DNA of 64,000 nucleotides from assembly GCF_021183825.1 (NCBI RefSeq), contig NZ_CP089211.1:5300212-5364211 (forward strand), read 5' to 3'. This document shows positions 1 through 64,000 of the stretch, in pieces. The notes under the pieces were generated by a model that saw only the letters and a list, made by a program, of their open reading frames with translations, was not told the origin of the DNA and made no database searches. Position 1 is the first letter of the stretch, and each line of letters begins with the position of its first letter. The stretch is from Sinomicrobium kalidii. Lineage in GTDB: Bacteria; Bacteroidota; Bacteroidia; Flavobacteriales; Flavobacteriaceae. The position numbers were made by a program, and so were the translations under genes.

Positions 1-226
1 AGGCCTTAATCACTTCGATCTGTTTTTCTATCTGACCTACGATCTTCCGCACCTGGTCTTCGTCCATGTCGGCAACAATGACAAACCGGCTGACATTTTC
101 TATTTCACACTCTGAAACAGTAAGACTCTCTATATTGATGTGCCGCTTTAAAAATATGGCTGATATCCGGTTCAGCAGCCCTATGTTGTTTTCCGAATAT
201 ACGGAAACAGTATATGATTCGTTCAT
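1..226 (-). CDS. ilvN: Acetolactate synthase small subunit, partial (C-terminal part outside window)
   Basis: Regulatory subunit of acetohydroxyacid synthase, the first shared step of valine, leucine and isoleucine synthesis; it binds end-product amino acids and stimulates the large subunit. The reading frame opens with ATG at 226 and runs off the window edge after 75 codons. The residues read MNESYTVSVYSENNIGLLNR and continue with an ISAIFLKRHINIESLTVSE stretch, which is the typical N-terminal ACT domain of IlvN/IlvH. It lies 94 bases downstream of ilvB on the same strand, as expected for an ilvD-ilvB-ilvN operon. The start is supported by the good match of the first residues to the ACT fold and the absence of an upstream in-frame ATG. 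Only the end is missing; nothing suggests a pseudogene. Confidence 0.93.
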   Translation of the reverse strand, partial: MNESYTVSVYSENNIGLLNRISAIFLKRHINIESLTVSECEIENVSRFVIVADMDEDQVRKIVGQIEKQIEVIKA

Positions 227-320
227 TTTAGTTTCTTGTTTTGCCACTAATACACTAATGTTCTTTGTCTTTTACACTTGGTGTCGGAGCTTTCTTTTAA
301 TACATTATCTCATTATCAAA

Positions 321-2054
321 TTATTCCAGCCTGCAATCCGACACAGAAGCCCCCGACGGTACCATAGGGAATACATTATCTTCTTTCTCCACACAAACTT
401 CAAGGAAGTAGGCTTCTTCCGATGCTATCATTTCATTGACGGCTTCATCCAGTTCTTCGCGTTTGGTCACTCTTCTCGCCGGAATATGGTATCCTTTGGC
501 AATGGTGATGAAGTCCGGGTTAATAAGTTCGGTGGAAGCATACCGTTTATCAAAGAACAGCTGCTGCCATTGACGTACCATACCGAGAAAATCGTTATTG
601 AGCACCACGATCTTCACCGGAACACGGGTCTGGAATATGGTACCGAGTTCCTGTATGGTCATCTGGTAACCGCCATCCCCGATAATGGCCACGACTTCCC
701 TTTTGGGGGCTCCCATTTTGGCTCCTATGGCCGCGGGAAGCGCATACCCCATGGTTCCCAGTCCCCCGGAAGTAATATTACTCTTGGTCCGGTTAAATTT
801 CGCATAACGGCAGGCGATCATCTGGTGTTGCCCCACATCCGAAACCACGATGGCGTCTCCGCCGGTACGTTTGTTTATCTTTTCGATCACCTCTCCCATG
901 GTCAGTTTTTCCTTTTCCGGGAAAAGGTCGTTTTTGATTACCTTATCATATTCGATCGCCTGTTTATCCTTAAACTCCCGGTGCCAGGCCTCGTGTTTGT
1001 TATCATTTATAAGGGGAAGCAAATGCTCCAGTGTTTCCCTTACATCCCCGAGCACGGCAACATCGGTTTTTACGTTCTTGTCGATCTCCGCAGGGTCAAT
1101 CTCAAAATGCACTACCCTGGCCTGTTTGGCATAGGTACTGAGATCGCCGGTAACCCTGTCGTCAAAACGCATTCCCAGGGCGATCAGCACATCGCATTCG
1201 TTGGTGAGAAGATTGGGCGCATAATTACCGTGCATCCCTACCATTCCCGTATGAAGCGGATGTTCTGTAGGCAAAGCGGAAAGTCCCAGCACAGTACTCG
1301 CCGAAGGGATCCCCGATTTTTCGATCAGCGCTTTCAATTCGGTTTCGGCCTTTCCAAGGATAATCCCCTGGCCAAATATGATAAACGGCTTTTTGGCACT
1401 GTTGATGAGTGCCGCAGCTTCTTCTATACGTGCGGGATTGATCTCCGGTTTCGGTTTATAGCTTCGTATCGCGGTACATTTTTTATAGGAAAAATCAAAT
1501 TCTTCGAACTGAGCGTTTTTGGTAATATCTATAAGCACCGGACCGGGACGGCCGGAGCGCGCAATGTAAAATGCCTTGGCAAGGGCCGTAGGGATTTCCG
1601 ACGCCCTGGTCACCTGATAGCTCCATTTGGTCACGGGAGTGGAAATACCGATAATATCGGTTTCCTGGAACGCGTCCGTCCCCAGCAAATGACGTGCTAC
1701 CTGACCGGTTATGCACACCATCGGCGTAGAATCGATCTGGGCATCGGCGATCCCGGTAATGAGATTGGTTGCCCCCGGACCGGAAGTAGCTATGGCAACC
1801 CCCACTTTCCCGGTGGCCCTGGCATATCCCTGTGCCGCGTGTGCCGCCCCCTGTTCGTGACGGGTGAGCACATGGTGCAGTTTATCCCGAAACTTATACA
1901 ATTCGTCATAAACAGGCATAATGGCTCCTCCGGGATAACCGTAAATAAGGTCTGCGCCTTCCTCCAGAAGACACCGGATCACGGCTTCCGCCCCGCTAAC
2001 CTTCATCTTTGCCGTAGTTGCCGTTTCTACTAATCTTTCTTTTAATGTTTCCAT
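321..2054 (-). CDS. ilvB: Acetolactate synthase large (catalytic) subunit
   Basis: Thiamin-diphosphate-dependent acetohydroxyacid synthase, joining pyruvate with pyruvate or 2-oxobutyrate. The 577-residue product has the three domains of the family: N-terminal PYR domain with the cofactor-activating glutamate in LTRHEQGAAHAAQG (Glu67), a central FAD/transhydrogenase-like domain, and a C-terminal PP domain with GDGGYQMTIQEL followed by NNDFLGM. The frame is open upstream to 2141, but I place the start at the ATG at 2054: the extra 29 codons (MKTHGCAFPRI...) do not look like an IlvB N-terminus and cross a palindromic repeat at 2118-2140. It is 93 bases after ilvD and is probably co-transcribed with it under the tandem attenuator upstream of ilvD. 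Confidence 0.96.
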   Translation of the reverse strand: METLKERLVETATTAKMKVSGAEAVIRCLLEEGADLIYGYPGGAIMPVYDELYKFRDKLHHVLTRHEQGAAHAAQGYARATGKVGVAIATSGPGATNLITGIADAQIDSTPMVCITGQVARHLLGTDAFQETDIIGISTPVTKWSYQVTRASEIPTALAKAFYIARSGRPGPVLIDITKNAQFEEFDFSYKKCTAIRSYKPKPEINPARIEEAAALINSAKKPFIIFGQGIILGKAETELKALIEKSGIPSASTVLGLSALPTEHPLHTGMVGMHGNYAPNLLTNECDVLIALGMRFDDRVTGDLSTYAKQARVVHFEIDPAEIDKNVKTDVAVLGDVRETLEHLLPLINDNKHEAWHREFKDKQAIEYDKVIKNDLFPEKEKLTMGEVIEKINKRTGGDAIVVSDVGQHQMIACRYAKFNRTKSNITSGGLGTMGYALPAAIGAKMGAPKREVVAIIGDGGYQMTIQELGTIFQTRVPVKIVVLNNDFLGMVRQWQQLFFDKRYASTELINPDFITIAKGYHIPARRVTKREELDEAVNEMIASEEAYFLEVCVEKEDNVFPMVPSGASVSDCRLE

Positions 2055-2117
2055 ATTAATGTTTGTTGTAACGCCAAATCTGCACGATCGCATGTTCACG
2101 ATAATAAATATCCGCGG

Positions 2118-2140
2118 GAACGCACACCCGTGCGTCTTCA
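2118..2140. repeat. Degenerate REP-like palindrome between ilvD and ilvB
   Basis: The short ilvD-ilvB spacer contains GAACGCAC-ACC-CGTGCGTCTTC, an imperfect inverted repeat whose core ACGCACNNCCGTGCGTCT is shared, with two differences, with the perfect palindrome at 7361-7388. Two copies of the same core in unrelated intergenic spaces suggest a dispersed repetitive extragenic palindrome. A copy inside an operon may act as an mRNA processing or stabilising hairpin; that is inference. Confidence 0.45.
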
Positions 2141-2147
2141 CAGGTAA

Positions 2148-3821
2148 TTAAAACTCGTCCGTAACACATCCCCGGGAGGCAGACGAAACTGTTTTGGCGT
2201 ATTTGTACAATATTCCTTTTTTTACTTTTAACGGCGGTTGTTGCCATTTGGCTTTCCGCTCTTTGAGTTCTTCTTCCGAAAGATTGACATCTATAGTATT
2301 TTTTTCTGCGTCTATCGTGATAATATCCCCGTCTTCCACCAGGGCTATATTACCACCTTCCTGAGCTTCGGGAGCAACGTGCCCCACTACAAAACCGTGA
2401 GACCCTCCGGAAAACCGTCCATCGGTGATAAGCGCCACATCTTTGCCAAGCCCCGCTCCCATAATGGCCGACGTAGGTTTGAGCATTTCAGGCATTCCCG
2501 GGCCTCCTTTGGGACCTTCGTAGCGGATAATCACCACATCTCCTTTCTTCACTTTGCCGTCCTTTATACCGGTATTGGCTTCATCTCCCCCGTTAAACAC
2601 CTTAGCCTTACCGGTAAAATTCAACCCTTCTTTCCCGGTGATCTTGGCAACCGCCCCTTCTTTGGCGAGATTACCGTAAAGAATACGGATATGCCCCGTT
2701 TCCTTGATCGGCCGGTCCAGCGTCCTGAGAATATCCTGTCCTTCTTCCAGGTCGGGAAGCCCGGCAAGGTTTTCGGCCAGTGTTTTCCCGGTTACAGTAA
2801 GGCAATCGCCGTGAAGCATTCCTTCTTTCAGCATATATTTCAAAACCGCAGGAACCCCGCCTATCTTGTGCAGGTCCTCCATAACATACTTTCCGCTGGG
2901 CTTCAGGTTGGCCAGTAAAGGTGTATTATCACTTATCCGTTTAAAGTCGTCCAATGTAAAATCTACTTCCGCTGCATTGGCTATGGCCATAAAATGCAGT
3001 ACGGCATTCGTAGACCCTCCCAGGACCGTTACTGTGCGAAAGGCGTTCTCCAGCGACTTCCGGGTTACTATATCTCTGGGTTTAATATCGTTCTCCAACA
3101 GGTTCCGCAACACTTTCCCCGCCGCAATACAGTCTTCCTTTTTACCGTCGTTAACCGCCGGGATAGAGGAATTATAAGGCAATGACATTCCCATGGCCTC
3201 TATTGCAGATGCCATGGTATTGGCGGTGTACATACCACCACATGCGCCCGCACCAGGACATGCTTTATGAATTATACTTTTGTAATCTTCTTCACTGATG
3301 CTTCCGGCAACCTTACTCCCCCAGGCTTCGAAAGCAGAAATAATGTCGAGTTTTTCACCTTTGTGACATCCGGGGGAAATAGTTCCTCCATAAACCAATA
3401 CGGAAGGGCGATTCAGGCGTAACAGCGCCATTAATGCCCCGGGCATGTTCTTATCACATCCTACCACGGTGACCGCTCCGTCATAACTCATCCCCTGGAC
3501 GACCGTTTCAATAGAGTCGGCTATGAGATCCCTGGAAGGAAGTGAATAACGCATTCCCTGTGTTCCGTTGGAGATACCGTCACTTATTCCGATGGTGTTA
3601 AAAATAAGTCCTACAAGGTCGGCTTCTTCCGTACCTTTTTTTACATACTCGGATAAACCGTTAAGATGCATGTTACAAGGATTTCCTTCATAACCTGTGC
3701 TCGCAATGCCAATCAGCGGTTTCTTCAAATCGTCATCGCTCAGGCCTATGGCGTGTAACATTGCCTGCGCGGCAGGTAGTGTAGGATCTTGGGTAACTTG
3801 TTTACTATACGTGTTTAACAT
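2148..3821 (-). CDS. ilvD: Dihydroxy-acid dehydratase
   Basis: Dehydrates 2,3-dihydroxy-isovalerate and 2,3-dihydroxy-3-methylvalerate to the keto acids that become valine and isoleucine; the valine keto acid also feeds PanB, encoded at 31.6 kb. The 557-residue protein is full length for the IlvD/Edd family. Three Fe-S cluster cysteines are visible: Cys49 in GNPCNMH, Cys122 in GCDKNMPG and Cys194 in [12 protein letters not shown]. The C-terminal [15 protein letters not shown] signature is intact. It is the first structural gene of the operon and follows a roughly 500-base leader with two Ile/Val-rich leader peptides and terminators, so its transcription is probably attenuated by branched-chain aminoacyl-tRNA supply. 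Confidence 0.97.
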
Positions 3822-4008
3822 TATTTAATAAAAATTTATTTTCCCTGTTATACTTTACGATCAGCTAAATTATTTGATATAAAATCTCCAGTTTTTTAAC
3901 ATTATCCCTGTTTTTTAAACTCAACACCCACTGTTGGTATTTACGATACTGATTTACAGAATTTTATATCACTTCTTCTTATCATATCCAAAATGAAAGA
4001 AAAGTCGA

Positions 4009-4053
4009 AAAACAAAGGGCCCGTATCTTCCTTCCGGTTGATACAGGCCCTTT
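4009..4053 (-). terminator. ilv attenuator terminator 2
   Basis: Read on the minus strand, AAAGGGCCUGUAUC (4053-4040) pairs over 14 positions, with one G-U, with GAUACGGGCCCUUU (4027-4014) around a 12-base loop, followed by UUUGUUUUUC. The 5' arm can alternatively pair perfectly over 10 bases (CTGTATCAAC, 4046-4037) with GTTGATACAG (4080-4071), which overlaps the stop codon of leader peptide 2. These mutually exclusive pairings are the classic layout of a translation-coupled attenuator. Confidence 0.85.
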
Positions 4054-4075
4054 TTAGCGGCATATCATTACTGTA

Positions 4076-4132
4076 TCAACTCCGGAGGAAGTGAATAATG
4101 ACAATACCGATAATGACTATTCTTTGTATCAT
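4076..4132 (-). CDS. ilv operon leader peptide 2 (18 aa, Ile-rich)
   Basis: A short frame reads MIQRIVIIGIVIIHFLRS: seven Ile, two Val and one Leu in 18 residues. Its TGA stop lies within GTTGATACAG, the anti-terminator arm that can sequester the 5' side of terminator 2. The last Ile codon (codon 13) is about 14 bases before that arm. A ribosome stalled there would leave the arm free to pair (read-through), while one reaching the stop would cover it (termination). Composition, position and alternative RNA folds together make a regulatory leader peptide the best explanation. No recognisable ribosome-binding site precedes it, which is normal in this phylum. Confidence 0.85.
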   Translation of the reverse strand: MIQRIVIIGIVIIHFLRS

Positions 4133-4154
4133 TTTTACAGGTCGTTTTCTTAGA

Positions 4155-4196
4155 ATCAAAATAAAAAGCCTTCCCTGGGGATCAAGGGAAGGCTTT
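4155..4196 (-). terminator. ilv attenuator terminator 1
   Basis: On the minus strand AAAGCCTTCCCT (4196-4185) and AGGGAAGGCTTT (4176-4165) form a perfect 12-bp stem with an 8-base loop, followed by TTTTTATTTT. It follows leader peptide 1 by about 30 bases. CCTGGGATGG (4228-4219), immediately after that peptide's stop, resembles the 3' arm (8 of 10 bases) and can pair imperfectly with the 5' arm, a plausible but weaker anti-terminator than in attenuator 2. Confidence 0.85.
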
Positions 4197-4228
4197 GTGC
4201 AAAATATTGTTTGGCATACCATCCCAGG

Positions 4229-4288
4229 TCAAGGTGAAATAATCACCACGACAATGACAGCAATGATATGAATGAAATTCCTTTTCAT
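4229..4288 (-). CDS. ilv operon leader peptide 1 (19 aa, Ile/Val-rich)
   Basis: A short frame reads MKRNFIHIIAVIVVVIISP: six Ile and four Val in 19 residues, including a VIVVVII run. It is followed immediately by a candidate anti-terminator arm and then by terminator 1. The control codons match the end products of the downstream ilvD-ilvB-ilvN genes. It precedes a second leader peptide/terminator unit, so transcription would have to pass both attenuators to reach ilvD. Confidence 0.85.
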   Translation of the reverse strand: MKRNFIHIIAVIVVVIISP

Positions 4289-4531
4289 TTCTCGTACAAT
4301 ATTAATACGTTTTTTTCGGAAATAAAACACCTCCTCATAATTTTTACAGGATTCGTAAAAAAATACACGGACACCTTCGTAATTTCCGGTTATTCATCAA
4401 ATACATTACGACTATTGCAGAACGTATTTCCATGAGCATTGGCAAACGGATATTTAATGAAGTAACGCAATGGGTTCAGAGGGGTTAAAACAAAACCTTC
4501 CTCCATATCATCTGCAGGAAGGCGGAGTTCT

Positions 4532-5173
4532 TCAGTTTTTATCCCCCAGCAGAGGAACAAAACGAAATTCCCCGTATTCCTTTTTCTCAAATTCCTTGGC
4601 AGATTTACGGGTAAACATGGTCATTACCTGGATCATCTCCCCTACGGGAATAACCAGCCGCCCTCCTACTTTCAGTTGAGCAAGCAGGGCCCTGGGCACT
4701 TCCGGTGCCCCTGCTGTAACAATAATACCGTCAAACGGAGCTTCTTCTTTCAACCCTTTATACCCGTCGCCGAAGATCAATTTCTTGGGGCGGTATCCCA
4801 GTTTAGCTAAAAACAAATTGGTCCTTTTAAACAACTCCAGTTGCCGTTCAATGGAATACACCCGGGCTTTCATTTCCAGCAACACTGCAGTCTGGTATCC
4901 GCTTCCCGTGCCTATTTCCAGTATTTTATCACCCTGGGAAACATTTAACAATTCTGTCTGAAACGCCACAGTGAACGGTTGTGAGATGGTCTGTCCAGCT
5001 GCAATGGGAAAGGCCTTGTCCTGATAGGCGTGATCTTCAAAACTACTGTCCATAAAAAGGTGCCGGGGTACTTTTCTTATGGCATCCAGTACTTTTTTGT
5101 CCTTAATTCCCTTTTCTGCAACGGTTTCGGCAAGCCTGTTTCTCTTTCCTCTATGTCTTAAGGTATCTTTCAA
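4532..5173 (-). CDS. pcm: Protein-L-isoaspartate O-methyltransferase
   Basis: SAM-dependent repair enzyme that methylates isoaspartyl residues in aged proteins, allowing their return to normal aspartyl peptide bonds. The 213-residue product is the usual PCMT length. Visible motifs are the substrate-binding PRHLFMD and AFPIAAGQTISQPF segments and the Rossmann motif I ILEIGTGSGYQTAVL. The conserved C-terminal end FRFVPLLG is present. It stands alone on the minus strand, divergent from the oxidoreductase at 5.4 kb. The 140 bases between its stop and position 4390 show no convincing terminator. Confidence 0.95.
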   Translation of the reverse strand: MKDTLRHRGKRNRLAETVAEKGIKDKKVLDAIRKVPRHLFMDSSFEDHAYQDKAFPIAAGQTISQPFTVAFQTELLNVSQGDKILEIGTGSGYQTAVLLEMKARVYSIERQLELFKRTNLFLAKLGYRPKKLIFGDGYKGLKEEAPFDGIIVTAGAPEVPRALLAQLKVGGRLVIPVGEMIQVMTMFTRKSAKEFEKKEYGEFRFVPLLGDKN

Positions 5174-5290
5174 GGTTGTGTGATGTTAGCGCAGGTAAAG
5201 TTACGACGAAAAATAAACTGGGCAAGAAGGAACGAAAAGTCCATAGCAAAAAATATTTTACTCCCAAACGGAAAGGCATTTTTACAACCG

Positions 5291-5330
5291 TATGCCGTGA
5301 TCGATCAAAATAACTGCCGGACACGGCATA
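5291..5330. repeat. Inverted repeat in the pcm/oxidoreductase divergent spacer
   Basis: TATGCCGTG (5291-5299) and CACGGCATA (5322-5330) form a perfect 9-bp inverted repeat with a 22-base spacer. There is no T-run, so it is not a convincing terminator. Lying between divergent genes it could be an operator or a small extragenic palindrome; function unknown. Confidence 0.35.
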
Positions 5331-5361
5331 GCAGACATTTTACCATAATCCCGGGATAATA

Positions 5362-5394
5362 TTGGTCATATTTCCGTGAATAACCTTATTTTTG
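5362..5394 (+). promoter_or_regulatory. Candidate Bacteroidota promoter for the Gfo/Idh gene
   Basis: TATTTTTG at 5387-5394 matches the TAnnTTTG -7 box, with TTG at 5362-5364 giving a 22-base spacer, within the range reported for Flavobacterium. Transcription would begin near 5400, which supports the ATG at 5413 as the start of the downstream gene rather than the upstream in-frame codon at 5392, which overlaps this box. Confidence 0.5.
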
Positions 5395-5412
5395 TTCAAA
5401 ACATTTAATTCT

Positions 5413-6372
5413 ATGCTTAAAGCCGGAGTTCTGGGTGCCGGGCACCTGGGAAAAATTCACCTGCGATTACTCAATCAATCCGACAAATACGAGTTGGCCG
5501 GTTTCTACGACCCCAACCAGAAAAATGCGCACAAAGTTTCCAAAGAATTCGGATATACTTCGTTTTCTTCTGTAGACGAGCTGATCGATGCCGTTGATGT
5601 CGTAGATATCGTAACCCCTACCCTTTCCCATTACGACTGCGCTAAAAAGGCCCTTGAAAAAGGCAAACATATTTTCATAGAAAAACCCATTGCCAATACC
5701 ATTGAAGAAGCCGAAGAAATCATAGCACTTGCCGAAAAACACGGCGTTAAGGGACAGGTGGGCCATGTGGAACGGTTCAATCCGGCCTTTACCGCAGTGA
5801 AGGACAAGATCAGCAATCCCATGTTTATAGAAACGCATCGCCTTGCGGAATTCAATCCCAGGGGCACCGATGTTCCTGTGGTGCTGGACCTGATGATACA
5901 CGATATTGATATTATCCTGAGCCTCGTCAATTCCCCGGTAAAGCACATCAATGCCAGCGGCGTTTCGGTCATCAGCAATTCCCCGGATATCGCCAATGCC
6001 CGTATTGAGTTTGAAAACGGATGTGTGGCCAACCTTACGGCGAGCAGGATCTCCCTGAAAAACATGCGTAAATCCCGGTTTTTCCAGCGCGACGCCTACA
6101 TTTCCGTGGATTTCCTGGAAAAACAGGTGGAAGTGGTGAAAATGAAGGACGCCCCGAAGACCTCTGATGAATTTGCCCTGATCCTCCAAAATGCGGAAGG
6201 TATAAAAAAACAGATTTATTTCGAAAACCCCAAGATAGTTCCCAATAACGCTATCCTGGACGAACTGGAGACTTTTGCCGATGCCATTGCGAACAATACC
6301 ACCCCTATTGTTACCCTGTCACAAGGGAAGAATGCACTGAAAGTGGCCATGGAAATCATTGCGAGTTTTTGA
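5413..6372 (+). CDS. Gfo/Idh/MocA family NAD(P)-dependent oxidoreductase
   Basis: Soluble nucleotide-dependent oxidoreductase of the glucose-fructose oxidoreductase/inositol dehydrogenase family; the substrate cannot be told from sequence. The 319-residue product starts MLKAGVLGAGHLGKIHLRLL, placing the GxGxxG Rossmann motif at the N-terminus, and carries the family EKP signature in GKHIFIEKPIANT. The second domain has the HVERFNPAF segment and a LDLMIHDIDIIL stretch with the usual Asp-x-x-x-His catalytic region. The upstream in-frame start at 5392 would overlap the -7 promoter box, so I use 5413. It heads a run of co-directional genes that continues to miaA; the next gene starts 84 bases later. 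Confidence 0.9.
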   Translation: MLKAGVLGAGHLGKIHLRLLNQSDKYELAGFYDPNQKNAHKVSKEFGYTSFSSVDELIDAVDVVDIVTPTLSHYDCAKKALEKGKHIFIEKPIANTIEEAEEIIALAEKHGVKGQVGHVERFNPAFTAVKDKISNPMFIETHRLAEFNPRGTDVPVVLDLMIHDIDIILSLVNSPVKHINASGVSVISNSPDIANARIEFENGCVANLTASRISLKNMRKSRFFQRDAYISVDFLEKQVEVVKMKDAPKTSDEFALILQNAEGIKKQIYFENPKIVPNNAILDELETFADAIANNTTPIVTLSQGKNALKVAMEIIASF

Positions 6373-6456
6373 TTCCGGATGCTTCTTCCTGGGAAAACGC
6401 TACGGCATTTTATATTCCGAAAACAATCATTACACTTAAACACATAAAAACAGAAC

Positions 6457-7353
6457 ATGAAAAATATAGCAGTTATCGGCGCCGGAACCATGGGCAACGG
6501 TATAGCCCATACTTTTGCACAGTTCGGCTTTAAGGTTCGGCTCATTGACATTTCTGAAAAAGCACTTGCGGCAGGTATGACCACCATAGGTAAAAACCTG
6601 GACCGCATGATAAAAAAGGAGGCCATCACCGAGGAAGATAAAAAACAGACTCTGGACAATATCCACACCCTGACGGATATGAAAAAGGGGACAGCGCATG
6701 CGGAATTAGTGGTAGAAGCCGCCACAGAAAACCTGGAACTGAAACTGGATATTTTCCGTAAACTGGACGAATGCTGCCCGGAAGACACCATCCTTGCCAC
6801 AAACACTTCTTCCATTTCCATAACGCGGATAGCTTCTGTAACAAAACGGCCGGAACAAGTGATCGGAATGCACTTTATGAACCCTGTGCCCATTATGAAA
6901 CTGGTGGAGGTCATCCGCGGATACAGCACCTCCGATGAAACCACCAAAACCGTTCTGGAACTATCGGGAAAACTCCGTAAAACACCGGTTGAAGTCAATG
7001 ACTATCCGGGCTTTGTGGCCAACCGCATCCTCATGCCGATGATCAACGAGGCTGTTGAAACCCTGCATAGCGGTGTGGCCGGAGTAAAAGAGATTGACAC
7101 TGTAATGAAACTTGGTATGGCCCACCCCATGGGCCCTCTCCAACTGGCCGATTTTATCGGACTGGATGTATGCCTGTCTATCCTGAATGTGATGTACGAC
7201 GGGTTCAAAAACCCGAAATACGCCCCCTGCCCCCTGTTGGTAAACATGGTAACCGCAGGCAAACTGGGCATAAAATCAGGCGAAGGGTTTTACGATTATT
7301 CCGAAAGCAAAAAAGCCGAAAAGGTATCCGGAATATTTTCGCAGAAAAGATAA
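6457..7353 (+). CDS. 3-hydroxybutyryl-CoA dehydrogenase-type enzyme
   Basis: NAD-dependent oxidation of short-chain 3-hydroxyacyl-CoA to 3-oxoacyl-CoA (or the reverse). The 298-residue protein has the N-terminal Rossmann motif VIGAGTMGNGIAHTFAQFG and the central NTSSISITRIA segment. The family signature HFMNPVPIMKLVEVIRG contains the catalytic histidine, and the partner glutamate lies in the same fold; the C-terminal domain has NDYPGFVANRILMPMINEA and MAHPMGPLQLADFIGLD. It is a stand-alone Hbd/PaaH-like protein, not the FadB/FadJ fusion. No other fatty acid oxidation gene is adjacent, so the pathway is not assigned. A 28-bp palindrome follows its stop codon. Confidence 0.93.
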   Translation: MKNIAVIGAGTMGNGIAHTFAQFGFKVRLIDISEKALAAGMTTIGKNLDRMIKKEAITEEDKKQTLDNIHTLTDMKKGTAHAELVVEAATENLELKLDIFRKLDECCPEDTILATNTSSISITRIASVTKRPEQVIGMHFMNPVPIMKLVEVIRGYSTSDETTKTVLELSGKLRKTPVEVNDYPGFVANRILMPMINEAVETLHSGVAGVKEIDTVMKLGMAHPMGPLQLADFIGLDVCLSILNVMYDGFKNPKYAPCPLLVNMVTAGKLGIKSGEGFYDYSESKKAEKVSGIFSQKR

Positions 7354-7360
7354 ATCCTCT

Positions 7361-7388
7361 GCGGAGACGCACGGCCGTGCGTCTCCGC
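7361..7388. repeat. Perfect 28-bp REP-like palindrome
   Basis: Two 14-base arms with no spacer: GCGGAGACGCACGG (7361-7374) followed directly by its reverse complement (7375-7388). It sits 7 bases after a stop codon in an intergenic space and shares its core with a degenerate copy at 2118-2140. There is no T-run on either strand. The features fit a repetitive extragenic palindrome; similar ACGCACGGCCGTGCGT cores are, as I recall, widespread in Bacteroidota intergenic DNA. Confidence 0.65.
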
Positions 7389-7483
7389 GGGATAGGATAT
7401 CTGTTAGATAGACAAAAACCATCCTTCCCCGGTCGTTATTGTACAGGCCTATTTTAATTTGGCAAAACCTGATTTTTACCTTC

Positions 7484-8719
7484 ATGGCAACAATACATCC
7501 CTTCAAAGCTGTTCGTCCCACCAAAGACAAGGCAAGCCTGGTGGCCTCCCGTTCTTATGAAAGCTATTCCAAAAAGGAAAGAGAAGCACGGTTAAAATAC
7601 AACCCGTATTGCTTTTTGCACATTATAAATCCCGGTTATAAATATCACCGGGAAGTCTCCGGGGAAAACCGTTTTAAACTCGTGCGGAACAGATATCTCG
7701 AATTCCGGGAAGACCACATTTTTATACAGGATGAAACCCCCTCTTTCTACATCTATAAACAGAAGACCAGAAAACATACGTTCTGTGGTATTTTGGGAGG
7801 GGCAAGTGCAGAAGATTACAAAAACAATGTCATTAAAAAGCACGAAGCCACCATACAATCCCGCGAAGAGTTGTTTATGGAGTACCTGAAAACGGTAGGG
7901 TTTAATACGGAACCGGTCCTGCTCACCTATCCGGACAATAACCTTATTGACAATATTGTAAATGAGGTTACTTCAACCGATGCTGAATATGAATTTACAA
8001 CAACGGACAGGGTAACACATTATCTCTGGAAGCTTTCCGACCCGGAAAAGATAAGTGCCGTTCAAGAGGAATTCGGGAACATGGGCGATGTGTATATCGC
8101 AGACGGGCACCACCGGTCGGCATCTTCGTATTTACTGGCGGAAAATCTGAAGAAAGAGAATCCGGGACATACAGGCAGGGAAGCATATAACTTTTTTATG
8201 AGTTTCTTTATACCCGAATCCAACCTGAAGATCTACGAGTTTAACCGTATGATAAAGGGATTGAACGGACTTTCCAAAGAAGATTTCCTCATAAAACTGG
8301 ACGAATGGTACCGTATTGAAAACCGGGGATCGGAGCTTTACCTGCCGTCAAAAAAACACCACTTTACGATGTACCTGGACGGTGAATTCTATTCGCTCTA
8401 CCTAAGGAAGACGATTTACGACTTTACCGACTCCCTGAGTACGCTGGACACACAGTTGCTTTACAAGACCGTTCTGGACCCGATACTCGGCATAAAAGAC
8501 CTCCGTAACGACGATCGTATCGCCTACGGTTGCGGCAAAAACAATGTTGTGGAAATGAAATCGTTAATTGACAAAGGCAAATATACGGTTGGTTTCGGCA
8601 TGCTGCCCGTAACCATGGAGGAAATAAAGAAAATAGCGGACGAAGGCCTTCAAATGCCTCCCAAGAGCACTTATATCGATCCCAAACTGCGGAGTGGAAT
8701 AACAATCTATGAATTTTAA
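7484..8719 (+). CDS. DUF1015 family protein
   Basis: Member of a widespread but functionally uncharacterised family (DUF1015), often found near serine or lipid metabolism genes. The 411-residue product begins MATIHPFKAVRPTKDKASLV, the usual start of the family; the frame is open further upstream to 7439 but the added residues are not family-like. Conserved features include VYIADGHHRSASSY around residue 200 and LDTQLLYKTVLDPILGI towards the C-terminus. No signal peptide or membrane segment is seen, so it is probably cytoplasmic. The next gene, yggS-like, starts 17 bases after its stop, which suggests co-transcription. Confidence 0.9.
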   Translation: MATIHPFKAVRPTKDKASLVASRSYESYSKKEREARLKYNPYCFLHIINPGYKYHREVSGENRFKLVRNRYLEFREDHIFIQDETPSFYIYKQKTRKHTFCGILGGASAEDYKNNVIKKHEATIQSREELFMEYLKTVGFNTEPVLLTYPDNNLIDNIVNEVTSTDAEYEFTTTDRVTHYLWKLSDPEKISAVQEEFGNMGDVYIADGHHRSASSYLLAENLKKENPGHTGREAYNFFMSFFIPESNLKIYEFNRMIKGLNGLSKEDFLIKLDEWYRIENRGSELYLPSKKHHFTMYLDGEFYSLYLRKTIYDFTDSLSTLDTQLLYKTVLDPILGIKDLRNDDRIAYGCGKNNVVEMKSLIDKGKYTVGFGMLPVTMEEIKKIADEGLQMPPKSTYIDPKLRSGITIYEF

Positions 8720-8736
8720 CCCTGAATTCTGAAAAA

Positions 8737-9396
8737 ATGAGCATATCCGAAAACCTCAGAAACCTGAAGAACGAACTTCCCGAACACGTCAGCCTGGTTG
8801 CGGTATCCAAGACCAAGCCCGTAAGTGACCTTATGGAAGCTTACCGGGCAGGGCAACGGATCTTCGGAGAAAATAAGGTCCAGGAAATGACCGAAAAATG
8901 GCAGGAAATGCCCAAAGATGTGGAGTGGCACATGATCGGTCATGTACAACGGAACAAGGTAAAATACATGGCCGAATACGTTTCCCTCATACACGGTGTG
9001 GACAGCCTGAAACTCCTGAAGGAAATCGAAAAACAGGCCGGAAAACATCAAAGGGTCATTCCGTGTCTCCTGCAAATTCACATTGCGGAAGAAGAGACCA
9101 AATTCGGGATGGATGAAGGAGAAGCCATGGCCCTGTTACAATCCGAAGAAGTACAGGCCATGAAACACGTAAAGATCATCGGGTTTATGGGCATGGCCAC
9201 ATTTACAGAAGATCAGGCCCAGATAAAAAAGGAATTTCAGACACTCAAAGCCCTTTTCGACAAAGTTTCCGCCGAAAGACCGGAAATACAGGTCCTTTCA
9301 ATGGGAATGAGCGGTGATTATGTCACGGCCGTGGCATGTGGCAGCACAATGGTTCGGATAGGAAATAGTATATTTGGAGCGCGAAATTATCATTGA
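8737..9396 (+). CDS. YggS family pyridoxal phosphate homeostasis protein
   Basis: PLP-binding protein with a single alanine-racemase-like barrel; members buffer and deliver free PLP and influence amino acid and keto acid pools rather than catalysing a known reaction. The 219-residue length is typical. The PLP-binding lysine lies in the N-terminal VSLVAVSKTKPVSD segment and the phosphate-binding C-terminal region is LSMGMSGDYVTAVACGSTMVRIGNSIFG. FGENKVQEM and the WHMIGHVQRNKVKY motif are also present. It is 17 bases downstream of the DUF1015 gene. YggS defects in other bacteria disturb valine and isoleucine metabolism, but any functional link with the ilv operon here is speculative. Confidence 0.95.
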   Translation: MSISENLRNLKNELPEHVSLVAVSKTKPVSDLMEAYRAGQRIFGENKVQEMTEKWQEMPKDVEWHMIGHVQRNKVKYMAEYVSLIHGVDSLKLLKEIEKQAGKHQRVIPCLLQIHIAEEETKFGMDEGEAMALLQSEEVQAMKHVKIIGFMGMATFTEDQAQIKKEFQTLKALFDKVSAERPEIQVLSMGMSGDYVTAVACGSTMVRIGNSIFGARNYH

Positions 9397-9460
9397 TTTC
9401 ATAGAAAACAAGGTGGGAAACCTGCCTTAAAATCGATAATCCCCATCGGGAAAAAGGTGT

Positions 9461-10846
9461 ATGTACGCTATTTTAGACATAGAAACCACAGGAGGACAAT
9501 ACAACGAAGAAGGCATTACGGAAATTGCCATTTACAAATATGACGGACATAAGGTAACGGACCGTTTTATCAGCCTGGTCAACCCGGAACGGGAAATACA
9601 GCCTTTTGTAGTCAACCTGACGGGAATCAACAATACCATGCTAAGATCGGCCCCGAAGTTTTATGAAGTGGCCAAGCGGATCGTGGAGATAACGGAGGAC
9701 TGTATCCTCGTAGCCCACAACGCCCAATTCGATTACCGGATATTGCGGACGGAGTTTCAACGGCTGGGTTTCGAGTACCAAAGGAAAACCATATGCACCG
9801 TGGAACTTTCACAAAAACTCATCCCGGAAGCAGATTCCTACAGCCTGGGCAAACTGGTACGTTCGCTCGGCATCCCGGTTAGCGATAGACACCGGGCCAG
9901 CGGGGATGCACAGGCCACAGTAAAGCTCTTTAAGCTGCTCCTTGCCAAGGACCAGTCCAAAGAGATCGTCAGGGCAAGTATAAAATCAGAAAACACGGGC
10001 ACCCTTTCCCCCAAACTCCTTAATATTGTTGAACAACTCCCGGAAAAGGTAGGCGTTTATTACATTCACAGGGAAGACGGGGGCATTATTTACATAGGCA
10101 AGAGCAAGAACATAAAGCGTCGGGTCAATCAACACTTTGCCCGGACGGCCAAAAAGGCAAGGCTTATCCAGAAAGAGGTCGTAGCCGTGACCTATGAAGA
10201 AACCGGGAACGAACTGATAGCCCTGCTCAAGGAAAATGAAGAAATAAAAAAGAACCAGCCCAAATACAACCGGTCCAGAAAGCGAAAACTGTTCGCTTAC
10301 GGCCTGTTTCAGCAAAAAAACGAACACGGTTACACCGAATTGTTCACCGACCGGCTGAAAAACAACCGCTCTTCGGCACTGAGAAAACCCGTAGCCACCT
10401 TTACTTCAATCCACGAAGCAAAAAATACGCTGTACAAACTCACCGAAGAGTTTGAGCTGTGCAATAAACTCACCGGATTGTCGGATGCCAAAAAACACTG
10501 TTTCAACTACTCCATCCAAAAATGCAAGGGGGCCTGTATAAACCTGGAATCGACCGGAGAATACAACGAACGGGCAGAAAACGCAGTAAAAAAATACAGT
10601 TACCCACACAACAACATGCTTATCATCGACAAGGGAAGAGAAACCGGAGAGCGGAGTGTTGTGATGATCGAAAAATCTGAATTCAAAGGTATTGCGTTTT
10701 ATGATTTAAACTATCAGATTAACAATATAGATATCCTGAAACAAGTCCTTACCCCCATGAAAAACAATGCCGACGCCAGGCATATTATTCAAATGTACCT
10801 GCGCAAGAACAACGGGTATAAGATCATCGAATATTCACAAAAATGA
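9461..10846 (+). CDS. DEDDh exonuclease / GIY-YIG nuclease fusion protein
   Basis: A two-domain nuclease of 461 residues. Residues 1-165 are a DnaQ-like 3'-5' exonuclease: Asp6 and Glu8 in LDIETTGG, Asp91 in HNAQFDYRIL, and His144/Asp149 in HRASGDA. Residues 190-265 are a GIY-YIG endonuclease domain (GVYYIHREDGG, IIYIGKSKNIKRRVNQHF) ending with the catalytic-type glutamate in GNELIALLKENEEIKKNQPKYN. This resembles UvrC/Cho-type incision domains, so a DNA repair role is plausible. The last 190 residues include Cys-containing segments (LCNKLTGLSDAKKHCFNY, KCKGAC) as in UvrC/Cho homologues. The downstream gene begins 10 bases after the stop codon. Confidence 0.9.
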   Translation: MYAILDIETTGGQYNEEGITEIAIYKYDGHKVTDRFISLVNPEREIQPFVVNLTGINNTMLRSAPKFYEVAKRIVEITEDCILVAHNAQFDYRILRTEFQRLGFEYQRKTICTVELSQKLIPEADSYSLGKLVRSLGIPVSDRHRASGDAQATVKLFKLLLAKDQSKEIVRASIKSENTGTLSPKLLNIVEQLPEKVGVYYIHREDGGIIYIGKSKNIKRRVNQHFARTAKKARLIQKEVVAVTYEETGNELIALLKENEEIKKNQPKYNRSRKRKLFAYGLFQQKNEHGYTELFTDRLKNNRSSALRKPVATFTSIHEAKNTLYKLTEEFELCNKLTGLSDAKKHCFNYSIQKCKGACINLESTGEYNERAENAVKKYSYPHNNMLIIDKGRETGERSVVMIEKSEFKGIAFYDLNYQINNIDILKQVLTPMKNNADARHIIQMYLRKNNGYKIIEYSQK

Positions 10847-10856
10847 TAAAAGGGTT

Positions 10857-12845
10857 ATGATCCAGCCAAAATTACTCACCGTTCTATTACTGTTCTTTCT
10901 TCCTGTTTCTCACGCACAAAATGCCGAAAAGGAATTTACCTTTGGCAGTGTGGCACCGGAGCACCTGACCATGTCCAGCCATGAAAAGGACACCACAGCA
11001 AATGCCCTTGTCCTGTATGAAAAAGGAACCTCCAAAATCGAAAAGAACGGATTTGGAGAGCCCGTCCTCTCCACGGAAATTATCCGGCGAATCAAAATAT
11101 TTAAAAAAGAGGGCCTGGACCGGGCCACTATAGAAATTCCAATTCGAAAATCGCTGGAAAGCAAGGAAAAGGAACGTTTTGTAGAAGCCGAAGCGATTTC
11201 CATAAACACAGACCGCACCGTGCAGAGGCTGGATGAAAAGGACATTTTTACCGAAAATGTCAGCGAAACCCATAACCTGGTCAAATTCACGGTCCCGAAC
11301 GTACAGGAAGGCGCAGTGATCGATTACAGGTACAAGATAGAGTCTCCCTTTTTCTACAATTTCAGATCCTGGATGTTTCAATGGGACATTCCCAAACTAT
11401 ACAGCAGGTTTTCCACCAGTATTCCTGCGAATTACAAATACAATATAAAGCTGACCGGCTTTTTAAAACTCGACCATAAAGAAGCTGTACTGAAAAAGGA
11501 CTGTTTTTACTTTCAGGGACTGGGCACTGCCGACTGTGCGGTCAGTACTTACATCATGAAAGATATTCCCGCGTTTAAGGAAGAAGATTACATGACCTCC
11601 AAATACAACTACCTGTCTTCCATAAACTATGAACTTGAAACCTTTGAAGGTTTTGACGGCATGGAAAAAAAGTTTACCCGGAGCTGGAAGGATGTGGACA
11701 AGGAAATCAAGTACCGGGAAGAAATCGGCAGGCAGGCCAGGAAAACATCGTATTTCAAAAGACTGATCCCCCCGGAGGTCTCTGTGCTGCCACAGGGAGT
11801 GGAAAAGGCCAAAAAAATATACTATTCCCTGCAGGAGCAACTGTTCTGGAATAAGAAAAATTATATCTTCACCCGGGTCGACGTCAAGGATGCTTTCAAA
11901 AGAAAATCGGGCAGCAATGCCGAACTCAATCTTATCCTCCTTAATTTTTTAAAGGCAAGCGGGTTTAAAGCGGAGTTTATGCTGCTGTCTACCCGTAACA
12001 ACGGATTTGCCACGAAGTTATACCCCATCATTTCCGATTTTAATTACCTGGTAGTGAAACTGGATATTGAAAAAATGAGTTTTTTACTGGACATCACCGA
12101 TAAGAACCTGCCCTTTGGCGTACTCCCTTTCCGGGCACTCAATGGCTACGGAAGGGTTATGGATATGGACAACGGAAGTTACTGGCAGAACATTACTCCC
12201 GTGAACAATACACAAACCTATGTAACCACACGGATTATATTTTCTGAAGACGAGCCTGCAAAAATAAGGACCCGAGAAGTGTGTTCCTGGTATCACGCCT
12301 TGTCCAAAAGAAAGAAAGTGCAGGATATCCCGGAAAAAGAGTATATGGAATCCCTCCGGGACCGGTATGACAAGGAAGGTGTCTTTGTCCTGGACGAATA
12401 CACCATGCACAACAAGAAAGACCCGGAAAAACAATTTGTTGAGGACTATTCGTTCCGCATGGCCGAAACCCCGGTCTCTGACATCTTGTTTTTCAATCCG
12501 TTCGTAGTGGAGAAAGTAAAGGAGAACCCCTTTACCCTGGACGAAAGAACCTATCCCGTGGATTTTGGCTACCCTTTTTCATACATTCACCTGATCACCA
12601 TAGACTTCGGGGAGCATTATCAACTCAAGGAAATACCGAAGAGCAAAATAATGAAACTGCCGGATAACTCGGGGAACCTGACTTACAAGACTTCCCGGAA
12701 CGGAAATACACTTATGCTCAATGTACGTCTGAGCCTGAAAAAGCCCCTGTACAGCCCGGTGGAATACGAAGGGTTGAAAAAAATATATTCGGAACTCATA
12801 TCTTTACAACATAAACAACCTGTCGTATTAGAACGAAAACTGTGA
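10857..12845 (+). CDS. DUF3857 / transglutaminase-like domain secreted protein
   Basis: Predicted exported protein of 662 residues, starting MIQPKLLTVLLLFFLPVSHAQ, a clear signal peptide; the reading frame is open 90 bases further upstream but that overlaps the preceding gene and would bury the signal. The N-terminal half (ALVLYEKGTSKIEK to the VPNVQEGAVIDYRYKIESP region) matches DUF3857. The centre (residues about 330-390) has a transglutaminase-like fold, but the place of the usual catalytic Cys reads KSGSNAELNLILLNFL, so it is probably not an active transglutaminase. Function is unknown. Its stop codon overlaps the GTG start of the K+ channel gene by four bases. Confidence 0.85.
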   Translation: MIQPKLLTVLLLFFLPVSHAQNAEKEFTFGSVAPEHLTMSSHEKDTTANALVLYEKGTSKIEKNGFGEPVLSTEIIRRIKIFKKEGLDRATIEIPIRKSLESKEKERFVEAEAISINTDRTVQRLDEKDIFTENVSETHNLVKFTVPNVQEGAVIDYRYKIESPFFYNFRSWMFQWDIPKLYSRFSTSIPANYKYNIKLTGFLKLDHKEAVLKKDCFYFQGLGTADCAVSTYIMKDIPAFKEEDYMTSKYNYLSSINYELETFEGFDGMEKKFTRSWKDVDKEIKYREEIGRQARKTSYFKRLIPPEVSVLPQGVEKAKKIYYSLQEQLFWNKKNYIFTRVDVKDAFKRKSGSNAELNLILLNFLKASGFKAEFMLLSTRNNGFATKLYPIISDFNYLVVKLDIEKMSFLLDITDKNLPFGVLPFRALNGYGRVMDMDNGSYWQNITPVNNTQTYVTTRIIFSEDEPAKIRTREVCSWYHALSKRKKVQDIPEKEYMESLRDRYDKEGVFVLDEYTMHNKKDPEKQFVEDYSFRMAETPVSDILFFNPFVVEKVKENPFTLDERTYPVDFGYPFSYIHLITIDFGEHYQLKEIPKSKIMKLPDNSGNLTYKTSRNGNTLMLNVRLSLKKPLYSPVEYEGLKKIYSELISLQHKQPVVLERKL

Positions 12846-13717
12846 AAGAAACCAAGTCAAGATACGAAATATGGAAGCAAAAGGCCCATATTGTCATATA
12901 TGGTACCAATACACCGGCCGGGAGGTGGTTTGATATTTGTATACTCATATTGATACTTCTCAGTATTCTGGTGGTAATGCTGGAAAGTGTTGAAGAGATC
13001 GACCGCAAATACCACGATATCCTGCTCATCACCGAATGGATTATCACCATACTGTTTACCATAGAGTATTTCATGCGTATAATCACTATGAAGAACCCCT
13101 GGAAGTATATACTTAGCTTCTACGGAATCATTGACCTGGTGGCCATACTTCCCATGTATCTCTCCTATTTTGTTACCGGCACCCATGTATTAGCCACAGT
13201 TCGTTCGCTGCGCTTGTTGCGTGTATTTCGTATTATGAAACTCATGCGGTTTATCGGAGAAGCTTCCCAGTTGAGAACTGCCCTTAAAGCAAGCCGCACC
13301 AAAATAGCAGTCTTCCTGTACGCGGTACTTATTATTTCCGTCGTTATCGGTTCTCTCATGTTTGTCATAGAAGGCGAAGAAAACGGGTTTACCAGTATTC
13401 CCAGGAGCATTTACTGGACTATTGTAACACTTACCACCGTGGGATATGGTGACATTGCACCCCAAACCGAACTCGGGCAGTTTATCGCCGTATTTATTAT
13501 GATACTGGGGTATGGTATAATTGCCGTACCTACAGGCATAGTTACCGTTGAGTACGCAAAATCGCGGCCACAGGAAAGCGACAAAACAATCCTTCAAGAG
13601 GAAAGTCCGAAGATATGTAACCAATGCAATACTGAAAATTACAACACAAAAGCCCGGTATTGTTATCACTGTGGAAACCCACTGTTCCTGCCGGAAAGGG
13701 ATGTCCGGGAACCGTAG
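12842..13717 (+). CDS. Voltage-gated K+ channel-type ion transporter with C-terminal zinc ribbon
   Basis: Six-transmembrane ion channel of 291 residues. S1-S3 lie roughly at residues 30-110. The S4-like voltage sensor is RSLRLLRVFRIMKLMR (121-136), with arginines every third position, and the pore filter is TTVGYGD (198-204), the K+ signature. Unusually, the cytoplasmic tail ends in a compact Cys4 module, CNQC (259-262) and CYHC (274-277), a zinc-ribbon-like element. The gene starts with GTG at 12842, overlapping the preceding stop by four bases, so the two are probably translationally coupled. Channel identity is confident; voltage gating is likely; the role of the zinc ribbon is unknown. 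Confidence 0.93.
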   Translation: MKETKSRYEIWKQKAHIVIYGTNTPAGRWFDICILILILLSILVVMLESVEEIDRKYHDILLITEWIITILFTIEYFMRIITMKNPWKYILSFYGIIDLVAILPMYLSYFVTGTHVLATVRSLRLLRVFRIMKLMRFIGEASQLRTALKASRTKIAVFLYAVLIISVVIGSLMFVIEGEENGFTSIPRSIYWTIVTLTTVGYGDIAPQTELGQFIAVFIMILGYGIIAVPTGIVTVEYAKSRPQESDKTILQEESPKICNQCNTENYNTKARYCYHCGNPLFLPERDVREP

Positions 13718-13746
13718 ATCGACCGCTTTTTCAAATTTAATTGCCC

Positions 13747-13754
13747 TATTTTTG
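13747..13754 (+). promoter_or_regulatory. Candidate -7 box at the miaA start
   Basis: TATTTTTG matches TAnnTTTG. It overlaps the upstream GTG start candidate of miaA and predicts a transcription start near 13760, at the in-frame TTG. No clear TTG -33 element is seen at the ideal distance, so this is tentative. Confidence 0.35.
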
Positions 13755-14683
13755 TGTCCTTGAAAACGGAAAACACCAAATACCTGATTACAGTAGTAGG
13801 TCCGACGGCTATCGGAAAAACCGCCCTGGCCATTCAAATAGCCCGGCATTTCCGGACTGCGGTCCTCTCTTCCGATTCCCGGCAGTTTTACAGGGAAATG
13901 CACATCGGTACAGCTGTGCCTTCTCCGGAGGAATTACAGGCAGCGCCCCACTATTTCATTCAGCACAAAAGTATTCACGACAATTATTCGGTGGGAGATT
14001 TTGAAAGGGAAGCCCTGGATACACTCGGCAAACTCTTCCGTAACAATCAGGTGGTGGTGATGGCCGGTGGCAGCGGACTGTATGTCACTGCCGTGCTTAA
14101 AGGACTGGACGAGTTCCCCGAAGTAGATCCGAAAATCCGTGAACAACTCAACAGGGACCTTGAAGAAAAGGGCATTACCTACCTCCAAAAACAACTGGAA
14201 GAACTGGACCCCGTTTATTACAACCGTGTGGACCGTGAAAACCCGCACCGGCTTATCCGGGCACTGGAAATATGTGTGGGAACACAAAAGCCCTATTCCG
14301 CTTTTCTGTCGCAACCAACAAAAAAAAGGGAATTTACCCCGGTAACCATAGGCCTGACCGCAGAACGAAAAACGATCTACGAACAGATCAACCGCAGGGT
14401 GGATATTATGATGGAAAACGGACTGTTACAGGAAGCTGAATCCCTTCTCCCCTACAAACAGCTCAACGCATTGCAAACTGTAGGATATAAGGAGTTATTT
14501 GCCTATTTCGAAGGTCATTGTACGCTGAAATCTGCCATATCGGAAATCAAAAAAAATACCCGCCGCTTTGCCAAACGCCAGCTTACCTGGTTCCGGAAAC
14601 AGGACAATATAATCTGGTTTGATCATAAAGACGGCACCGGCAACATCTTTGAATACCTCTCCTCCCGTATGAGCAAGGATTGA
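13754..14683 (+). CDS. miaA: tRNA dimethylallyltransferase
   Basis: Transfers a dimethylallyl group to N6 of A37 in tRNAs reading codons that begin with U, including tRNA-Tyr, whose gene lies 172 bases downstream. The 309-residue product has the P-loop VVGPTAIGKTALA (residues 14-26), the SSDSRQFYREM substrate segment, and DRENPHRLIRALEI followed by the C-terminal KRQLTWFRKQ. The start is uncertain: GTG at 13754 gives a normal-length protein but overlaps a -7 promoter box; TTG at 13760 would give an almost leaderless mRNA and shorten the protein by two residues. A GC-rich hairpin with seven T follows the stop. Confidence 0.95.
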   Translation: MSLKTENTKYLITVVGPTAIGKTALAIQIARHFRTAVLSSDSRQFYREMHIGTAVPSPEELQAAPHYFIQHKSIHDNYSVGDFEREALDTLGKLFRNNQVVVMAGGSGLYVTAVLKGLDEFPEVDPKIREQLNRDLEEKGITYLQKQLEELDPVYYNRVDRENPHRLIRALEICVGTQKPYSAFLSQPTKKREFTPVTIGLTAERKTIYEQINRRVDIMMENGLLQEAESLLPYKQLNALQTVGYKELFAYFEGHCTLKSAISEIKKNTRRFAKRQLTWFRKQDNIIWFDHKDGTGNIFEYLSSRMSKD

Positions 14684-14694
14684 CCCCGGGGCTT

Positions 14695-14717
14695 TCCGGA
14701 GTTTCCCGGATTTTTTT
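14695..14717 (+). terminator. Intrinsic terminator after miaA
   Basis: TCCGG (14695-14699) pairs with CCGGA (14706-14710) around a 6-base loop, followed by TTTTTTT. The stem is short but GC-rich; it starts 12 bases after the stop codon. Confidence 0.6.
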
Positions 14718-14781
14718 CAGGCGAACGGTTTTCATATTCAAACAGTTGGATTTTTGGTGCGCAACTTCTGTTATTTTTGTC

Positions 14782-14811
14782 TTGCACAATCGCAAAACAG
14801 CGCTATATTTG
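14782..14811 (+). promoter_or_regulatory. Promoter of tRNA-Tyr
   Basis: TTG at 14782-14784 and TATATTTG at 14804-14811 are separated by exactly 19 bases, a near-perfect match to the Bacteroidota housekeeping promoter (TTG-N19-TAnnTTTG). It lies 45 bases upstream of the mature tRNA 5' end. Confidence 0.8.
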
Positions 14812-14813
14812 CA

Positions 14814-14844
14814 CCGTTCATTTGCCGGGTGAACGGATTTTTTT
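14814..14844 (+). terminator. Terminator-like hairpin in the tRNA-Tyr 5' leader
   Basis: CCGTTCA (14814-14820) pairs perfectly with TGAACGG (14830-14836) around a 9-base loop, followed by ATTTTTTT. It lies between the tRNA promoter and the mature tRNA, so if it terminates it would control tRNA-Tyr output; it may instead be a processing hairpin. Confidence 0.5.
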
Positions 14845-14855
14845 GAAAAAAGCAT

Positions 14856-14938
14856 GGGGAGATACTCAAGCGGCCAACGAGGACAGACTGTAAATCTGTT
14901 GGTTTTTACCTTCGCAGGTTCGAATCCTGCTCTCCCCA
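14856..14938 (+). tRNA. tRNA-Tyr (anticodon GTA)
   Basis: The acceptor stem GGGGAGA (14856-14862) pairs with TCTCCCC (14931-14937), with discriminator A at 14938; CCA is not encoded. The anticodon arm ACAGA-CTGTAAA-TCTGT carries GTA at 14890-14892. A long variable arm and a standard T arm (GCAGGTTCGAATCCTGC) make an 83-nt class II tRNA, as expected for bacterial tRNA-Tyr. It follows miaA, whose product modifies this class of tRNA. Confidence 0.97.
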
Positions 14939-15181
14939 CTTTCTGCCCCCCTTATTCTTCCGTGTATTCTTCATTTATTTGCTGTGTGTAACCATCCTCT
15001 CAGAACAGAACCTCACCGTTTTTATTGCATATTGTCAACCTGCTAATGGCGGCAGAATTTGTAGTTTTTTATAAATGTTAAAATTTTGTTAAAACATAGC
15101 ATTCTATTTAACACCGTATAACATCGCGATTTGTCTGCCGTTATAGAAGCGATTGAATCTTTAAATCAAATATTACAAACT

Positions 15182-16009
15182 ATGAAGAAAGCGATTATTG
15201 TAACTGTATTGGGTAGCGTTGTTCTTACTTCGTGTGTTTCCAAGAAGAAATACGTGGCACTTGAAGACGACCTGTCCAATACCAGAAGTACCTTGCAAAA
15301 GACCACCATGGAAAAAGAAGAGCTGGAGGACAAATTTGCAAAAATAGAAGCAAGAGTTGCTGAGTACAATGCCAAGATAAACTCGCTCAGAGAAGAAAGT
15401 GACGGAAAACTGGTACAAGTGGGCGACCTTGCCGTGATGTCAAACAAGACCAAGGAAAAAATGAGAGCCACACTGGCCAAGGTGGATCCTCAGGAACTGG
15501 AAAAGGCCCAGACCCTGGAAGATTCCATCAACCTGGCTATTTCCTATAACCTGAAGAATTCCATTACCGACGGTTCCAACAATGAGGACATCGATATTAA
15601 TGTAGACCAGACAGTGGTTATGATCAACGTATCCGATAAGCTGTTGTTCCGCAGCGGTAGCTACCACGTGAACCGCAAGGCATACGGACTTTTGGAAAAA
15701 CTCGCCAAAGTGATCAATTCCGAACCCAGCATGGACGTTATGGTAGAAGGCCATACCGACTCCCAGACTGTTAAAGAAGGGGCTTACATCAAAGACAACT
15801 GGGAGCTGAGTGTAGAGCGTTCCACCTCCATTATTCGCATTTTACAGGATAAATACGGTGTAAACCCCAAGCAACTGATTGCTGCGGGAAGGGGGAGCAA
15901 CATGCCCCTGGTAGATAACGATACTCCGGAAAACAGGGCCAAAAACAGGCGTACAAGGATAGTGATTATCCCTAACCTGGATAAGTTCTTCGCCCTGCTG
16001 GAATCTTAA
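15182..16009 (+). CDS. OmpA family lipoprotein
   Basis: Cell-envelope protein of 275 residues. It starts MKKAIIVTVLGSVVLTSC, a lipoprotein signal with the acylated Cys18; an upstream in-frame start at 15131 would bury the signal. Residues about 25-95 are heptad-rich and predicted coiled coil (LEDDLSNTRSTLQKTTMEKE). The C-terminal half is an OmpA peptidoglycan-binding domain, with VEGHTDSQTV, DNWELSVERSTSIIRIL and the RRTRIVI end. It probably tethers the outer membrane to peptidoglycan. It is a single gene closed by a strong terminator. Confidence 0.93.
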   Translation: MKKAIIVTVLGSVVLTSCVSKKKYVALEDDLSNTRSTLQKTTMEKEELEDKFAKIEARVAEYNAKINSLREESDGKLVQVGDLAVMSNKTKEKMRATLAKVDPQELEKAQTLEDSINLAISYNLKNSITDGSNNEDIDINVDQTVVMINVSDKLLFRSGSYHVNRKAYGLLEKLAKVINSEPSMDVMVEGHTDSQTVKEGAYIKDNWELSVERSTSIIRILQDKYGVNPKQLIAAGRGSNMPLVDNDTPENRAKNRRTRIVIIPNLDKFFALLES

Positions 16010-16044
16010 TCTGCCTTACACTTTAAATACACAATGGACAACAA

Positions 16045-16077
16045 CCGCCCGGAACTCATTTTCCGGGCGGTTTTTTT
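16045..16077 (+). terminator. Intrinsic terminator after the OmpA gene
   Basis: CCGCCCGGAA (16045-16054) pairs perfectly with TTCCGGGCGG (16061-16070) around a 6-base loop, followed by seven T. It starts 36 bases after the stop codon. Confidence 0.92.
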
Positions 16078-16191
16078 ATGCCCGTATTTCCCTTAAAAAT
16101 CATTTTTACGAGAAACCATCCCCGTAATCGACCGGGAGCTCGATAATAATTTGTAATTTTCATACCGGATAAACCAAAAACCCCGTAATTC

Positions 16192-17529
16192 ATGAAGATT
16201 TACAGCTATACCCTTCTCGTTATTCTTGTACTGTCTGTAAGCTGCAAGACGGACAAAAAGAAAACAACAACAGATAACACTGTCCCGCAAGACTCCCTTG
16301 CCCTTGTGGAAAAAGCCCGTGAGATACACAACAATGTCATCACCATAGATACGCACAACGACATTGATGTGGAAAACTTTACCGACAGCCTCAACTATAC
16401 AATGGACCTGAAAACCCAGATCACCCTGCCGAAAATGGAAAAGGGCGGACTCGACGTTTCCTGGCTTGTGGTTTATACCGGACAGGATTCTCTTAATGCC
16501 GACGGTTATGCCAGCGCGTATGAGAATGCCATGTCAAAATTCAATGCCATACACCGGTTGTGTGAAGAAATTGCCCCCGATCGTATTGAACTTGCACGCA
16601 CTTCCGATGACGTGCGGAGGATTCACGACTCCGGAAAACTGGTAGTCATGATCGGGGTGGAAAATGCCTACCCCATGGGCATGGACCTGTCTAACATTAA
16701 AAAATTCCACGACCTGGGTGCGCGTTATATGTCGCTTTCCCATAACGGCCACAGCCAGTTCTGTGATTCCAATACGGGAGAAAAGGACAGTACCTGGCTC
16801 CACAACGGCCTCAGTGAACTGGGGCGGCAGGCCGTGGCCGAAATGAACAAACAGGGCATTATGATAGACCTCTCCCACCCTTCTGCCGAATCCAACAAGC
16901 AGACCATCCGCCTATCGAAGGCTCCCGTAATTGCATCTCATTCCTCGGCACGTGCCCTCTGTGACCACAGCAGGAACCTGAGCGATGAAGAACTATTGAT
17001 GATAAAAGACAACGGCGGCGTGGTGCAGACCGTGGCTTTTTCTGCTTATATCAATTCAGAAAAGCACGAAGCCCGTACCGAAGCCATACGGGAACTCAAC
17101 CAACAAATAGCCGATTCTCTCGGCCTTACCTGGCTGAGCAGGGAAGACTACTATGACCTGCCCCCGGAAAAAAGGGAAACATACCGCAACAATGTCTATA
17201 AAAAGGTAAATGCCATCAGCAAAGAAAAAATCAAAAAGGATACAACATTACCGGAAGGCGTGAATGTAGCCGATTTTGTCGATCATATCGACTATATGGT
17301 AACCCTTATGGGAATAGACCACGTGGGCATCAGTTCCGATTTTGACGGCGGAGGCGGCATTCAAGGCTGGAACGACGCTTCCGAAACCTTTAATGTTACC
17401 CTGGAACTCGTAAAACGCGGATATACGGAAGAAGATATCAGGAAGTTATGGGGCGGCAACCTGCTCCGTGTCCTGGACGAAGTGCAGCAAACAGCCGGGG
17501 AATTGCAGGCAGGCAGGCATGAAAGCTAA
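16192..17529 (+). CDS. Membrane dipeptidase (peptidase family M19), lipoprotein
   Basis: Zinc-dependent renal-dipeptidase-like enzyme that hydrolyses dipeptides, probably at the cell surface. The 445-residue product starts with MKIYSYTLLVILVLSVSC, a lipoprotein signal (Cys18). The first metal ligands are in TIDTHNDIDV (His55, Asp57). The MIGVENAYPMG segment supplies the bridging glutamate, DLSHPS and ASHSSARAL supply further histidines, and VGISSDFDGGGG holds the conserved aspartate. Length is typical for bacterial M19 enzymes with a short linker after the lipid anchor. With the M20, GGT and secreted proteases in this window it fits peptide salvage. Confidence 0.93.
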   Translation: MKIYSYTLLVILVLSVSCKTDKKKTTTDNTVPQDSLALVEKAREIHNNVITIDTHNDIDVENFTDSLNYTMDLKTQITLPKMEKGGLDVSWLVVYTGQDSLNADGYASAYENAMSKFNAIHRLCEEIAPDRIELARTSDDVRRIHDSGKLVVMIGVENAYPMGMDLSNIKKFHDLGARYMSLSHNGHSQFCDSNTGEKDSTWLHNGLSELGRQAVAEMNKQGIMIDLSHPSAESNKQTIRLSKAPVIASHSSARALCDHSRNLSDEELLMIKDNGGVVQTVAFSAYINSEKHEARTEAIRELNQQIADSLGLTWLSREDYYDLPPEKRETYRNNVYKKVNAISKEKIKKDTTLPEGVNVADFVDHIDYMVTLMGIDHVGISSDFDGGGGIQGWNDASETFNVTLELVKRGYTEEDIRKLWGGNLLRVLDEVQQTAGELQAGRHES

Positions 17530-17609
17530 AAAACGGACCAGGGAAATAATCCTCCCGAGAATTTTTTGTTGTCCTGATTTCCGGGCACTTCTCATTCTCT
17601 CAATAACCG

Positions 17610-17617
17610 TATCTTTG
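17610..17617 (+). promoter_or_regulatory. Candidate -7 box for the MscS gene
   Basis: TATCTTTG matches TAnnTTTG and lies 33 bases before the ATG at 17651, predicting a leader of roughly 27 bases. No convincing TTG is seen at the -33 position. Confidence 0.45.
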
Positions 17618-17650
17618 TAATAGTCTAAACCCAAAAAACAGTTTTGCTGT

Positions 17651-18934
17651 ATGCAAGAAGGACTTGTTTACGAGTTGAGTCGAAAGTTTTATCATTTTCT
17701 GATCAACGGAGATGTTGTTTCTGAAAAACTTGCCGTTCAATTAAACCTGCTGCTCAATCTCATTGTTGTTACCATTGTAGTATTCCTGCTGGATCTGGTT
17801 TTTAAAAAGGTGATCATTCGGGCATTTGCCATCTTTTCCACAAAGACAAAGACCTCCTTTGATGATTTCCTGGTGCAAAGTAACTTTCCGAGATACATAG
17901 CACACATAGTCCCCCTGGTTCTTATTATAGCCATTATCCCGGTGATCTTTGTGGATTATCCCGGTTGGGGAAATTTTTGTCTGAAGATCGTCGATATCTA
18001 TATGGCGGTGCTCGCGGTGTGGATTATCCGGAGTTTTCTGCGTTCCCTCAAAAATTACCTGCGTACCAAGGACGCTTATAAAGACAAGCCCCTGGATAGT
18101 TTTATCCAGGTATTTCTGATTTTCGCCTGGATCATCGCCTCCGTATACCTCTTTACGGTTCTTACCGGAAAAAGCCCGATCGCTATCCTGACGGCATTGG
18201 GTGCTGCTTCTGCCGTGATCCTGCTTATTTTCAAGGATTCAATACTCGGTTTCGTGGCCAGTATACAGGTCGCCGCTAATGACATGGTACGGATCGGGGA
18301 CTGGATAACCGTTGAAAAATACGGAGCAGACGGCGATGTCATGGAAATTAACCTCGCCACCGTAAAAGTGCGCAATTTTGACAACACCGTGACCACTATT
18401 CCTACCTACGCCCTTATAGCAGATTCTTTCCGGAACTGGAGAGGTATGCAGGACAGCGGGGGCAGGCGGATAAAAAGGGCCGTGAATATTGCTGTTAGCA
18501 GTATTCGTTACCTAACAGAAAAAGAAGTTGAAGAGCTGAAGAATATACAACTCCTGGAATCCTACCTGGAACACCGGCAAAAGGATATTGCCAAATACAA
18601 TGAGGATAACAATATTGATAAAACCATCCTCTTGAACGGCAGGAACCAGACCAATATGGGAGTGTTCAGGAAATATATCGATACGTTCGTAAAAAACCAT
18701 CCTGCAATCAACAAGGATATGACGATGATGGTTCGCCACCTTCCTCCTACTGCACAGGGCATTCCTCTAGAGGTTTATATTTTTTCCAGTGATAAGCGTT
18801 GGGTGAACTACGAGCATATCATGGCCGATATCTTCGACCACATCCTTGCAGCCGTTCCCTATTTTGACCTGGAGATTTATGAATCCCCGAGCAGCAAGGA
18901 CATGAAAAGGCTCTCGCAGGGAGCAGCAAAGTAA
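17651..18934 (+). CDS. Mechanosensitive ion channel, MscS/YbdG-like
   Basis: Inner-membrane channel of 427 residues that opens under membrane tension during hypo-osmotic shock. Four to five transmembrane segments precede the pore helix (residues about 30-50, 80-100, 115-130, 150-170, 180-200). The MscS core ILTALGAASAVILLIFKDSILGFVASIQ is clear, followed by the beta domain with GDWITVEKYGADGDVMEINLATVKVRNFDNTVTTIPTYAL. The C-terminal part with RRIKRAVNI and a long helical insertion resembles the YbdG subgroup. A -7 box lies upstream and a bidirectional terminator downstream. Confidence 0.94.
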   Translation: MQEGLVYELSRKFYHFLINGDVVSEKLAVQLNLLLNLIVVTIVVFLLDLVFKKVIIRAFAIFSTKTKTSFDDFLVQSNFPRYIAHIVPLVLIIAIIPVIFVDYPGWGNFCLKIVDIYMAVLAVWIIRSFLRSLKNYLRTKDAYKDKPLDSFIQVFLIFAWIIASVYLFTVLTGKSPIAILTALGAASAVILLIFKDSILGFVASIQVAANDMVRIGDWITVEKYGADGDVMEINLATVKVRNFDNTVTTIPTYALIADSFRNWRGMQDSGGRRIKRAVNIAVSSIRYLTEKEVEELKNIQLLESYLEHRQKDIAKYNEDNNIDKTILLNGRNQTNMGVFRKYIDTFVKNHPAINKDMTMMVRHLPPTAQGIPLEVYIFSSDKRWVNYEHIMADIFDHILAAVPYFDLEIYESPSSKDMKRLSQGAAK

Positions 18935-19090
18935 ACAGCGTAAATAATATCTTAAGGCCTACCATTCACAACCGATACGGAATTTACACCCGGAAGAATA
19001 ATAAATTGAAATTCACCTAATACATTTTTAGGGAAGGTTACAACACAACGGAAAGATTTTCTTCTTATCCTTTATTCACATTAAGTAATT

Positions 19091-19137
19091 AAAAAGGTCG
19101 TCCGGGAACCTGAGGTTACGGACGACCTTTGTTTTTT
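19091..19137. terminator. Bidirectional terminator between MscS and DUF2853 genes
   Basis: AAAGGTCGTCCG (19093-19104) pairs perfectly with CGGACGACCTTT (19119-19130); an inner AACC/GGTT pair extends the stem. TTTGTTTTTT follows on the plus strand and TTTTTAATTA on the minus strand, so it can end both convergent transcripts. Confidence 0.9.
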
Positions 19138-19155
19138 ATCGAAAGGAGCAGATGC

Positions 19156-19497
19156 TTACTTGTAAACCGCTTCCTTTTTGAAATGCTTCACCAAAAGGTA
19201 ATAAACCACGGCCCTGTATTTATTCCTGTTGGAACGGCCATATTTTTCTATAACGGAATCTATCGCTTTGTCGAGGTCGGCACTGTCTTTCAGTCCGAGT
19301 TTTTTGATCAGAAAGTTGTTTTTTACAGTGGCGAGTTCATCCGGATCACTCCCTGAAACGGTTTCGGCATCCGCATTGTAAATAGAAGGCCCAAGGCCTA
19401 CAGTTACCTTGGTTAAAAGGTCCATGTCCGGTTTCACGCCGCATTTGTCTTTCAGGTCGGCGGCATACTTGGCGATAAGTTCGTCTCTTTTGCTCAT
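19156..19497 (-). CDS. DUF2853 family protein
   Basis: Small helical cytoplasmic protein of 113 residues with no known function, common in Bacteroidota. The start MSKRDELIAKYAADLKDKCG and the C-terminal YGRSNRNKYRAVVYYLLVKHF segment are typical of the family. There is no signal peptide or membrane segment. It is a single gene, convergent with the MscS channel and 76 bases upstream of menD's stop codon in the map. Function cannot be inferred from its neighbours. Confidence 0.88.
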   Translation of the reverse strand: MSKRDELIAKYAADLKDKCGVKPDMDLLTKVTVGLGPSIYNADAETVSGSDPDELATVKNNFLIKKLGLKDSADLDKAIDSVIEKYGRSNRNKYRAVVYYLLVKHFKKEAVYK

Positions 19498-19573
19498 TGG
19501 TTATTTTTTTTATAGTTAATAAGGTGGTTCTAATATAACAAAAATTCTCAATATTTTAACTTTTCGCCACTAC

Positions 19574-21256
19574 TTATTCAGAAAAATCATCGGCCAAATA
19601 CCTGAAATAATCGATTAAAACCCCATCATTAACTGTTCTCGGGGTAAACACTTCCAGTAACCGCGGACGAGTTGAAGAAGTATAAAACCCGGTTAAAGCC
19701 TCTTTTAACGAGGCTTCATCATTAGCAGTTGCATATTCGATCCCGTACATTTCACACAGGTGTTTTGCCGTCAGGTTGTGTACGGTTTCGAAATAGGTGT
19801 CGAAATTGGGGGTGTTTTTGTGGCCGGGCAATATGCGAAAAATACCGCCTCCCCCGTTATTGATAAGGATTATCCGGAAATCTTCCCGCATATAATTATT
19901 CCACAGGGCATTGCTGTCATAAAAGAAACTCAGGTCGCCCGTAATAAGTGTCGTGGCCAATTTGCCCGCCACCGATGCACCTACGGCCGTGGACGTACTG
20001 CCGTCTATGCCGCTGGTTCCCCTGTTACAATACACCTTCCACCCTGGGCGCATGGTAAACAACTGCGAATACCTTATCGTAGCACTGTTACTGAAATGGA
20101 CCACCTGGGACCCGGGGATGGTCCGGAACACTTCGGCATATACCTTCAAATCGGAAAACGGTATTTTCCCGACATAGCTGTCGTGTTTCCTTACCCTTCG
20201 TTTTTCGGCTGCTTTCCAATACGAACAATAATCGCTTTCCACTTTTTTCAGGCCCGGAGCTACTTCTGAAAAAAAACGGGCCGGGGCGGACCTGAAGTGT
20301 TCGGTAAGACAGAAAAACGTATCGTACGCCTTTTTGGTGTCGATATGATAGTGCCATTCCGGGCTGTATTTTCTTAAAAAAACCTTTATTTTCTTTGACA
20401 CTACCATGCCTCCGAACGTAAGGAGCAGGTCGGGCTGTAATTTACGGAGTTCATCCCCGATCTTTTCCACCGGGGCAACAATCTTGTCAATACCCGGAAA
20501 GAAGCCGGGATGATAAAGGTTCGAGGTGGTTTCGGTAAACACGATCACAGAAGGGTCATTACCCAGCATGTCCAGGTATTTTGCAGGAATATCTCCGGGA
20601 TGGTTCACCCCTACCAACACTATTTTCCGTTTGGCCTCGTTCCACCGCTCTGTAAATGTATCAACGGAATTTTTGTCTTGCTTCTCATCGCCCGGTTCGG
20701 GTTCCCAAAGTGTTATCGGAGTCCCGGGCATATCCACAACTTCATAAAGCGGCTCTTCAAACGGTACATTGATGTGTACGGGACCTTTTTTTTCTACTGC
20801 AGTGTGTATGGCCCGCTGTACCTGTTCTTCGTTATACTCCCGGTCGTTTTCCCTCAGGTTGGCTGAAAAGAGAATATGATTGGCAAATACATTTTGTTGC
20901 CTTATGGTCTGCCCGTCCCCGATATCTATTTTATAGGCCGGGCGATCTGCAGAGATCACCACCAAAGGGATATCGCTGTAAAATGCCTCACAAACCGCAG
21001 GATAGTAATTCAGTAATGCAGATCCGGAAGTACACACCAGAGCGGTGGGTTTCCGGTTTTGCTGTGCCATTCCCAATGCAAAGAAAGCGGCACATCGTTC
21101 GTCTGTTATACTGTAGCAATTAAAAAAATCATCATGGGTAAAACCGATAGTAAGCGGGGCATTTCTCGACCCCGGGGATATAACAATTTCGGTAATGTTC
21201 TTTGTCTTGCACAATTGAAGTACCGCTTGTGCAAGCGGTATTTTCGGATATATCAT
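19574..21256 (-). CDS. menD: 2-succinyl-5-enolpyruvyl-6-hydroxy-3-cyclohexene-1-carboxylate synthase
   Basis: Thiamin-diphosphate enzyme that joins isochorismate and 2-oxoglutarate in menaquinone synthesis. The 560-residue product from MIYPKIPLAQAVLQLCK is full length; the frame is open upstream to 21313 but the ATG at 21256 matches the family. Motifs include VISPGSRNAPLTIGF, the catalytic glutamate in ITDERCAAFFALG, the RGTSGIDGSTSTAVGAS segment and the ThDP motif TGDLSFFYDSNALWNNYM followed by ILINNGGGGIF. It lies downstream of isochorismate synthase and a hotdog thioesterase on the same strand, a menaquinone cluster. Confidence 0.96.
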   Translation of the reverse strand: MIYPKIPLAQAVLQLCKTKNITEIVISPGSRNAPLTIGFTHDDFFNCYSITDERCAAFFALGMAQQNRKPTALVCTSGSALLNYYPAVCEAFYSDIPLVVISADRPAYKIDIGDGQTIRQQNVFANHILFSANLRENDREYNEEQVQRAIHTAVEKKGPVHINVPFEEPLYEVVDMPGTPITLWEPEPGDEKQDKNSVDTFTERWNEAKRKIVLVGVNHPGDIPAKYLDMLGNDPSVIVFTETTSNLYHPGFFPGIDKIVAPVEKIGDELRKLQPDLLLTFGGMVVSKKIKVFLRKYSPEWHYHIDTKKAYDTFFCLTEHFRSAPARFFSEVAPGLKKVESDYCSYWKAAEKRRVRKHDSYVGKIPFSDLKVYAEVFRTIPGSQVVHFSNSATIRYSQLFTMRPGWKVYCNRGTSGIDGSTSTAVGASVAGKLATTLITGDLSFFYDSNALWNNYMREDFRIILINNGGGGIFRILPGHKNTPNFDTYFETVHNLTAKHLCEMYGIEYATANDEASLKEALTGFYTSSTRPRLLEVFTPRTVNDGVLIDYFRYLADDFSE

Positions 21257-21448
21257 GTATTGTATCTTATCTGTAAGCGGTACGACACCTCCCCTTTTCC
21301 CTCCCGGAAACAACCGGGGCCTGCCATGTTCATCACCGCAAAAGTAGCGTACAGCCCGGTAAGTACAAAGAATTCACCGGGATTACTTCGGGGCACAACA
21401 GCGAATCCCATCTTCCTGCACCTTATTTGGTTCCCGGTTTTATATTTT

Positions 21449-22609
21449 TTACTGTAGTATCCTTTTCATCGTAAAAGATTTACTGATGGTTTCTTCCCAT
21501 TCCGCCTCCGGATCGGAATCCCTTGTAATGCCTCCGCCCACATACAGAGTTGCAGTATCACCGTTTATTTGCATGCATCGCAGGTTCACATACAACTCCG
21601 AATCCCTCTCACCTGTGTCGTTTTTCTTTTCTTCGGCAATATTCGTATTCAGTTCTCCGAGGAAACCGGAATAAAAACGCCTGTCATAATTTTCGTTTTC
21701 CTTGATAAAAAGCCTTGCTTCCTCTTTCGGGAAACCGCAAACCGCCGGTGTAGGATGCAGACTTCTGAGCAGGGGGGCAATGTTTTCGGTTTTATATCGG
21801 GAGATCAGCATGGCTTGTATATCTGTCCTGATATGAAGCAGATTACCTGCCCGGTACGTTTTTGCCCCGGATATTTTAAGGCTTTTCACCTTGAATTTCA
21901 GGCTGTCTACTATAGAATCCGTAACTACCTGCTGTTCCTGTTTCTCCTTTTCTCCCCAGGACACTCTGGCCTGTCCCGTGTATTTTTGTGTTCCGGCCAG
22001 GGCCATTGTATACAAAACCCCATCGTGAATACGAAGCAGGGTTTCCGGAGTGGCCCCCATCCACAGGCCTATTTTGGGATGAAACCACAAATAACAAAAG
22101 GCATCTTCATAACGTTCCAGCAATCTTCGAAAAACAGCTACGGGGTCTTTGTGCTTTACGGGAACTGCTTCGGCCCTGGAAAGCACCACTTTTTCCAGTT
22201 TTCCTTTTCTTATGGTTTCTATCCCCTTACGAACAAGTTGCAGGTGCCTGTCCCGGTCAGCATTTTCTGTTTCTTTTTCAGAAAGGTTTTCGTTCTCCTT
22301 TGACGTGTCTTTTTTACTTTCAAACCGTGAAATCATTACTTCGGGAGCTTTCTCCCCCGTTCCGCAGGGAATAAGAACTGCCGTTTCATTCTGGTCAAAA
22401 GGAGAAAATACAAAACCTTTTTCCGAAAAATCAGCAACCTGGTGTAATTTATCATCCCGCTGAAGGATGGCTTTTATGACTGTGGCATTACCATCTGCCT
22501 CGGGTGATCTTCCTGTTACAGGTTTCCTGTAGGCCACAAAAGGCAGGGCGGAACCATATTGGTTTCGTATGTGTTCAAAAAAATCTTCTTCAGAAGTCAT
22601 CTCGTCCAC
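21449..22609 (-). CDS. menF: Isochorismate synthase (menaquinone pathway)
   Basis: Chorismate-binding enzyme of 386 residues converting chorismate to isochorismate, the substrate of MenD encoded next. Family hallmarks are KVVLSRAEAVPV, the WMGATPETLLRI segment, LAGTQKY, the LHPTPAVCGFPKEEA motif and YSGFLGELN, with CMQINGDTATLYVGGGITRDSDPEAEWEET at the C-terminus. A charged low-complexity stretch, roughly residues 97-120 (Glu/Lys/Asn rich), links the N-terminal region to the catalytic core. The neighbouring menD makes MenF more likely than a siderophore EntC or salicylate enzyme. About 190 bases separate it from the MenD start. Confidence 0.9.
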   Translation of the reverse strand: MDEMTSEEDFFEHIRNQYGSALPFVAYRKPVTGRSPEADGNATVIKAILQRDDKLHQVADFSEKGFVFSPFDQNETAVLIPCGTGEKAPEVMISRFESKKDTSKENENLSEKETENADRDRHLQLVRKGIETIRKGKLEKVVLSRAEAVPVKHKDPVAVFRRLLERYEDAFCYLWFHPKIGLWMGATPETLLRIHDGVLYTMALAGTQKYTGQARVSWGEKEKQEQQVVTDSIVDSLKFKVKSLKISGAKTYRAGNLLHIRTDIQAMLISRYKTENIAPLLRSLHPTPAVCGFPKEEARLFIKENENYDRRFYSGFLGELNTNIAEEKKNDTGERDSELYVNLRCMQINGDTATLYVGGGITRDSDPEAEWEETISKSFTMKRILQ

Positions 22610-22667
22610 TTTTAAGTCAGGGTCTGGTGTATATCATCATTAATCCGGGCATACCGTTCAGCAACAT

Positions 22668-23096
22668 CTACTGTTTCTTTTTAGGCAGTGCTATCGTGGT
22701 AAGTTTACATACGGAAATGAGGCGGTCTTCCGCATCTGTCAACCGGATTTGCCACAGCTGGGTGGTTCGTCCCTGGTGAAGCATACCGGCCCTGGCATAA
22801 ACTTCCCCTTCCCTTATACTCCTGACGTGGTTGGCGGCAATTTCAATGCCCCGCACAAAGAAATCTTCCGTATTCAGGAACAGATAGGAAGCCGTACTGC
22901 CAACACTTTCTGCAAGGGCTACCATTGCCCCGCCGTGCAATACGCCATCGGGTTGGTGTACCTTTTCGTTTACGGGCATCTTCGCCACCAGATAATCATC
23001 GCCCACATCCGTATATTCAATTTTCAGGGTTTCCATAAGCGTATTTTTGCTCATGGCATTACACCTGTCCAGGATTTGTTTTTTGTCTGTTTTCAT
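22668..23096 (-). CDS. Hotdog-fold thioesterase, probable 1,4-dihydroxy-2-naphthoyl-CoA hydrolase
   Basis: PaaI/MenI-type acyl-CoA thioesterase of 142 residues. The active-site region is HQPDGVLHGGAMVALAESVGS, with His54 and Glu63 in the positions used by Escherichia coli YdiI (MenI), followed by the conserved GIEIAANHVRSI and GEVYARAGMLHQGRTTQLW strands. It is 58 bases upstream of isochorismate synthase and on the same strand as menD, so hydrolysis of DHNA-CoA in menaquinone synthesis is the most likely role; a general phenylacetate-type thioesterase is the alternative. Confidence 0.85.
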   Translation of the reverse strand: MKTDKKQILDRCNAMSKNTLMETLKIEYTDVGDDYLVAKMPVNEKVHQPDGVLHGGAMVALAESVGSTASYLFLNTEDFFVRGIEIAANHVRSIREGEVYARAGMLHQGRTTQLWQIRLTDAEDRLISVCKLTTIALPKKKQ

Positions 23097-23242
23097 ACTT
23101 CCGGTTTGCCGTGTAAAAATACAAAAGAAAGCAGGACCACAGCAACCGTGACAAGAATATCATTCCACCCTATAAAAAAAGCGCAAACCCGGGTTTGCGC
23201 TCTTCTGTTATTTATCGGTTTGAATTTACCTGAAATCGTGCA

Positions 23243-24073
23243 CTAATACAGGTAATCCAGGGCTACCTGGTCATAATATCCCCATTCGCCGCTGGACCCG
23301 GTATTGAAACAAGCCAGCATTACAGAATTGGCATCATATCCGGTAGGAGTTCCGGGGATATGTACGGCTCCCACACTTCCTTCTCCTTCATTGGAGTTTT
23401 GTCCGCAGCTTTGTCTGCTGAACCAATCGGTGTGGCGCATACCTATGCAATGCCCTATTTCATGCATAATAACATGACGGTTTACAGTGGTCGTGTAATT
23501 GTTCAGCCCGGAATAGATCTGCACCCATTTGTACGGATCTCCCCCGGAAGGAAAGCCTGCCTGCCCGCCGGCTCCTCCGCTGGGACTGTACACTACGATG
23601 TCGTAAGGATTGTAGTTTGTACCGAAAGTCAGGGTAAAAGTAAGGCCCAGATTAAGGTCATTATAGTTTTGTACGGCCTGTTGTAACGCCGTTTGCATTT
23701 TGGTTGAAAGGCCCTGGCTGCTTCCTGTATACCCAATAACATTAATGGTTTTGGGAGAGCTCACCAGGTTATACGTGTGGTATTGTTCGCTCTCCACACC
23801 ACCATGGAGTTCCATTGAGGCTAATTGCTCCGCGGAAATAAGAATATCTCCTTCCACAAGGTAATTGGTACGAACAGTACCGTCGGGCAACGTTACATCT
23901 GTAAGGGAAACATCTTTATTGTTCAGTTCCAAAGATGCGATCTTGTTCAGGACTTCATCACTGACTTCCTGTTGTGTATCCATGCTCTCGTCATCGGGGT
24001 CATTGTTACAAGAGGTTAACAACAATCCTATCCCTACAAGGGAAAGGATGAAAAAAGACTTCATTGTTTTCAT
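23243..24073 (-). CDS. M57-type zinc metalloprotease, lipoprotein
   Basis: Predicted secreted or surface metalloprotease of 276 residues. A lipoprotein signal ends at LLLTSC22. The zinc-binding motif is HEIGHCIGMRHTDW (His204, Glu205, His208, His214), matching the HEIGH proteases (family M57) and the extended HExxHxxGxxH metzincin pattern. The segment before it (TKMQTALQQAVQNYNDLNLGLTF) is the usual substrate-cleft region. It is divergent from the S8 protease gene, with 166 bases between the two starts, so both could be controlled from the same region. ATG at 24064 is an alternative start three codons in. Confidence 0.88.
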   Translation of the reverse strand: MKTMKSFFILSLVGIGLLLTSCNNDPDDESMDTQQEVSDEVLNKIASLELNNKDVSLTDVTLPDGTVRTNYLVEGDILISAEQLASMELHGGVESEQYHTYNLVSSPKTINVIGYTGSSQGLSTKMQTALQQAVQNYNDLNLGLTFTLTFGTNYNPYDIVVYSPSGGAGGQAGFPSGGDPYKWVQIYSGLNNYTTTVNRHVIMHEIGHCIGMRHTDWFSRQSCGQNSNEGEGSVGAVHIPGTPTGYDANSVMLACFNTGSSGEWGYYDQVALDYLY

Positions 24074-24239
24074 GTAAAATTTGATTTGAGTTAATAATTG
24101 TTTCTTACCATAAGTAGACGTCTTAACTTACAATAGCATTACACAAACTTAATAAAATTTTTTCTGAATTTAACATTTTATTAAACTTTTTTTATTTTAT
24201 TTAACGACTATTTTCTCATATGAAGCGTTAATTTGTAAT

Positions 24240-27023
24240 ATGGTCATACGAAAACCTATTTTTTACTTACTGTTTATAATTTCCTTCAATATTTACGGAC
24301 AGACGACAAAATGGCAACATCTGGTCCGTAAAAACCCGGAAGGACAGTACTTTCTCGTCAAGGCCTCCAGAGCAAAAGACCTTCCGAAAGGTCATAAATT
24401 GATACGGGTACTGGACCGGGAATATGTCATAACCCGGACTTCGGATCCCACCGTACAACGCAGCGAAAGAAGTAAATTATGGCCTGCCAACGACCTGTGG
24501 AAGCTTTCCCCGAATATTGACCTGTCACGAAAAGGAAAGAGGACCTTTGTTATAAAAACTACCGGTGAAAAATGCCTGGATAATATAAAAGAGCAAGGTT
24601 TGCTCCCATTATCCAAAGGCAGTTGTGGACATTTTTTAATACGGGGCACCGCAAATGACCTGAAAAAATACCTTCTTCCGCTTGATTGTGTTACCTACAT
24701 TGGTGAGGAGTCACTAACACCCGTAAAAGAAAGCAGCATCCCGGAACTCAACCTTACGGTGAATAATATAGCGCAACTACACCGGGAAGCCCCGGACCTG
24801 AGAGGAGAGCATATGGTGGTCTCCATAAAAGACGATAAGTATAATACAGAAGATATTGACCTGCTGGGCAAACACATCACCTCGGAAAGTGAAAGCAGTG
24901 CAACAAGCGCACATGCAACAGACATGGCTACACTGGCAACAGGCCTCGGAAACAGTTCGATAAACGGAAAGGGTGTCGCGCCGAAAGCCCGGATTTCTTC
25001 TTCCGATTTTAATTCCCTCTATCCTGATAATAACCTGAATGCCGTCGGCGCTTCGGTACAGAACCATTCTTACGGGACGGAAATAGAGAATTTTTACGGG
25101 ATACTTGCTGCTGAATACGATACTTTTCTTTATCAAAATCCCACACAGGTTCATCTGTTCTCCACGGGGAATTCAGGCAACAAAACCCCGGAAAACGGAC
25201 CGTATTCCGGTATTCCCGGCTATGCCAATCTTACCGGAAATTTCAAAATGGCAAAAAACATCCTTACTGTAGGGGCACTGGACGCCCAACGTTCGGTACC
25301 GGATTTTTCTTCGCGGGGCCCCGCCCATGACGGCCGTATCAAACCTGACCTGGTAGCCTTCAGCGCCATCGGCACATCCAATGCCAATGCCCTGGTTTCC
25401 GGTGTTGTTCTCTTATTACAGGAACACTTCGGGAAAACACATCACGATTCCCTGCCCCCTTCATCCCTGATAAAAGCACTTCTCATTAACGGAGCGGAAG
25501 ATTTGGGCGCTCCGGGACCGGACTTTCATTCGGGATACGGCAATCTCAACGCCCTGGACAGCCGGGACATACTGAATAACGGACAATTCATTGTGGACAA
25601 AGTCGCTCATGGCGGTACCAGGGAATATACGCTGAACATACCGGAAAATGCAAAAAACATAAAAATCACCCTGAACTGGACAGACCGCCCTGCCGAGCCG
25701 AACTCGAACATAGCCCTGGTCAACGACCTGGACATGACCGTTAGCCATAACGGTAACCTATATACTCCCTGGGTATTGGATCACACCCCGGAAGAACAAG
25801 CCCTGAACCAACCAGCAGAACGCGGTACGGATCACCGTAACAATACGGAACAAATATTTATACCGGAAGTGGCGGGAAACGAACTTACCCTACACGTTCA
25901 AGGATATGCTGTTTCCGGTGAGGAGCAGCCGTTTTCAATGGCCTACTCCTGGGAAAATAAAGATGTTTTTCACTGGATCAACCCGGTTGACGGGGGGAAC
26001 TTTCCATACGATGGAATTTCTGCTGATTTCATCCGTTGGAAAAGTACTTTCAGCACCTCCAAAGGAACGCTTGATGTAAGTTACGACGCCGGAAATACAT
26101 GGCAATCCGTAGCCACAGGAGTTGAACTGGACAGCTCTCAGTATCCCTGGGACCCGGTGGAAAAAGAAGGCCATACGGCCCTGTTACGCATGACTGTCGG
26201 CAATAAAACCTTTACCTCCCCCCCTTTTATAATATCGTATGCGCCCGCTCCGGAAATAAGCCTGAAATGTAACGGGACCACAGAGATCTCCTGGCGGAAA
26301 AAGACAGGGGCCACGGCCTATGATATCTTTTCAATGAAAGACAATGTGATGGCTTTTACGGAACGTACCACAGATACCACTTATATAGCCAACAATAACG
26401 CTTCCTATTTTGCCGTGGCCACAGTGTATCAGGACGGGACAGAAGGCATAAGAAGTCAGGCGCTGAACATTGCAGAAAGTGACGAACAGTGTTACTGGCA
26501 ATCGATATATGCCACAAATGAAGAACAGGACGGGCGCATCCGTCTCTATTTCTCTTTGGGAAGTATTTACAAGGCAAAACGTATAGAGGTGTTCAAGATC
26601 ATCCCGGGCGGGGAAGAGTACCTGCAATCTATTGAACCGGTTGACCGGAAGGAATTCGAAATCATTGACAATGCTCCCCGGGAAGGTGCCAATACATACA
26701 GGGTAAAACTGACCCTGGAAAACGGTACGGAACTGTATTCCGAAACGGTGAGCACGATCTACCTTTCGGAAACCCCGTTTTTACTGTTCCCGAACCCTGT
26801 TATGTCAGATGGTATAAATGTTTACAGTAAAAAGTTCAACGAAGGTGATATGCTTTATTTTCACCTGTATTCCGCAGACGGGAAGTTCATGTTACGCAAG
26901 CAGCTCATTTCCGACCGGGATTTCATATCGCTAACAAAACTCACCAACGGTGTGTATTACTATAAAATTGAGGTAAACGGTAAAAAAATAAAATCCGGTG
27001 GGCTGATTCTCCACCGTCTGTGA
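24240..27023 (+). CDS. Subtilisin-like S8 serine protease with type IX secretion sorting domain
   Basis: Exported protease of 927 residues. A signal peptide covers residues 1-20 (PIFYLLFIISFNIYG). The S8 triad is recognisable though divergent: Asp198 in VVSIKDDKYN, His225 in TSAHATDMATLATG (where HGT is usual) and Ser380 in GTSNANALVSGV; Asn311 in FSTGNSGN is a likely oxyanion residue. After the catalytic domain comes a beta-sandwich (about 450-570) and a fibronectin-like region. The final 75 residues, from LLFPNPV to GVYYYKIEVNGKKIKSGGLI, form a T9SS type A sorting domain. It is therefore probably secreted or anchored by the type IX system. Confidence 0.92.
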   Translation: MVIRKPIFYLLFIISFNIYGQTTKWQHLVRKNPEGQYFLVKASRAKDLPKGHKLIRVLDREYVITRTSDPTVQRSERSKLWPANDLWKLSPNIDLSRKGKRTFVIKTTGEKCLDNIKEQGLLPLSKGSCGHFLIRGTANDLKKYLLPLDCVTYIGEESLTPVKESSIPELNLTVNNIAQLHREAPDLRGEHMVVSIKDDKYNTEDIDLLGKHITSESESSATSAHATDMATLATGLGNSSINGKGVAPKARISSSDFNSLYPDNNLNAVGASVQNHSYGTEIENFYGILAAEYDTFLYQNPTQVHLFSTGNSGNKTPENGPYSGIPGYANLTGNFKMAKNILTVGALDAQRSVPDFSSRGPAHDGRIKPDLVAFSAIGTSNANALVSGVVLLLQEHFGKTHHDSLPPSSLIKALLINGAEDLGAPGPDFHSGYGNLNALDSRDILNNGQFIVDKVAHGGTREYTLNIPENAKNIKITLNWTDRPAEPNSNIALVNDLDMTVSHNGNLYTPWVLDHTPEEQALNQPAERGTDHRNNTEQIFIPEVAGNELTLHVQGYAVSGEEQPFSMAYSWENKDVFHWINPVDGGNFPYDGISADFIRWKSTFSTSKGTLDVSYDAGNTWQSVATGVELDSSQYPWDPVEKEGHTALLRMTVGNKTFTSPPFIISYAPAPEISLKCNGTTEISWRKKTGATAYDIFSMKDNVMAFTERTTDTTYIANNNASYFAVATVYQDGTEGIRSQALNIAESDEQCYWQSIYATNEEQDGRIRLYFSLGSIYKAKRIEVFKIIPGGEEYLQSIEPVDRKEFEIIDNAPREGANTYRVKLTLENGTELYSETVSTIYLSETPFLLFPNPVMSDGINVYSKKFNEGDMLYFHLYSADGKFMLRKQLISDRDFISLTKLTNGVYYYKIEVNGKKIKSGGLILHRL

Positions 27024-27120
27024 CTTAACACAATACAGTTTTAATCATCCGGATATCATATCAATTTCACCAGAACACAAACAAATACATATTTTTTTTA
27101 CAAAAAATAAAAATAAATCG

Positions 27121-27240
27121 TATATTTATAGTACAAATTGCTGCATATATTAGTTATGCGCATTGGAACCATGTTTATGGTAATTGGGGTAGAGAGATTC
27201 GCTCAGAAATTTGTTTTTTGAGCGGTCTCTTTTTTGTTTC
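27121..27240 (+). ncRNA. Candidate small non-coding RNA with intrinsic terminator
   Basis: Between the S8 protease and dnaK lies a compact unit with no open frame: a near-consensus -7 box TATATTTA (27121-27128), an imperfect hairpin at 27137-27164 (AATTGCTGCATA with TATGCGCATT), a CCAT-gttt-ATGG hairpin at 27169-27180, and a terminator at 27193-27235. The predicted transcript is about 105 nt. I cannot assign a family; flavobacterial 6S-like RNA or the Flavo-1 motif are candidates to test. Confidence 0.45.
27193..27240 (+). terminator. Intrinsic terminator of the RNA candidate
   Basis: AGAGA-TT-CGCTCA (27193-27205) pairs with TGAGCG-G-TCTCT (27219-27230) around a 13-base loop, leaving a small internal bulge, followed by TTTTTTG. 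It is 170 bases after the S8 gene, so it may serve either that gene or the RNA candidate. Confidence 0.8.
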
Positions 27241-27279
27241 CGGAAGGTCCATCCCGGTAAAGTATTGCGTTACTAAGAA

Positions 27280-27313
27280 ATAAAAAAAGCCACCGGACTT
27301 AAAATCCGGCAGC
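27280..27313 (-). terminator. Intrinsic terminator of dnaK
   Basis: On the minus strand AAAAGC-TG-CCGGA and TCCGG-TG-GCTTTT form a stem with a 2x2 internal mismatch, followed by TTTTTTTATT. It begins 28 bases after the dnaK stop codon. Confidence 0.85.
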
Positions 27314-27340
27314 TTTTCATACAACATATAAGGTTTTAAC

Positions 27341-29269
27341 TTATTTCACTTCTTCAAAATCTACGTCCTGTACATCATCGCCTTGTTGCTTATCACTACC
27401 GGAAGAAGTACCGGCACCGGTATCTGCACCCTGACCTTGTCCTTGTGCACCATTTTGCTGTGCTTCGGCCTGTGCCTTGTACATTTCTTCACTGGCGGTT
27501 TTCCAGGCTTCATTTATCTTTTCAAGGGCAGGCTCTATAACGGCAATGTCCTTGCTTTCATAAGCCTTTTTCAGTTCTTCCAGCGCATCTTCTATCGGTT
27601 TTTTCTTGTCGTCAGACAATTTATCACCGAACTCTTTCAGTTGCTTTTCGGTCTGGAAGATCATGGCATCGGCTTCGTTGAGCTTATCCACCTTTTCCTT
27701 GGTTTGCTTATCAGCTTCAGCATTGGCTTCGGCCTCTTTCTTCATTTTTTCTATCTCTTCCTCTGTAAGTCCGGAAGATGCTTCTATACGGATATCCTGG
27801 GATTTTCCGGTAGCCTTGTCTGTTGCAGATACCTTGATAATACCGTTGGCATCGATATCAAAAGTAACTTCAATCTGGGGTGTCCCTCTCGGGGCAGGCG
27901 GAATGCCGTCCAAGTGAAAACGCCCTATCGTCTTGTTATCATTGGCCATGGGCCTTTCTCCCTGAAGCACGTGGATCTCCACAGAAGGCTGGTTATCTGC
28001 CGCCGTAGAGAATATCTGCGATTTTTTACTCGGAATGGTCGTATTGGCCTCGATAAGCTTGGTCATCACGCCTCCCATGGTCTCAATTCCCAGGGACAGC
28101 GGAGTAACATCCAGCAACAATACGTCTTTTACATCTCCGGTAAGTACACCACCCTGAATTGCAGCTCCTATGGCTACCACTTCATCCGGGTTAACTCCTT
28201 TGGATGGTTTTTTACCAAAGAATTTCTCCACTTCTTCCTGTATTTTGGGAATACGGGTAGAACCACCTACCAGGATCACTTCGTCAATATCAGATTTGGA
28301 CAATCCGGCATCTTTCAGCGCTTTTTCACAAGGAAGCATGGATCGTTTCACCAGTTCATCAGCCAGCTGCTCGAACTTGGATCTGGTAAGGGTTTTTACC
28401 AGGTGTTTCGGGCCTGAAGCCGTTGCGGTGACATAAGGCAGGTTGATCTCGGTCTGTGAAGACGAAGACAATTCTATTTTAGCCTTTTCCGCTGCTTCTT
28501 TCAGACGTTGGAGCGCCATCGGGTCTTTCCGAAGGTCCACTTCTTCTTCTTTTTTGAACTCTTCTGCCAACCAGTTGATGATCACTTCGTCAAAGTCGTC
28601 ACCCCCGAGGTGCGTATCCCCGTTTGTAGACAATACTTCAAAAACGCCGTCACCCAGTTCCAGTACCGAGATATCAAAAGTACCCCCACCGAGGTCATAT
28701 ACGGCAATCTTCTGGTCTTTGTTAGACTTGTCCAGACCGTAAGCCAAAGCCGCAGCAGTAGGCTCATTGATAATACGCTGTACCTTAAGCCCGGAAATCT
28801 CTCCGGCTTCTTTGGTAGCCTGACGCTGGGAGTCATTAAAGTAGGCCGGTACGGTGATCACTGCCTCCGATACTTCCTGTCCGAGGTAATCCTCAGCCGT
28901 TTTCTTCATCTTCTGGAGTATCATGGCAGATAACTCCTGGGGCGTATATAAACGCCCTTCGATTTCCACGCGGGGCGTATCATTGTCGCCTTTTACCACT
29001 TTATAAGGCACCCTTCCCGCTTCCTTTTCAGATTCAGAAAACTTGTTCCCCATAAAACGCTTAATAGAATAAATGGTTTTATGCGGATTTGTCACAGCCT
29101 GACGTTTTGCCGGGTCTCCGACCTTGATCTCTCCTCCCTCTACAAATGCAATAACAGAAGGTGTTGTCCTTTTTCCTTCAGCATTAGGTATCACTACCGG
29201 CTCATTCCCCTCCATTACGGAAACGCAGGAGTTGGTAGTACCTAAGTCGATTCCAATAATTTTACTCAT
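27341..29269 (-). CDS. dnaK: Molecular chaperone DnaK (Hsp70)
   Basis: ATP-dependent cytoplasmic chaperone of 642 residues. It has the Hsp70 signatures [12 protein letters not shown] at the N-terminus, [13 protein letters not shown] and [14 protein letters not shown] in the nucleotide-binding domain, the [16 protein letters not shown] linker, and a substrate-binding domain. The Gly/Gln-rich tail ends in [12 protein letters not shown], close to the usual EEVD-like bacterial end. grpE and dnaJ are not adjacent. Upstream (29386-29400) lies CTGTCA-ttt-TGACGG, a candidate operator; a CIRCE element was not found, so HrcA control is not supported. Confidence 0.98.
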
Positions 29270-29385
29270 AATAGTGTGTTCTTATTTACTTTATTTTTGG
29301 TGTTTTCACTCGTTTGCTATCAACAAGTCAATGACTGTGCCAAAAAATTATAATGAGAATTTTACTGCCATATTTAAAAATATTC

Positions 29386-29400
29386 CTGTCATTTTGACGG
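29386..29400. promoter_or_regulatory. Candidate operator upstream of dnaK
   Basis: CTGTCA-TTT-TGACGG is a 6-bp inverted repeat with one wobble position, about 117 bases upstream of the dnaK start in a 393-base divergent spacer. Heat-shock genes commonly carry such dyads, but which regulator would bind here is unknown. The rest of the spacer is A+T-rich and shows no gene. Confidence 0.35.
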
Positions 29401-29549
29401 AAACCCTGTAAAGACACGGGAACCGGAGGGCTGTATTTTTCCGTTCCGCTATACTTTGCGCTATCGCTCCCCGTTTTTACACTTTGAAATAATTGTTAAC
29501 AATAACCGGGAAACCGTCTTTTCTCGTTATGGATTCTCAACTATTCATT

Positions 29550-29557
29550 TATATTTG
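29550..29557 (+). promoter_or_regulatory. Candidate -7 box for sdaA
   Basis: TATATTTG exactly matches TAnnTTTG; transcription would start near 29563, giving a leader of about 100 bases before the sdaA ATG at 29663. No good TTG element is seen 19-21 bases upstream. Confidence 0.45.
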
Positions 29558-29662
29558 CCTTTGCAAATTATGTTGTTATTATAACATATACCGGCAATTT
29601 AATTGTATTATATAACACTTATCCCGTGACATAAACACAGGGATCATATTTAAAGAATACAG

Positions 29663-31087
29663 ATGGAGTGCATCAGTGTTTTTGACATGTTAAAAATCGG
29701 TATCGGTCCTTCCAGTTCCCATACGCTGGGCCCTTGGAGGGCGGCAGAGCGATGGATAAACGAACTGAAAGCGGAAGGCCATTTTGACGACATTGTATCC
29801 ATACACGCAGATCTGTACGGCTCCCTTTCCCTCACCGGTAAGGGGCATGCCACCGATCTGGCCGTTATCCTGGGACTTTGCGGAAAGGACCCGGAATACA
29901 TCCCCGTGGAAGAAATTCCGGAGGTTATTGCCCGGGTAAAGGAAAAAAAGGAAATCCTTTTCGGGAATTCGTACGCGGTAGATTTTGACATGGTAAAAGA
30001 CATTGTTTTTCAAAAGAAATTTCTGCCGTTTCATGCCAATGGTATGCGGTTTACCGCTGTTTCAAAAACGGGGAACACCTTTTCCGAAACGTATTATTCC
30101 ATTGGTGGTGGTTTTGTGGTTAGGGAAGAACGGGTCTCTGCCAAAGAAAATATAAAAGTGTTCAACCGTTTTCCATACCCGGTGGAAAATGCCGCACAAC
30201 TCCAGGAATATTGCAAAAAAGAGAAAAAAAACATTTGGGAGATCGTACTGGAGAACGAACGATCACTGCGAACGGATACGGAGATCGACCGGGAACTGCA
30301 CCGGGTATGGGATACCATGCTCGAATCCATGTACATCGGATGCCATTCTGAAGGCACCCTGCCCGGCGGATTAAAAGTGAGGCGACGTGCTTACGATTCT
30401 TACCAGAAACTCAAGGGAACCCTCCCCTACAACACTCCGCAGGAATGGCTGGAGACCATACGCGAAACGGAAGTGAAATTCCGGCAAATACTCAAGTGGG
30501 TAAGCTGTTTTGCTCTGAGTGTGAATGAAGTTAATGCTTCCCTGGGCAGGGTGGTCACTGCCCCCACAAACGGAAGTGCCGGGGTCATCCCAGCGGTATT
30601 GATGTATTATATGGTCATTGAAAACCACAATGCCGGTTTTGAACATATCAAACGCTTTTTGCTGACAGCAGGGGAAATAGGCAGCATTTTCAAGAAAGGT
30701 GCTACCATATCGGCAGCCATGGGAGGTTGCCAGGCGGAAATCGGAGTTTCTTCGGCAATGGCCGCTGCCGGTCTTACGGAAGTATCCGGAGGTTCGACCG
30801 AACAGGTTTTGATGGCCGCGGAAATCGCTATGGAGCATCACCTGGGACTTACCTGTGATCCCATAGGAGGGCTCGTACAGGTACCCTGCATAGAGCGAAA
30901 CGCCATGGGGGCCATAAAAGCGATCAATGCCGCTGAACTGGCCATGGACAGCGACCCTCAAAATGCCAAGGTCCCCCTGGACAAAGTGGTCAATACCATG
31001 TGGGAAACTGCCAAGGACATGAACTCCAAATACAAGGAAACTTCTGAAGGCGGACTGGCCGTGGGTGTTTTTCTGTCAGACTGTTAA
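29663..31087 (+). CDS. sdaA: L-serine ammonia-lyase (L-serine dehydratase)
   Basis: Iron-sulfur enzyme that deaminates L-serine to pyruvate and ammonia. The 474-residue protein is the single-chain form with fused beta (residues about 1-150) and alpha (about 190-474) domains. Typical motifs are KIGIGPSSSHTLGPWRAAE near the N-terminus, the VVTAPTNGSAGVIPAVL segment, and the C-terminal GGCQAEIGVSSAMAAAG and LTCDPIGGLVQVPCIERNAMGA, which hold the cluster-binding cysteines. It counterbalances the serC/serA serine synthesis genes at 58-60 kb. A -7 box lies about 106 bases upstream. Confidence 0.96.
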   Translation: MECISVFDMLKIGIGPSSSHTLGPWRAAERWINELKAEGHFDDIVSIHADLYGSLSLTGKGHATDLAVILGLCGKDPEYIPVEEIPEVIARVKEKKEILFGNSYAVDFDMVKDIVFQKKFLPFHANGMRFTAVSKTGNTFSETYYSIGGGFVVREERVSAKENIKVFNRFPYPVENAAQLQEYCKKEKKNIWEIVLENERSLRTDTEIDRELHRVWDTMLESMYIGCHSEGTLPGGLKVRRRAYDSYQKLKGTLPYNTPQEWLETIRETEVKFRQILKWVSCFALSVNEVNASLGRVVTAPTNGSAGVIPAVLMYYMVIENHNAGFEHIKRFLLTAGEIGSIFKKGATISAAMGGCQAEIGVSSAMAAAGLTEVSGGSTEQVLMAAEIAMEHHLGLTCDPIGGLVQVPCIERNAMGAIKAINAAELAMDSDPQNAKVPLDKVVNTMWETAKDMNSKYKETSEGGLAVGVFLSDC

Positions 31088-31090
31088 AAA

Positions 31091-31549
31091 CTACCCGGAA
31101 GGTTTCTTCCTGGTATCTATAATACCGAGAATCTTCCACATCCCCTGCTCATTCCGGAACAGGACAAAGGAATTTACGCCCGTATGGTGCAGTTTGTGAT
31201 CGTAATAGAATTCATACGGTACCCAGACATCTGCCATCAGTCCGTCATGCCGTATGTCAAAGGACAATGGTTTTTCTCTGAAATCCACTGTTTCCGGAAG
31301 CGTCGTCACCGTTCTTACAAAACCGTCGAAAGACTGTGTACTTACAACCACCTTTCCATCCTTTTTCACAGAAATGCTTCGCAGGATACATCCCGGACCG
31401 GCAATACCCTTTAACCGTACCGAATCCCGGGCGTGAAAAGCGGCAAAGAATTCTGATACAGTCTTCCTTATAGCCGCTTCATCCCGTACGGACTGTGCGT
31501 TGAGGTTTCCCAGACAGAAAATCAGCCCTAAAAATAAAACCATTCTCAT
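31091..31549 (-). CDS. Secreted NTF2-like (SnoaL/DUF4440-type) protein
   Basis: Small exported protein of 152 residues: a signal peptide (MRMVLFLGLIFCLGNLNAQS) followed by one cone-shaped NTF2-like domain (AAIRKTVSEFFAAFHARDSVRLKGIAG, and near the end FVLFRNEQGMWKILGIIDTRK). Such domains bind small ligands or act as lumazine/isomerase-like enzymes, but no catalytic set is evident. It converges on sdaA with three bases between stop codons, and is divergent from panB. Function unknown. Confidence 0.8.
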   Translation of the reverse strand: MRMVLFLGLIFCLGNLNAQSVRDEAAIRKTVSEFFAAFHARDSVRLKGIAGPGCILRSISVKKDGKVVVSTQSFDGFVRTVTTLPETVDFREKPLSFDIRHDGLMADVWVPYEFYYDHKLHHTGVNSFVLFRNEQGMWKILGIIDTRKKPSG

Positions 31550-31643
31550 GGACCGTGTTTTTAAGCATACAATTTAGTACTTTTACAATAACTTTTCATT
31601 TTTTGGTTATAAAAGAATAAACAACAAATCATAAATAACGAAT

Positions 31644-32462
31644 ATGTCTGTTGCAAAAAAAGAATACAAAAGGGTTACGGTAAAATCCCTGGTTGAAATG
31701 AAAGAAAATGCCGAAAAAATAAGTATGCTCACTGCCTACGACTATTCCATGGCCAAAATCGTGGACGGCGCAGGGGTAGATGTTATTTTGGTAGGCGACT
31801 CTGCCAGCAATGTCATGGCAGGACACGAAACCACCCTGCCCATTACCCTCGACCAGATGATCTATCACGCGTCTTCAGTGATACGTGGCGTAAAAAGAGC
31901 TCTGGTTGCAGTAGACCTGCCTTTCGGAAGTTACCAATCGGACCCCAAGGAAGCATTGCGTTCGGCAATCCGGATCATGAAGGAGAGCGGAGCCCACGCC
32001 ATAAAGCTCGAAGGAGGTAAAGAGATCAAGGAATCCATAAAACGCATATTAAATGCAGGTATACCGGTTATGGGGCACCTGGGCCTTACCCCCCAATCCA
32101 TTTATAAGTTCGGATCTTATACGGTAAGGGCCAAGGAAGAGGATGAGGCCGAAAAATTAAAAGAAGATGCCATACTCCTGGAAAGAATGGGGTGTTTTTC
32201 CATCGTACTGGAAAAAATTCCCGCCAAACTGGCCCGCGAAGTTGCAGAGAGTGTTTCCATCCCCGTTATCGGTATCGGGGCCGGAAGCGGTGTGGACGGC
32301 CAGGTATTGGTGCTGCACGATCTGTTGGGCATGACCTATGAGTTCAGTCCGCGGTTCCTTCGCCGCTACATGAACCTCTATGACGACATGACCAATGCCA
32401 TATCCCGGTATGTGGAAGATGTAAAAGAACGGGACTTTCCCAATGAGGAGGAACAATACTAA
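31644..32462 (+). CDS. panB: 3-methyl-2-oxobutanoate hydroxymethyltransferase (ketopantoate synthase)
   Basis: Transfers a hydroxymethyl group from methylenetetrahydrofolate to 2-oxoisovalerate, the valine keto acid, in pantothenate and CoA synthesis. The 272-residue product has [35 protein letters not shown] with the metal-binding aspartate, the VDLPFGSYQ segment, KLEGG, and the catalytic glutamate region [13 protein letters not shown], followed by [23 protein letters not shown]. It is followed by a pseudouridine synthase gene after a hairpin-containing spacer. coaE, later in the same pathway, lies at 35.7 kb. Confidence 0.97.
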
Positions 32463-32478
32463 TATATTCCTGATAGCC

Positions 32479-32527
32479 GAACTACGGGTTACAATCCCAT
32501 GATCACAGGATATGTGATCCGTAGTTC
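32479..32527. repeat. Nested inverted repeat between panB and the RluA gene
   Basis: GAACTACG (32479-32486) pairs with CGTAGTTC (32520-32527), and inside it GATCACA (32501-32507) pairs with TGTGATC (32513-32519). The structure lies 11 bases before the downstream start codon and would form a hairpin in the mRNA. It could be a small extragenic palindrome or influence translation of the pseudouridine synthase. Confidence 0.5.
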
Positions 32528-32537
32528 CGTATGTTAT

Positions 32538-33236
32538 ATGAAAATACTTTCCAACAAAAATAACCTGCAGGTCCTTTACGAAGACAATCATATTATTGTT
32601 GTCAACAAGCGTCCGGGGGATATTGTCCAGGGCGATAAAACAGGAGACAAGCCGCTAAGTGAAGTCGTCAAGGAATACATTAAGGAGAAATACAACAAAC
32701 CCGGCAAAGTATACCTGGGTGTGGTACACCGGCTGGACAGGCCCACAAGCGGGATCGTGGTTTTTGCCAGGACCTCCAAGGCCCTTCCCAGGCTCAATAA
32801 GATATTCGCTGAAAAGAAAGCCCGGAAAACGTATTGGGCGGTAGTCAAGAATCCTCCTCCGGCAAATGAGGGACACCTGGAACACTGGCTGGTACGGAAC
32901 CCGAAGCAAAACAGGTCGTATGCCCATAACAAGGAAGTCCCCAACGCCAAAAAAGCAGCCCTGACCTATAAAACCCTGAAAAAGTTAACGAACTATTACC
33001 TCCTCGAAATAGACCTCCACACCGGAAGGCACCACCAGATACGTGCACAGCTGGCCGGTATGGGATGTCCGATAAAAGGTGATCTCAAATACGGTTTTGA
33101 ACGGAGCAATAAAGATGCGGGCATTCATCTGCACGCCCGTAGACTCTCTTTTGTCCATCCCGTCAAGAAAGAAGAAATGACTATCACGGCACCTCCTCCC
33201 GAAAAAGATGTTATCTGGAAAAATTGTACAGGTTAA
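32538..33236 (+). CDS. RluA-type RNA pseudouridine synthase
   Basis: Isomerises specific uridines to pseudouridine in rRNA or tRNA. The 232-residue product from ATG 32538 (MKILSNKNNLQVLYEDNHII) contains the RluA catalytic motif HRLDRPTSGIVVFARTSKA with the essential aspartate, the TGRHHQIRAQLAGMGCPIKGDLKYG segment and the C-terminal LHARRLSFVHP. The frame is open upstream to 32499 but that would run into a strong hairpin. No N-terminal S4 domain is present, so it is a short RluA/RluC-type protein; which position it modifies cannot be told. Confidence 0.92.
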   Translation: MKILSNKNNLQVLYEDNHIIVVNKRPGDIVQGDKTGDKPLSEVVKEYIKEKYNKPGKVYLGVVHRLDRPTSGIVVFARTSKALPRLNKIFAEKKARKTYWAVVKNPPPANEGHLEHWLVRNPKQNRSYAHNKEVPNAKKAALTYKTLKKLTNYYLLEIDLHTGRHHQIRAQLAGMGCPIKGDLKYGFERSNKDAGIHLHARRLSFVHPVKKEEMTITAPPPEKDVIWKNCTG

Positions 33237-33264
33237 AAAGAAAGATCTCTTCTGAAACCTTCGA

Positions 33265-33296
33265 GCGCAGCAGGGCAGTTATCCTTCTGGCTGCGC
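33265..33296. terminator. Hairpin between convergent pseudouridine synthase and response regulator genes
   Basis: GCGCAGC (33265-33271) pairs with GCTGCGC (33290-33296). There is no T-run, so its terminator role is uncertain, but its position between convergent genes fits. Confidence 0.4.
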
Positions 33297-33341
33297 CCGG
33301 GGTGTAACAGAAATGTTGTTTGGAGTGATTGAATTTGTGTT

Positions 33342-34055
33342 TTATTCCGCTTCACTTTTTACTACAAGGCGGAACCCTTCACCGTGGATGTTGAGTATTT
33401 CCACATCTTCATCCCTTTTGAGGTATTTTCTCAACTTGGCGATGTACACATCCATACTCCTGGAGGTAAAGTAATTATCGTCTCTCCATATCTTGGTAAG
33501 CGCCAGCTCCCTCGGCATCAGGTCGTTTTCGTGCAGGGCCAGCAGGCGCAGCAGCTCATTCTCCTTAGGCGACAGCTTTATGGGCTCTTCGTCTCCATAA
33601 GTCAAAAACCGTAGTTTGGAGTTCAGATGGAACTTACCTATCCGGAACTCGAACTGCTTGCTCTCTGCCGCTCCGGCATTGGCTTTTCGCTGCAGGATGG
33701 CCTTGATCTTAAAGAGCAGCACTTCCGAGTCGAAAGGTTTGTTCAGGTAATCGTCCGCACCCGCCTTATACCCTTTCAGGACATCTTCCTTCATGGTTTT
33801 TGCGGTGAGGAATATGATCGGTATGTGTTCGTTCTTCTCTCTTATTTCCTTTGCCAGTGTGAAACCGTCCTTGTAAGGCATCATCACATCCAGGATACAA
33901 AGGTCGAAATTATCCTTCCGGAACTTTTCAAACCCTTCCATGCCGTTCTTTGCTAAAACCACGTCAAAATTGTTTAGCGCTAAATAATCTTTAAGAACAA
34001 TCCCGAAATTGGGATCGTCTTCAACCAATAAGATTTTTTTATTTACTGCTTCCAT
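33342..34055 (-). CDS. OmpR-family response regulator
   Basis: Two-component transcription factor of 237 residues. The receiver domain has the acidic pair in LLVEDDPN (Asp13-Asp14), the phosphoacceptor Asp56 in LCILDVMMP, the switch Thr in FLTAKTM and the conserved Lys in YLNKPF. The C-terminal winged helix carries LSPKENELLRLLALHEND and RSMDVYIAKLRKYL, the DNA-recognition helix. It directly follows the histidine kinase gene (5 bases apart) and is probably its partner. The pair resembles the Bacteroides RprX/RprY system, but this name is not secure. Confidence 0.95.
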   Translation of the reverse strand: MEAVNKKILLVEDDPNFGIVLKDYLALNNFDVVLAKNGMEGFEKFRKDNFDLCILDVMMPYKDGFTLAKEIREKNEHIPIIFLTAKTMKEDVLKGYKAGADDYLNKPFDSEVLLFKIKAILQRKANAGAAESKQFEFRIGKFHLNSKLRFLTYGDEEPIKLSPKENELLRLLALHENDLMPRELALTKIWRDDNYFTSRSMDVYIAKLRKYLKRDEDVEILNIHGEGFRLVVKSEAE

Positions 34056-34060
34056 AATTT

Positions 34061-35632
34061 TTATATTAAAGGTAACTTTATAAAAAAGGTACTTCCTTTA
34101 TCTTTTTCACTTTCTACATAGACCACTCCCTGGTGGTCCTCTACTATATTTTTTACGTATGCAAGCCCGAGTCCGTGTCCTTTTACATTGTGGATGTTGC
34201 CCGTATGCTCCCTGTAAAATTTTTCAAAAATCCTTTTCAGCACGGCTTTGCTCATTCCCATTCCCTGGTCCTGCACTTTTATGAGTATACTGTTTTTCAC
34301 CGTTTCGGTATACACGTCTATTTGGGGTGAATCGGGGGAATACTTAATCGCATTGTCCAGGATATTTACCAACACATTGGTAAAGTGAAATTCGTTGGCA
34401 AGAACTTCGCTTTGTTCCGCTTCAAAATGTGTTTTTATATATCCGCCGCGATTCTCTACCATGAGAGAAATATGTGCAATGGCCTCTTCAATAAGATCGT
34501 GGATATCCAGAGCGTCTTTGGTGATCTCCAATTGATTCTTTTCCAGTTTGGATATCCGCAATACATTTTCTACCTGTGCATGCATTCTCTTATTCTCATC
34601 CCTGATCATCTGAAGGTATTGCCTCACTTTTTCGCGATTCTCCAGTATCTTGGGATTCTGAATGGCATCCAGCGCCAGGTTTATGGTTGCAATGGGGGTT
34701 TTGAACTCATGGGTCATGTTGTTGATAAAATCCGTTTTTATCTCGGATATCTGTTTTTGGCGGATAAGTTGGTGAATGGCCCCGGAATATGCAATAACAA
34801 TAATCAATGTAAAAATAATGGACAACAGGGCCATGCCCAGAATACTGGATATCAGGAATTTCTTTTTCTTGGGAAACGTGACCAACAGGTCAAAATCCGT
34901 TTTCCCTTCTTCGTCTACAAAAATGGGGACTTTATACCTGGTACTTTCACTCAGGGCAAAATCTCTCGACCTTACTTTGGTGGCCAGGCCATTGTCGTAA
35001 ACCCCGTATTCAAAATTAAGGTCGATCCCGGCTTCCGAAAGCTCCCGTTGTAACAACAACTGTATTTCCTGATCAGATACTCTTTCGCGTATAGGCTGAC
35101 GTTTTGCATAATGCCGGAAATAGGTTTCGAAATGGGCCTTGTCTATGGCCGACATCCCGCCTATTTTTTCAATTCTCTCGGAAGGGGTATACTTTGTCTT
35201 ACCGTCAATATCTATCCCTTCCTTTACAATAATCGTCCTCCGTTTACTGTTAAAGTTTTTAATGGGGATAGAATCCGATTCACTATCAAAGAACGTAGAA
35301 GATATGCCGTAATCCTCTTCCAGAACACCATGAGAATAAATGAACATTTCGTTATTTTCCTCATCCTTGTCAATAAAGAGTATCTGCCTGAGTTCTGCTT
35401 CTTTAAATTCTCCAATGCTGTCAATCAATTGCAGGTATTTATTGGAATAATCCTCTATTTCCCTTCTCTCGATCTTGCCTGAAACAGATTTTAACACCTG
35501 CATGACACTGTTGGAAAACTGCTCTTCTTTATCATCCACTGCTGTCTTTATCCAGTATCCCTGCACAAAAATGATACCAATCAGGGATAAACTCATCAAA
35601 GCAACCAGAAGGACAAATAACTTCTTACTCAT
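34061..35632 (-). CDS. Sensor histidine kinase
   Basis: Membrane sensor of 523 residues. One transmembrane helix is at residues 5-25 and a second at about 259-285, enclosing a periplasmic sensor domain of roughly 230 residues of unknown ligand. The cytoplasmic part has the phosphoacceptor His308 in NNMTHEFKTPIATI, an N-box (VNILDNAIKYS), DQGMGM and the G-box GHGLGLAYVKNIV, so it is a complete HisKA/HATPase kinase. It is the upstream partner of the response regulator. The sequence gives no hint of the signal detected. Confidence 0.94.
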   Translation of the reverse strand: MSKKLFVLLVALMSLSLIGIIFVQGYWIKTAVDDKEEQFSNSVMQVLKSVSGKIERREIEDYSNKYLQLIDSIGEFKEAELRQILFIDKDEENNEMFIYSHGVLEEDYGISSTFFDSESDSIPIKNFNSKRRTIIVKEGIDIDGKTKYTPSERIEKIGGMSAIDKAHFETYFRHYAKRQPIRERVSDQEIQLLLQRELSEAGIDLNFEYGVYDNGLATKVRSRDFALSESTRYKVPIFVDEEGKTDFDLLVTFPKKKKFLISSILGMALLSIIFTLIIVIAYSGAIHQLIRQKQISEIKTDFINNMTHEFKTPIATINLALDAIQNPKILENREKVRQYLQMIRDENKRMHAQVENVLRISKLEKNQLEITKDALDIHDLIEEAIAHISLMVENRGGYIKTHFEAEQSEVLANEFHFTNVLVNILDNAIKYSPDSPQIDVYTETVKNSILIKVQDQGMGMSKAVLKRIFEKFYREHTGNIHNVKGHGLGLAYVKNIVEDHQGVVYVESEKDKGSTFFIKLPLI

Positions 35633-35704
35633 TGAAGCAAAATTAAGGGTTTAATATGCAGTTTGTCTTAGCTTTAACCAAACCTTAACAAAATTACCCG
35701 TAAT

Positions 35705-36295
35705 TTAACGGGAAGTATCGGCTTTTATTAAACGTAAATGCAGCTTTTCTACCTGTTTTTGTGTCGCTTCCAGGTCGGTATTGGTTATGATATGGTCTGA
35801 AAGTTCTGCTTTACGGGCTTCATCCCACTGGTTTTTTATACGGTTTTCCACGGCTTCCCGCGAAACCCCGTCGCGTTGCATCACTCTTTCTATTCGCGTT
35901 TCCTGCGGTGCCGTAACCGTTATTACAACATCGCAATCCTTATACGCCCCGCTTTCAAAAAGGATAGCCGCTTCCTTGATCACATAGGGAGCCTGTTGCT
36001 TTTCATACCACTGCCTGAAATGCCTGCCTACTTCGGGATGGATAATACCGTTAAGCCTGTCCAGGAGCTCCCGGTCCTGAAAAACAACGCCCGCTATATA
36101 CGCATTGTCCAAACCGGATTCAGTATAGGCTTTTTCTCCGAAAATTTCTACTATCTGCGCCCTGACCTTCGAAGAGGTATGCATCAGCTTCTTTGCTTCG
36201 GTATCTGCTATGTACACCGGAACCCCCAATGCCGAAAACATCCTGGCTACAGTGGATTTACCGCTGCCTATACCTCCTGTTAAACCAACTATCAT
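35705..36295 (-). CDS. coaE: Dephospho-CoA kinase
   Basis: Last step of CoA synthesis: phosphorylates the ribose of dephospho-CoA. The 196-residue product from ATG 36295 starts MIVGLTGGIGSGKSTVARMF, the P-loop; the frame is open 51 bases further upstream but the added residues are not family-like. Other conserved features are VYIADTEAKKL, the lid segment IKEAAILFESG and VMQRDGVSREAVENRIKNQ. It lies 114 bases downstream of the YbbR-like gene on the same strand, a common flavobacterial pairing. Confidence 0.95.
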   Translation of the reverse strand: MIVGLTGGIGSGKSTVARMFSALGVPVYIADTEAKKLMHTSSKVRAQIVEIFGEKAYTESGLDNAYIAGVVFQDRELLDRLNGIIHPEVGRHFRQWYEKQQAPYVIKEAAILFESGAYKDCDVVITVTAPQETRIERVMQRDGVSREAVENRIKNQWDEARKAELSDHIITNTDLEATQKQVEKLHLRLIKADTSR

Positions 36296-36409
36296 TATTT
36301 TGCCGCTATGTACTATTAATTTAACACTTTTACTCCGGACACACAAGGTGATCTCCGAAATATTTCACATTTACTTACCTGAATATCAGCGATTATTCTG
36401 ACATCCGTT

Positions 36410-37387
36410 TTATCGGGAAGATTCATTTTTCCTGGTTTTTATCAGGATCTCAACCTGCTTCCCGGACAGTTTTATCCGTTTGACAATGGCAGGCTTTTTT
36501 GTCACCCGGATCGGAACATATTCCACCGAATCCGTGATGGAATTATAATCACACGCCACTGTAAAGTCCGAAGGACTCAAACTGCTCAGGTCCTTTAAGG
36601 CTCCCTGACAAATTATCTCTACCTCGGAAGGGAAAGTCCTGACCATTTTTTGTTCGGGCACATTCATCACGGAAACAGGAATGATCAGCTTTTTTTCGGA
36701 AAACCGCTCTACCCTGGCTGCCACGACCACCTTTTTGTGTTCAAATTCCAGGTCATTGAACTTTTCCGGAATATCAAGGGTAGTATGTATATCAATATCT
36801 TCATTCACTTCCCGGAGTGTAACCTGCCTGGTATATAACGTATCCAGTTCATTCACCTCAACATCCGGCCCGAATACACTCACGGTCTCCGGAGTTACCC
36901 TCAGACTGTCATATATGTGATGGTCGCGGGCAAAAGATATATCCACTCTGGGCATGACCTTTACTTTTTTGGTGATATTTTCACCCAAGCGGAAAAAGAG
37001 CGTATCGCCGGCAAACTGCCTTAATTCCACCTCGCCGGACATCGCCGCCATCAATTGCTTTCTTATATCTGTCGTAAGAAGGTAGAATTTGTTACCCGAT
37101 TCCCTCAAATCAGACAGATCTATATCCACCTCCTTTCCGAAATATTTGAGGCCGAAAAGCTTGAATCCTTTGGCATTGATCTCCACCCTGATATTCCGGG
37201 AGGGATCTACCAGCAATTTCCCTTCCGGTACACCCACATAGTTAGGTCTTATGGATACCGAAGTGGTATAACGGTTGGGCAGCTTGATCAAAAACCACAG
37301 CACGCTGGAAAAAAGAAAGAAGAATAAAAACAAGGATGCCTTCTCCTTTTTAAGACGTGCCCATATTTTCTGTTTTTCAATTCTCAT
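36410..37387 (-). CDS. YbbR-like domain protein (CdaR-type)
   Basis: Predicted membrane-anchored protein of 325 residues: one transmembrane segment at about 18-35 (SLFLFFFLFSSVLWFLIKLP) followed by an extracytoplasmic part with repeated YbbR-type beta domains (for example VTPETVSVFGPDVEVNELDTL and LDIPEKFNDLEFEHKKVVVAARVERF). In Firmicutes such proteins regulate a diadenylate cyclase (CdaR); no cyclase gene is nearby here and the Bacteroidota role is unknown. It sits between the glycosyltransferase and coaE genes on the same strand. Confidence 0.88.
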   Translation of the reverse strand: MRIEKQKIWARLKKEKASLFLFFFLFSSVLWFLIKLPNRYTTSVSIRPNYVGVPEGKLLVDPSRNIRVEINAKGFKLFGLKYFGKEVDIDLSDLRESGNKFYLLTTDIRKQLMAAMSGEVELRQFAGDTLFFRLGENITKKVKVMPRVDISFARDHHIYDSLRVTPETVSVFGPDVEVNELDTLYTRQVTLREVNEDIDIHTTLDIPEKFNDLEFEHKKVVVAARVERFSEKKLIIPVSVMNVPEQKMVRTFPSEVEIICQGALKDLSSLSPSDFTVACDYNSITDSVEYVPIRVTKKPAIVKRIKLSGKQVEILIKTRKNESSR

Positions 37388-37410
37388 ACAGGAGGTCTTG
37401 AAACCATTTG

Positions 37411-38412
37411 CTAATTAAAAAATAATTCCGGAAATGCCTTTTGCGGATCGCTTTTCAACACTTTCATCGCAAAAGTACTTTTTATAAAACCGTAACCATA
37501 GCCCGAAAATTGTACCAACACCGCAAAAACCGACAAAAATGCAACTTTTACATTCCTGTTCTTGTACAGGGCATCTATAAAAACAACAATAAAGAACAAG
37601 GTGTACAGTCCGGCAAAAAACGATAGTCCCGCCAACCAGAGAAAAAGTGAAAAGACCAGCCCGGTTACAAAAAGTGCGGGCAACCAGTACACGATTCTTT
37701 CGGTATGCGGATGCCAGCGGTTCAGAATGGGCCGGGTCATTCCGAATTTATAGACCTGTTTAAAGAATTTCGACCAGGAAATACGTCTTTTGTGATACAC
37801 AAAGGCACCTTCAACAAACCGGGTATCATAACCGGCTTTCCAAAGTCGGATGGTGAGGTCCGGGTCTTCCCCGGGATGTATTTTCCCGAATCCTCCTGTC
37901 TTTAAAAACGCTTCCCTTGAAATTCCCATATTAAAACTGCGGGGCTGAAATCTGCCTACGGATTTTTTCTTTCCGCGTATCCCCCCGGTAGTGACCGTAG
38001 AGGTCATGGCATAGTTGATGGCTTTCTGCAGATCGGTAAAAGACGAATGTGCAGTGTCGGGCCCTCCGAAACAATGTACATAATCTGAAGTAAGTGCAGT
38101 CTGCACCTCCCTGAGATAGTGCGGCGGAAGAATACAGTCGGAATCCAGGATAATAAAATAATTCCCTTTTGCCTTTTGCATACCAAAATTCCGGGAATCC
38201 CCCGGTCCCGAATTGTCCTTGAAATAATAGGATATGTTCAACTTACCTGAAAAGCTATCGGTCACCTCTTTTGCCGGAACAGTCGACCCATCCTCCACAA
38301 TAACCACTTCAAAAGGATTATCGTAATCCAGACCCGCCATGCTTTCCAATAGTTCCGCAACCTCATCGGGCCTGTTATACACCGGGATAATAAATGAGAA
38401 TTCTAAATGCAT
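37411..38412 (-). CDS. Glycosyltransferase family 2
   Basis: Membrane-associated glycosyltransferase of 333 residues. The GT-A domain opens MHLEFSFIIPVYNRPDEVAELLESM and has the nucleotide-sugar DxD-like motif in YFIILDSDCILPPHY, followed by GDSRNFGMQKA and a GGFGKIHPGEDPDLTIRLW acceptor region. Two hydrophobic segments near residues 250-315 probably anchor it. The start at 38412 is chosen because the upstream ATG at 38430 lies before a strong -7 box (38424-38417). The acceptor is unknown; cell-surface polysaccharide is likely. It is first in a co-directional run with the YbbR-like and coaE genes. Confidence 0.9.
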   Translation of the reverse strand: MHLEFSFIIPVYNRPDEVAELLESMAGLDYDNPFEVVIVEDGSTVPAKEVTDSFSGKLNISYYFKDNSGPGDSRNFGMQKAKGNYFIILDSDCILPPHYLREVQTALTSDYVHCFGGPDTAHSSFTDLQKAINYAMTSTVTTGGIRGKKKSVGRFQPRSFNMGISREAFLKTGGFGKIHPGEDPDLTIRLWKAGYDTRFVEGAFVYHKRRISWSKFFKQVYKFGMTRPILNRWHPHTERIVYWLPALFVTGLVFSLFLWLAGLSFFAGLYTLFFIVVFIDALYKNRNVKVAFLSVFAVLVQFSGYGYGFIKSTFAMKVLKSDPQKAFPELFFN

Positions 38413-38416
38413 AGGG

Positions 38417-38424
38417 CAAATATA
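38417..38424 (-). promoter_or_regulatory. -7 box at the glycosyltransferase start
   Basis: TATATTTG on the minus strand exactly fits TAnnTTTG, with a TTTTC -33-like element 18 bases upstream. It ends four bases before the ATG at 38412, so the mRNA would be practically leaderless. Confidence 0.5.
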
Positions 38425-38710
38425 TAACAAAAGAGAGCACGGAAAAGAAGTGATTTTTATTCCGTATTCTTACCGCCCTAATTGCGGCCAAGAAATATGT
38501 ATTTTATAAAAATGATGAGAAGAGCCGGACCAGGGAAACGAAAACCGAAATGCAAACGGAGAGCGTATTTTCACAAGCCTTATTCAAGAGGCAATTATTA
38601 TTCACTGAACGACAATCTAAACTACCCGGATCTTAATCGAAAGTCGTTCCCACGAAAAAGCGTAATTCTCCTTATCCCCTATTGTTTTCTTTATACGAAC
38701 GCAGTTATTT

Positions 38711-39018
38711 AACGTGAATAATGGATAAGAAAAAAGGCTCGCTTACTTCGGCTTCACTCAGCACAGGTCTTCAGGCGAAGAGGGGTGTCCTGCCGTGCAG
38801 GACGGGGAGTCTGACCAGCTCAAGCCCTGGGAATTATCCCCAAACACTTATGTTTATCCAATGGTTTGGGATTTCAAACCCTCCGACCAGACTAAAGTCT
38901 GCCCACCTCCCTTCTCCCGATAACCATCGGGATGAAGGGAGGAGCTTTTAAAAACTCAAAAAAGAACTTAAACTTTTACAATGCTTTTGCCCTGAACAAC
39001 TTATTCATTATTCACGTT
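38711..39018. mobile_element. MITE-like, inverted-repeat-bounded, hairpin-rich element (non-coding)
   Basis: AACGTGAATAATGGATAAG (38711-38729) and CTTATTCATTATTCACGTT (39000-39018) are inverted repeats matching at 18 of 19 positions, flanked on both sides by ATTT, a possible target duplication. Inside are four further hairpins: GTCCTGC/GCAGGAC at 38787-38803, CCAAAC/GTTTGG around 38840-38870, AGACT/AGTCT near 38889-38900 and CCTCCCTTC/GAAGGGAGG with an inner CCCGAT/ATCGGG at 38906-38942. No transposase or plausible gene is inside. It lies in a 700-base gene-free stretch (38413-39117); the flanks (38440-38700 and 39019-39110) show nothing else I can support. Confidence 0.5.
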
Positions 39019-39078
39019 ATTTAAATCTGTATGAAAAATTTCAATCTTTAATTTAATGCAACTTTGTAGCATTTATTA

Positions 39079-39086
39079 TATCTTTG
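39079..39086 (+). promoter_or_regulatory. Candidate -7 box for the CPYC flavoprotein gene
   Basis: TATCTTTG matches TAnnTTTG and lies 32 bases before the ATG at 39118. The nearest upstream TTTG (39063-39066) is too close to be a standard -33 element. Confidence 0.4.
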
Positions 39087-39117
39087 TCATCAAAATACAG
39101 AACTCAAAAACAGAAGC

Positions 39118-40029
39118 ATGAAAGTACAAGATCATTTTGAAGTCATTGTTATAGGAGGGAGTTATGCCGGATTATCCGCAGCCATGGCCCTGGGCAGATC
39201 ACTGCGTAAAACACTTGTTATTGACAGCGGACAGCCCTGCAACAGGCAAACACCCCACTCACATAATTTTATCACCCTGGACGGTGTTCCCCCAGCCGTT
39301 ATGGCAGACAAGGCTAAAAAGCAGGTGTTGGAATACAATACGGTAACGTTTAAAGAGGGACTGGTTACAGCAGTAGAAAAACAGGACGATACATTTAAAA
39401 TCCGACTCGGAGACCGTACTGTAATCATGGCCCAAAAAATCCTTTTTGCCACCGGAGTAAGGGACATTATGCCGTCTATTAAAGGTTTTGCGGAGTGCTG
39501 GGGCATAAGCGTGTTACATTGTCCCTATTGCCACGGTTATGAGGTCAGGAATGTCAGAACGGGAATACTGGCCAGCGGGGAAACGGCATTTGAAACCAGT
39601 AAACTCATACAACACTGGACCAACGACCTTACCCTGTTGACCAACGGTGATCCGGAACTTACCGAAATACAGACACATCTTATACATGAGCTGGGTATAA
39701 ACATCATCAAAAAAGAAATCTCCGAACTGGAGCACGAAGACGGATACGTAAAAAGTGCCATCTTTTCCGACGGCACAACGTTTGAACCGAAAGCCATTTA
39801 TTCCCGCGTCGCATTTGAACAGCACTGTAACGCCCCGGCAGAGCTGGGATGTGAATTCACCGATCACGGACATATAGCGGTCGATTTTCTGGGCAAAACT
39901 TCTGTAGACGGTGTTTATGCAGCCGGAGACAATACTACTCCCATGCGTTCGGTCTCCGTAGCTGTGGCTGCCGGTACCAAGGCCGGAGCGGCTATTAACC
40001 TGGAACTGATAAACGACAGACTGAAATAA
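39118..40029 (+). CDS. Thioredoxin reductase-like FAD/NAD(P)-dependent oxidoreductase
   Basis: Flavoprotein disulfide reductase of 303 residues. The FAD-binding motif is VIVIGGSYAGLSAAMALGRS and the second FAD motif GVYAAGDNTTPMRSVSVAVAAGTKAGAAI. In place of the thioredoxin reductase CATC there is CPYC (Cys135, Cys138) within VLHCPYCHGYEV, a pattern seen in the many bacterial TrxR-like proteins. The NAD(P)-binding domain between them is degenerate (ILASGETAFETSKLI). Its electron partner is not identifiable; no thioredoxin gene is nearby. It converges on the NAD(P)H quinone reductase gene with a terminator between. Confidence 0.88.
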   Translation: MKVQDHFEVIVIGGSYAGLSAAMALGRSLRKTLVIDSGQPCNRQTPHSHNFITLDGVPPAVMADKAKKQVLEYNTVTFKEGLVTAVEKQDDTFKIRLGDRTVIMAQKILFATGVRDIMPSIKGFAECWGISVLHCPYCHGYEVRNVRTGILASGETAFETSKLIQHWTNDLTLLTNGDPELTEIQTHLIHELGINIIKKEISELEHEDGYVKSAIFSDGTTFEPKAIYSRVAFEQHCNAPAELGCEFTDHGHIAVDFLGKTSVDGVYAAGDNTTPMRSVSVAVAAGTKAGAAINLELINDRLK

Positions 40030-40084
40030 AATGACAGGTAACAGGATATAAAAACACGGCCTGAACTGCTTTCCCCGCAATCTA

Positions 40085-40126
40085 AAGCTACCCGCATTTG
40101 ATATTTCACAACATGCCGGGTAGCTT
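40085..40126. terminator. Bidirectional terminator-type hairpin
   Basis: AAGCTACCCG (40085-40094) pairs perfectly with CGGGTAGCTT (40117-40126) around a 22-base loop. T-runs are weak on both sides. It separates the convergent flavoprotein and NAD(P)H oxidoreductase genes. Confidence 0.6.
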
Positions 40127-40166
40127 CTGATATATCAGAAAATATAACTCTTTCTGTATTTTAACT

Positions 40167-40781
40167 TTACAGATAAATCGTTGTTTCACTTTTATGCAGA
40201 TGAAGTCCGGAGTTGTATAACTCAAGCATTTCCCCGGTCCAGCGTTCTATGGTCTTCGAAGTGGCCCTGTCCGCTTTGTCTAAGTAAAAATGCTTCATGA
40301 CCTCCAAACCGCAATATGCATAGATCCCCTGGTCAGATGTCAGGGAGAGCGCTTCATCCATTCCGGTTTCCCGGTATTCTTCCGCAGATTTTCCCTGTGT
40401 ATTGACAACAACTGCTTTTTTCCCCGTAAGTAATCCCTCCTGTTTCCCCCTGGCATAGCTATAAGCAAAACCATAACTGAAAACCCGGTCTATATACCCT
40501 TTCAGAATGGCGGGAAGGCCCGTCCACCAGATAGGATGAATAAAAGTAATACAATCGGCCCAGGTAATGTGCTCTTGTTCCTGCCGTACATCTTCCGCAA
40601 CCATTCCGTTCCGTTGCCCTTTCAAATCCTCCGGGGAAAGTATCGGATTGAACGAAATACGGTATAAATCCCTTACTTTGACATGGTGTCCGTCATTTAA
40701 CAAATGTTCTTCAAGCTTCTGTTTTAACCGGGCGTTCACACTTTCGGGGTTCGGGTGTGCGTAAATAATTAAATGTTTCAT
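40167..40781 (-). CDS. NAD(P)H-dependent flavodoxin-fold oxidoreductase (quinone reductase type)
   Basis: FMN or FAD-binding two-electron reductase of quinones or related electrophiles, 204 residues. It starts MKHLIIYAHPNPESVNARLK, typical of the NQO1/KefF/YwrO group, with FIHPIWWTGLPAILKGYIDRVFSYGFAY, the flavin-contact signature, and AVVVNTQGKS. It is 71 bases downstream of an AraC regulator gene on the same strand, probably one transcript, and convergent with the CPYC flavoprotein. A role in detoxification or redox balance under AraC control is likely. Confidence 0.9.
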   Translation of the reverse strand: MKHLIIYAHPNPESVNARLKQKLEEHLLNDGHHVKVRDLYRISFNPILSPEDLKGQRNGMVAEDVRQEQEHITWADCITFIHPIWWTGLPAILKGYIDRVFSYGFAYSYARGKQEGLLTGKKAVVVNTQGKSAEEYRETGMDEALSLTSDQGIYAYCGLEVMKHFYLDKADRATSKTIERWTGEMLELYNSGLHLHKSETTIYL

Positions 40782-40852
40782 GATTTCCGTTTTTAATTCT
40801 ACGGGGTAAAAGTAGTATCCCCCCTGCTTCTGAAATTGTATAAAAACGAAAA

Positions 40853-41668
40853 CTAACTTACAGGGTTACAGATCTCTTTCTGGAATTTCAGGTATTTTGT
40901 CGGACTAAGGTTAAGATAATGCCTGAAGTCATGAATCAGCTGACTTTGGTCATAATACCCGCATTCGTGGATAATATCCGGCCAATCTACTGCAGAAGCG
41001 TTTGCCGTATGTTGCTGTATCATTTCAATGGCCTTCAGAAAACGGCGATAACGCCCAATTTCCCTTGCCGAATAGCCCATGCGTTTTTTATGCTGTAATT
41101 GTATGTTCCTCGGGCTCTGTCCGGTGGCTGATGCCACTGTTTTTACAATGTCAAGGTTATCGTGGTCAAAGTTCGCCAGGCGATGGCCTACGATGTTCCT
41201 GTCTTTTAAATAGGGGCTGCAAAACTCAAGGATAAAACGTACACGTTGTTCATTGTCAGTCAGCTCATCCAGTTTTTTCCACAAACCGGAAAAACAATTC
41301 TCCCCGGTCAATTCATCCGGGTCGGGCATCAGGTTTTCATCAATCATCGCTCTTCCGAAAAAACGATAGAAGGCATCATCCTTAAAATTGACGACCAGTA
41401 TTTCAGCTCCCGGCGACAATGTATAATCAAAAGCCTTTTTTACAGGTCCCAGTACAAGGCATTTCCCCACTTCCGTTTCCTGCTCTCCGGACTGCAGCAA
41501 TACTTTTCCGCCGAAATTAAAAACAAGTATGGTCTGATAAGAAGGCAACAGACTTTTTTGCACTGAGCTGCCGGAAGCATTTCCCGCGAAATAAAAATGG
41601 GTAAAGGCCTCCTCAAATTCAGGAGGTACTGCTATACGATATGCTATATATGTTCCGCGGTCCGACAC
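40853..41668 (-). CDS. AraC family transcriptional regulator
   Basis: DNA-binding regulator of 271 residues. The N-terminal half is a cupin-like sensing region (LLPSYQTILVFNFGGKVLLQSG, LVLGPVKKAFDYTLSPG) of the type often called DUF6597. The C-terminal half holds two AraC helix-turn-helix units (NIQLQHKKRMGYSAREIGRYRRFLKAIEMI and IIHECGYYDQSQLIHDFRHYLNLSPTKYLKF). Upstream of the NAD(P)H oxidoreductase gene on the same strand, it probably regulates that gene and itself. The inducer is unknown. Confidence 0.92.
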   Translation of the reverse strand: MSDRGTYIAYRIAVPPEFEEAFTHFYFAGNASGSSVQKSLLPSYQTILVFNFGGKVLLQSGEQETEVGKCLVLGPVKKAFDYTLSPGAEILVVNFKDDAFYRFFGRAMIDENLMPDPDELTGENCFSGLWKKLDELTDNEQRVRFILEFCSPYLKDRNIVGHRLANFDHDNLDIVKTVASATGQSPRNIQLQHKKRMGYSAREIGRYRRFLKAIEMIQQHTANASAVDWPDIIHECGYYDQSQLIHDFRHYLNLSPTKYLKFQKEICNPVS

Positions 41669-41730
41669 TTTTTTAATGCAAAATAAAAATTTTATCGCAA
41701 CTCCGGGCGATATGTAAATTCATATTCCAA

Positions 41731-41766
41731 AAAAAATCCCGTACAGTAAAGCACGAGATTTTTTGT
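41731..41766 (-). terminator. Intrinsic terminator of the DUF2911 gene
   Basis: On the minus strand AAAATC-T-CGT and ACG-G-GATTTTTT form a stem with one mismatch around a 10-base loop, ending in a run of T. It lies 20 bases after the DUF2911 stop codon. Confidence 0.75.
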
Positions 41767-41785
41767 GTTTCAACATAAGGAAGGC

Positions 41786-42646
41786 TTACAGAGCTCCCCA
41801 TTCCTTTAATGCATCCTTATTCATTTTCACATAGTCAGAATTTCCGGCTTTTTCGGCAGCGGTCAAAGATTTTTTGGCAGCTTCGATAGCCCCTTTTTTG
41901 TCCCCTGCCTTGTGATAGATCAGCGACTTCTGCCGCAACATCCAGAAGGGCACTTCTTCCTGCATTCCCGCAGCTTTGTCTATCCATTCCCTGGCTTTAT
42001 CGATATCTTTGTCTTCCTCAAGGTAATATACGGCCGCAGAATAATAGTCGCGCGCAGAAGGACCATTCAGGGCACCTTCTATACTTGCCATAGCCTTTTC
42101 TTCGGTAGGCACTTCGATCTTCAGACCTGCATACGTTCGTTCCCAAAGGATATCGAGCATGGCAGAATCATTGGTAATATCACCGAACAACATGGTAAAA
42201 GACTCAATGTCAAACGGCATGCTTTCCGCCGAAACCGTGGTTTTCAGGGCCACCTTGCTGTCGTCCCATTTTTGGGGATTGCCCCAGTTATTGGCATCCG
42301 TATAAAAAATAACTTCCCAGGAAGATGCATTGGGAATCGTATAAATGGCATAAGTCCCTTTTTTCAGTTCCTTTCCACCTATGGTAACGTCATCACTGAA
42401 TGTAATTTTCGTATTCTCATTAGCTCCTGTACGCCAAACCTCCCCGTAAGGTACCAGGTCACCGAAAATGGTCCGGCCTCGCATGGCTGGACGGGAATAT
42501 TCCAGGGTAATATCAGTCAGTCCCACCCGCTGCTCTATCTTTGCCGAAGGGCTTGGTGCGGGCGTTTGTACCTGTGCGGAGGCCGTAAATGAGGCCAAAA
42601 CAAGACCGCACAACGCTAAAATGTGTTTTTTCATGGTAGTTGTCAT
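41786..42646 (-). CDS. DUF2911 domain secreted protein
   Basis: Predicted exported protein of 286 residues; the signal peptide is MKKHILALCGLVLASFTASAQ, with ATG 42646 or the internal ATG at 42634 as the start. The domain is DUF2911, common in Bacteroidota: VGLTDITLEYSRPAMRGRTIFGDLVPYGEVWRTGANENTKITFSDDVTIGGKELKKGTYAIYTIP, with WEVIFYTDANNWG. The C-terminal 100 residues are helical (TPR-like repeats, DIDKAREWIDKAAGMQEE and KAGDKKGAIEAAKKSL). Function unknown; divergent from the M20 hydrolase gene. Confidence 0.9.
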   Translation of the reverse strand: MTTTMKKHILALCGLVLASFTASAQVQTPAPSPSAKIEQRVGLTDITLEYSRPAMRGRTIFGDLVPYGEVWRTGANENTKITFSDDVTIGGKELKKGTYAIYTIPNASSWEVIFYTDANNWGNPQKWDDSKVALKTTVSAESMPFDIESFTMLFGDITNDSAMLDILWERTYAGLKIEVPTEEKAMASIEGALNGPSARDYYSAAVYYLEEDKDIDKAREWIDKAAGMQEEVPFWMLRQKSLIYHKAGDKKGAIEAAKKSLTAAEKAGNSDYVKMNKDALKEWGAL

Positions 42647-42838
42647 TCAATTAGTTATTATTCGATTATGTTTTCGCAATAAAGATAATGAAGAAATATC
42701 ACTTAAAAAGGTCTGATTTTATTTTTACCGTAATCTTTCCTCCTTCGTTTTCACATGTCGGAAAATCTTCTCCCCGATTCGGAAATACCTGATTCATTTC
42801 GTAATTTGGGAAGCCTAACTCAAATAAACCAATCATTT

Positions 42839-44275
42839 ATGAAAACACATGCTGCTTTTCTCGCACTGCTTCTGTGCGTTGTTTTTCCCGTTTCTGCCCA
42901 AAACGGGATGAATGCTAACAAAAAGGCTGTTATCAATTCCGTGGAAAATCATTCGGACAAACTCATTGAGATCAGCGACAAGATATGGGCACATGCCGAA
43001 ACGGCTTTCCGGGAAACAGCATCATCCAAACTTCTGGCGGATTACGCTGAAGCCAACGGTTTTACCGTAGAAAGAGGTGTAGCCGAAATGCCGACCGCCT
43101 TTGTTGCTACTTACGGATCGGGAAGCCCGGTAATTGGTATCCTGGGGGAATTTGATGCCCTTCCCGGAATTTCCCAAAAGGCACAACCCGTCAAAGCACC
43201 TCTGGAAGAGGGAAAACCGGGCCACGGATGCGGGCATAACCTTTTTGGCACCGGAAGCCTGGGCGCTGCAATAGCCGTAAAAGAACTGATAAAATCCGGG
43301 AAGCTCAAAGGAACGATCAAATTTTACGGCACACCTGCCGAAGAAAAATATTTCGGGAAATTATGGATGGCCCGTGAAGGCCTCTTTGATAACCTGGATG
43401 TCTGCCTGGACTGGCACCCTTCCGCAGAAACCGTGGCCGACGTCCAGAGTTCCCTGGCCCTCGTGGACTTTACCGTGGAATTTTTCGGGGAGGCTGCCCA
43501 TGCTTCAGCCGATCCCTGGAACGGTAAAAGTGCTTCCGACGGCCTGGAACTGTACACCACAGGAATGAATTTTCTCCGGGAACATATCAAACCGACGGTA
43601 CGGATACATTACCACATCCAGGATGGCGGACAGGTGGTTAACGTGGTACCGGAATACGCCAGGGTATGGACCCGGGTACGGGATACCAAAAGGGAAGGCA
43701 TGCTCGAAGTCTACGAAAGGGTGAAAAAGATCGCAGAAGGTGCAGCAATGATGGCCGGGGTGGATTATAAGATCTCACTGGTTTCCGGACTTCATGAAGT
43801 GCTGGTCAACCGGGCCGGAGGAACCATCATGCAAAAAAACCTGGAACTGCTGGGTCCCATTACCTATACCAAAGAAGAAATTAACTTTGCCAAAAAGATC
43901 CAGGAAGCTACCGGTAAACCACAGATAGGCATGGACAGTGAAATACGTCCTCTGGAAGAAACCAAAGAACACCCCGGCGGCGGATCGACCGACGTGGGCG
44001 ACGTAAGCTGGGTAGTCCCTGAAATAAGACTGGGGGTAACCACCGCCCCCAAAGATACGCCCTGGCACTCGTGGGCCGTAGTGGCCTGCGGCGGAATGTC
44101 CATCGGGCACAAGGGAATGACCTACGCCGCCAAAGCCATGGGTATGACCATCGTTGATCTTCTGGAGGCCCCTCAAAAAGTAGAAGCTGTAAAGGAGGAA
44201 TTCAGGGAACGCAAGGGAAATGCAGAATACGAGGCCATACTACCGGACGGCCCGCCCCCGATAGATGGTGAATAA
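42839..44275 (+). CDS. M20-family amidohydrolase (AbgB-like), secreted
   Basis: Metal-dependent amidohydrolase of 478 residues with a signal peptide (MKTHAAFLALLLCVVFPVSAQ); an upstream in-frame start at 42755 would bury the signal. Metal-ligand motifs are ILGEFDALPG, GHGCGHNLFG, the GTPAEEKYFG glutamate pair and C-terminal histidines (PWHSWAVVACGGMSIGHK). It resembles p-aminobenzoyl-glutamate hydrolase subunit B (AbgB), which cleaves folate breakdown products, but exported dipeptide or acyl-amino acid hydrolysis is equally possible. A strong terminator follows. Confidence 0.88.
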   Translation: MKTHAAFLALLLCVVFPVSAQNGMNANKKAVINSVENHSDKLIEISDKIWAHAETAFRETASSKLLADYAEANGFTVERGVAEMPTAFVATYGSGSPVIGILGEFDALPGISQKAQPVKAPLEEGKPGHGCGHNLFGTGSLGAAIAVKELIKSGKLKGTIKFYGTPAEEKYFGKLWMAREGLFDNLDVCLDWHPSAETVADVQSSLALVDFTVEFFGEAAHASADPWNGKSASDGLELYTTGMNFLREHIKPTVRIHYHIQDGGQVVNVVPEYARVWTRVRDTKREGMLEVYERVKKIAEGAAMMAGVDYKISLVSGLHEVLVNRAGGTIMQKNLELLGPITYTKEEINFAKKIQEATGKPQIGMDSEIRPLEETKEHPGGGSTDVGDVSWVVPEIRLGVTTAPKDTPWHSWAVVACGGMSIGHKGMTYAAKAMGMTIVDLLEAPQKVEAVKEEFRERKGNAEYEAILPDGPPPIDGE

Positions 44276-44336
44276 TTCTTAAACATCAATATTACGGATA
44301 CGGAAAAATCATTTTGTCATTTATGATACTCTTAAT

Positions 44337-44364
44337 TCACCCGGTTATTCCGGGTGATTTTTTT
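44337..44364 (+). terminator. Intrinsic terminator after the M20 gene
   Basis: TCACCCGG (44337-44344) pairs perfectly with CCGGGTGA (44350-44357) around a 5-base loop, followed by seven T. It lies 62 bases after the stop codon. Confidence 0.9.
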
Positions 44365-44368
44365 GCCG

Positions 44369-44376
44369 TATCTTTG
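44369..44376 (+). promoter_or_regulatory. -7 box of the DCC-family gene
   Basis: TATCTTTG fits TAnnTTTG. It lies only two bases before the upstream ATG (44379), so that ATG would not be transcribed; the ATG at 44406 is the better start. Confidence 0.5.
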
Positions 44377-44405
44377 ATATGGAAAACTACCTGTTCCGGA
44401 TTCAT

Positions 44406-44825
44406 ATGGATACCATAGAAAAAAACAAGAAAATTATTCTTTTTGACGGCGTGTGCAACCTGTGCAACGCTTCCGTACAATTTGTCATCAAGAGGGATAA
44501 AAAAGATGTTTTTCGCTTTGCCGCCCTGCAAAGTGAACAGGGGCAGCAGTTGCTGGTCGAAAGAAACATTGACCCGGACGAAACCGACTCCATTGTTCTC
44601 ATCGAACCCGGTGTGGCCTACTACACCAGGTCCCGGGCCGCTATCGAGATCGCTTCGGAACTGGGCGGCGGGTGGCGGTTGTTGCGTATATTTGAATATA
44701 TCCTTCCCACATCACTCAGGGATAGTCTTTATAATTTCATCGCCAGAAACCGCTATAAATGGTTTGGCAGAAAAGATCAGTGCATGATCCCCACTCCTGA
44801 GCTAAAAGCCAAGTTCCTCGGGTAA
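44406..44825 (+). CDS. Thiol-disulfide oxidoreductase, DCC family (DUF393)
   Basis: Small redox protein of 139 residues with the family motif DxxCxxC in ILFDGVCNLCN (Asp14, Cys17, Cys20 from this start), and the typical SVQFVIKRDKK and SRAAIEIASEL segments. DCC proteins are thioredoxin-like but their partners are generally unknown. I use the ATG at 44406 because a -7 box at 44369-44376 would leave the upstream ATG (44379) outside the mRNA; the longer form adds nine residues. The sulfatase gene follows 65 bases later. Confidence 0.87.
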   Translation: MDTIEKNKKIILFDGVCNLCNASVQFVIKRDKKDVFRFAALQSEQGQQLLVERNIDPDETDSIVLIEPGVAYYTRSRAAIEIASELGGGWRLLRIFEYILPTSLRDSLYNFIARNRYKWFGRKDQCMIPTPELKAKFLG

Positions 44826-44890
44826 CCGGAAAATATTTTCGAGCACATTTTTTTAATTTATATCTTTAAGGCAAAAACCAGCCATTACCA

Positions 44891-46318
44891 ATGCTATACC
44901 GGAAAATAAACAAAGTGGTTTTATCCGTATGTGTTCTCGCCTTGTTGCAGGCCTGTAATTCCCGGCCTGAAAAAAAAGAACAGAACACCCCGAAACCAAA
45001 ACCGAATATTGTATTTATCCTTGCCGATGACATGGGTATCGGCGACCTGGGGTGTTATGGCCAGGAATACATCAAAACACCGAATATCGACCGTATGGCA
45101 CGAGAAGGAATACGCTTTACCCAGTTCTATGCGGGAAGTACGGTCTGTGCCCCTTCAAGGGCCAGTTTAATGACAGGTCAGCATACCGGAATTACCCATG
45201 TACGGGGCAATGGGGAATACCCGCTTCCGGAAACCGACACCATCATTCCGCAGTTATTGCAGAAAGAAGGTTATAACACGGCCATGTTCGGTAAATGGGG
45301 ACTCGGCCTGGAAGGTACCGCAGGTGAACCCCAAAAGAAAGGATGGAACCATTTTACGGGGCACCTCCATCACGTAGACGCACACTATCAGCAACCGGAT
45401 TCCCTATGGCGACTCCGCAACGGCAAACTGGAAAAATTCGACACACCGGAGGGCAGCTATGGCAATGAAATATTCACCCGGAAAGCCCTGGACTTTATTG
45501 AAAACCAATCGCAGGAGCAGCCTTTTTTCCTTTACCTCTCCTTTACTGTTCCCCATGCCGAGTTGGTCGTACCGCAAAAATACCTGAAACCGTATTTGGA
45601 TACCAATGGCCAAAGCAAATTCACCCCGGAAACTGCATGGCCGGACGGGAAGCACTACGGTCCGCAACCCTATCCAAAAGCAGCTTATGCCGCTATGGTA
45701 AGCAGTGTAGATAATTATGTCGGCCGGGTATTACGCCAATTAAAGAAAAAAGGGATGGCCGAAAACACCCTGGTCATATTTTCCAGTGATAACGGCACGC
45801 ATGTCGAAGGCGGCCGTACCATGAAAGATGTTGCCTTTTTTAAAAGCAGCAGTAGGTACAGGGGCGTAAAAAGGGATGTCTATGAAGGTGGGATACACGA
45901 ACCGTTTATAGCACACTGGCCCGGTAAGATCAAACCCGGGACGGTAAGCGACCATATCGGTGCTTTCTGGGATGTATTGCCTACGCTGGCCGAACTGGGA
46001 GGCGTAAAAAAACTACCGGAAAATACCAGTGGAATTTCCTTTGTCCCCGAATTACTCGGAAAAGGCCAACAGGCACAACACGATTATCTATATTGGGAAT
46101 TCTATGAACGCGGTGGCAAGCAGGCTGTGCGCAAGCAACACTGGAAAGCTGTCCGCCTGAACGTCAAAAAAGATCCGGATGCCCGGATAGAACTATATGA
46201 TCTTTCTTCCGACCCGCAGGAAGAACACAATGTCGCAGATGACCACCCGGAAATTATACGCGAAATGGAAAACATTATGAAAGAAGCCCATACGCCCAAT
46301 CCGCTGTTTTCCTTTTAA
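44891..46318 (+). CDS. Arylsulfatase-type sulfatase, lipoprotein
   Basis: Type I sulfatase of 475 residues, probably surface-anchored: a lipoprotein signal ends at LLQAC22. The formylglycine site is CAPSRASLMTG with Cys86, the standard CxPSR motif that needs a maturase not found in this window. Metal ligands are in FILADDMGIGDLGCYG (Asp46, Asp47) and later in FSSDNGTHVEGG. The GKWGLG and HGVT-like segments of the family are present. Substrate is unknown; sulfated polysaccharide degradation is typical of marine Flavobacteriaceae. Its 3' end overlaps the convergent aminotransferase gene by four bases. Confidence 0.93.
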   Translation: MLYRKINKVVLSVCVLALLQACNSRPEKKEQNTPKPKPNIVFILADDMGIGDLGCYGQEYIKTPNIDRMAREGIRFTQFYAGSTVCAPSRASLMTGQHTGITHVRGNGEYPLPETDTIIPQLLQKEGYNTAMFGKWGLGLEGTAGEPQKKGWNHFTGHLHHVDAHYQQPDSLWRLRNGKLEKFDTPEGSYGNEIFTRKALDFIENQSQEQPFFLYLSFTVPHAELVVPQKYLKPYLDTNGQSKFTPETAWPDGKHYGPQPYPKAAYAAMVSSVDNYVGRVLRQLKKKGMAENTLVIFSSDNGTHVEGGRTMKDVAFFKSSSRYRGVKRDVYEGGIHEPFIAHWPGKIKPGTVSDHIGAFWDVLPTLAELGGVKKLPENTSGISFVPELLGKGQQAQHDYLYWEFYERGGKQAVRKQHWKAVRLNVKKDPDARIELYDLSSDPQEEHNVADDHPEIIREMENIMKEAHTPNPLFSF

Positions 46319-47817
46319 AATTCGAACCAGGATTTTACCCGGGTTTTTGCATCAGTAACATATGATTTGTGCAGAAATTCATTTTTGGATTTGTCATATA
46401 CATAATCCGAAGCCCACTCTTCATGATTTTCGGCCAGGGCACAGATACTTTCGCAGACATATCTTATTTCTTCACAACTCAACGTAGGATGAATGGACAT
46501 ACGTATCCACCCCGGTTTTTTGATCAGATCGCCCAGGGAAATTTCCGCTACGAGCTTATTCGATGCTTCCTGATCAACGTGCAACAGGTAATGTCCGTAA
46601 GTCCCCGCACAACTGCATCCCCCGCGGGTCTGGATGCCAAAACGGTCGTTCAGCAGCTTAACCCCCAGGTTGTAGTGCAGGTCATCGATAAAGAAAGACA
46701 GTACCCCCAATCTGTTTTTGTGTTGCGGTGCCAGTATCTTTACATTGGGGACATCCGACAGAAAATTAAATACCTGCTCCAGTATTTCGTGTTCCCTGTC
46801 CAGGATGTTTTTTACGCCCATCTGCTCTTTCAGCCGGATGGACAGGGCCGTTTTTATAGTTTGTAAAAAACCGGGGGTGCCCCCGTCTTCCCTTTCCTCA
46901 ATATTGTCTATGTATTTGTGTTCACCCCACGGATTGGTCCAGCTTACTGTTCCCCCACCCGGAGAATCGGGAATCATGTTCTTGTACAGTTTTTTGTTGA
47001 ACAGCAATACTCCGGAAGTTCCGGGCCCTCCCAGGAATTTATGCGGCGAAAAGAAAATCGCATCCAGTGAGGCCTCTTCGTCTTCCGGGTGCATATCTAT
47101 GGAAACATAGGGCGCCGAACAGGCAAAGTCCACAAAGCATACACCGCCGTGACGATGTATCATTCTGGCGATGTCGTAATAAGGTGTCTGAATTCCCGTA
47201 ACATTGCTGCATGCCGTTACCGAAGCGATTTTAAGTGGTCTGTCCTGATGCTTTTCCAGCAATGCTTCCAGGTGGGCCATACAAAACAGGCCTTCATCAT
47301 CTGCGGGGACCACTTCCACAACAGCCATGGTCTCCAGCCACGAGGTCTGATTGGAATGGTGTTCCATATGGGTGACAAATACTACCGGACGGAGTTCATC
47401 GGGAATATTGGTGTGTTTCCTGAGGTTTTCGGGTACTTTTAATCCCAGGATGCGCTGAAATTTGTTGATCACCCCTGTCATCCCGCTTCCCGAGGTGATC
47501 AGAATATCGTCTTCCCTGCCGTTTACATGCTCCTTAATGATATGCCTGGCTTCGTGATAGGCCAGGGTCATGGCTGTCCCGGAGACCGTGGTTTCGGTAT
47601 GGGTATTGGCCACATAGGGGCCGAAGTCCTGTAACAGCTTTTCTTCTATGGGCAGGTACAGGCGCCCGCTTGCCGTCCAGTCCGTATACACAATGCGTTT
47701 CTTCCCGTAGGGGGATTCGAATTCCTGATCAATCCCCACAATATTGTCCCGGAACGGTTTAAAGTATGCTTCGAGTTCCGTCCTGAATATTTTGGATTCT
47801 TCGGTTGTTGCTATCAT
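46315..47817 (-). CDS. Class V aminotransferase-fold PLP enzyme
   Basis: PLP enzyme of 500 residues. The Schiff-base lysine is Lys260 in FFSPHKFLGGPG, with the cofactor aspartate in GVCFVDFACSAP (Asp230), and the N-terminal YTDWTASGRLYLPIEEKLL is characteristic of a subset of cysteine desulfurase-like proteins. QTRGGCSCAGTYGH provides cysteines near the active site. It is about 90 residues longer than SufS-type desulfurases and no Fe-S assembly gene is adjacent, so desulfurase activity is not certain. Convergent with the sulfatase gene; a GNAT gene follows upstream on the same strand. Confidence 0.85.
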   Translation of the reverse strand: MIATTEESKIFRTELEAYFKPFRDNIVGIDQEFESPYGKKRIVYTDWTASGRLYLPIEEKLLQDFGPYVANTHTETTVSGTAMTLAYHEARHIIKEHVNGREDDILITSGSGMTGVINKFQRILGLKVPENLRKHTNIPDELRPVVFVTHMEHHSNQTSWLETMAVVEVVPADDEGLFCMAHLEALLEKHQDRPLKIASVTACSNVTGIQTPYYDIARMIHRHGGVCFVDFACSAPYVSIDMHPEDEEASLDAIFFSPHKFLGGPGTSGVLLFNKKLYKNMIPDSPGGGTVSWTNPWGEHKYIDNIEEREDGGTPGFLQTIKTALSIRLKEQMGVKNILDREHEILEQVFNFLSDVPNVKILAPQHKNRLGVLSFFIDDLHYNLGVKLLNDRFGIQTRGGCSCAGTYGHYLLHVDQEASNKLVAEISLGDLIKKPGWIRMSIHPTLSCEEIRYVCESICALAENHEEWASDYVYDKSKNEFLHKSYVTDAKTRVKSWFEF

Positions 47818-47838
47818 TGTTCCAAATTTTTAATTCCA

Positions 47839-48276
47839 CTATTTTTTCAGCGTCATATGCAATATGGGGTACGGTTTCCCCATGCTGTCCAGTTCAGACC
47901 GGCCTGTTCTTTCAAATCCCATATGTTCATAAAAGCCCCCGGCCTGCGGATTATCTTCATTGACATCAACCCTGTCTGTACCCATTACATCCACCGCGTA
48001 CTTCAGCAATGTTTTGCCAAGACCTTTTCCACGCGCATCGGGATGAATGAAAAGCATCTCTATGTTTTTCCCCGACACCCCGAGAAAAGCAACGATCTTA
48101 CGTTCTTTATCCCGAATACATTTCCGGTTCACATCCTTAAAATATTCATTACGGATCAAAGGCTTAAAAAACATTATATCATCCTCTTTCAGAAAATGAT
48201 GAGTTGCTCTTACGGAAACCTCCCAGACTTCCACAGCGTCATCAAAATCCTCTTCTTCAAATGTATCTATATTCAT
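47839..48276 (-). CDS. GNAT family N-acetyltransferase
   Basis: Acetyl-CoA-dependent transferase of 145 residues. The acetyl-CoA site is LFIHPDARGKGLGKTLLKYAV, with the VDVNEDNPQAGGFYEHMGFERTGRSELD segment typical of YjaB-like GNAT proteins. The acceptor (small amine, antibiotic or protein) is unknown. It lies between glmM and the class V aminotransferase gene on the same strand, with 18 and 21 bases between neighbours, so a three-gene transcript from glmM is likely. Confidence 0.9.
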   Translation of the reverse strand: MNIDTFEEEDFDDAVEVWEVSVRATHHFLKEDDIMFFKPLIRNEYFKDVNRKCIRDKERKIVAFLGVSGKNIEMLFIHPDARGKGLGKTLLKYAVDVMGTDRVDVNEDNPQAGGFYEHMGFERTGRSELDSMGKPYPILHMTLKK

Positions 48277-48294
48277 CCTGTTCTAATCAGTAAT

Positions 48295-49692
48295 TCACTG
48301 GCCTACGGATACCATGCCTTCGATTTCCGCTATCATTTTATCGGCAAGATTATCGGCTTCCGCCTGGCTTTTGGCTTCGGTATAAACGCGGATAATGGGT
48401 TCGGTATTGGATTTTCTGAGGTGTACCCAGTTTTCGGGAAAATCGATCTTTACGCCGTCTGTGGTCAATATATCTTCGTCCTTATATTTTTCCTTTACGG
48501 TTGACAGTATCGCATCCACATCGATTTGCGGAGTGAGCTGGATTTTTTTCTTGCTCATAAAATACGAAGGGTATCCTGCCCGAAGTTCACTCACCGGAAT
48601 CTTTTTCTCAGCCAGGAGCGAAAGGAAAAGGGCCACACCCACCAGGGCATCCCGTCCGTAATGCAACCCGGGATAGATTATTCCGCCGTTACCTTCACCG
48701 CCAATTACCGCATCGGTTTCCTTCATCAGCGCTACCACATTTACTTCCCCGACAGCACTGGCCTGGTAATTTCCGCCGTGTTTCCGGGTAATATCCCTGA
48801 GTGCACGGGAAGAAGACATGTTGGATACGGTATTGCCCGGGGTCTTGCCCAGCACATAATCGGCACAGGCTACCAGGGTGTATTCTTCACCGAACATCTC
48901 CCCGTCCTCACTTATAAAAGCAAGCCGGTCTACATCCGGGTCAACTACAATCCCGAAATCGGCATTTTTCTTTACCACCAGTTCCGAAATATCGGTAAGG
49001 TGTTCTTTTAAAGGTTCCGGGTTATGCGGAAAGTGTCCGGTCGGGTCACAGTAAAGTTCCGTCACGTCTACTTCCAATCGTTCCAGAAGACGGGGGATTG
49101 CAATTCCCCCCGTAGAATTAACACCGTCCACCACTACGTGGAATTTTGCCGCTTTAATGGCGTCCCGGTTAACCAACGGAAGTTTTAATACCTCGTCGAT
49201 ATGCATATCGATATACGCCTCGTTAAGGGTTACTTTTCCAAGGCTGTCCACATCTGCGAATTCAAAATCTTCAGCTTCGGCCAGTTCCAGTATTTCGGCT
49301 CCTTCGGCAGCGTCTAAAAATTCGCCTTTATGATTCAGGAGTTTCAGGGCATTCCACTGCTTGGGGTTATGACTTGCCGTAAGGATAATCCCCCCCTCCG
49401 CATGCTCCATCGGAACAGCCACTTCTACCGTAGGGGTTGTAGACAAATCGAGTTTTACAACATCGATACCCAGACCGGTCAGGGTCCGGATAACGAGTTC
49501 CTGGATCATTTCTCCGGATATACGCGCATCCCGGCCGATAACCACTTTGAGCCTTTCCCTGGTGCTGTATTCATTTTTCAGCCAGGTACCGTAAGCGGCG
49601 GCGAATTTTACAGTGTCTATCGGTGTCAGGTTGTCGCCGGGGTTCCCTCCTATTGTTCCCCGTATTCCGGAAATGGATTTTATTAATGTCAT
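48295..49692 (-). CDS. glmM: Phosphoglucosamine mutase
   Basis: Converts glucosamine-6-phosphate to glucosamine-1-phosphate for peptidoglycan and lipopolysaccharide synthesis. The 465-residue product has the phosphoserine loop ILTASHNPKQWNALKLL (Ser107), the Mg-binding DPDVDRLAFI loop, the GEGNGGIIYP sugar-binding segment and the C-terminal phosphate loop RKSNTEPIIRVYTEA. The order is normal and the gene is the first of a minus-strand run with GNAT and the aminotransferase. It is divergent from the ACP phosphodiesterase-like gene. Confidence 0.95.
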   Translation of the reverse strand: MTLIKSISGIRGTIGGNPGDNLTPIDTVKFAAAYGTWLKNEYSTRERLKVVIGRDARISGEMIQELVIRTLTGLGIDVVKLDLSTTPTVEVAVPMEHAEGGIILTASHNPKQWNALKLLNHKGEFLDAAEGAEILELAEAEDFEFADVDSLGKVTLNEAYIDMHIDEVLKLPLVNRDAIKAAKFHVVVDGVNSTGGIAIPRLLERLEVDVTELYCDPTGHFPHNPEPLKEHLTDISELVVKKNADFGIVVDPDVDRLAFISEDGEMFGEEYTLVACADYVLGKTPGNTVSNMSSSRALRDITRKHGGNYQASAVGEVNVVALMKETDAVIGGEGNGGIIYPGLHYGRDALVGVALFLSLLAEKKIPVSELRAGYPSYFMSKKKIQLTPQIDVDAILSTVKEKYKDEDILTTDGVKIDFPENWVHLRKSNTEPIIRVYTEAKSQAEADNLADKMIAEIEGMVSVGQ

Positions 49693-49823
49693 GGGTTTAT
49701 ATTATTGTATTGAAATTTTGTTGCCCTTTTACAATTAAAATAAAGAAAAACACGAATGTTTCCTGGTCTCAAAGACAGAACAAATATACAATTATATGTT
49801 TAGCATTTTAGCGAAAAACAGAA

Positions 49824-49852
49824 TTCCCCGAATGCGGGGGAACGCTTTTTTT
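49824..49852 (+). terminator. Terminator-like hairpin in the glmM divergent spacer
   Basis: TTCCCCG and CGGGGGAA form a stem around AATG, followed by CGC and a run of seven T on the plus strand. It lies between divergent starts, so there is no obvious gene for it to terminate. Confidence 0.4.
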
Positions 49853-49865
49853 GTATATTCGGAAA

Positions 49866-50504
49866 ATGAATTTTTTAGCACATATTTATCTCTCCGGTGA
49901 AGATGAATTTATTCAGATAGGAAACTTCATTGCCGACGGTATCAAAGGGAAAAAATACCTGGCGTTCCCGCAAAAAATACAGGAAGGGATATTACTGCAC
50001 CGGGAAATCGATTCTTTTACAGATCACCATCCCGTGGTAAGACAGAGCACAAAGAGGCTACATCCCAATTACAGTCATTACAGCGGTGTTGTTGTAGACA
50101 TGTTTTACGACCATTTTCTGGCAAAAAACTGGAAGCGCTACTCCGATATCCCACTGGAGGTTTTTGCTGAAAATTTTTACCGGATGCTGCAAAAACATCA
50201 TGCCGTTCTGCCGGAAAGGACACGAAACATGATCCCCCATATGATAAGGGACAACTGGTTGGTAAACTATGCTTCCCTGGCCGGTATTGACCGGGCAATG
50301 ACACAACTCAACCGCAGAACAGACTACCAAGCACATATGAATGAAGCGATAAATGATCTCAGGGAACACTACCCCCTTTTTGAAAAGGAATTTACCGGGT
50401 TTTTCGAAGAGTTGATTATATTTACAAAGGCAAAACTCCGCGAAGGAGTGATAAAAACGGTTAAGGGAGCAGAGAACAAAGACAACGATCAAAAAAAAGG
50501 ATGA
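49866..50504 (+). CDS. ACP phosphodiesterase-type protein (DUF479/AcpH family)
   Basis: Predicted acyl-carrier-protein phosphodiesterase, which removes the phosphopantetheine arm from ACP. The 212-residue product from ATG 49866 begins MNFLAHIYLSGEDEFIQIGNFIADGIKG, the AcpH start. It has HREIDSFTDHHPVV and VVDMFYDHFLAKNW, which are the metal-binding HD-like histidine/aspartate segments. The upstream in-frame TTG at 49851 overlaps a -7-like TATATTCG, so it is not used. In vivo roles of these proteins outside Escherichia coli are uncertain. Confidence 0.87.
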   Translation: MNFLAHIYLSGEDEFIQIGNFIADGIKGKKYLAFPQKIQEGILLHREIDSFTDHHPVVRQSTKRLHPNYSHYSGVVVDMFYDHFLAKNWKRYSDIPLEVFAENFYRMLQKHHAVLPERTRNMIPHMIRDNWLVNYASLAGIDRAMTQLNRRTDYQAHMNEAINDLREHYPLFEKEFTGFFEELIIFTKAKLREGVIKTVKGAENKDNDQKKG

Positions 50505-50535
50505 AAACCGTTTAACGCAAAACTTAACTTACACC

Positions 50536-52230
50536 ATGAGAACATACACCAGAACCTGCCTGGTATTCCTGGGCATTTTCCTTTTTATAAGTTGTAAAAC
50601 AAAGCCCTCCCGCACCACCGGATTGATTGCAGATAAAGCAATGGTCGTGTCGGCACGGGAAGAAGCTTCCCGGATAGGCGTGGAAATCCTGAAAAAGGGT
50701 GGAAATGCCTTCGATGCCATGGCAGCAACAGAGCTTGCCCTCGCCGTAGCCTATCCTTTTGCCGGAAATCTCGGCGGCGGCGGATTCATGGTCTACCGGA
50801 AAGCCGACGGTGAGATCGGCGCCCTGGACTACAGGGAAAAGGCTCCGCTTGCCGCGCATAAGGACATGTATCTCGATAGCCTGGGCAATGTAATTCCGGG
50901 TAAAAGTACACTTGGCGCCATGGCCGTAGGTGTACCCGGTACGGTAGCCGGGGTTTTTGAAGCTCATCGCAAACTGGGCTCCCTGCCGATGACCGAAATA
51001 CTCGAACCCGTTATAGCCCTGGCGGAAAAAGGGGTCGTAGTAACCGAAAAACAGGAAAAACACCTTGGCAGGTACCGCGACCTTATTATCGAAGTGAACG
51101 GGGACAGCACATTTTTTGCAACACCTTTTAAAAAAGGCGATACCATAAAATACCCTGCACTGGCCAACACCCTTAAACGTATTCAAAAAAACGGGAAGGC
51201 CGGTTTTTACCGTGGTGAAACAGCTAAAAAACTGGCCGGTCACATTCAGCGCAAAGGCGGAATCCTGACGGAAGAAGACCTTGCCAAATACGAGGCCAAA
51301 TGGAGAATCCCGGTCATATTCAATTATAAAAACCTCAAGGTCATCTCCATGTCGCCGCCCAGCAGCGGGGGGATCACTCTCGGGCAGATCATGCAGATGA
51401 TCGCCCCTTATCCCCTGGCGGAATACGGACACAATTCGGTGAAAAGTATCCAGGTCATCACCGAAGCCGAACGCCGGGCCTATGCAGACCGGAATTACTT
51501 TCTGGGCGACCCGGATTTTGTAGACATTCCGAAAAAGACGCTGTTGCACGAAAGTTACCTCCGCAAACGGATGGAAAACTTTTCATTTGACCGGGCTACC
51601 AAATCTTCGGAGGTGTCGCATGGAGAAATCCAGATCACGGAAAGCAACGAAACCACTCATTATTCCATCGTAGACGCCCGGGGCAATGCTGTTTCCGTAA
51701 CCACTACACTTAACGGGGCCTACGGCTCCAAAGTTTACAGCGACGAACTTGGGTTTTTCCTGAACAACGAAATGGACGATTTCAGTGCCAAACAGGGTGT
51801 GCCCAACATGTTCGGACTTATCGGGGCCGAAGCCAACAGTATTGCGCCCGAAAAACGTATGCTCAGCTCCATGACCCCCACTATTGTGGAAAAGGAAGGC
51901 AAACTCTGGATGGTAGTCGGTACACCGGGAGGTTCTACGATTATCACATCAGTGCTCCAGGCGATCCTCAATGTATATGAATACGACATGGGAATGCAGG
52001 AAGCGGTCAATGCTCCCAGGTTTCACCACCAGTGGTTACCGGACACCATTACTTTCGAACCCGGTGCCTTTTCCCCTGAAATACTGAGCAGCCTGAAACA
52101 GAAAGGATACCTCATTAATGAAGACCGCACACCAATACTCGGCAAGGTGGATGCCATCCTGATATTGCCCGGCGGAAAACTGGAAGGCGGGGCCGACAAG
52201 AGAGGGGATGATACTGCCATAGGGTATTAA
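50536..52230 (+). CDS. ggt: Gamma-glutamyltransferase, lipoprotein
   Basis: Autoprocessing enzyme that cleaves gamma-glutamyl bonds, for example in glutathione. The 564-residue precursor has a lipoprotein signal (FLFISC20). The autocleavage site and catalytic nucleophile is Thr373 in NETTHYSIVDARGNAVSVTTTLN, followed by the oxyanion GGSTIITSVLQ segment and the GNLGGGGFMVYR motif in the N-terminal part. The large and small subunits would be about 370 and 190 residues. Surface location and the nearby M19 and M20 enzymes suggest peptide/glutathione salvage. The upstream gene ends 31 bases before. Confidence 0.95.
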   Translation: MRTYTRTCLVFLGIFLFISCKTKPSRTTGLIADKAMVVSAREEASRIGVEILKKGGNAFDAMAATELALAVAYPFAGNLGGGGFMVYRKADGEIGALDYREKAPLAAHKDMYLDSLGNVIPGKSTLGAMAVGVPGTVAGVFEAHRKLGSLPMTEILEPVIALAEKGVVVTEKQEKHLGRYRDLIIEVNGDSTFFATPFKKGDTIKYPALANTLKRIQKNGKAGFYRGETAKKLAGHIQRKGGILTEEDLAKYEAKWRIPVIFNYKNLKVISMSPPSSGGITLGQIMQMIAPYPLAEYGHNSVKSIQVITEAERRAYADRNYFLGDPDFVDIPKKTLLHESYLRKRMENFSFDRATKSSEVSHGEIQITESNETTHYSIVDARGNAVSVTTTLNGAYGSKVYSDELGFFLNNEMDDFSAKQGVPNMFGLIGAEANSIAPEKRMLSSMTPTIVEKEGKLWMVVGTPGGSTIITSVLQAILNVYEYDMGMQEAVNAPRFHHQWLPDTITFEPGAFSPEILSSLKQKGYLINEDRTPILGKVDAILILPGGKLEGGADKRGDDTAIGY

Positions 52231-52458
52231 ATTTCCGACCCCCTGTTCCTTTTCCCGGAGAACAGACAGGTGTATACAAATAATAATGTTAAAACTTTCC
52301 CCCTATTAAACCTATACTACATATTCCGGTCTAAAAGGAACCGGAAGTTGAGTCATTAAACTTCTGTTAAATTGTATTAAATTATTATAACAGAATAGGA
52401 AAAACCTGATTTTACCAGTAATATAGCTAAGAGTTTAAACCAACAGACACGCCGTAGA

Positions 52459-55245
52459 ATGTATTATCGATCTTTACTTGCTTCCATTGCTTTGCTATGG
52501 ACCACGTTTTTATTTTCCCAGAACACTGTAGAAATCCACGGAACAATTACCGATGCCACCGATCAGTCTCCCCTGGAGTCGGCCACGGTCTATCTCACCA
52601 GTCAGAAAGACTCTACAGTAATTGACTATACCATAAGCAACCGGAAAGGTGCCTTTACGCTTGAAGTCCGCAAAACCGATGAGCCCGCTTTTATCAAGGT
52701 CTCCTTTATCGGGTATAAAATCTATTCCAAACCGCTCAAGGATTTAAATTCTTCGGTGGACCTGGGCACCATCAAACTCCGGGAAAATGCCGACGAGCTC
52801 GCTGAAGTTGTGGTACAGGGCGAAGCACCCCCTATCCGCGTCAAAAAAGACACCCTGGAATTCAACGCCTCTTCATTTAAGGTAAGGCCGGACTCTAATG
52901 TAGAAAGCCTGCTGGAACAACTTCCCGGTGTCGAGGTCGATACCGATGGTAAAATAACCGTTAACGGCAAGGAAGTGAACAAAATACTCGTCAATGGCAA
53001 GTCCTTTTTCGGGGATGACGGCCAGATCGCCACCAAAAACCTGCCTTCGGACATTATCGATAAAATACAGGTCTCGGATACGAAGACCAAAGAGGAAGAA
53101 CTCTCGGGAGAAGAAGCCAGTTCGGACGAGAAAACCATCAACCTCACCATACAGGAAGACAAGAACAAGGGATATTTCGGCCGGGCCACTGCGGGTTACG
53201 GTACGGATGATCGGTATGAGGGTAACCTTCTCCTAAACTATTTTAACGACGACCAGAGGATAAGCATTCTCGGCGGATCGAACAATATCAACAGCGTCGG
53301 TTTTTCCATGGACGAAATATTCGATGCCATGGGAGGCGGAAGGAACGTATGGGCTTCCGGAAACGGCGGAGTGAACATCAACGGGGTTTCTTTCGGTGCC
53401 ACGGGCTCCGGAATAACAACCTCGCACATAGGAGGTATTACTTTCGCAGATGATGTATTGGACGATAAACTGGAAACGGAAGGCAGCTATTTCTATACCC
53501 AGACCAGCCGGGAAAACGAAAACAGGACCGAACAGGAAAACCTTACCCCCGACGGGGGGTTTACCTCCAATTCTGAAAACACTACACAAAACGATTCCAG
53601 GGACCAGAGCTTTAATGCCAACCTGGAATACAAACTGGATTCCCTGACTACCATAGGTTTTTCTCCAACCCTGAACAAGACCGATTCGGATTTCAGCTCG
53701 GAACAAACCCAGTTTTCCGTTGACGAGAACGGTAATCTCCTTAACGAAAGTGAAGCGATCAACCAGAGTTCCACAAACCAGGAAAGTTTTCGCTCCAATC
53801 TTTTTATTGTGAAACGGTTCAAAAGAAAAGGACGCTATCTCAATTTTCATTTCAGCAACAACAATTCTTCGAACAATTCGGAAGGGCTTAACAGATCTTC
53901 TACTGCCTTCTATCAGAATGACGATCCCGATGATATCCGGGACCAGAAGGAATTTAATGAAAACCAGTCTGACAACTATTCTTTGCGCCTGAGATATACC
54001 GAACCCATTACAGACTCGCTCAGCCTCAGGGGAAGTATCAGCTATGATACCAACAAGACAACAAGCAACAGGGAAACTTTCGATGCAGACGAAGCCACAG
54101 GGGAATACACCCTGAGAAATGACCCGCTTTCCAGTTATACCACATCCAAAACGGATGCCATTAATCCTACGGTAGGGCTGAGAATACGAAAAGAGAAACT
54201 GTGGGCCCGGATAGACCTCGGGACCAATATTACCGATTACCGTAACAGCTCTCTTTATCTCGGGGAGCACACCGAACTGAAGGAGCAGTATATTTATCCT
54301 ACTGCCCGGGCCAATATACGATATGAAATGTCCAAGGGGAAATCGATCTATATCAACTACAATTACAGGGTCAATCTGCCTTCTGCATCACAGTTATTAC
54401 CGGTGGAGGATTTGTCCAATCCGTTAAGCACCACGATGGGTAACCCCGATCTCAGGCCTACGAAGACACATTCGATGTATTTCAATTTCAATAATTATGA
54501 CTTTGCCAGCAGATCAGGGATATTTACTTACGGAAACATCAGTTATGACGAAGATAAAGTGGTTTCCGTGACCACATATGACGATAATTTTAAACGCACC
54601 ACCACCTATCAGAACCTGAGCGGCACTTATTCCGGCTATGCCGGGATGAACTGGAGTGCTTCCAAAAAGAAGGAAGAGCACTCTTTCAGGTATCGTCTCG
54701 GGGTCAATGTAAATTTTTCCCGTAACAAGGGAATCACCAACAACGAAAATTTCAGGGCCAATAACCTGGCACTGAACCCCTCAGGATCATTTACCTGGGA
54801 ATACGGCGAACTGCTCACCATTGAGCCCAGTTACAATTTTAACTACAACGAATCGCGCTACACCAATTACAGGATAGACAAGAGTTCCAATTTCCGGCAT
54901 AATTTCAAGATACAGACCACTTCCTACTGGCCTGAGAATATTGTTTTCGGGAATGATTTCGGATACACCTATAATTCCAATATAGCCGACGGGTTCCAGA
55001 AATCGTTCTGGTTATGGAACAGCAGTATCGGGTACAATTTCATGAAAGACAAGATGACTTTTAAAGTGAAGGTATACGACCTCCTGGACCAGAATGTAGG
55101 TACGAGACGGAACATCACCGATTCGTATATCCAGGATGTTGAAAATACCGTATTACAGCGCTATGTCATGTTTTCACTAAGCTGTAAACTCGATAAATTC
55201 GGCGGTAAGAAACCGGAAAAAGGGCGAAGGTTCCGCAGGTTCTGA
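52459..55245 (+). CDS. TonB-dependent outer-membrane receptor (SusC/CarboxypepD_reg type)
   Basis: Outer-membrane active transporter of 928 residues. A signal peptide (residues 1-21, ending FLFSQ) precedes a CarboxypepD_reg-like beta domain (about 25-105). A plug domain follows (SLLEQLPGVEVDTDGKITVNGKEVNKILVNGKSFFG), then a C-terminal barrel of the outer membrane protein beta-barrel type, ending CKLDKFGGKKPEKGRRFRRF. No partner SusD-like gene, sigma/anti-sigma pair or cobalamin/iron riboswitch is adjacent, so the substrate is unknown. Confidence 0.92.
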   Translation: MYYRSLLASIALLWTTFLFSQNTVEIHGTITDATDQSPLESATVYLTSQKDSTVIDYTISNRKGAFTLEVRKTDEPAFIKVSFIGYKIYSKPLKDLNSSVDLGTIKLRENADELAEVVVQGEAPPIRVKKDTLEFNASSFKVRPDSNVESLLEQLPGVEVDTDGKITVNGKEVNKILVNGKSFFGDDGQIATKNLPSDIIDKIQVSDTKTKEEELSGEEASSDEKTINLTIQEDKNKGYFGRATAGYGTDDRYEGNLLLNYFNDDQRISILGGSNNINSVGFSMDEIFDAMGGGRNVWASGNGGVNINGVSFGATGSGITTSHIGGITFADDVLDDKLETEGSYFYTQTSRENENRTEQENLTPDGGFTSNSENTTQNDSRDQSFNANLEYKLDSLTTIGFSPTLNKTDSDFSSEQTQFSVDENGNLLNESEAINQSSTNQESFRSNLFIVKRFKRKGRYLNFHFSNNNSSNNSEGLNRSSTAFYQNDDPDDIRDQKEFNENQSDNYSLRLRYTEPITDSLSLRGSISYDTNKTTSNRETFDADEATGEYTLRNDPLSSYTTSKTDAINPTVGLRIRKEKLWARIDLGTNITDYRNSSLYLGEHTELKEQYIYPTARANIRYEMSKGKSIYINYNYRVNLPSASQLLPVEDLSNPLSTTMGNPDLRPTKTHSMYFNFNNYDFASRSGIFTYGNISYDEDKVVSVTTYDDNFKRTTTYQNLSGTYSGYAGMNWSASKKKEEHSFRYRLGVNVNFSRNKGITNNENFRANNLALNPSGSFTWEYGELLTIEPSYNFNYNESRYTNYRIDKSSNFRHNFKIQTTSYWPENIVFGNDFGYTYNSNIADGFQKSFWLWNSSIGYNFMKDKMTFKVKVYDLLDQNVGTRRNITDSYIQDVENTVLQRYVMFSLSCKLDKFGGKKPEKGRRFRRF

Positions 55246-55252
55246 ATTAAAC

Positions 55253-55286
55253 ATGCCCGAAAGAACGGAAACCGTTTTTCCGGGCA
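55253..55286. terminator. Stem-loop between convergent TonB receptor and secreted protein genes
   Basis: ATGCCCG (55253-55259) pairs with CGGGCAT (55280-55286), with an inner AACGG/CCGTT stem. There is no U-run, so termination is only inferred from position. Confidence 0.4.
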
Positions 55287-55306
55287 TCACTCATAGAAAC
55301 TGTATT

Positions 55307-55681
55307 TTACTCGTACCAGTGTGTCAGTTCCACCACAACCCGGGTCTCCCCTTCGGAAATCGTCACAACTTCAGGCACTACACCTTCCCACGGGCCGGTA
55401 CGCCCGGCATCAAAACGGTACGTCCCGGGAGGAATACGGAATAGCCCATTCCTGTCTGCGTAGAAATAATCGCCGGTTTCCTGGTCAATGGCATAAAAAT
55501 CACTTACCATGACACTTCCACTCACGGGATCTCCGTGAATGTCCACCAGTTCAATCTGTACTTCCACTGTTTCTTCGGTTACTGCAATCCCGGTATCGGA
55601 AACTGTAACAGGTGAAGAAAATCCGGTTTGGGAAACCAGAAGCAATAAAACAACGGCTAAGAAAAAAGAAAACTTTTTCAT
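55307..55681 (-). CDS. Small secreted beta-sandwich protein, hypothetical
   Basis: Hypothetical exported protein of 124 residues with a clear signal peptide (MKKFSFFLAVVLLLLVSQTGFS). The rest is predicted beta-rich, and the stretch DIHGDPVSGSVMVSDFYAIDQETGDYFYADRNGLFRIPPGTYRFDAGRTG resembles a carboxypeptidase-regulatory or Ig-like domain. No catalytic residues are apparent. It converges on the TonB receptor gene, with a long stem-loop between (55253-55286). I do not recognise a family with certainty. Confidence 0.7.
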   Translation of the reverse strand: MKKFSFFLAVVLLLLVSQTGFSSPVTVSDTGIAVTEETVEVQIELVDIHGDPVSGSVMVSDFYAIDQETGDYFYADRNGLFRIPPGTYRFDAGRTGPWEGVVPEVVTISEGETRVVVELTHWYE

Positions 55682-55750
55682 GGATACTATTATTTAAGAT
55701 TTGGTATCTCAAATATAATGCAAAATATGATCAAAAATGTTGCGATAGGG

Positions 55751-55807
55751 TTAATATATTAATATCGGATAGGGTATTTCAAGTTTATAAACGATTTTGT
55801 ATTTTTG
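55751..55807 (+). promoter_or_regulatory. Candidate promoter and operator of the Fic gene
   Basis: TATTTTTG (55800-55807) is a good -7 box with TTTC at 55777-55780 as a weak -33. Just upstream TTAATATATTAA (55751-55762) is a perfect 12-bp palindrome, flanked by a repeated GATAGGG on each side (55744-55750, 55768-55774), a plausible autoregulatory site. Confidence 0.4.
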
Positions 55808-55811
55808 TGGA

Positions 55812-56768
55812 GTGTGGGATATAGATTTGACATACAGGAAAGAATTCAAGGACGTTTTTGACCGTTTGCTCGACAAAAGGGACGTACTCAAAAACCACCG
55901 TCCGCTCCCCTCTATTGCCATGGAGAAAATAAAGGAGAGCCTCATGATTGAATGGACCTATAATTCCAACGGTATTGAAGGGAATACATTAAGCCTGAGG
56001 GAAACCCAAATGGTCCTCCAGGAAGGCATTACCATAAAAGGTAAATCCCTCAGGGAACACTTCGAGGCCAAAAACCACGAAAGTGCCATTCATCACCTGT
56101 ATTCCCTGGTGGAAAACACCTCACAGGCACTTACAAGTTCTGATATCCTGTCCCTTCACGCTTATATTTTACGCAGTATTGAAGACGAATTTGCAGGCCG
56201 TTTACGCAACGGAGGTGTACGAATAGCAGGAGCTAACTTTACGCCTCCTAATGCAAGAAAGGTATCCGGGCTCCTCGACGAACTGATAGCGTTTGTGCAG
56301 GTCAATCCGCTTGAACTCAATGATATTGAGCTGGCCACTGTATTTCATCATAAATTTGTATGGATACATCCGTTCTTTGACGGCAATGGAAGAACCGTAC
56401 GCCTCGCCATGAACCTGTTACTCATGCGTAAAGGCTTCCCTCCTGCCATTATCCTTAAAAATGACAGAAAAAAATATTACGAAGCCCTTAACCAGGCCAA
56501 CAGGGGAAATTACCAGAAATTAATACTGGTCATATCGCAGGCCCTCGAACGTACACTGAACATCTATATAACTACGCTTCCGGGAAGTGATTATGAATAT
56601 ACCGAAATTTCCAACCTGGTGGAAGAAGAAAGCCTCCCCTACGGGCAGGAATACATAAGTCTGCTGGCACGGCAGGGAAAGATCGATGCCTACAAGGAGG
56701 GCCGTAACTGGCTCACCACAAAAAAAGCCATCAAAGATTATATGACCAACAGAAAAAGAAAACGCTGA
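55812..56768 (+). CDS. Fic family protein (AMPylase-type)
   Basis: Fic-domain protein of about 318 residues. The catalytic motif is HPFFDGNGR (His near residue 186 of this form), and an inhibitory alpha motif SNGIEG lies near residues 52-57 in the N-terminal region, with the Glu that normally blocks ATP binding, so it is a self-inhibited class of Fic enzyme. The C-terminal 60 residues (VEEESLPYGQEYISLLARQGKIDAYKEGRNWLTTKKAIKDY) resemble an excisionase-type helix-turn-helix, suggesting DNA binding. The start is uncertain: TTG 55797 overlaps the -7 box, GTG 55812 is used, and TTG 55827 is possible. A target is not identified. Confidence 0.88.
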   Translation: MWDIDLTYRKEFKDVFDRLLDKRDVLKNHRPLPSIAMEKIKESLMIEWTYNSNGIEGNTLSLRETQMVLQEGITIKGKSLREHFEAKNHESAIHHLYSLVENTSQALTSSDILSLHAYILRSIEDEFAGRLRNGGVRIAGANFTPPNARKVSGLLDELIAFVQVNPLELNDIELATVFHHKFVWIHPFFDGNGRTVRLAMNLLLMRKGFPPAIILKNDRKKYYEALNQANRGNYQKLILVISQALERTLNIYITTLPGSDYEYTEISNLVEEESLPYGQEYISLLARQGKIDAYKEGRNWLTTKKAIKDYMTNRKRKR

Positions 56769-56787
56769 CCATTCCCCGGTCAGCGTT
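56761..56787. terminator. Bidirectional terminator between Fic and ferredoxin genes
   Basis: AACGCTGACC (56761-56770) pairs perfectly with GGTCAGCGTT (56778-56787) around a 7-base loop. On the minus strand TTTTCTTTTTC follows, so it suits the ferredoxin gene best. Confidence 0.75.
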
Positions 56788-56820
56788 TATAAAAGTATCG
56801 TTACCTCCGGATCGCTGTTG

Positions 56821-57225
<405 letters not shown>

Positions 57226-57348
57226 CTATACAAAAAAACTAGACTTTTCATTGCCATTGATTTTTGAGCAGGAAACAAAATATGGTATGAGTTCCCATGT
57301 ATGCCCGTTTTTCCTGTTTTACATTATTAAAAAAATTACAGCGCTGTT

Positions 57349-58410
57349 ATGCACAACCTGGACAACAAGATAAATGCCTTTGTTAAATTAGGGGAATTCC
57401 TGAGACAATTCAGTGATAAAGAAAACAACAAAAAAGAATATTCGGAACACAATGCCCTATTCTTTGACGGTTTTCGGCATCAGTTACAACTGGCCAGGGA
57501 ACACAACGGATGGTTTACCGGGGAAAATCTCACCTTCTCCCTAAAGCAATGGGCCGATGCGCTTTCCCGTGAAAACCTTGACCGGTGGCTGTCCCGCTAT
57601 CAGATTTCCCCTACCACTTCCAAAAAGGTGGCCGTGGTCATGGCCGGAAATATTCCCCTTGTGGGCTTTCACGATTTTATGAGCGTACTGCTCTGCGGGC
57701 ATTCGGTGCTTGTAAAACAATCCTCCAACGACAGGCACCTCCTGCCCTATCTTGCCAAATACCTGGAACACGTGGAACCGTCTTTTAAGGGAAAGATCAC
57801 ATTTACCGAACAAAAACTGGAATCTTTTGACGCAGTGATTGCTACCGGGAGTGACAACACCTCGCGCTATTTCGAATATTATTTCGGTAATAAACCGAAC
57901 ATCATACGAAAAAACAGGAATTCCGTAGCGGTACTTACCGGAAAGGAAACCGAAGCCCAACTCGCCGCCCTCGGAGAAGATGTTTTCCGGTATTTCGGAC
58001 TGGGATGCAGGAACGTATCCAAACTTTTCGTCCCGGAAAATTATGATTTCGATCCTTTCTTTAAGGCGATATATCCTTTTAAGGACATTCTTAACGTACA
58101 AAAATACACCAACAACTACGACTACAACAAGGCCGTATATCTCATGAGCCTCTTTAAACTGAAGGAAAACGGGTTTTTGATGCTCAAGGAAGACAAAAAC
58201 TATGCTTCGCCCATCGCCACCCTGTTTTACGAAACTTATACGGACACCGAAAACCTCCGAAAAAAACTGGAAGAAGATTCTGAAAAAATACAATGTGTTG
58301 TGGCCTCCGGTTTTTCCGGAAAAGAAGTTCCTTTCGGAAAGACGCAAAAGCCCGAATTATGGGATTATGCGGACGGTGTGGATACTGTTGAATTCCTGTT
58401 AAAAATATAA
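57349..58410 (+). CDS. LuxC-like acyl-CoA reductase
   Basis: NADPH-dependent reduction of fatty acyl-CoA to aldehyde, as in the LuxC component of luciferase fatty acid reductases. The 353-residue product has the aldehyde-dehydrogenase-like fold: nucleotide-binding VAVVMAGNIPLVGFHDFMSVL, AVIATGSDNTSRYFEYYFG and the catalytic nucleophile Cys220 in FGLGCRNVSKLFVP. It is shorter than Vibrio LuxC by about 130 residues. Such genes are conserved in Flavobacteriia without lux genes, so light production is not suggested. It precedes serC by 89 bases on the same strand. Confidence 0.9.
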   Translation: MHNLDNKINAFVKLGEFLRQFSDKENNKKEYSEHNALFFDGFRHQLQLAREHNGWFTGENLTFSLKQWADALSRENLDRWLSRYQISPTTSKKVAVVMAGNIPLVGFHDFMSVLLCGHSVLVKQSSNDRHLLPYLAKYLEHVEPSFKGKITFTEQKLESFDAVIATGSDNTSRYFEYYFGNKPNIIRKNRNSVAVLTGKETEAQLAALGEDVFRYFGLGCRNVSKLFVPENYDFDPFFKAIYPFKDILNVQKYTNNYDYNKAVYLMSLFKLKENGFLMLKEDKNYASPIATLFYETYTDTENLRKKLEEDSEKIQCVVASGFSGKEVPFGKTQKPELWDYADGVDTVEFLLKI

Positions 58411-58499
58411 CAAATAATTATCGTTTTTATAACTGTTTTTCCTCCTAATTTTAGCATTTTTGCAGTGAACATTCAACACAACATTGTCAAATCTACATA

Positions 58500-59567
58500 A
58501 TGAAAAAACACAACTTTAGTGCGGGCCCCTGTGTTCTTCCGCAAGAGGTAATGAAAAAAGCCTCAGAAGCGATTATCAATTTCAACGGTTTGGATCTTTC
58601 ACTCATAGAAATCTCCCACAGGAGCAAAGATGCTGTAGAGGTGATGGAAACTGCCCGTTCCCTGGCCCTGGAACTGCTCGGTCTGGAAGGAAAAGGCTAC
58701 CAGGCTCTGTTTCTTCAGGGAGGCGCCAGCCTGGAATTCCTGATGGTAGCTTACAACCTGCTGGAGAAAAAAGCAGCGTATCTGAACACCGGAACCTGGA
58801 GCAGCAAGGCCATAAAAGAGGCAAAAGTAATGGGAGAAGTCATCGAAGTAGCCTCTTCCAAAGACGCCAATTTCAACTATATCCCCAAGGGCTATTCCAT
58901 TCCTGAAGATGCCGATTACTTTCACTGTACCAGCAACAACACCATTTTCGGGACACAGATAAAAGATTTTCCGAAAACGAATGTTCCGCTGGTATGCGAT
59001 ATGAGCTCCGATATTTTTTCCAGACAACTGGATTTTTCTAACTTTGACCTTATATACGCAGGTGCCCAGAAAAATATGGGGCCGGCAGGAACTACCCTGG
59101 TTGTGGTGAAGGAAGATATCCTCGGGAAAGTATCCCGTTCCATTCCTTCAATGCTGGATTACAAGGTACACATAGGTAAGGACAGCATGTTCAACACGCC
59201 CCCGGTATTCGCGGTATACGTGTCCATGCTCACCCTGCAATGGCTGAAAGACCTCGGTGGCATACCTGCCATAGAAAAGATCAACGAACAAAAAGCATCG
59301 CTGGTGTATTCGGAAGTAGACCGAAATCCGCTGTTCAAGGGCTTTGCCGCTGTTGAAGACCGAAGCGCCATGAATGCCACTTTTAACCTGGTGGACGAAA
59401 CACATAAAGAAGCCTTTGACACCCTCTGGAAAGAGGCCGGTATTAACGGATTGAACGGCCACCGAAGTGTTGGAGGCTACCGCGCTTCCATGTACAACGC
59501 GCTTTCCGTAGAAAGTGTACGGGTCCTGGTTGATGTTATGCAGGAACTGGAGAAAAAAGCGGGATAA
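58500..59567 (+). CDS. serC: Phosphoserine aminotransferase
   Basis: PLP enzyme that converts 3-phosphohydroxypyruvate to phosphoserine (and acts in PLP synthesis). The 355-residue protein begins MKKHNFSAGPCVLPQEVMKKASEA, with EISHRSKDAVEVMETARSLALELLGLEGKGYQALFLQGGASLEFLMV. The Schiff-base lysine lies in YAGAQKNMGPAGTTLVVVKED, and the C-terminal VGGYRASMYNALSVESVRVLVDVMQ is intact. It is 89 bases after the LuxC-like gene and 68 bases before the serA-like gene. Confidence 0.97.
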   Translation: MKKHNFSAGPCVLPQEVMKKASEAIINFNGLDLSLIEISHRSKDAVEVMETARSLALELLGLEGKGYQALFLQGGASLEFLMVAYNLLEKKAAYLNTGTWSSKAIKEAKVMGEVIEVASSKDANFNYIPKGYSIPEDADYFHCTSNNTIFGTQIKDFPKTNVPLVCDMSSDIFSRQLDFSNFDLIYAGAQKNMGPAGTTLVVVKEDILGKVSRSIPSMLDYKVHIGKDSMFNTPPVFAVYVSMLTLQWLKDLGGIPAIEKINEQKASLVYSEVDRNPLFKGFAAVEDRSAMNATFNLVDETHKEAFDTLWKEAGINGLNGHRSVGGYRASMYNALSVESVRVLVDVMQELEKKAG

Positions 59568-59635
59568 GGTAACACCACAACAACTTATAATAATCTGATT
59601 TCCCGAATAGCGGGAAGACATAAAAATACAGAAAA

Positions 59636-60598
59636 ATGAAAGTATTAGCTAATGACGGAGTTTCAAAAAGCGGAGTCGAGGCCCTGGAAAAAGGAGGTTT
59701 TGAAGTGATCACCACGAAAGTGGCCCAGGATCAGCTCGTTTCATATATCAACGAAAATAAGATCGATGTCCTCCTGGTACGCTCGGCAACCAAAGTAAGA
59801 AAGGACCTTATCGATGCCTGCGAAAGCATCAAGGTTGTAGGACGCGGTGGTGTTGGCATGGATAACATCGATGTGGATTATGCAAGATCCAAAGGGATCA
59901 GTGTGATAAACACCCCGGCCGCATCATCACAATCTGTGGCAGAACTCGTATTTGCCCACTTATACGGAGGTGTGAGGTTCCTTTACGACGCCAACAGGAA
60001 CATGCCCCTCGAAGGGGAAACCAAGTTTGGCCAGCTGAAAAAAGCATATGCCGGCGGACAGGAACTACGGGGAAAGACCATCGGTATCATTGGTCTCGGC
60101 CGTATTGGTGTCGAAACGGCCAAAATAGCCCTGGGAGCAGGGATGAAGGTCATTGCTGCCGACAAGTTCGTAGACAAGGCCGATGTTATTGTCGATTTCT
60201 TTAACGGGCAATCCATAAAAGTGGAAATCAAGACCCAGCCACTGGAAGAAGTATACAAGGAAGCCGACTTTATTTCACTCCACGTTCCGGCCCAAAAGGA
60301 ATACGTGATCGGTAAAAAAGAACTGAACATTATGAAGGAAGGTGTCGGCATCATCAATGCTTCCCGCGGAGGTGTTATTGATGAAGTGGCCCTGGTAGAA
60401 GCCCTCGACAACGGAAAAGTCGCTTTTGCCGGGCTTGACGTTTTTGAAAACGAGCCCACTCCTGCTGTTAAAGTCCTCATGCATCCCAAAATTTCCCTTA
60501 CACCGCACATCGGTGCCGCTACCAATGAAGCACAGGACAGGATAGGCACGGAACTGGCAGAACAAATTATCAGCATTTTAAAGTCAGAAACGGTATAA
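59636..60598 (+). CDS. serA: D-3-phosphoglycerate dehydrogenase-like 2-hydroxyacid dehydrogenase
   Basis: NAD-dependent D-2-hydroxyacid dehydrogenase of 320 residues, most likely the first enzyme of serine synthesis because it directly follows serC. The Rossmann motif is TIGIIGLGRIGVETAKIA, the family signatures VVGRGGVGMDNIDVDYA and IINASRGGVIDEVALVEAL are present, and the catalytic His is in LTPHIGAATNEAQDRIG. It lacks the C-terminal ACT domain found in regulated SerA enzymes, the usual short form in Bacteroidota. A terminator follows 25 bases after the stop. Confidence 0.92.
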   Translation: MKVLANDGVSKSGVEALEKGGFEVITTKVAQDQLVSYINENKIDVLLVRSATKVRKDLIDACESIKVVGRGGVGMDNIDVDYARSKGISVINTPAASSQSVAELVFAHLYGGVRFLYDANRNMPLEGETKFGQLKKAYAGGQELRGKTIGIIGLGRIGVETAKIALGAGMKVIAADKFVDKADVIVDFFNGQSIKVEIKTQPLEEVYKEADFISLHVPAQKEYVIGKKELNIMKEGVGIINASRGGVIDEVALVEALDNGKVAFAGLDVFENEPTPAVKVLMHPKISLTPHIGAATNEAQDRIGTELAEQIISILKSETV

Positions 60599-60622
60599 TC
60601 GTCGATTTTCTTACAATTTTTC

Positions 60623-60656
60623 AAAGTCCTCTCGCCCCCGGTGAGGGGACTTTTTC
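60623..60656 (+). terminator. Intrinsic terminator after the serine operon
   Basis: AAAGTCC-T-CTC pairs with GAG-G-GGACTTT (60623-60653, one G-U) around a 9-base loop, followed by TTTTTC. Confidence 0.85.
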
Positions 60657-60706
60657 GTATATTAGGGTTTTCTTAACACATTTATTCTTAATGTAAAAAA
60701 CAAAAA

Positions 60707-61333
60707 ATGGCAGGTATAGCAGATTTACTGAACAGCGACCTCGGCAGACAGATCATTGGCGGAGTGAGCAACGAAGCGGGGACTTCACAACAAGATACCA
60801 CAAATGTATTGAGCATGGCACTCCCGGTGTTAATGGGAGCCATGCAAAAAAATGCTTCCTCACAGGAAGGGGCAGCGGAGCTGCTCGGAGCACTTTCGGG
60901 AAGTAAGCATTCGGGAGGTATCCTGGACAACCTGGGCGGTTTCTTCGGCGGTGGTGTAAACCAGGAAGATGAGCAGGACGGCGCCGGGATCCTCGGACAT
61001 ATCCTGGGCGGAAAACAATCGACCGTAGAAAACGCCATCAGCCAGAAATCCGGTGTCAATGCCGGTACGGTAAGTAAAATAATAAAGATAGCCGCCCCCA
61101 TACTTATGGGATTCCTTGGTAAACAGGCCCGTCAGCAGAATGTGAATTCCACAGACGGCGTTTCCGGCTTGCTCAGTGGTTTAATGGGCGGACAGGGCGA
61201 AAAAAACCAAAGCCTTGTCTCCTCCCTGCTCGATTCGGACGGCGACGGCAGCGTACTTGACGACATTGCAGGAATGGCCCTGGGCAACAAAAAAGGTGGC
61301 GGAGGACTCTTAGGAGGACTCTTCGGCAATTAA
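60707..61333 (+). CDS. DUF937 (YidB-like) protein
   Basis: Glycine-rich cytoplasmic protein of 208 residues. It begins MAGIADLLNSDLGRQIIGGVSNEAG, with a DUF937-type helical repeat (TVENAISQKSGVNAGTVSKIIKIAAPILMGFLGKQARQ). The C-terminal GNKKGGGGLLGGLFGN tail is typical. The role of these proteins is unknown; no catalytic residues are apparent. It stands between terminators, so it is a single-gene unit. Confidence 0.88.
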   Translation: MAGIADLLNSDLGRQIIGGVSNEAGTSQQDTTNVLSMALPVLMGAMQKNASSQEGAAELLGALSGSKHSGGILDNLGGFFGGGVNQEDEQDGAGILGHILGGKQSTVENAISQKSGVNAGTVSKIIKIAAPILMGFLGKQARQQNVNSTDGVSGLLSGLMGGQGEKNQSLVSSLLDSDGDGSVLDDIAGMALGNKKGGGGLLGGLFGN

Positions 61334-61355
61334 CGTATTTTAAGAAGTAAAAAAG

Positions 61356-61393
61356 ATCACCTTGTAGTACCTTTACAGGGTGATTTTTTATTT
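61356..61393 (+). terminator. Intrinsic terminator after DUF937
   Basis: ATCACCTTGT (61356-61365) pairs with ACAGGGTGAT (61375-61384) with one G-U around a 9-base loop, followed by six T. Confidence 0.9.
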
Positions 61394-61412
61394 CAGGTAA
61401 ATCACCAATGCA

Positions 61413-61420
61413 TATTTTTG
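61413..61420 (+). promoter_or_regulatory. Candidate -7 box for the SDR gene
   Basis: TATTTTTG fits TAnnTTTG and lies 46 bases before the ATG at 61466; no clear -33 TTG is seen. Confidence 0.35.
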
Positions 61421-61465
61421 TATTTAGTATAAAAAAAGTATTTATCACAAAAACAAATTAAGGCT

Positions 61466-62173
61466 ATGAAAAACAAAACGGCATATATTACCGGCGGTTC
61501 CAAAGGGATCGGACTCGGAATAGCAGAAGCACTTCTTCAACAGGGAATAAAAGTTGCCGTAACCTGCAGGGACAAAAAACGTGGAGAAGCCGCCATGCAA
61601 AGCATTTCAAAAGATCGTGAGGCTTACCTTGTGATCGAATCGGATGTTAAGGATTACAATGCAGAACAGGCTGCCATCCAGAAGGTAACTGATACCTGGG
61701 GCCAGCTCGATGTGGTCATCGCCAATGCGGGTATAGGTGTTTTTGCCCCGATAGATGAGTTATCTCCCGAAGCATGGAACAATACGATAGATACGAATCT
61801 AACAGGCGTTTTCAACACCGTAAGAGCAGCCGTTCCGGCACTGAAAAAAAGCAAGGGCTATATCATTACCATAGCAAGCCTTGCGGGAACAAACTTTTTT
61901 GCCAAAGGCGCCGCATATAATGCCAGCAAATTTGGCCTGGTAGGGTTTTCCCAGGCCATTATGCTCGACCTGCGTCCTTATGATGTCAAGGTATCTACCA
62001 TTATGCCGGGCTCCGTAGCTACCTATTTCAACGGAAATACGCCCGACGCTTCCGACGCCTGGAAAATACAACCCGAAGACATCGGACAGATGGTGGTTGA
62101 CCTGTTAAAAATGCCCGCAAGGACACTGCCCAGCAAGGTGGAAGTCCGACCGAGCAAAACTTCGGCAGATTGA
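61466..62173 (+). CDS. SDR family oxidoreductase
   Basis: Short-chain dehydrogenase/reductase of 235 residues. The nucleotide motif is ITGGSKGIGLGIAEAL, ANAGIGVF supplies the NAG motif, and the active-site Ser and Tyr-Lys pair lie in IITIASLAGTNF and AAYNASKFGL. The LRPYDVKVSTIMPGSV segment is the usual C-terminal signature of classical SDRs. The start at 61466 follows a -7 box. The substrate cannot be told from sequence; the neighbours give no hint. It precedes an inverted repeat at 62191-62235 and the RsmB/NOP gene. Confidence 0.93.
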   Translation: MKNKTAYITGGSKGIGLGIAEALLQQGIKVAVTCRDKKRGEAAMQSISKDREAYLVIESDVKDYNAEQAAIQKVTDTWGQLDVVIANAGIGVFAPIDELSPEAWNNTIDTNLTGVFNTVRAAVPALKKSKGYIITIASLAGTNFFAKGAAYNASKFGLVGFSQAIMLDLRPYDVKVSTIMPGSVATYFNGNTPDASDAWKIQPEDIGQMVVDLLKMPARTLPSKVEVRPSKTSAD

Positions 62174-62190
62174 TAAAATTTGAGTCAGGA

Positions 62191-62235
62191 AGTACGATGT
62201 ACGGCACATGATTTATGTAAACCGTAAATCGTACT
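62191..62235. repeat. Imperfect inverted repeat upstream of the RsmB/NOP gene
   Basis: AGTACGATGTACGG (62191-62204) and CCGTAAATCGTACT (62222-62235) match as an inverted repeat at 13 of 14 positions, with an inner ACAT/ATGT pair around GATTT. It ends 20 bases before a -7 box. There is no T-run. It could be a palindromic repeat or an operator. Confidence 0.45.
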
Positions 62236-62255
62236 CGTAATTCTAAAATAACCTG

Positions 62256-62263
62256 TATCTTTG
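62256..62263 (+). promoter_or_regulatory. -7 box for the RsmB/NOP methyltransferase gene
   Basis: TATCTTTG fits TAnnTTTG and lies 21 bases before the ATG at 62284; the -33 region is not clear. Confidence 0.5.
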
Positions 62264-62283
62264 CCGCCTAATTTTTTTCACCT

Positions 62284-63498
62284 ATGCGATTGCACAGAAA
62301 CCTGGTTTTTACGGTTATTGATTCTCTGAATTTCATCTTTAATGAAGGTGAATATGCCGACAAGGTGGTAGCTAAAGCATTGAAAAAGGACAAACGCTGG
62401 GGAAGCAATGACCGGAAGTTTGTTGCGGAAACCATTTATGACATCGTCCGCTGGAAGAGGTTGTATGCCGAAATTGCCGGGGTAAAAGAACCGTTTGACC
62501 GGGATAACCTGTGGCGTGTATTTGCGGTCTGGGTAGTGCTTCGCGGGTACCGCTTACCGGACTGGAAACAACTGGCGGGCACCCCTTCCCGGAGGATTAA
62601 AGGTAGATTCGAAGAACTGTCTAAAATAAGAAAATACCGGGAATCCATTCCGGACTGGATGGATGAACTGGGGGTGAAAGAACTCGGAGAACTGACCTGG
62701 GAAAAAGAGATTGCCACACAAAATGAACAGGCCAGGGTAGTATTAAGGGCAAATACACTCAAAACTACCCGGGAAAAATTAAAAACCGTATTGGCCGAAC
62801 AAGGTATTGATACGGAAACCTTAAAGGATTATCCTGATGCCCTGGTATTAAAGGAACGGGCAAACGTATTTCTAACCGATGCTTTTAAAGAAGGCCTTTT
62901 TGAGGTCCAGGACGCTTCGTCCCAACTCGTGGCCCCCTTTCTTGACATACACCCCGGAATGCGGGTGGTTGACGCTTGTGCCGGTGCCGGGGGCAAAACG
63001 CTTCATATGGCCTCACTAATGCAGAACAAGGGCCAGATCATTGCCATGGACATCTACGAAAGCAAGATGAAGCAACTGAAGACCAGGGCGAAGCGAAACG
63101 GGGTTTTTAATGCAGAGTACCGTATCATAGAAAACAACAAGGCCATAAAAAAACTCCACGAAAAGGCAGACCGGGTATTGATCGATGCACCGTGCAGCGG
63201 ACTGGGAGTACTACGGAGAAACCCGGATGCCAAGTGGAAATTACAACCGGAATTTGTCGATACCATCAGGAAAACACAGCAAGAACTGCTGGAAGGCTAT
63301 TCCAAAATGGTAAAACCCGGAGGAAAAATGGTCTATGCCACCTGTTCGGTATTGCCTTCGGAAAACCAGGAACAGGTACAAAAATTCCTTGCTACTGCGG
63401 CGGGAGAACAATTCACCCTGGAAAAAGACCGGAAGGTACTCGCATCCACTTCCGGATTTGACGGTTTTTATATGGCTTTGCTAAGCAGGAAAAGCTAA
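62284..63498 (+). CDS. RsmB/NOP family RNA m5C methyltransferase
   Basis: SAM-dependent methyltransferase of 404 residues that makes 5-methylcytosine in rRNA or tRNA. The N-terminal NusB-like helical region (residues about 1-130) precedes the catalytic domain. Catalytic features are GMRVVDACAGAGGKTLHMAS (SAM binding), VLIDAPCSGLGVLRRNPD with the motif IV cysteine and ATCSVLPSENQEQVQKFL with the motif VI cysteine. It ends by overlapping the convergent thioesterase gene by four bases. It is shorter than canonical RsmB and its exact target is not determined. Confidence 0.92.
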   Translation: MRLHRNLVFTVIDSLNFIFNEGEYADKVVAKALKKDKRWGSNDRKFVAETIYDIVRWKRLYAEIAGVKEPFDRDNLWRVFAVWVVLRGYRLPDWKQLAGTPSRRIKGRFEELSKIRKYRESIPDWMDELGVKELGELTWEKEIATQNEQARVVLRANTLKTTREKLKTVLAEQGIDTETLKDYPDALVLKERANVFLTDAFKEGLFEVQDASSQLVAPFLDIHPGMRVVDACAGAGGKTLHMASLMQNKGQIIAMDIYESKMKQLKTRAKRNGVFNAEYRIIENNKAIKKLHEKADRVLIDAPCSGLGVLRRNPDAKWKLQPEFVDTIRKTQQELLEGYSKMVKPGGKMVYATCSVLPSENQEQVQKFLATAAGEQFTLEKDRKVLASTSGFDGFYMALLSRKS

Positions 63499-63899
63499 AA
63501 TTCCCCTTTTAGCTTTTCGAGGATGTAATCGGGACATTTAACAGGTTTCCCCGACTTCATATCCACAAAGGCCAGGACCGTATTTCCCAATGTTAAGATT
63601 TCCCCTTTTTCACTGTAAATTTTGTAGTCGAATTCTATCTTAACACCCGGTCTTTTTTTAAGGGTGGTCGATACCGTTATTAGATCGTCATACCTTGCCG
63701 GTCTCTTGTAATCCAGATGTAGTGAAATAACAGGGAGCATAATACCGCTTTCTTCCATTGACCTGTAGGAAACCCCTATGTTCCTGAGCCATTCCACTCT
63801 TCCCATCTCCAGGAATTGTGCGTAATTACCATGGTACACCACCCCCATCTGGTCGGTTTCACCATAACGAATTCTTATTCGGGTTTCATACGTTTTCAT
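63495..63899 (-). CDS. Acyl-CoA thioesterase (4HBT/YbgC family)
   Basis: Single-domain hotdog thioesterase of 134 residues. The YbgC signature is IRYGETDQMGVVYHGNYAQFLEMGRVEWLRN, including the catalytic-type Asp and the GNY-adjacent residues. In some bacteria YbgC acts in phospholipid or Tol-Pal-linked metabolism, but here the neighbours are different and the substrate is unknown. It converges on the RsmB/NOP gene with a four-base overlap. The remaining 100 bases to the window end are A+T-rich and show no gene. Confidence 0.92.
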   Translation of the reverse strand: MKTYETRIRIRYGETDQMGVVYHGNYAQFLEMGRVEWLRNIGVSYRSMEESGIMLPVISLHLDYKRPARYDDLITVSTTLKKRPGVKIEFDYKIYSEKGEILTLGNTVLAFVDMKSGKPVKCPDYILEKLKGEF

Positions 63900-64000
63900 A
63901 AAAATTTATCGTATCTTTTACGTGTTAAGATATTGTAACGTTATTGTTAATAAGCATGCGAAAAAAAAACTAAAAATTCAACCTATATTTCATTTTTTTT

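Follow-up and report, generated by a model that had tools for sequence, protein, structure and literature searches.

Can two leader-peptide attenuators stand in series before one operon, and if so, do they answer to the same amino-acid signal? The question was raised by the DNA upstream of ilvD in Sinomicrobium kalidii. The classical amino-acid leader-peptide attenuators are those of the trp, his, thr and ilv operons of enterobacteria. We analysed a stretch of 64,000 nucleotides (contig NZ_CP089211.1, positions 5,300,212 to 5,364,211; hereafter the window), in which an original prediction, made from the letters of the sequence, had proposed two such attenuators before ilvD that would act as multiplicative gates, the first weighted towards Val and the second towards Ile.

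Two leader units upstream of ilvD in the window

The operon to be controlled begins with ilvD, and its parts within the window are listed in Table 1. The genes after ilvB, which lie beyond the window in the same orientation, are ilvN, ilvC, a methyltransferase-like gene and ilvA (operon ilvD-B-N-C-ilvA). The genes from ilvB to ilvA scored over the cut-offs of TIGR00118, TIGR00119 (57.3 bits, cut-off 56.9), NF003557 and NF006390, and the methyltransferase-like gene between ilvC and ilvA reached no model cut-off.

Table 1. Genes, leader elements and candidate promoters of the ilvD locus (window coordinates)
Feature	Position	Strand	Remark
ilvD, first gene of the controlled operon	2148..3821	minus	TIGR00110 757.7 bits, cut-off 618
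ilvB	321..2141	minus	open frame from 2141, true start may be internal
Candidate promoter P1, -7 box TAATATTG (5/6 of TAnnTTTG)	4297..4304	minus	8 nt before the unit-1 ATG
Leader peptide 1 MKRNFIHIIAVIVVVIISP, including stop	4229..4288	minus	frame common to six same-genus genomes (L001-L006)
Unit-1 antiterminator region, type A	4205..4231	minus	overlaps and follows the stop; pairs with the terminator 5' side, or with leader codons (1:2)
Terminator 1, type A, GCCTTCCC...GGGAAGGC with U-rich tail	4155..4196	minus	hairpin 4196-4165, -18.9 kcal/mol
Leader peptide 2 MIQRIVIIGIVIIHFLRS, including stop	4076..4132	minus	unit 2 in all six same-genus genomes
Unit-2 antiterminator, type B, GTTGATACAG	4071..4080	minus	stop codon TGA inside
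Terminator 2, type B, GGGCCTGTATCAAC...GATACGGGCCC with U-rich tail	4009..4053	minus	hairpin 4053-4014, -25.9 kcal/mol
Conserved motif TTGGATATGATAA, after terminator 2 and before P2	3979..3991	minus	family motif count and same-genus conservation
Candidate promoter P2 block	3865..3924	minus	box TAATTTAG (5/6) at 3872-3865; GTTAAAA at 3900-3894, family spacing

The two Ile/Val-rich frames read exactly as proposed, with Ile/Val codons at 10/18 positions after the start in leader 1 and at 9/17 in leader 2. A terminator follows each frame, and the ends originally given for the two terminators (4155 and 4009) are those with the U-rich tails included. The antiterminator of unit 2 is the exact complement of CTGTATCAAC (4046-4037) in the 5' arm of terminator 2, as had been noticed before; the corresponding duplex of unit 1, between its antiterminator region and the 5' side of its terminator, was calculated at -11.6 kcal/mol. 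Compared with 100 dinucleotide shuffles, the fold of the whole 301-nt leader had z = -5.8.

A simple terminator consensus scan found terminator 1, missed terminator 2 and returned 12 sites in 8 kb where 9.9 were expected, a number so near to expectation that the scan alone proves nothing. The unit finder described below also gave background hits over the whole window. The argument is therefore carried by conservation and not by the find in a single sequence.

Conservation of the units in the Flavobacteriaceae

A unit was defined as a frame 12-32 aa long in which Ile/Val/Leu number at least 7 and make up at least 35%, followed by a terminator hairpin with an energy of -8 kcal/mol or lower that starts at most 85 nt past the stop. 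The finder was applied to the final 700 nt of each of 221 distinct regions upstream of ilvD in Flavobacteriaceae, which were left from 235 gathered regions after 6 (other IlvD class, or cut by a contig end) and 8 duplicates had been taken out. The sample was composed of 80 named loci that are the best matches to the IlvD of the window, and hence biased towards its relatives, 29 loci from a set of 40 related genomes, and 26 + 100 loci taken from the 195 genomes that matched among 249 drawn evenly over the family. With the finder fixed, at least one unit was detected on the forward strand in 105/221 regions and at least two in 26/221. On the reverse strand one unit was found in 20/221 regions and two in 0/221, and dinucleotide shuffles gave 14/1105 and 0/1105, respectively.

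Two types of terminator were distinguished. Type A is GCCTTCC...GGAAGGC, with CCCTT variants in Aquimarina, and type B is CCTGTATCA...TGATACAGG. The stop codon TGA opens the antiterminator TGATACAG in most type-B units; in most type-A units the antiterminator comes after the stop. Six hairpins of neither type were dropped, leaving 25 regions with two typed units. The typed states of the 221 regions were 119 without a unit, 41 single B, 36 single A, 19 A-B and 6 A-A. Type A preceded type B in 19/19 two-type pairs, and the order B-A occurred in none of the 221 regions. All six A-A loci came from Aquimarina records. Because the finder gave no unit in 119/221 regions and one in 77/221, control in the Flavobacteriaceae does not require the tandem. 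In 17/119 regions without a unit, a frame on the same strand ended no more than 130 nt from ilvD; several of these frames had ilvE-like ends.

Both units were present in 6/6 same-genus (Sinomicrobium-like) genomes, the genome of the window included. Column invariance among these six was 58% for leader 1, 33% for leader 2 and 8% for the spacer between the units. Farther out, R1 and R2, the covariance models of the two types, each run against 100 family genomes, placed an A unit directly before a B unit in 13 genomes, of which 8 had loci in the models (G000, G002, G041, G050, G079, G083, G097 and G102) and 5 did not (G018, G099, G103, G110 and G113). In G018, G099 and G110 the pair precedes an ilvE-like gene (named from its sequence) and ilvD, so that a census anchored on ilvD counts too few. 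In G113 three units, one A-like and two B-like, precede an ilvE-like gene and ilvD (L319, contig C40 15153-15549). The B-like copies are near-identical, lie about 134 nt apart and have identical terminators; judged from this likeness, the third unit is a recent tandem duplication.

On an unrooted IlvD gene tree of 124 loci, in which 47/120 inner branches were unsupported and loci L138-L237 (60 nt of gene) were left out, the A-B state was scattered (8 changes), and the five states together took 40 changes against a shuffled mean of 64.6. The scattered A-B states may come from repeated loss of an old A-B pair or from repeated gain. Reading ancestry from this tree was rejected, as gain and loss are indistinguishable on an unrooted gene tree with that many unsupported branches.

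In the genome of the window, R1 and R2 recovered the ilvD leader at E ~1e-13 (150 candidates scored per search), and besides this leader and its antisense no other copy came under E 0.03 in these searches. The two best further R2 matches (E at or above 0.03), both next to frames that were called TonB-like by their sequence, contained no unit by the finder. The short region upstream of leuA (L238:5343-5497, near the ilv operon, named from sequence) held no leader-plus-terminator unit. A comparable leader for the leu operon was rejected in this genome: a Leu/Ile-rich frame lies before leuA, but the finder gave no terminator.

Each unit can adopt three alternative pairings, namely 1:2 (the Ile/Val codons with the antiterminator), 2:3 (the antiterminator with the terminator 5' arm) and 3:4 (the terminator). 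They were scored in alignments A1 and A2, which held 51 type-B and 48 type-A units (9/60 type-B and 19/67 type-A units were left out for frame length, close similarity or by choice). The terminator helix was paired in 97.7% of cells in type B, with 7/13 pairs changed on both sides, and in 92.5% of cells in type A, with 9/10 pairs changed on both sides. The 1:2 pairing taken together with the terminator was formed in 79.7% of cells in type B (both sides changed in 24/37 pairs; slid controls 37-45%) and in 83.8% in type A (24/32 pairs; slid controls 41-55%), a control in which the aligned structures are favoured since they were taken from single members. Within the 1:2 hairpin of type B, the outer helix was weak (46.7% of cells) and the inner helices were strong (86.5% and 89.9%). 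The antiterminator helix of 8 pairs in type B was formed in 96.6% of cells (slid controls 14-42%), and that of 6 pairs in type A in 85.3% (slid controls 52-67%), under the same favourable comparison. Covariation of the 2:3 pairing was weak: 2/8 pairs were changed on both sides in type B, which was matched by 33/500 shuffles, and 4/6 in type A, matched by 188/500 shuffles, where a slide of -1 gave 5. Thus, of the check in relatives that the original prediction had named, the conservation of frames and alternative pairings across the Flavobacteriaceae was borne out, but compensatory change in the 2:3 helix was weak.

The units were also evaluated one by one. The fold from leader to terminator had a median z of -2.5 in both types, and z was below -2 in 44/67 type-A and 44/60 type-B units. 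The antiterminator region was paired with leader codons over at least 4 nt in 115/127 units (63/67 A, 52/60 B). For single units, the antiterminator duplex was better than that of shuffled segments (p 0.05) in just 34/67 type-A and 43/60 type-B units. The antiterminator preferred the arm of its own type over that of the other in 43/67 A and 59/60 B units. In the A-B pairs, the antiterminator of unit 2 preferred its own terminator in 19/19 cases (medians -10.1 vs -3.7 kcal/mol) and that of unit 1 in 15/19 (-9.2 vs -6.7 kcal/mol). In the Aquimarina A-A pairs the antiterminators hardly discriminated (unit 1 4/6, unit 2 2/6).

The position of the regulatory codons was then compared with that of the antiterminator. 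In type A the fraction of Ile/Val/Leu codons fell from 0.78 at codon -4 to 0.37 at codon -3 from the stop, and in type B from 0.78 at codon -5 to 0.30 at codon -4, so that over 127 units the run of these codons ended at codon -4 and codon -5 before the stop, respectively. The antiterminator started at a median of +2.5 nt (A) and -1 nt (B) from the first base of the stop. As the two shifts match, the distance from the last Ile/Val/Leu codon to the antiterminator was alike in both types, with medians of 13 nt (A) and 14 nt (B) and an interquartile range of about 9-15; the medians were taken from the 54/67 A and 55/60 B units whose duplex was at least 2 kcal/mol better than shuffles. A stalled ribosome reaches over 13-14 nt. 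The spacing found by this sequence comparison is what the stalled-ribosome model requires, and the conserved pairing together with the spacing agrees with the proposal that the antiterminator is placed where a stalled ribosome would free it and a terminating ribosome would cover it.

Poly-asparagine leaders (e.g. MRNNNNNNNFNNPNY) with a CCTTCC terminator were observed directly before GatC-like and GatA-like amidase frames. They were present in 8/10 R2 side-hit regions examined (L309, L310 and L312-L317, from genomes G091, G064, G054, G069, G056, G090, G092 and G024). In the pieces of L309, where Pfam was run, the GatA-like frame was assigned to PF01425, and the GatC-like frame scored 21.4 bits with PF02686, below the cut-off of 23. 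These leaders are candidates for an Asn-sensing attenuator on a tRNA amidotransferase operon. A His-run leader, MNTQLHHHHSHICSQANRK, with a terminator was observed upstream of hisG (PF01634) at L311 (genome G083, contig C38 46333-46448).

Promoter-like boxes and the weighing of alternative readings

The -7 consensus of Bacteroidota is TAnnTTTG (PMC7366714). At 24/25 tandem loci a box with at least 5/6 of it lay within 40 nt upstream of the ATG of unit 1, and all of these boxes started at -17 to -13; shuffled sequences had such a box anywhere in those 40 nt at a rate of 0.54. Single-B leaders carried a box at -12 or -13 in 34/41 cases. Before unit 2 the boxes were unplaced and no commoner than in shuffles (11/25 vs 0.57), and a separate unit-2 promoter was thus unsupported. 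A P1-like box before unit 1 with none placed before unit 2 indicates that the units lie in series. Since the P1 box stands so close to the unit-1 ATG, unit 1 is probably almost leaderless. Among the six same-genus genomes the P1 stretch (4322-4300) was only 22% column-invariant, and the case for P1 therefore depends on where the box lies throughout the family.

Each unit has by its sequence the parts that make a leader-peptide attenuator: a frame rich in codons for the product, an intrinsic terminator, an exclusive antiterminator and a 1:2 protector. An attenuation mechanism is well supported by the comparative sequence evidence. Charged tRNA-Ile and tRNA-Val would be the signal for both units. 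When both are plentiful, the ribosome would reach the leader stop and cover the antiterminator, and the terminator would form. When either is short, the ribosome would stall at the Ile/Val codons, which are the 5' strand of the hairpin that otherwise holds the antiterminator; the antiterminator set free in this way would pair with the terminator 5' arm, and the polymerase would read on. As a polymerase starting from P1 must clear both units to reach ilvD, the read-through probabilities are predicted to multiply, which would lower the basal level and steepen the response to starvation. Beyond the original prediction, the analysis added the 1:2 pairing, the probably near-leaderless unit 1, the occurrence across the family and the finding that the two terminator types keep a fixed order.

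An ilvD transcription start downstream of 4009, which the original prediction had counted against itself, is predicted by the promoter-like P2 block. The region before ilvD was compared in 100 regions (2/102 unit-bearing loci were too short in this region). A 6/6 TAnnTTTG lay within the last 110 nt before ilvD in 48/100 regions against 0.106 in shuffles, and of the 98 regions with a box of at least 5/6 near ilvD, 32 had it starting at -61 to -64. The consensus of the 46/100 regions whose 6/6 box starts between -75 and -40, of which 38 are single-B loci, has GTTAAAA 28 nt before TAnnTTTG. The P2 pattern, which was written after the consensus had been seen and has a rate below 0.01 in shuffles, was present in 31/41 single-B, 7/19 A-B, 2/36 single-A, 0/6 A-A and 19/119 unit-less regions. 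The seven A-B regions with the pattern are the six same-genus loci and L211, leaving 1/13 outside the genus. In the genus, some ilvD transcription probably starts from candidate P2, downstream of both terminators, so the AND-like gate would apply to the P1 transcript only. The predicted multiplicative gating accordingly keeps its series arrangement and would be limited to P1 transcripts. Between terminator 2 and P2, 9-mers that are variants of TTGGATATGATAA (one mismatch allowed) occurred in 27-47/100 regions where 2-6 were expected, and the block around this motif (3994-3975) was 65% invariant in the six same-genus genomes. At 3991-3925 in the window, and at the homologous places in relatives, TTGGATATGATAA is followed by TGTAAATCAGTATCGTAAATA as an imperfect direct repeat. 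The two motifs may possibly be an operator.

The reading that we consider likely is that two complete ribosome-sensed transcription attenuators with the same Ile/Val signal stand in series before ilvD, and that P2 probably adds ilvD expression outside the gate. Alternatively, the main ilvD transcript might come from P2 and the attenuators might govern a minor or conditional transcript only. The P2 block is 77% invariant in the six same-genus genomes, the highest among the non-coding blocks compared, and the perfect boxes near ilvD and the P2 pattern in single-B and A-B regions speak for such a promoter. However, the pattern is not general, being rare or absent in single-A, A-A and A-B regions outside the genus; the box in the window itself is 5/6, and the attenuators are conserved nevertheless. 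We therefore regard a mainly P2-driven ilvD as rather unlikely. The number of working units can also be doubted: one unit alone might regulate, with the other a relic or a spare of little effect. Single units are common in relatives, the interspersed states on the IlvD tree fit frequent gain or loss, and unit 2 of the same-genus locus L006 starts without ATG, with GTG or TTG only. Against this, frame, pairings and terminator are kept in both units in all six same-genus genomes across a barely conserved spacer, and the A-then-B order is fixed, which makes a single working unit quite improbable.

A third alternative keeps both units at work and gives each its own amino acid, a Val gate and then an Ile gate, as a true two-input AND. 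This was the division of labour originally proposed, and the window taken alone is in its favour, with 4 Val and 6 Ile codons in leader 1 and 2 Val and 7 Ile in leader 2. Over the 25 tandem loci, the mean number of Ile codons was 6.32 in unit 1 and 6.32 in unit 2, and that of Val 2.52 and 2.60; Val was higher in unit 1 at 8 loci, equal at 9 and lower at 8. The same Ile/Val codons dominate both units, and Leu codons are few. These equal counts refute the Val-then-Ile gating, which was rejected and which we hold to be very improbable, and stacking of the same signal is the plain reading. Same-signal attenuation in series can be extended to the family as a whole: reusable units of two types would be stacked as A-B, A-A or A-B-B before ilvD or ilvE-ilvD and would sharpen one Ile/Val response, with type-specific pairing blocking cross-pairing between A and B and a bypass promoter setting the floor. 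This extension is tentative, and we would put it a little short of an even chance.

Comparison with known systems

The ilvD leader shares with the classical attenuators of enterobacteria, and with that of ilvB of corynebacteria, a leader of regulatory codons, the 1:2, 2:3 and 3:4 pairings, and a terminator before a biosynthetic operon. Unlike these, it has two complete units in series (once three in the family), a near-leaderless first unit behind a Bacteroidota-type box, and, in type-B units, a stop codon inside the antiterminator. None of the Rfam leader families (Thr_leader, Phe_leader and others) matched the leader at gathering, the best being Thr_leader with 27.9 bits vs 55, and membership in these families was rejected.

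For leader-peptide systems outside the classical groups, the literature gives several points of reference. A paper of 2010 states that ermC aside no leader-peptide system was known beyond Proteobacteria and Actinobacteria before its own case in Firmicutes, and it describes a second terminator in tandem before rimP (PMC2965389). A Bacteroid-trp motif is listed in a table of PMC2864571, and a comparative study of 2010 by Lopatovskaya and colleagues is cited in PMC4833913. In Flavobacterium psychrophilum, which belongs to the same family, amino-acid operons were reported to show 'strong clues' of leader-peptide attenuation in their upstream regions (PMC9723704); the section concerned contains no tandem arrangement, and 'ilv' is absent from the main text of that paper. 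Leader attenuation in flavobacteria has thus already been suggested in print. A search of the open-licence PMC literature gave no description of same-signal leader-peptide attenuators in series, and such stacking appears undescribed there. The arrangement before ilvD is real, conserved and little described.

Two known tandem systems are close to it. The mgtCBR leader of Salmonella carries tandem attenuators for two signals, ATP and proline, whose effects are additive, and its authors call it a singular example (PMC3641672). As described there, it resembles the ilvD leader in having two short frames in series in one leader; its two signals differ, whereas the ilvD units share Ile/Val codons and recur across the family. 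In pseudo-cooperative tandem riboswitches, independent switches for the same signal lie in series and are expected to give a steeper, more digital response, and doublets as well as triplets are known (PMC9481103). The ilvD leader has the corresponding features, complete units under one promoter as judged by the promoter-like boxes and one signal as judged by codon content, but its sensor would be a translating ribosome with a leader peptide and not an aptamer. If this is true, bacteria gain switch-like control by amino acids through stacking same-signal ribosome sensors, as tandem riboswitches do for their ligands. Since the same operon occurs in nature behind single A, single B, A-B, A-A and A-B-B units, what stacking brings can be tested directly. 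By this analogy, the best reading of the ilvD leader is that of a leader-peptide counterpart of tandem same-ligand ("pseudo-cooperative") riboswitches.
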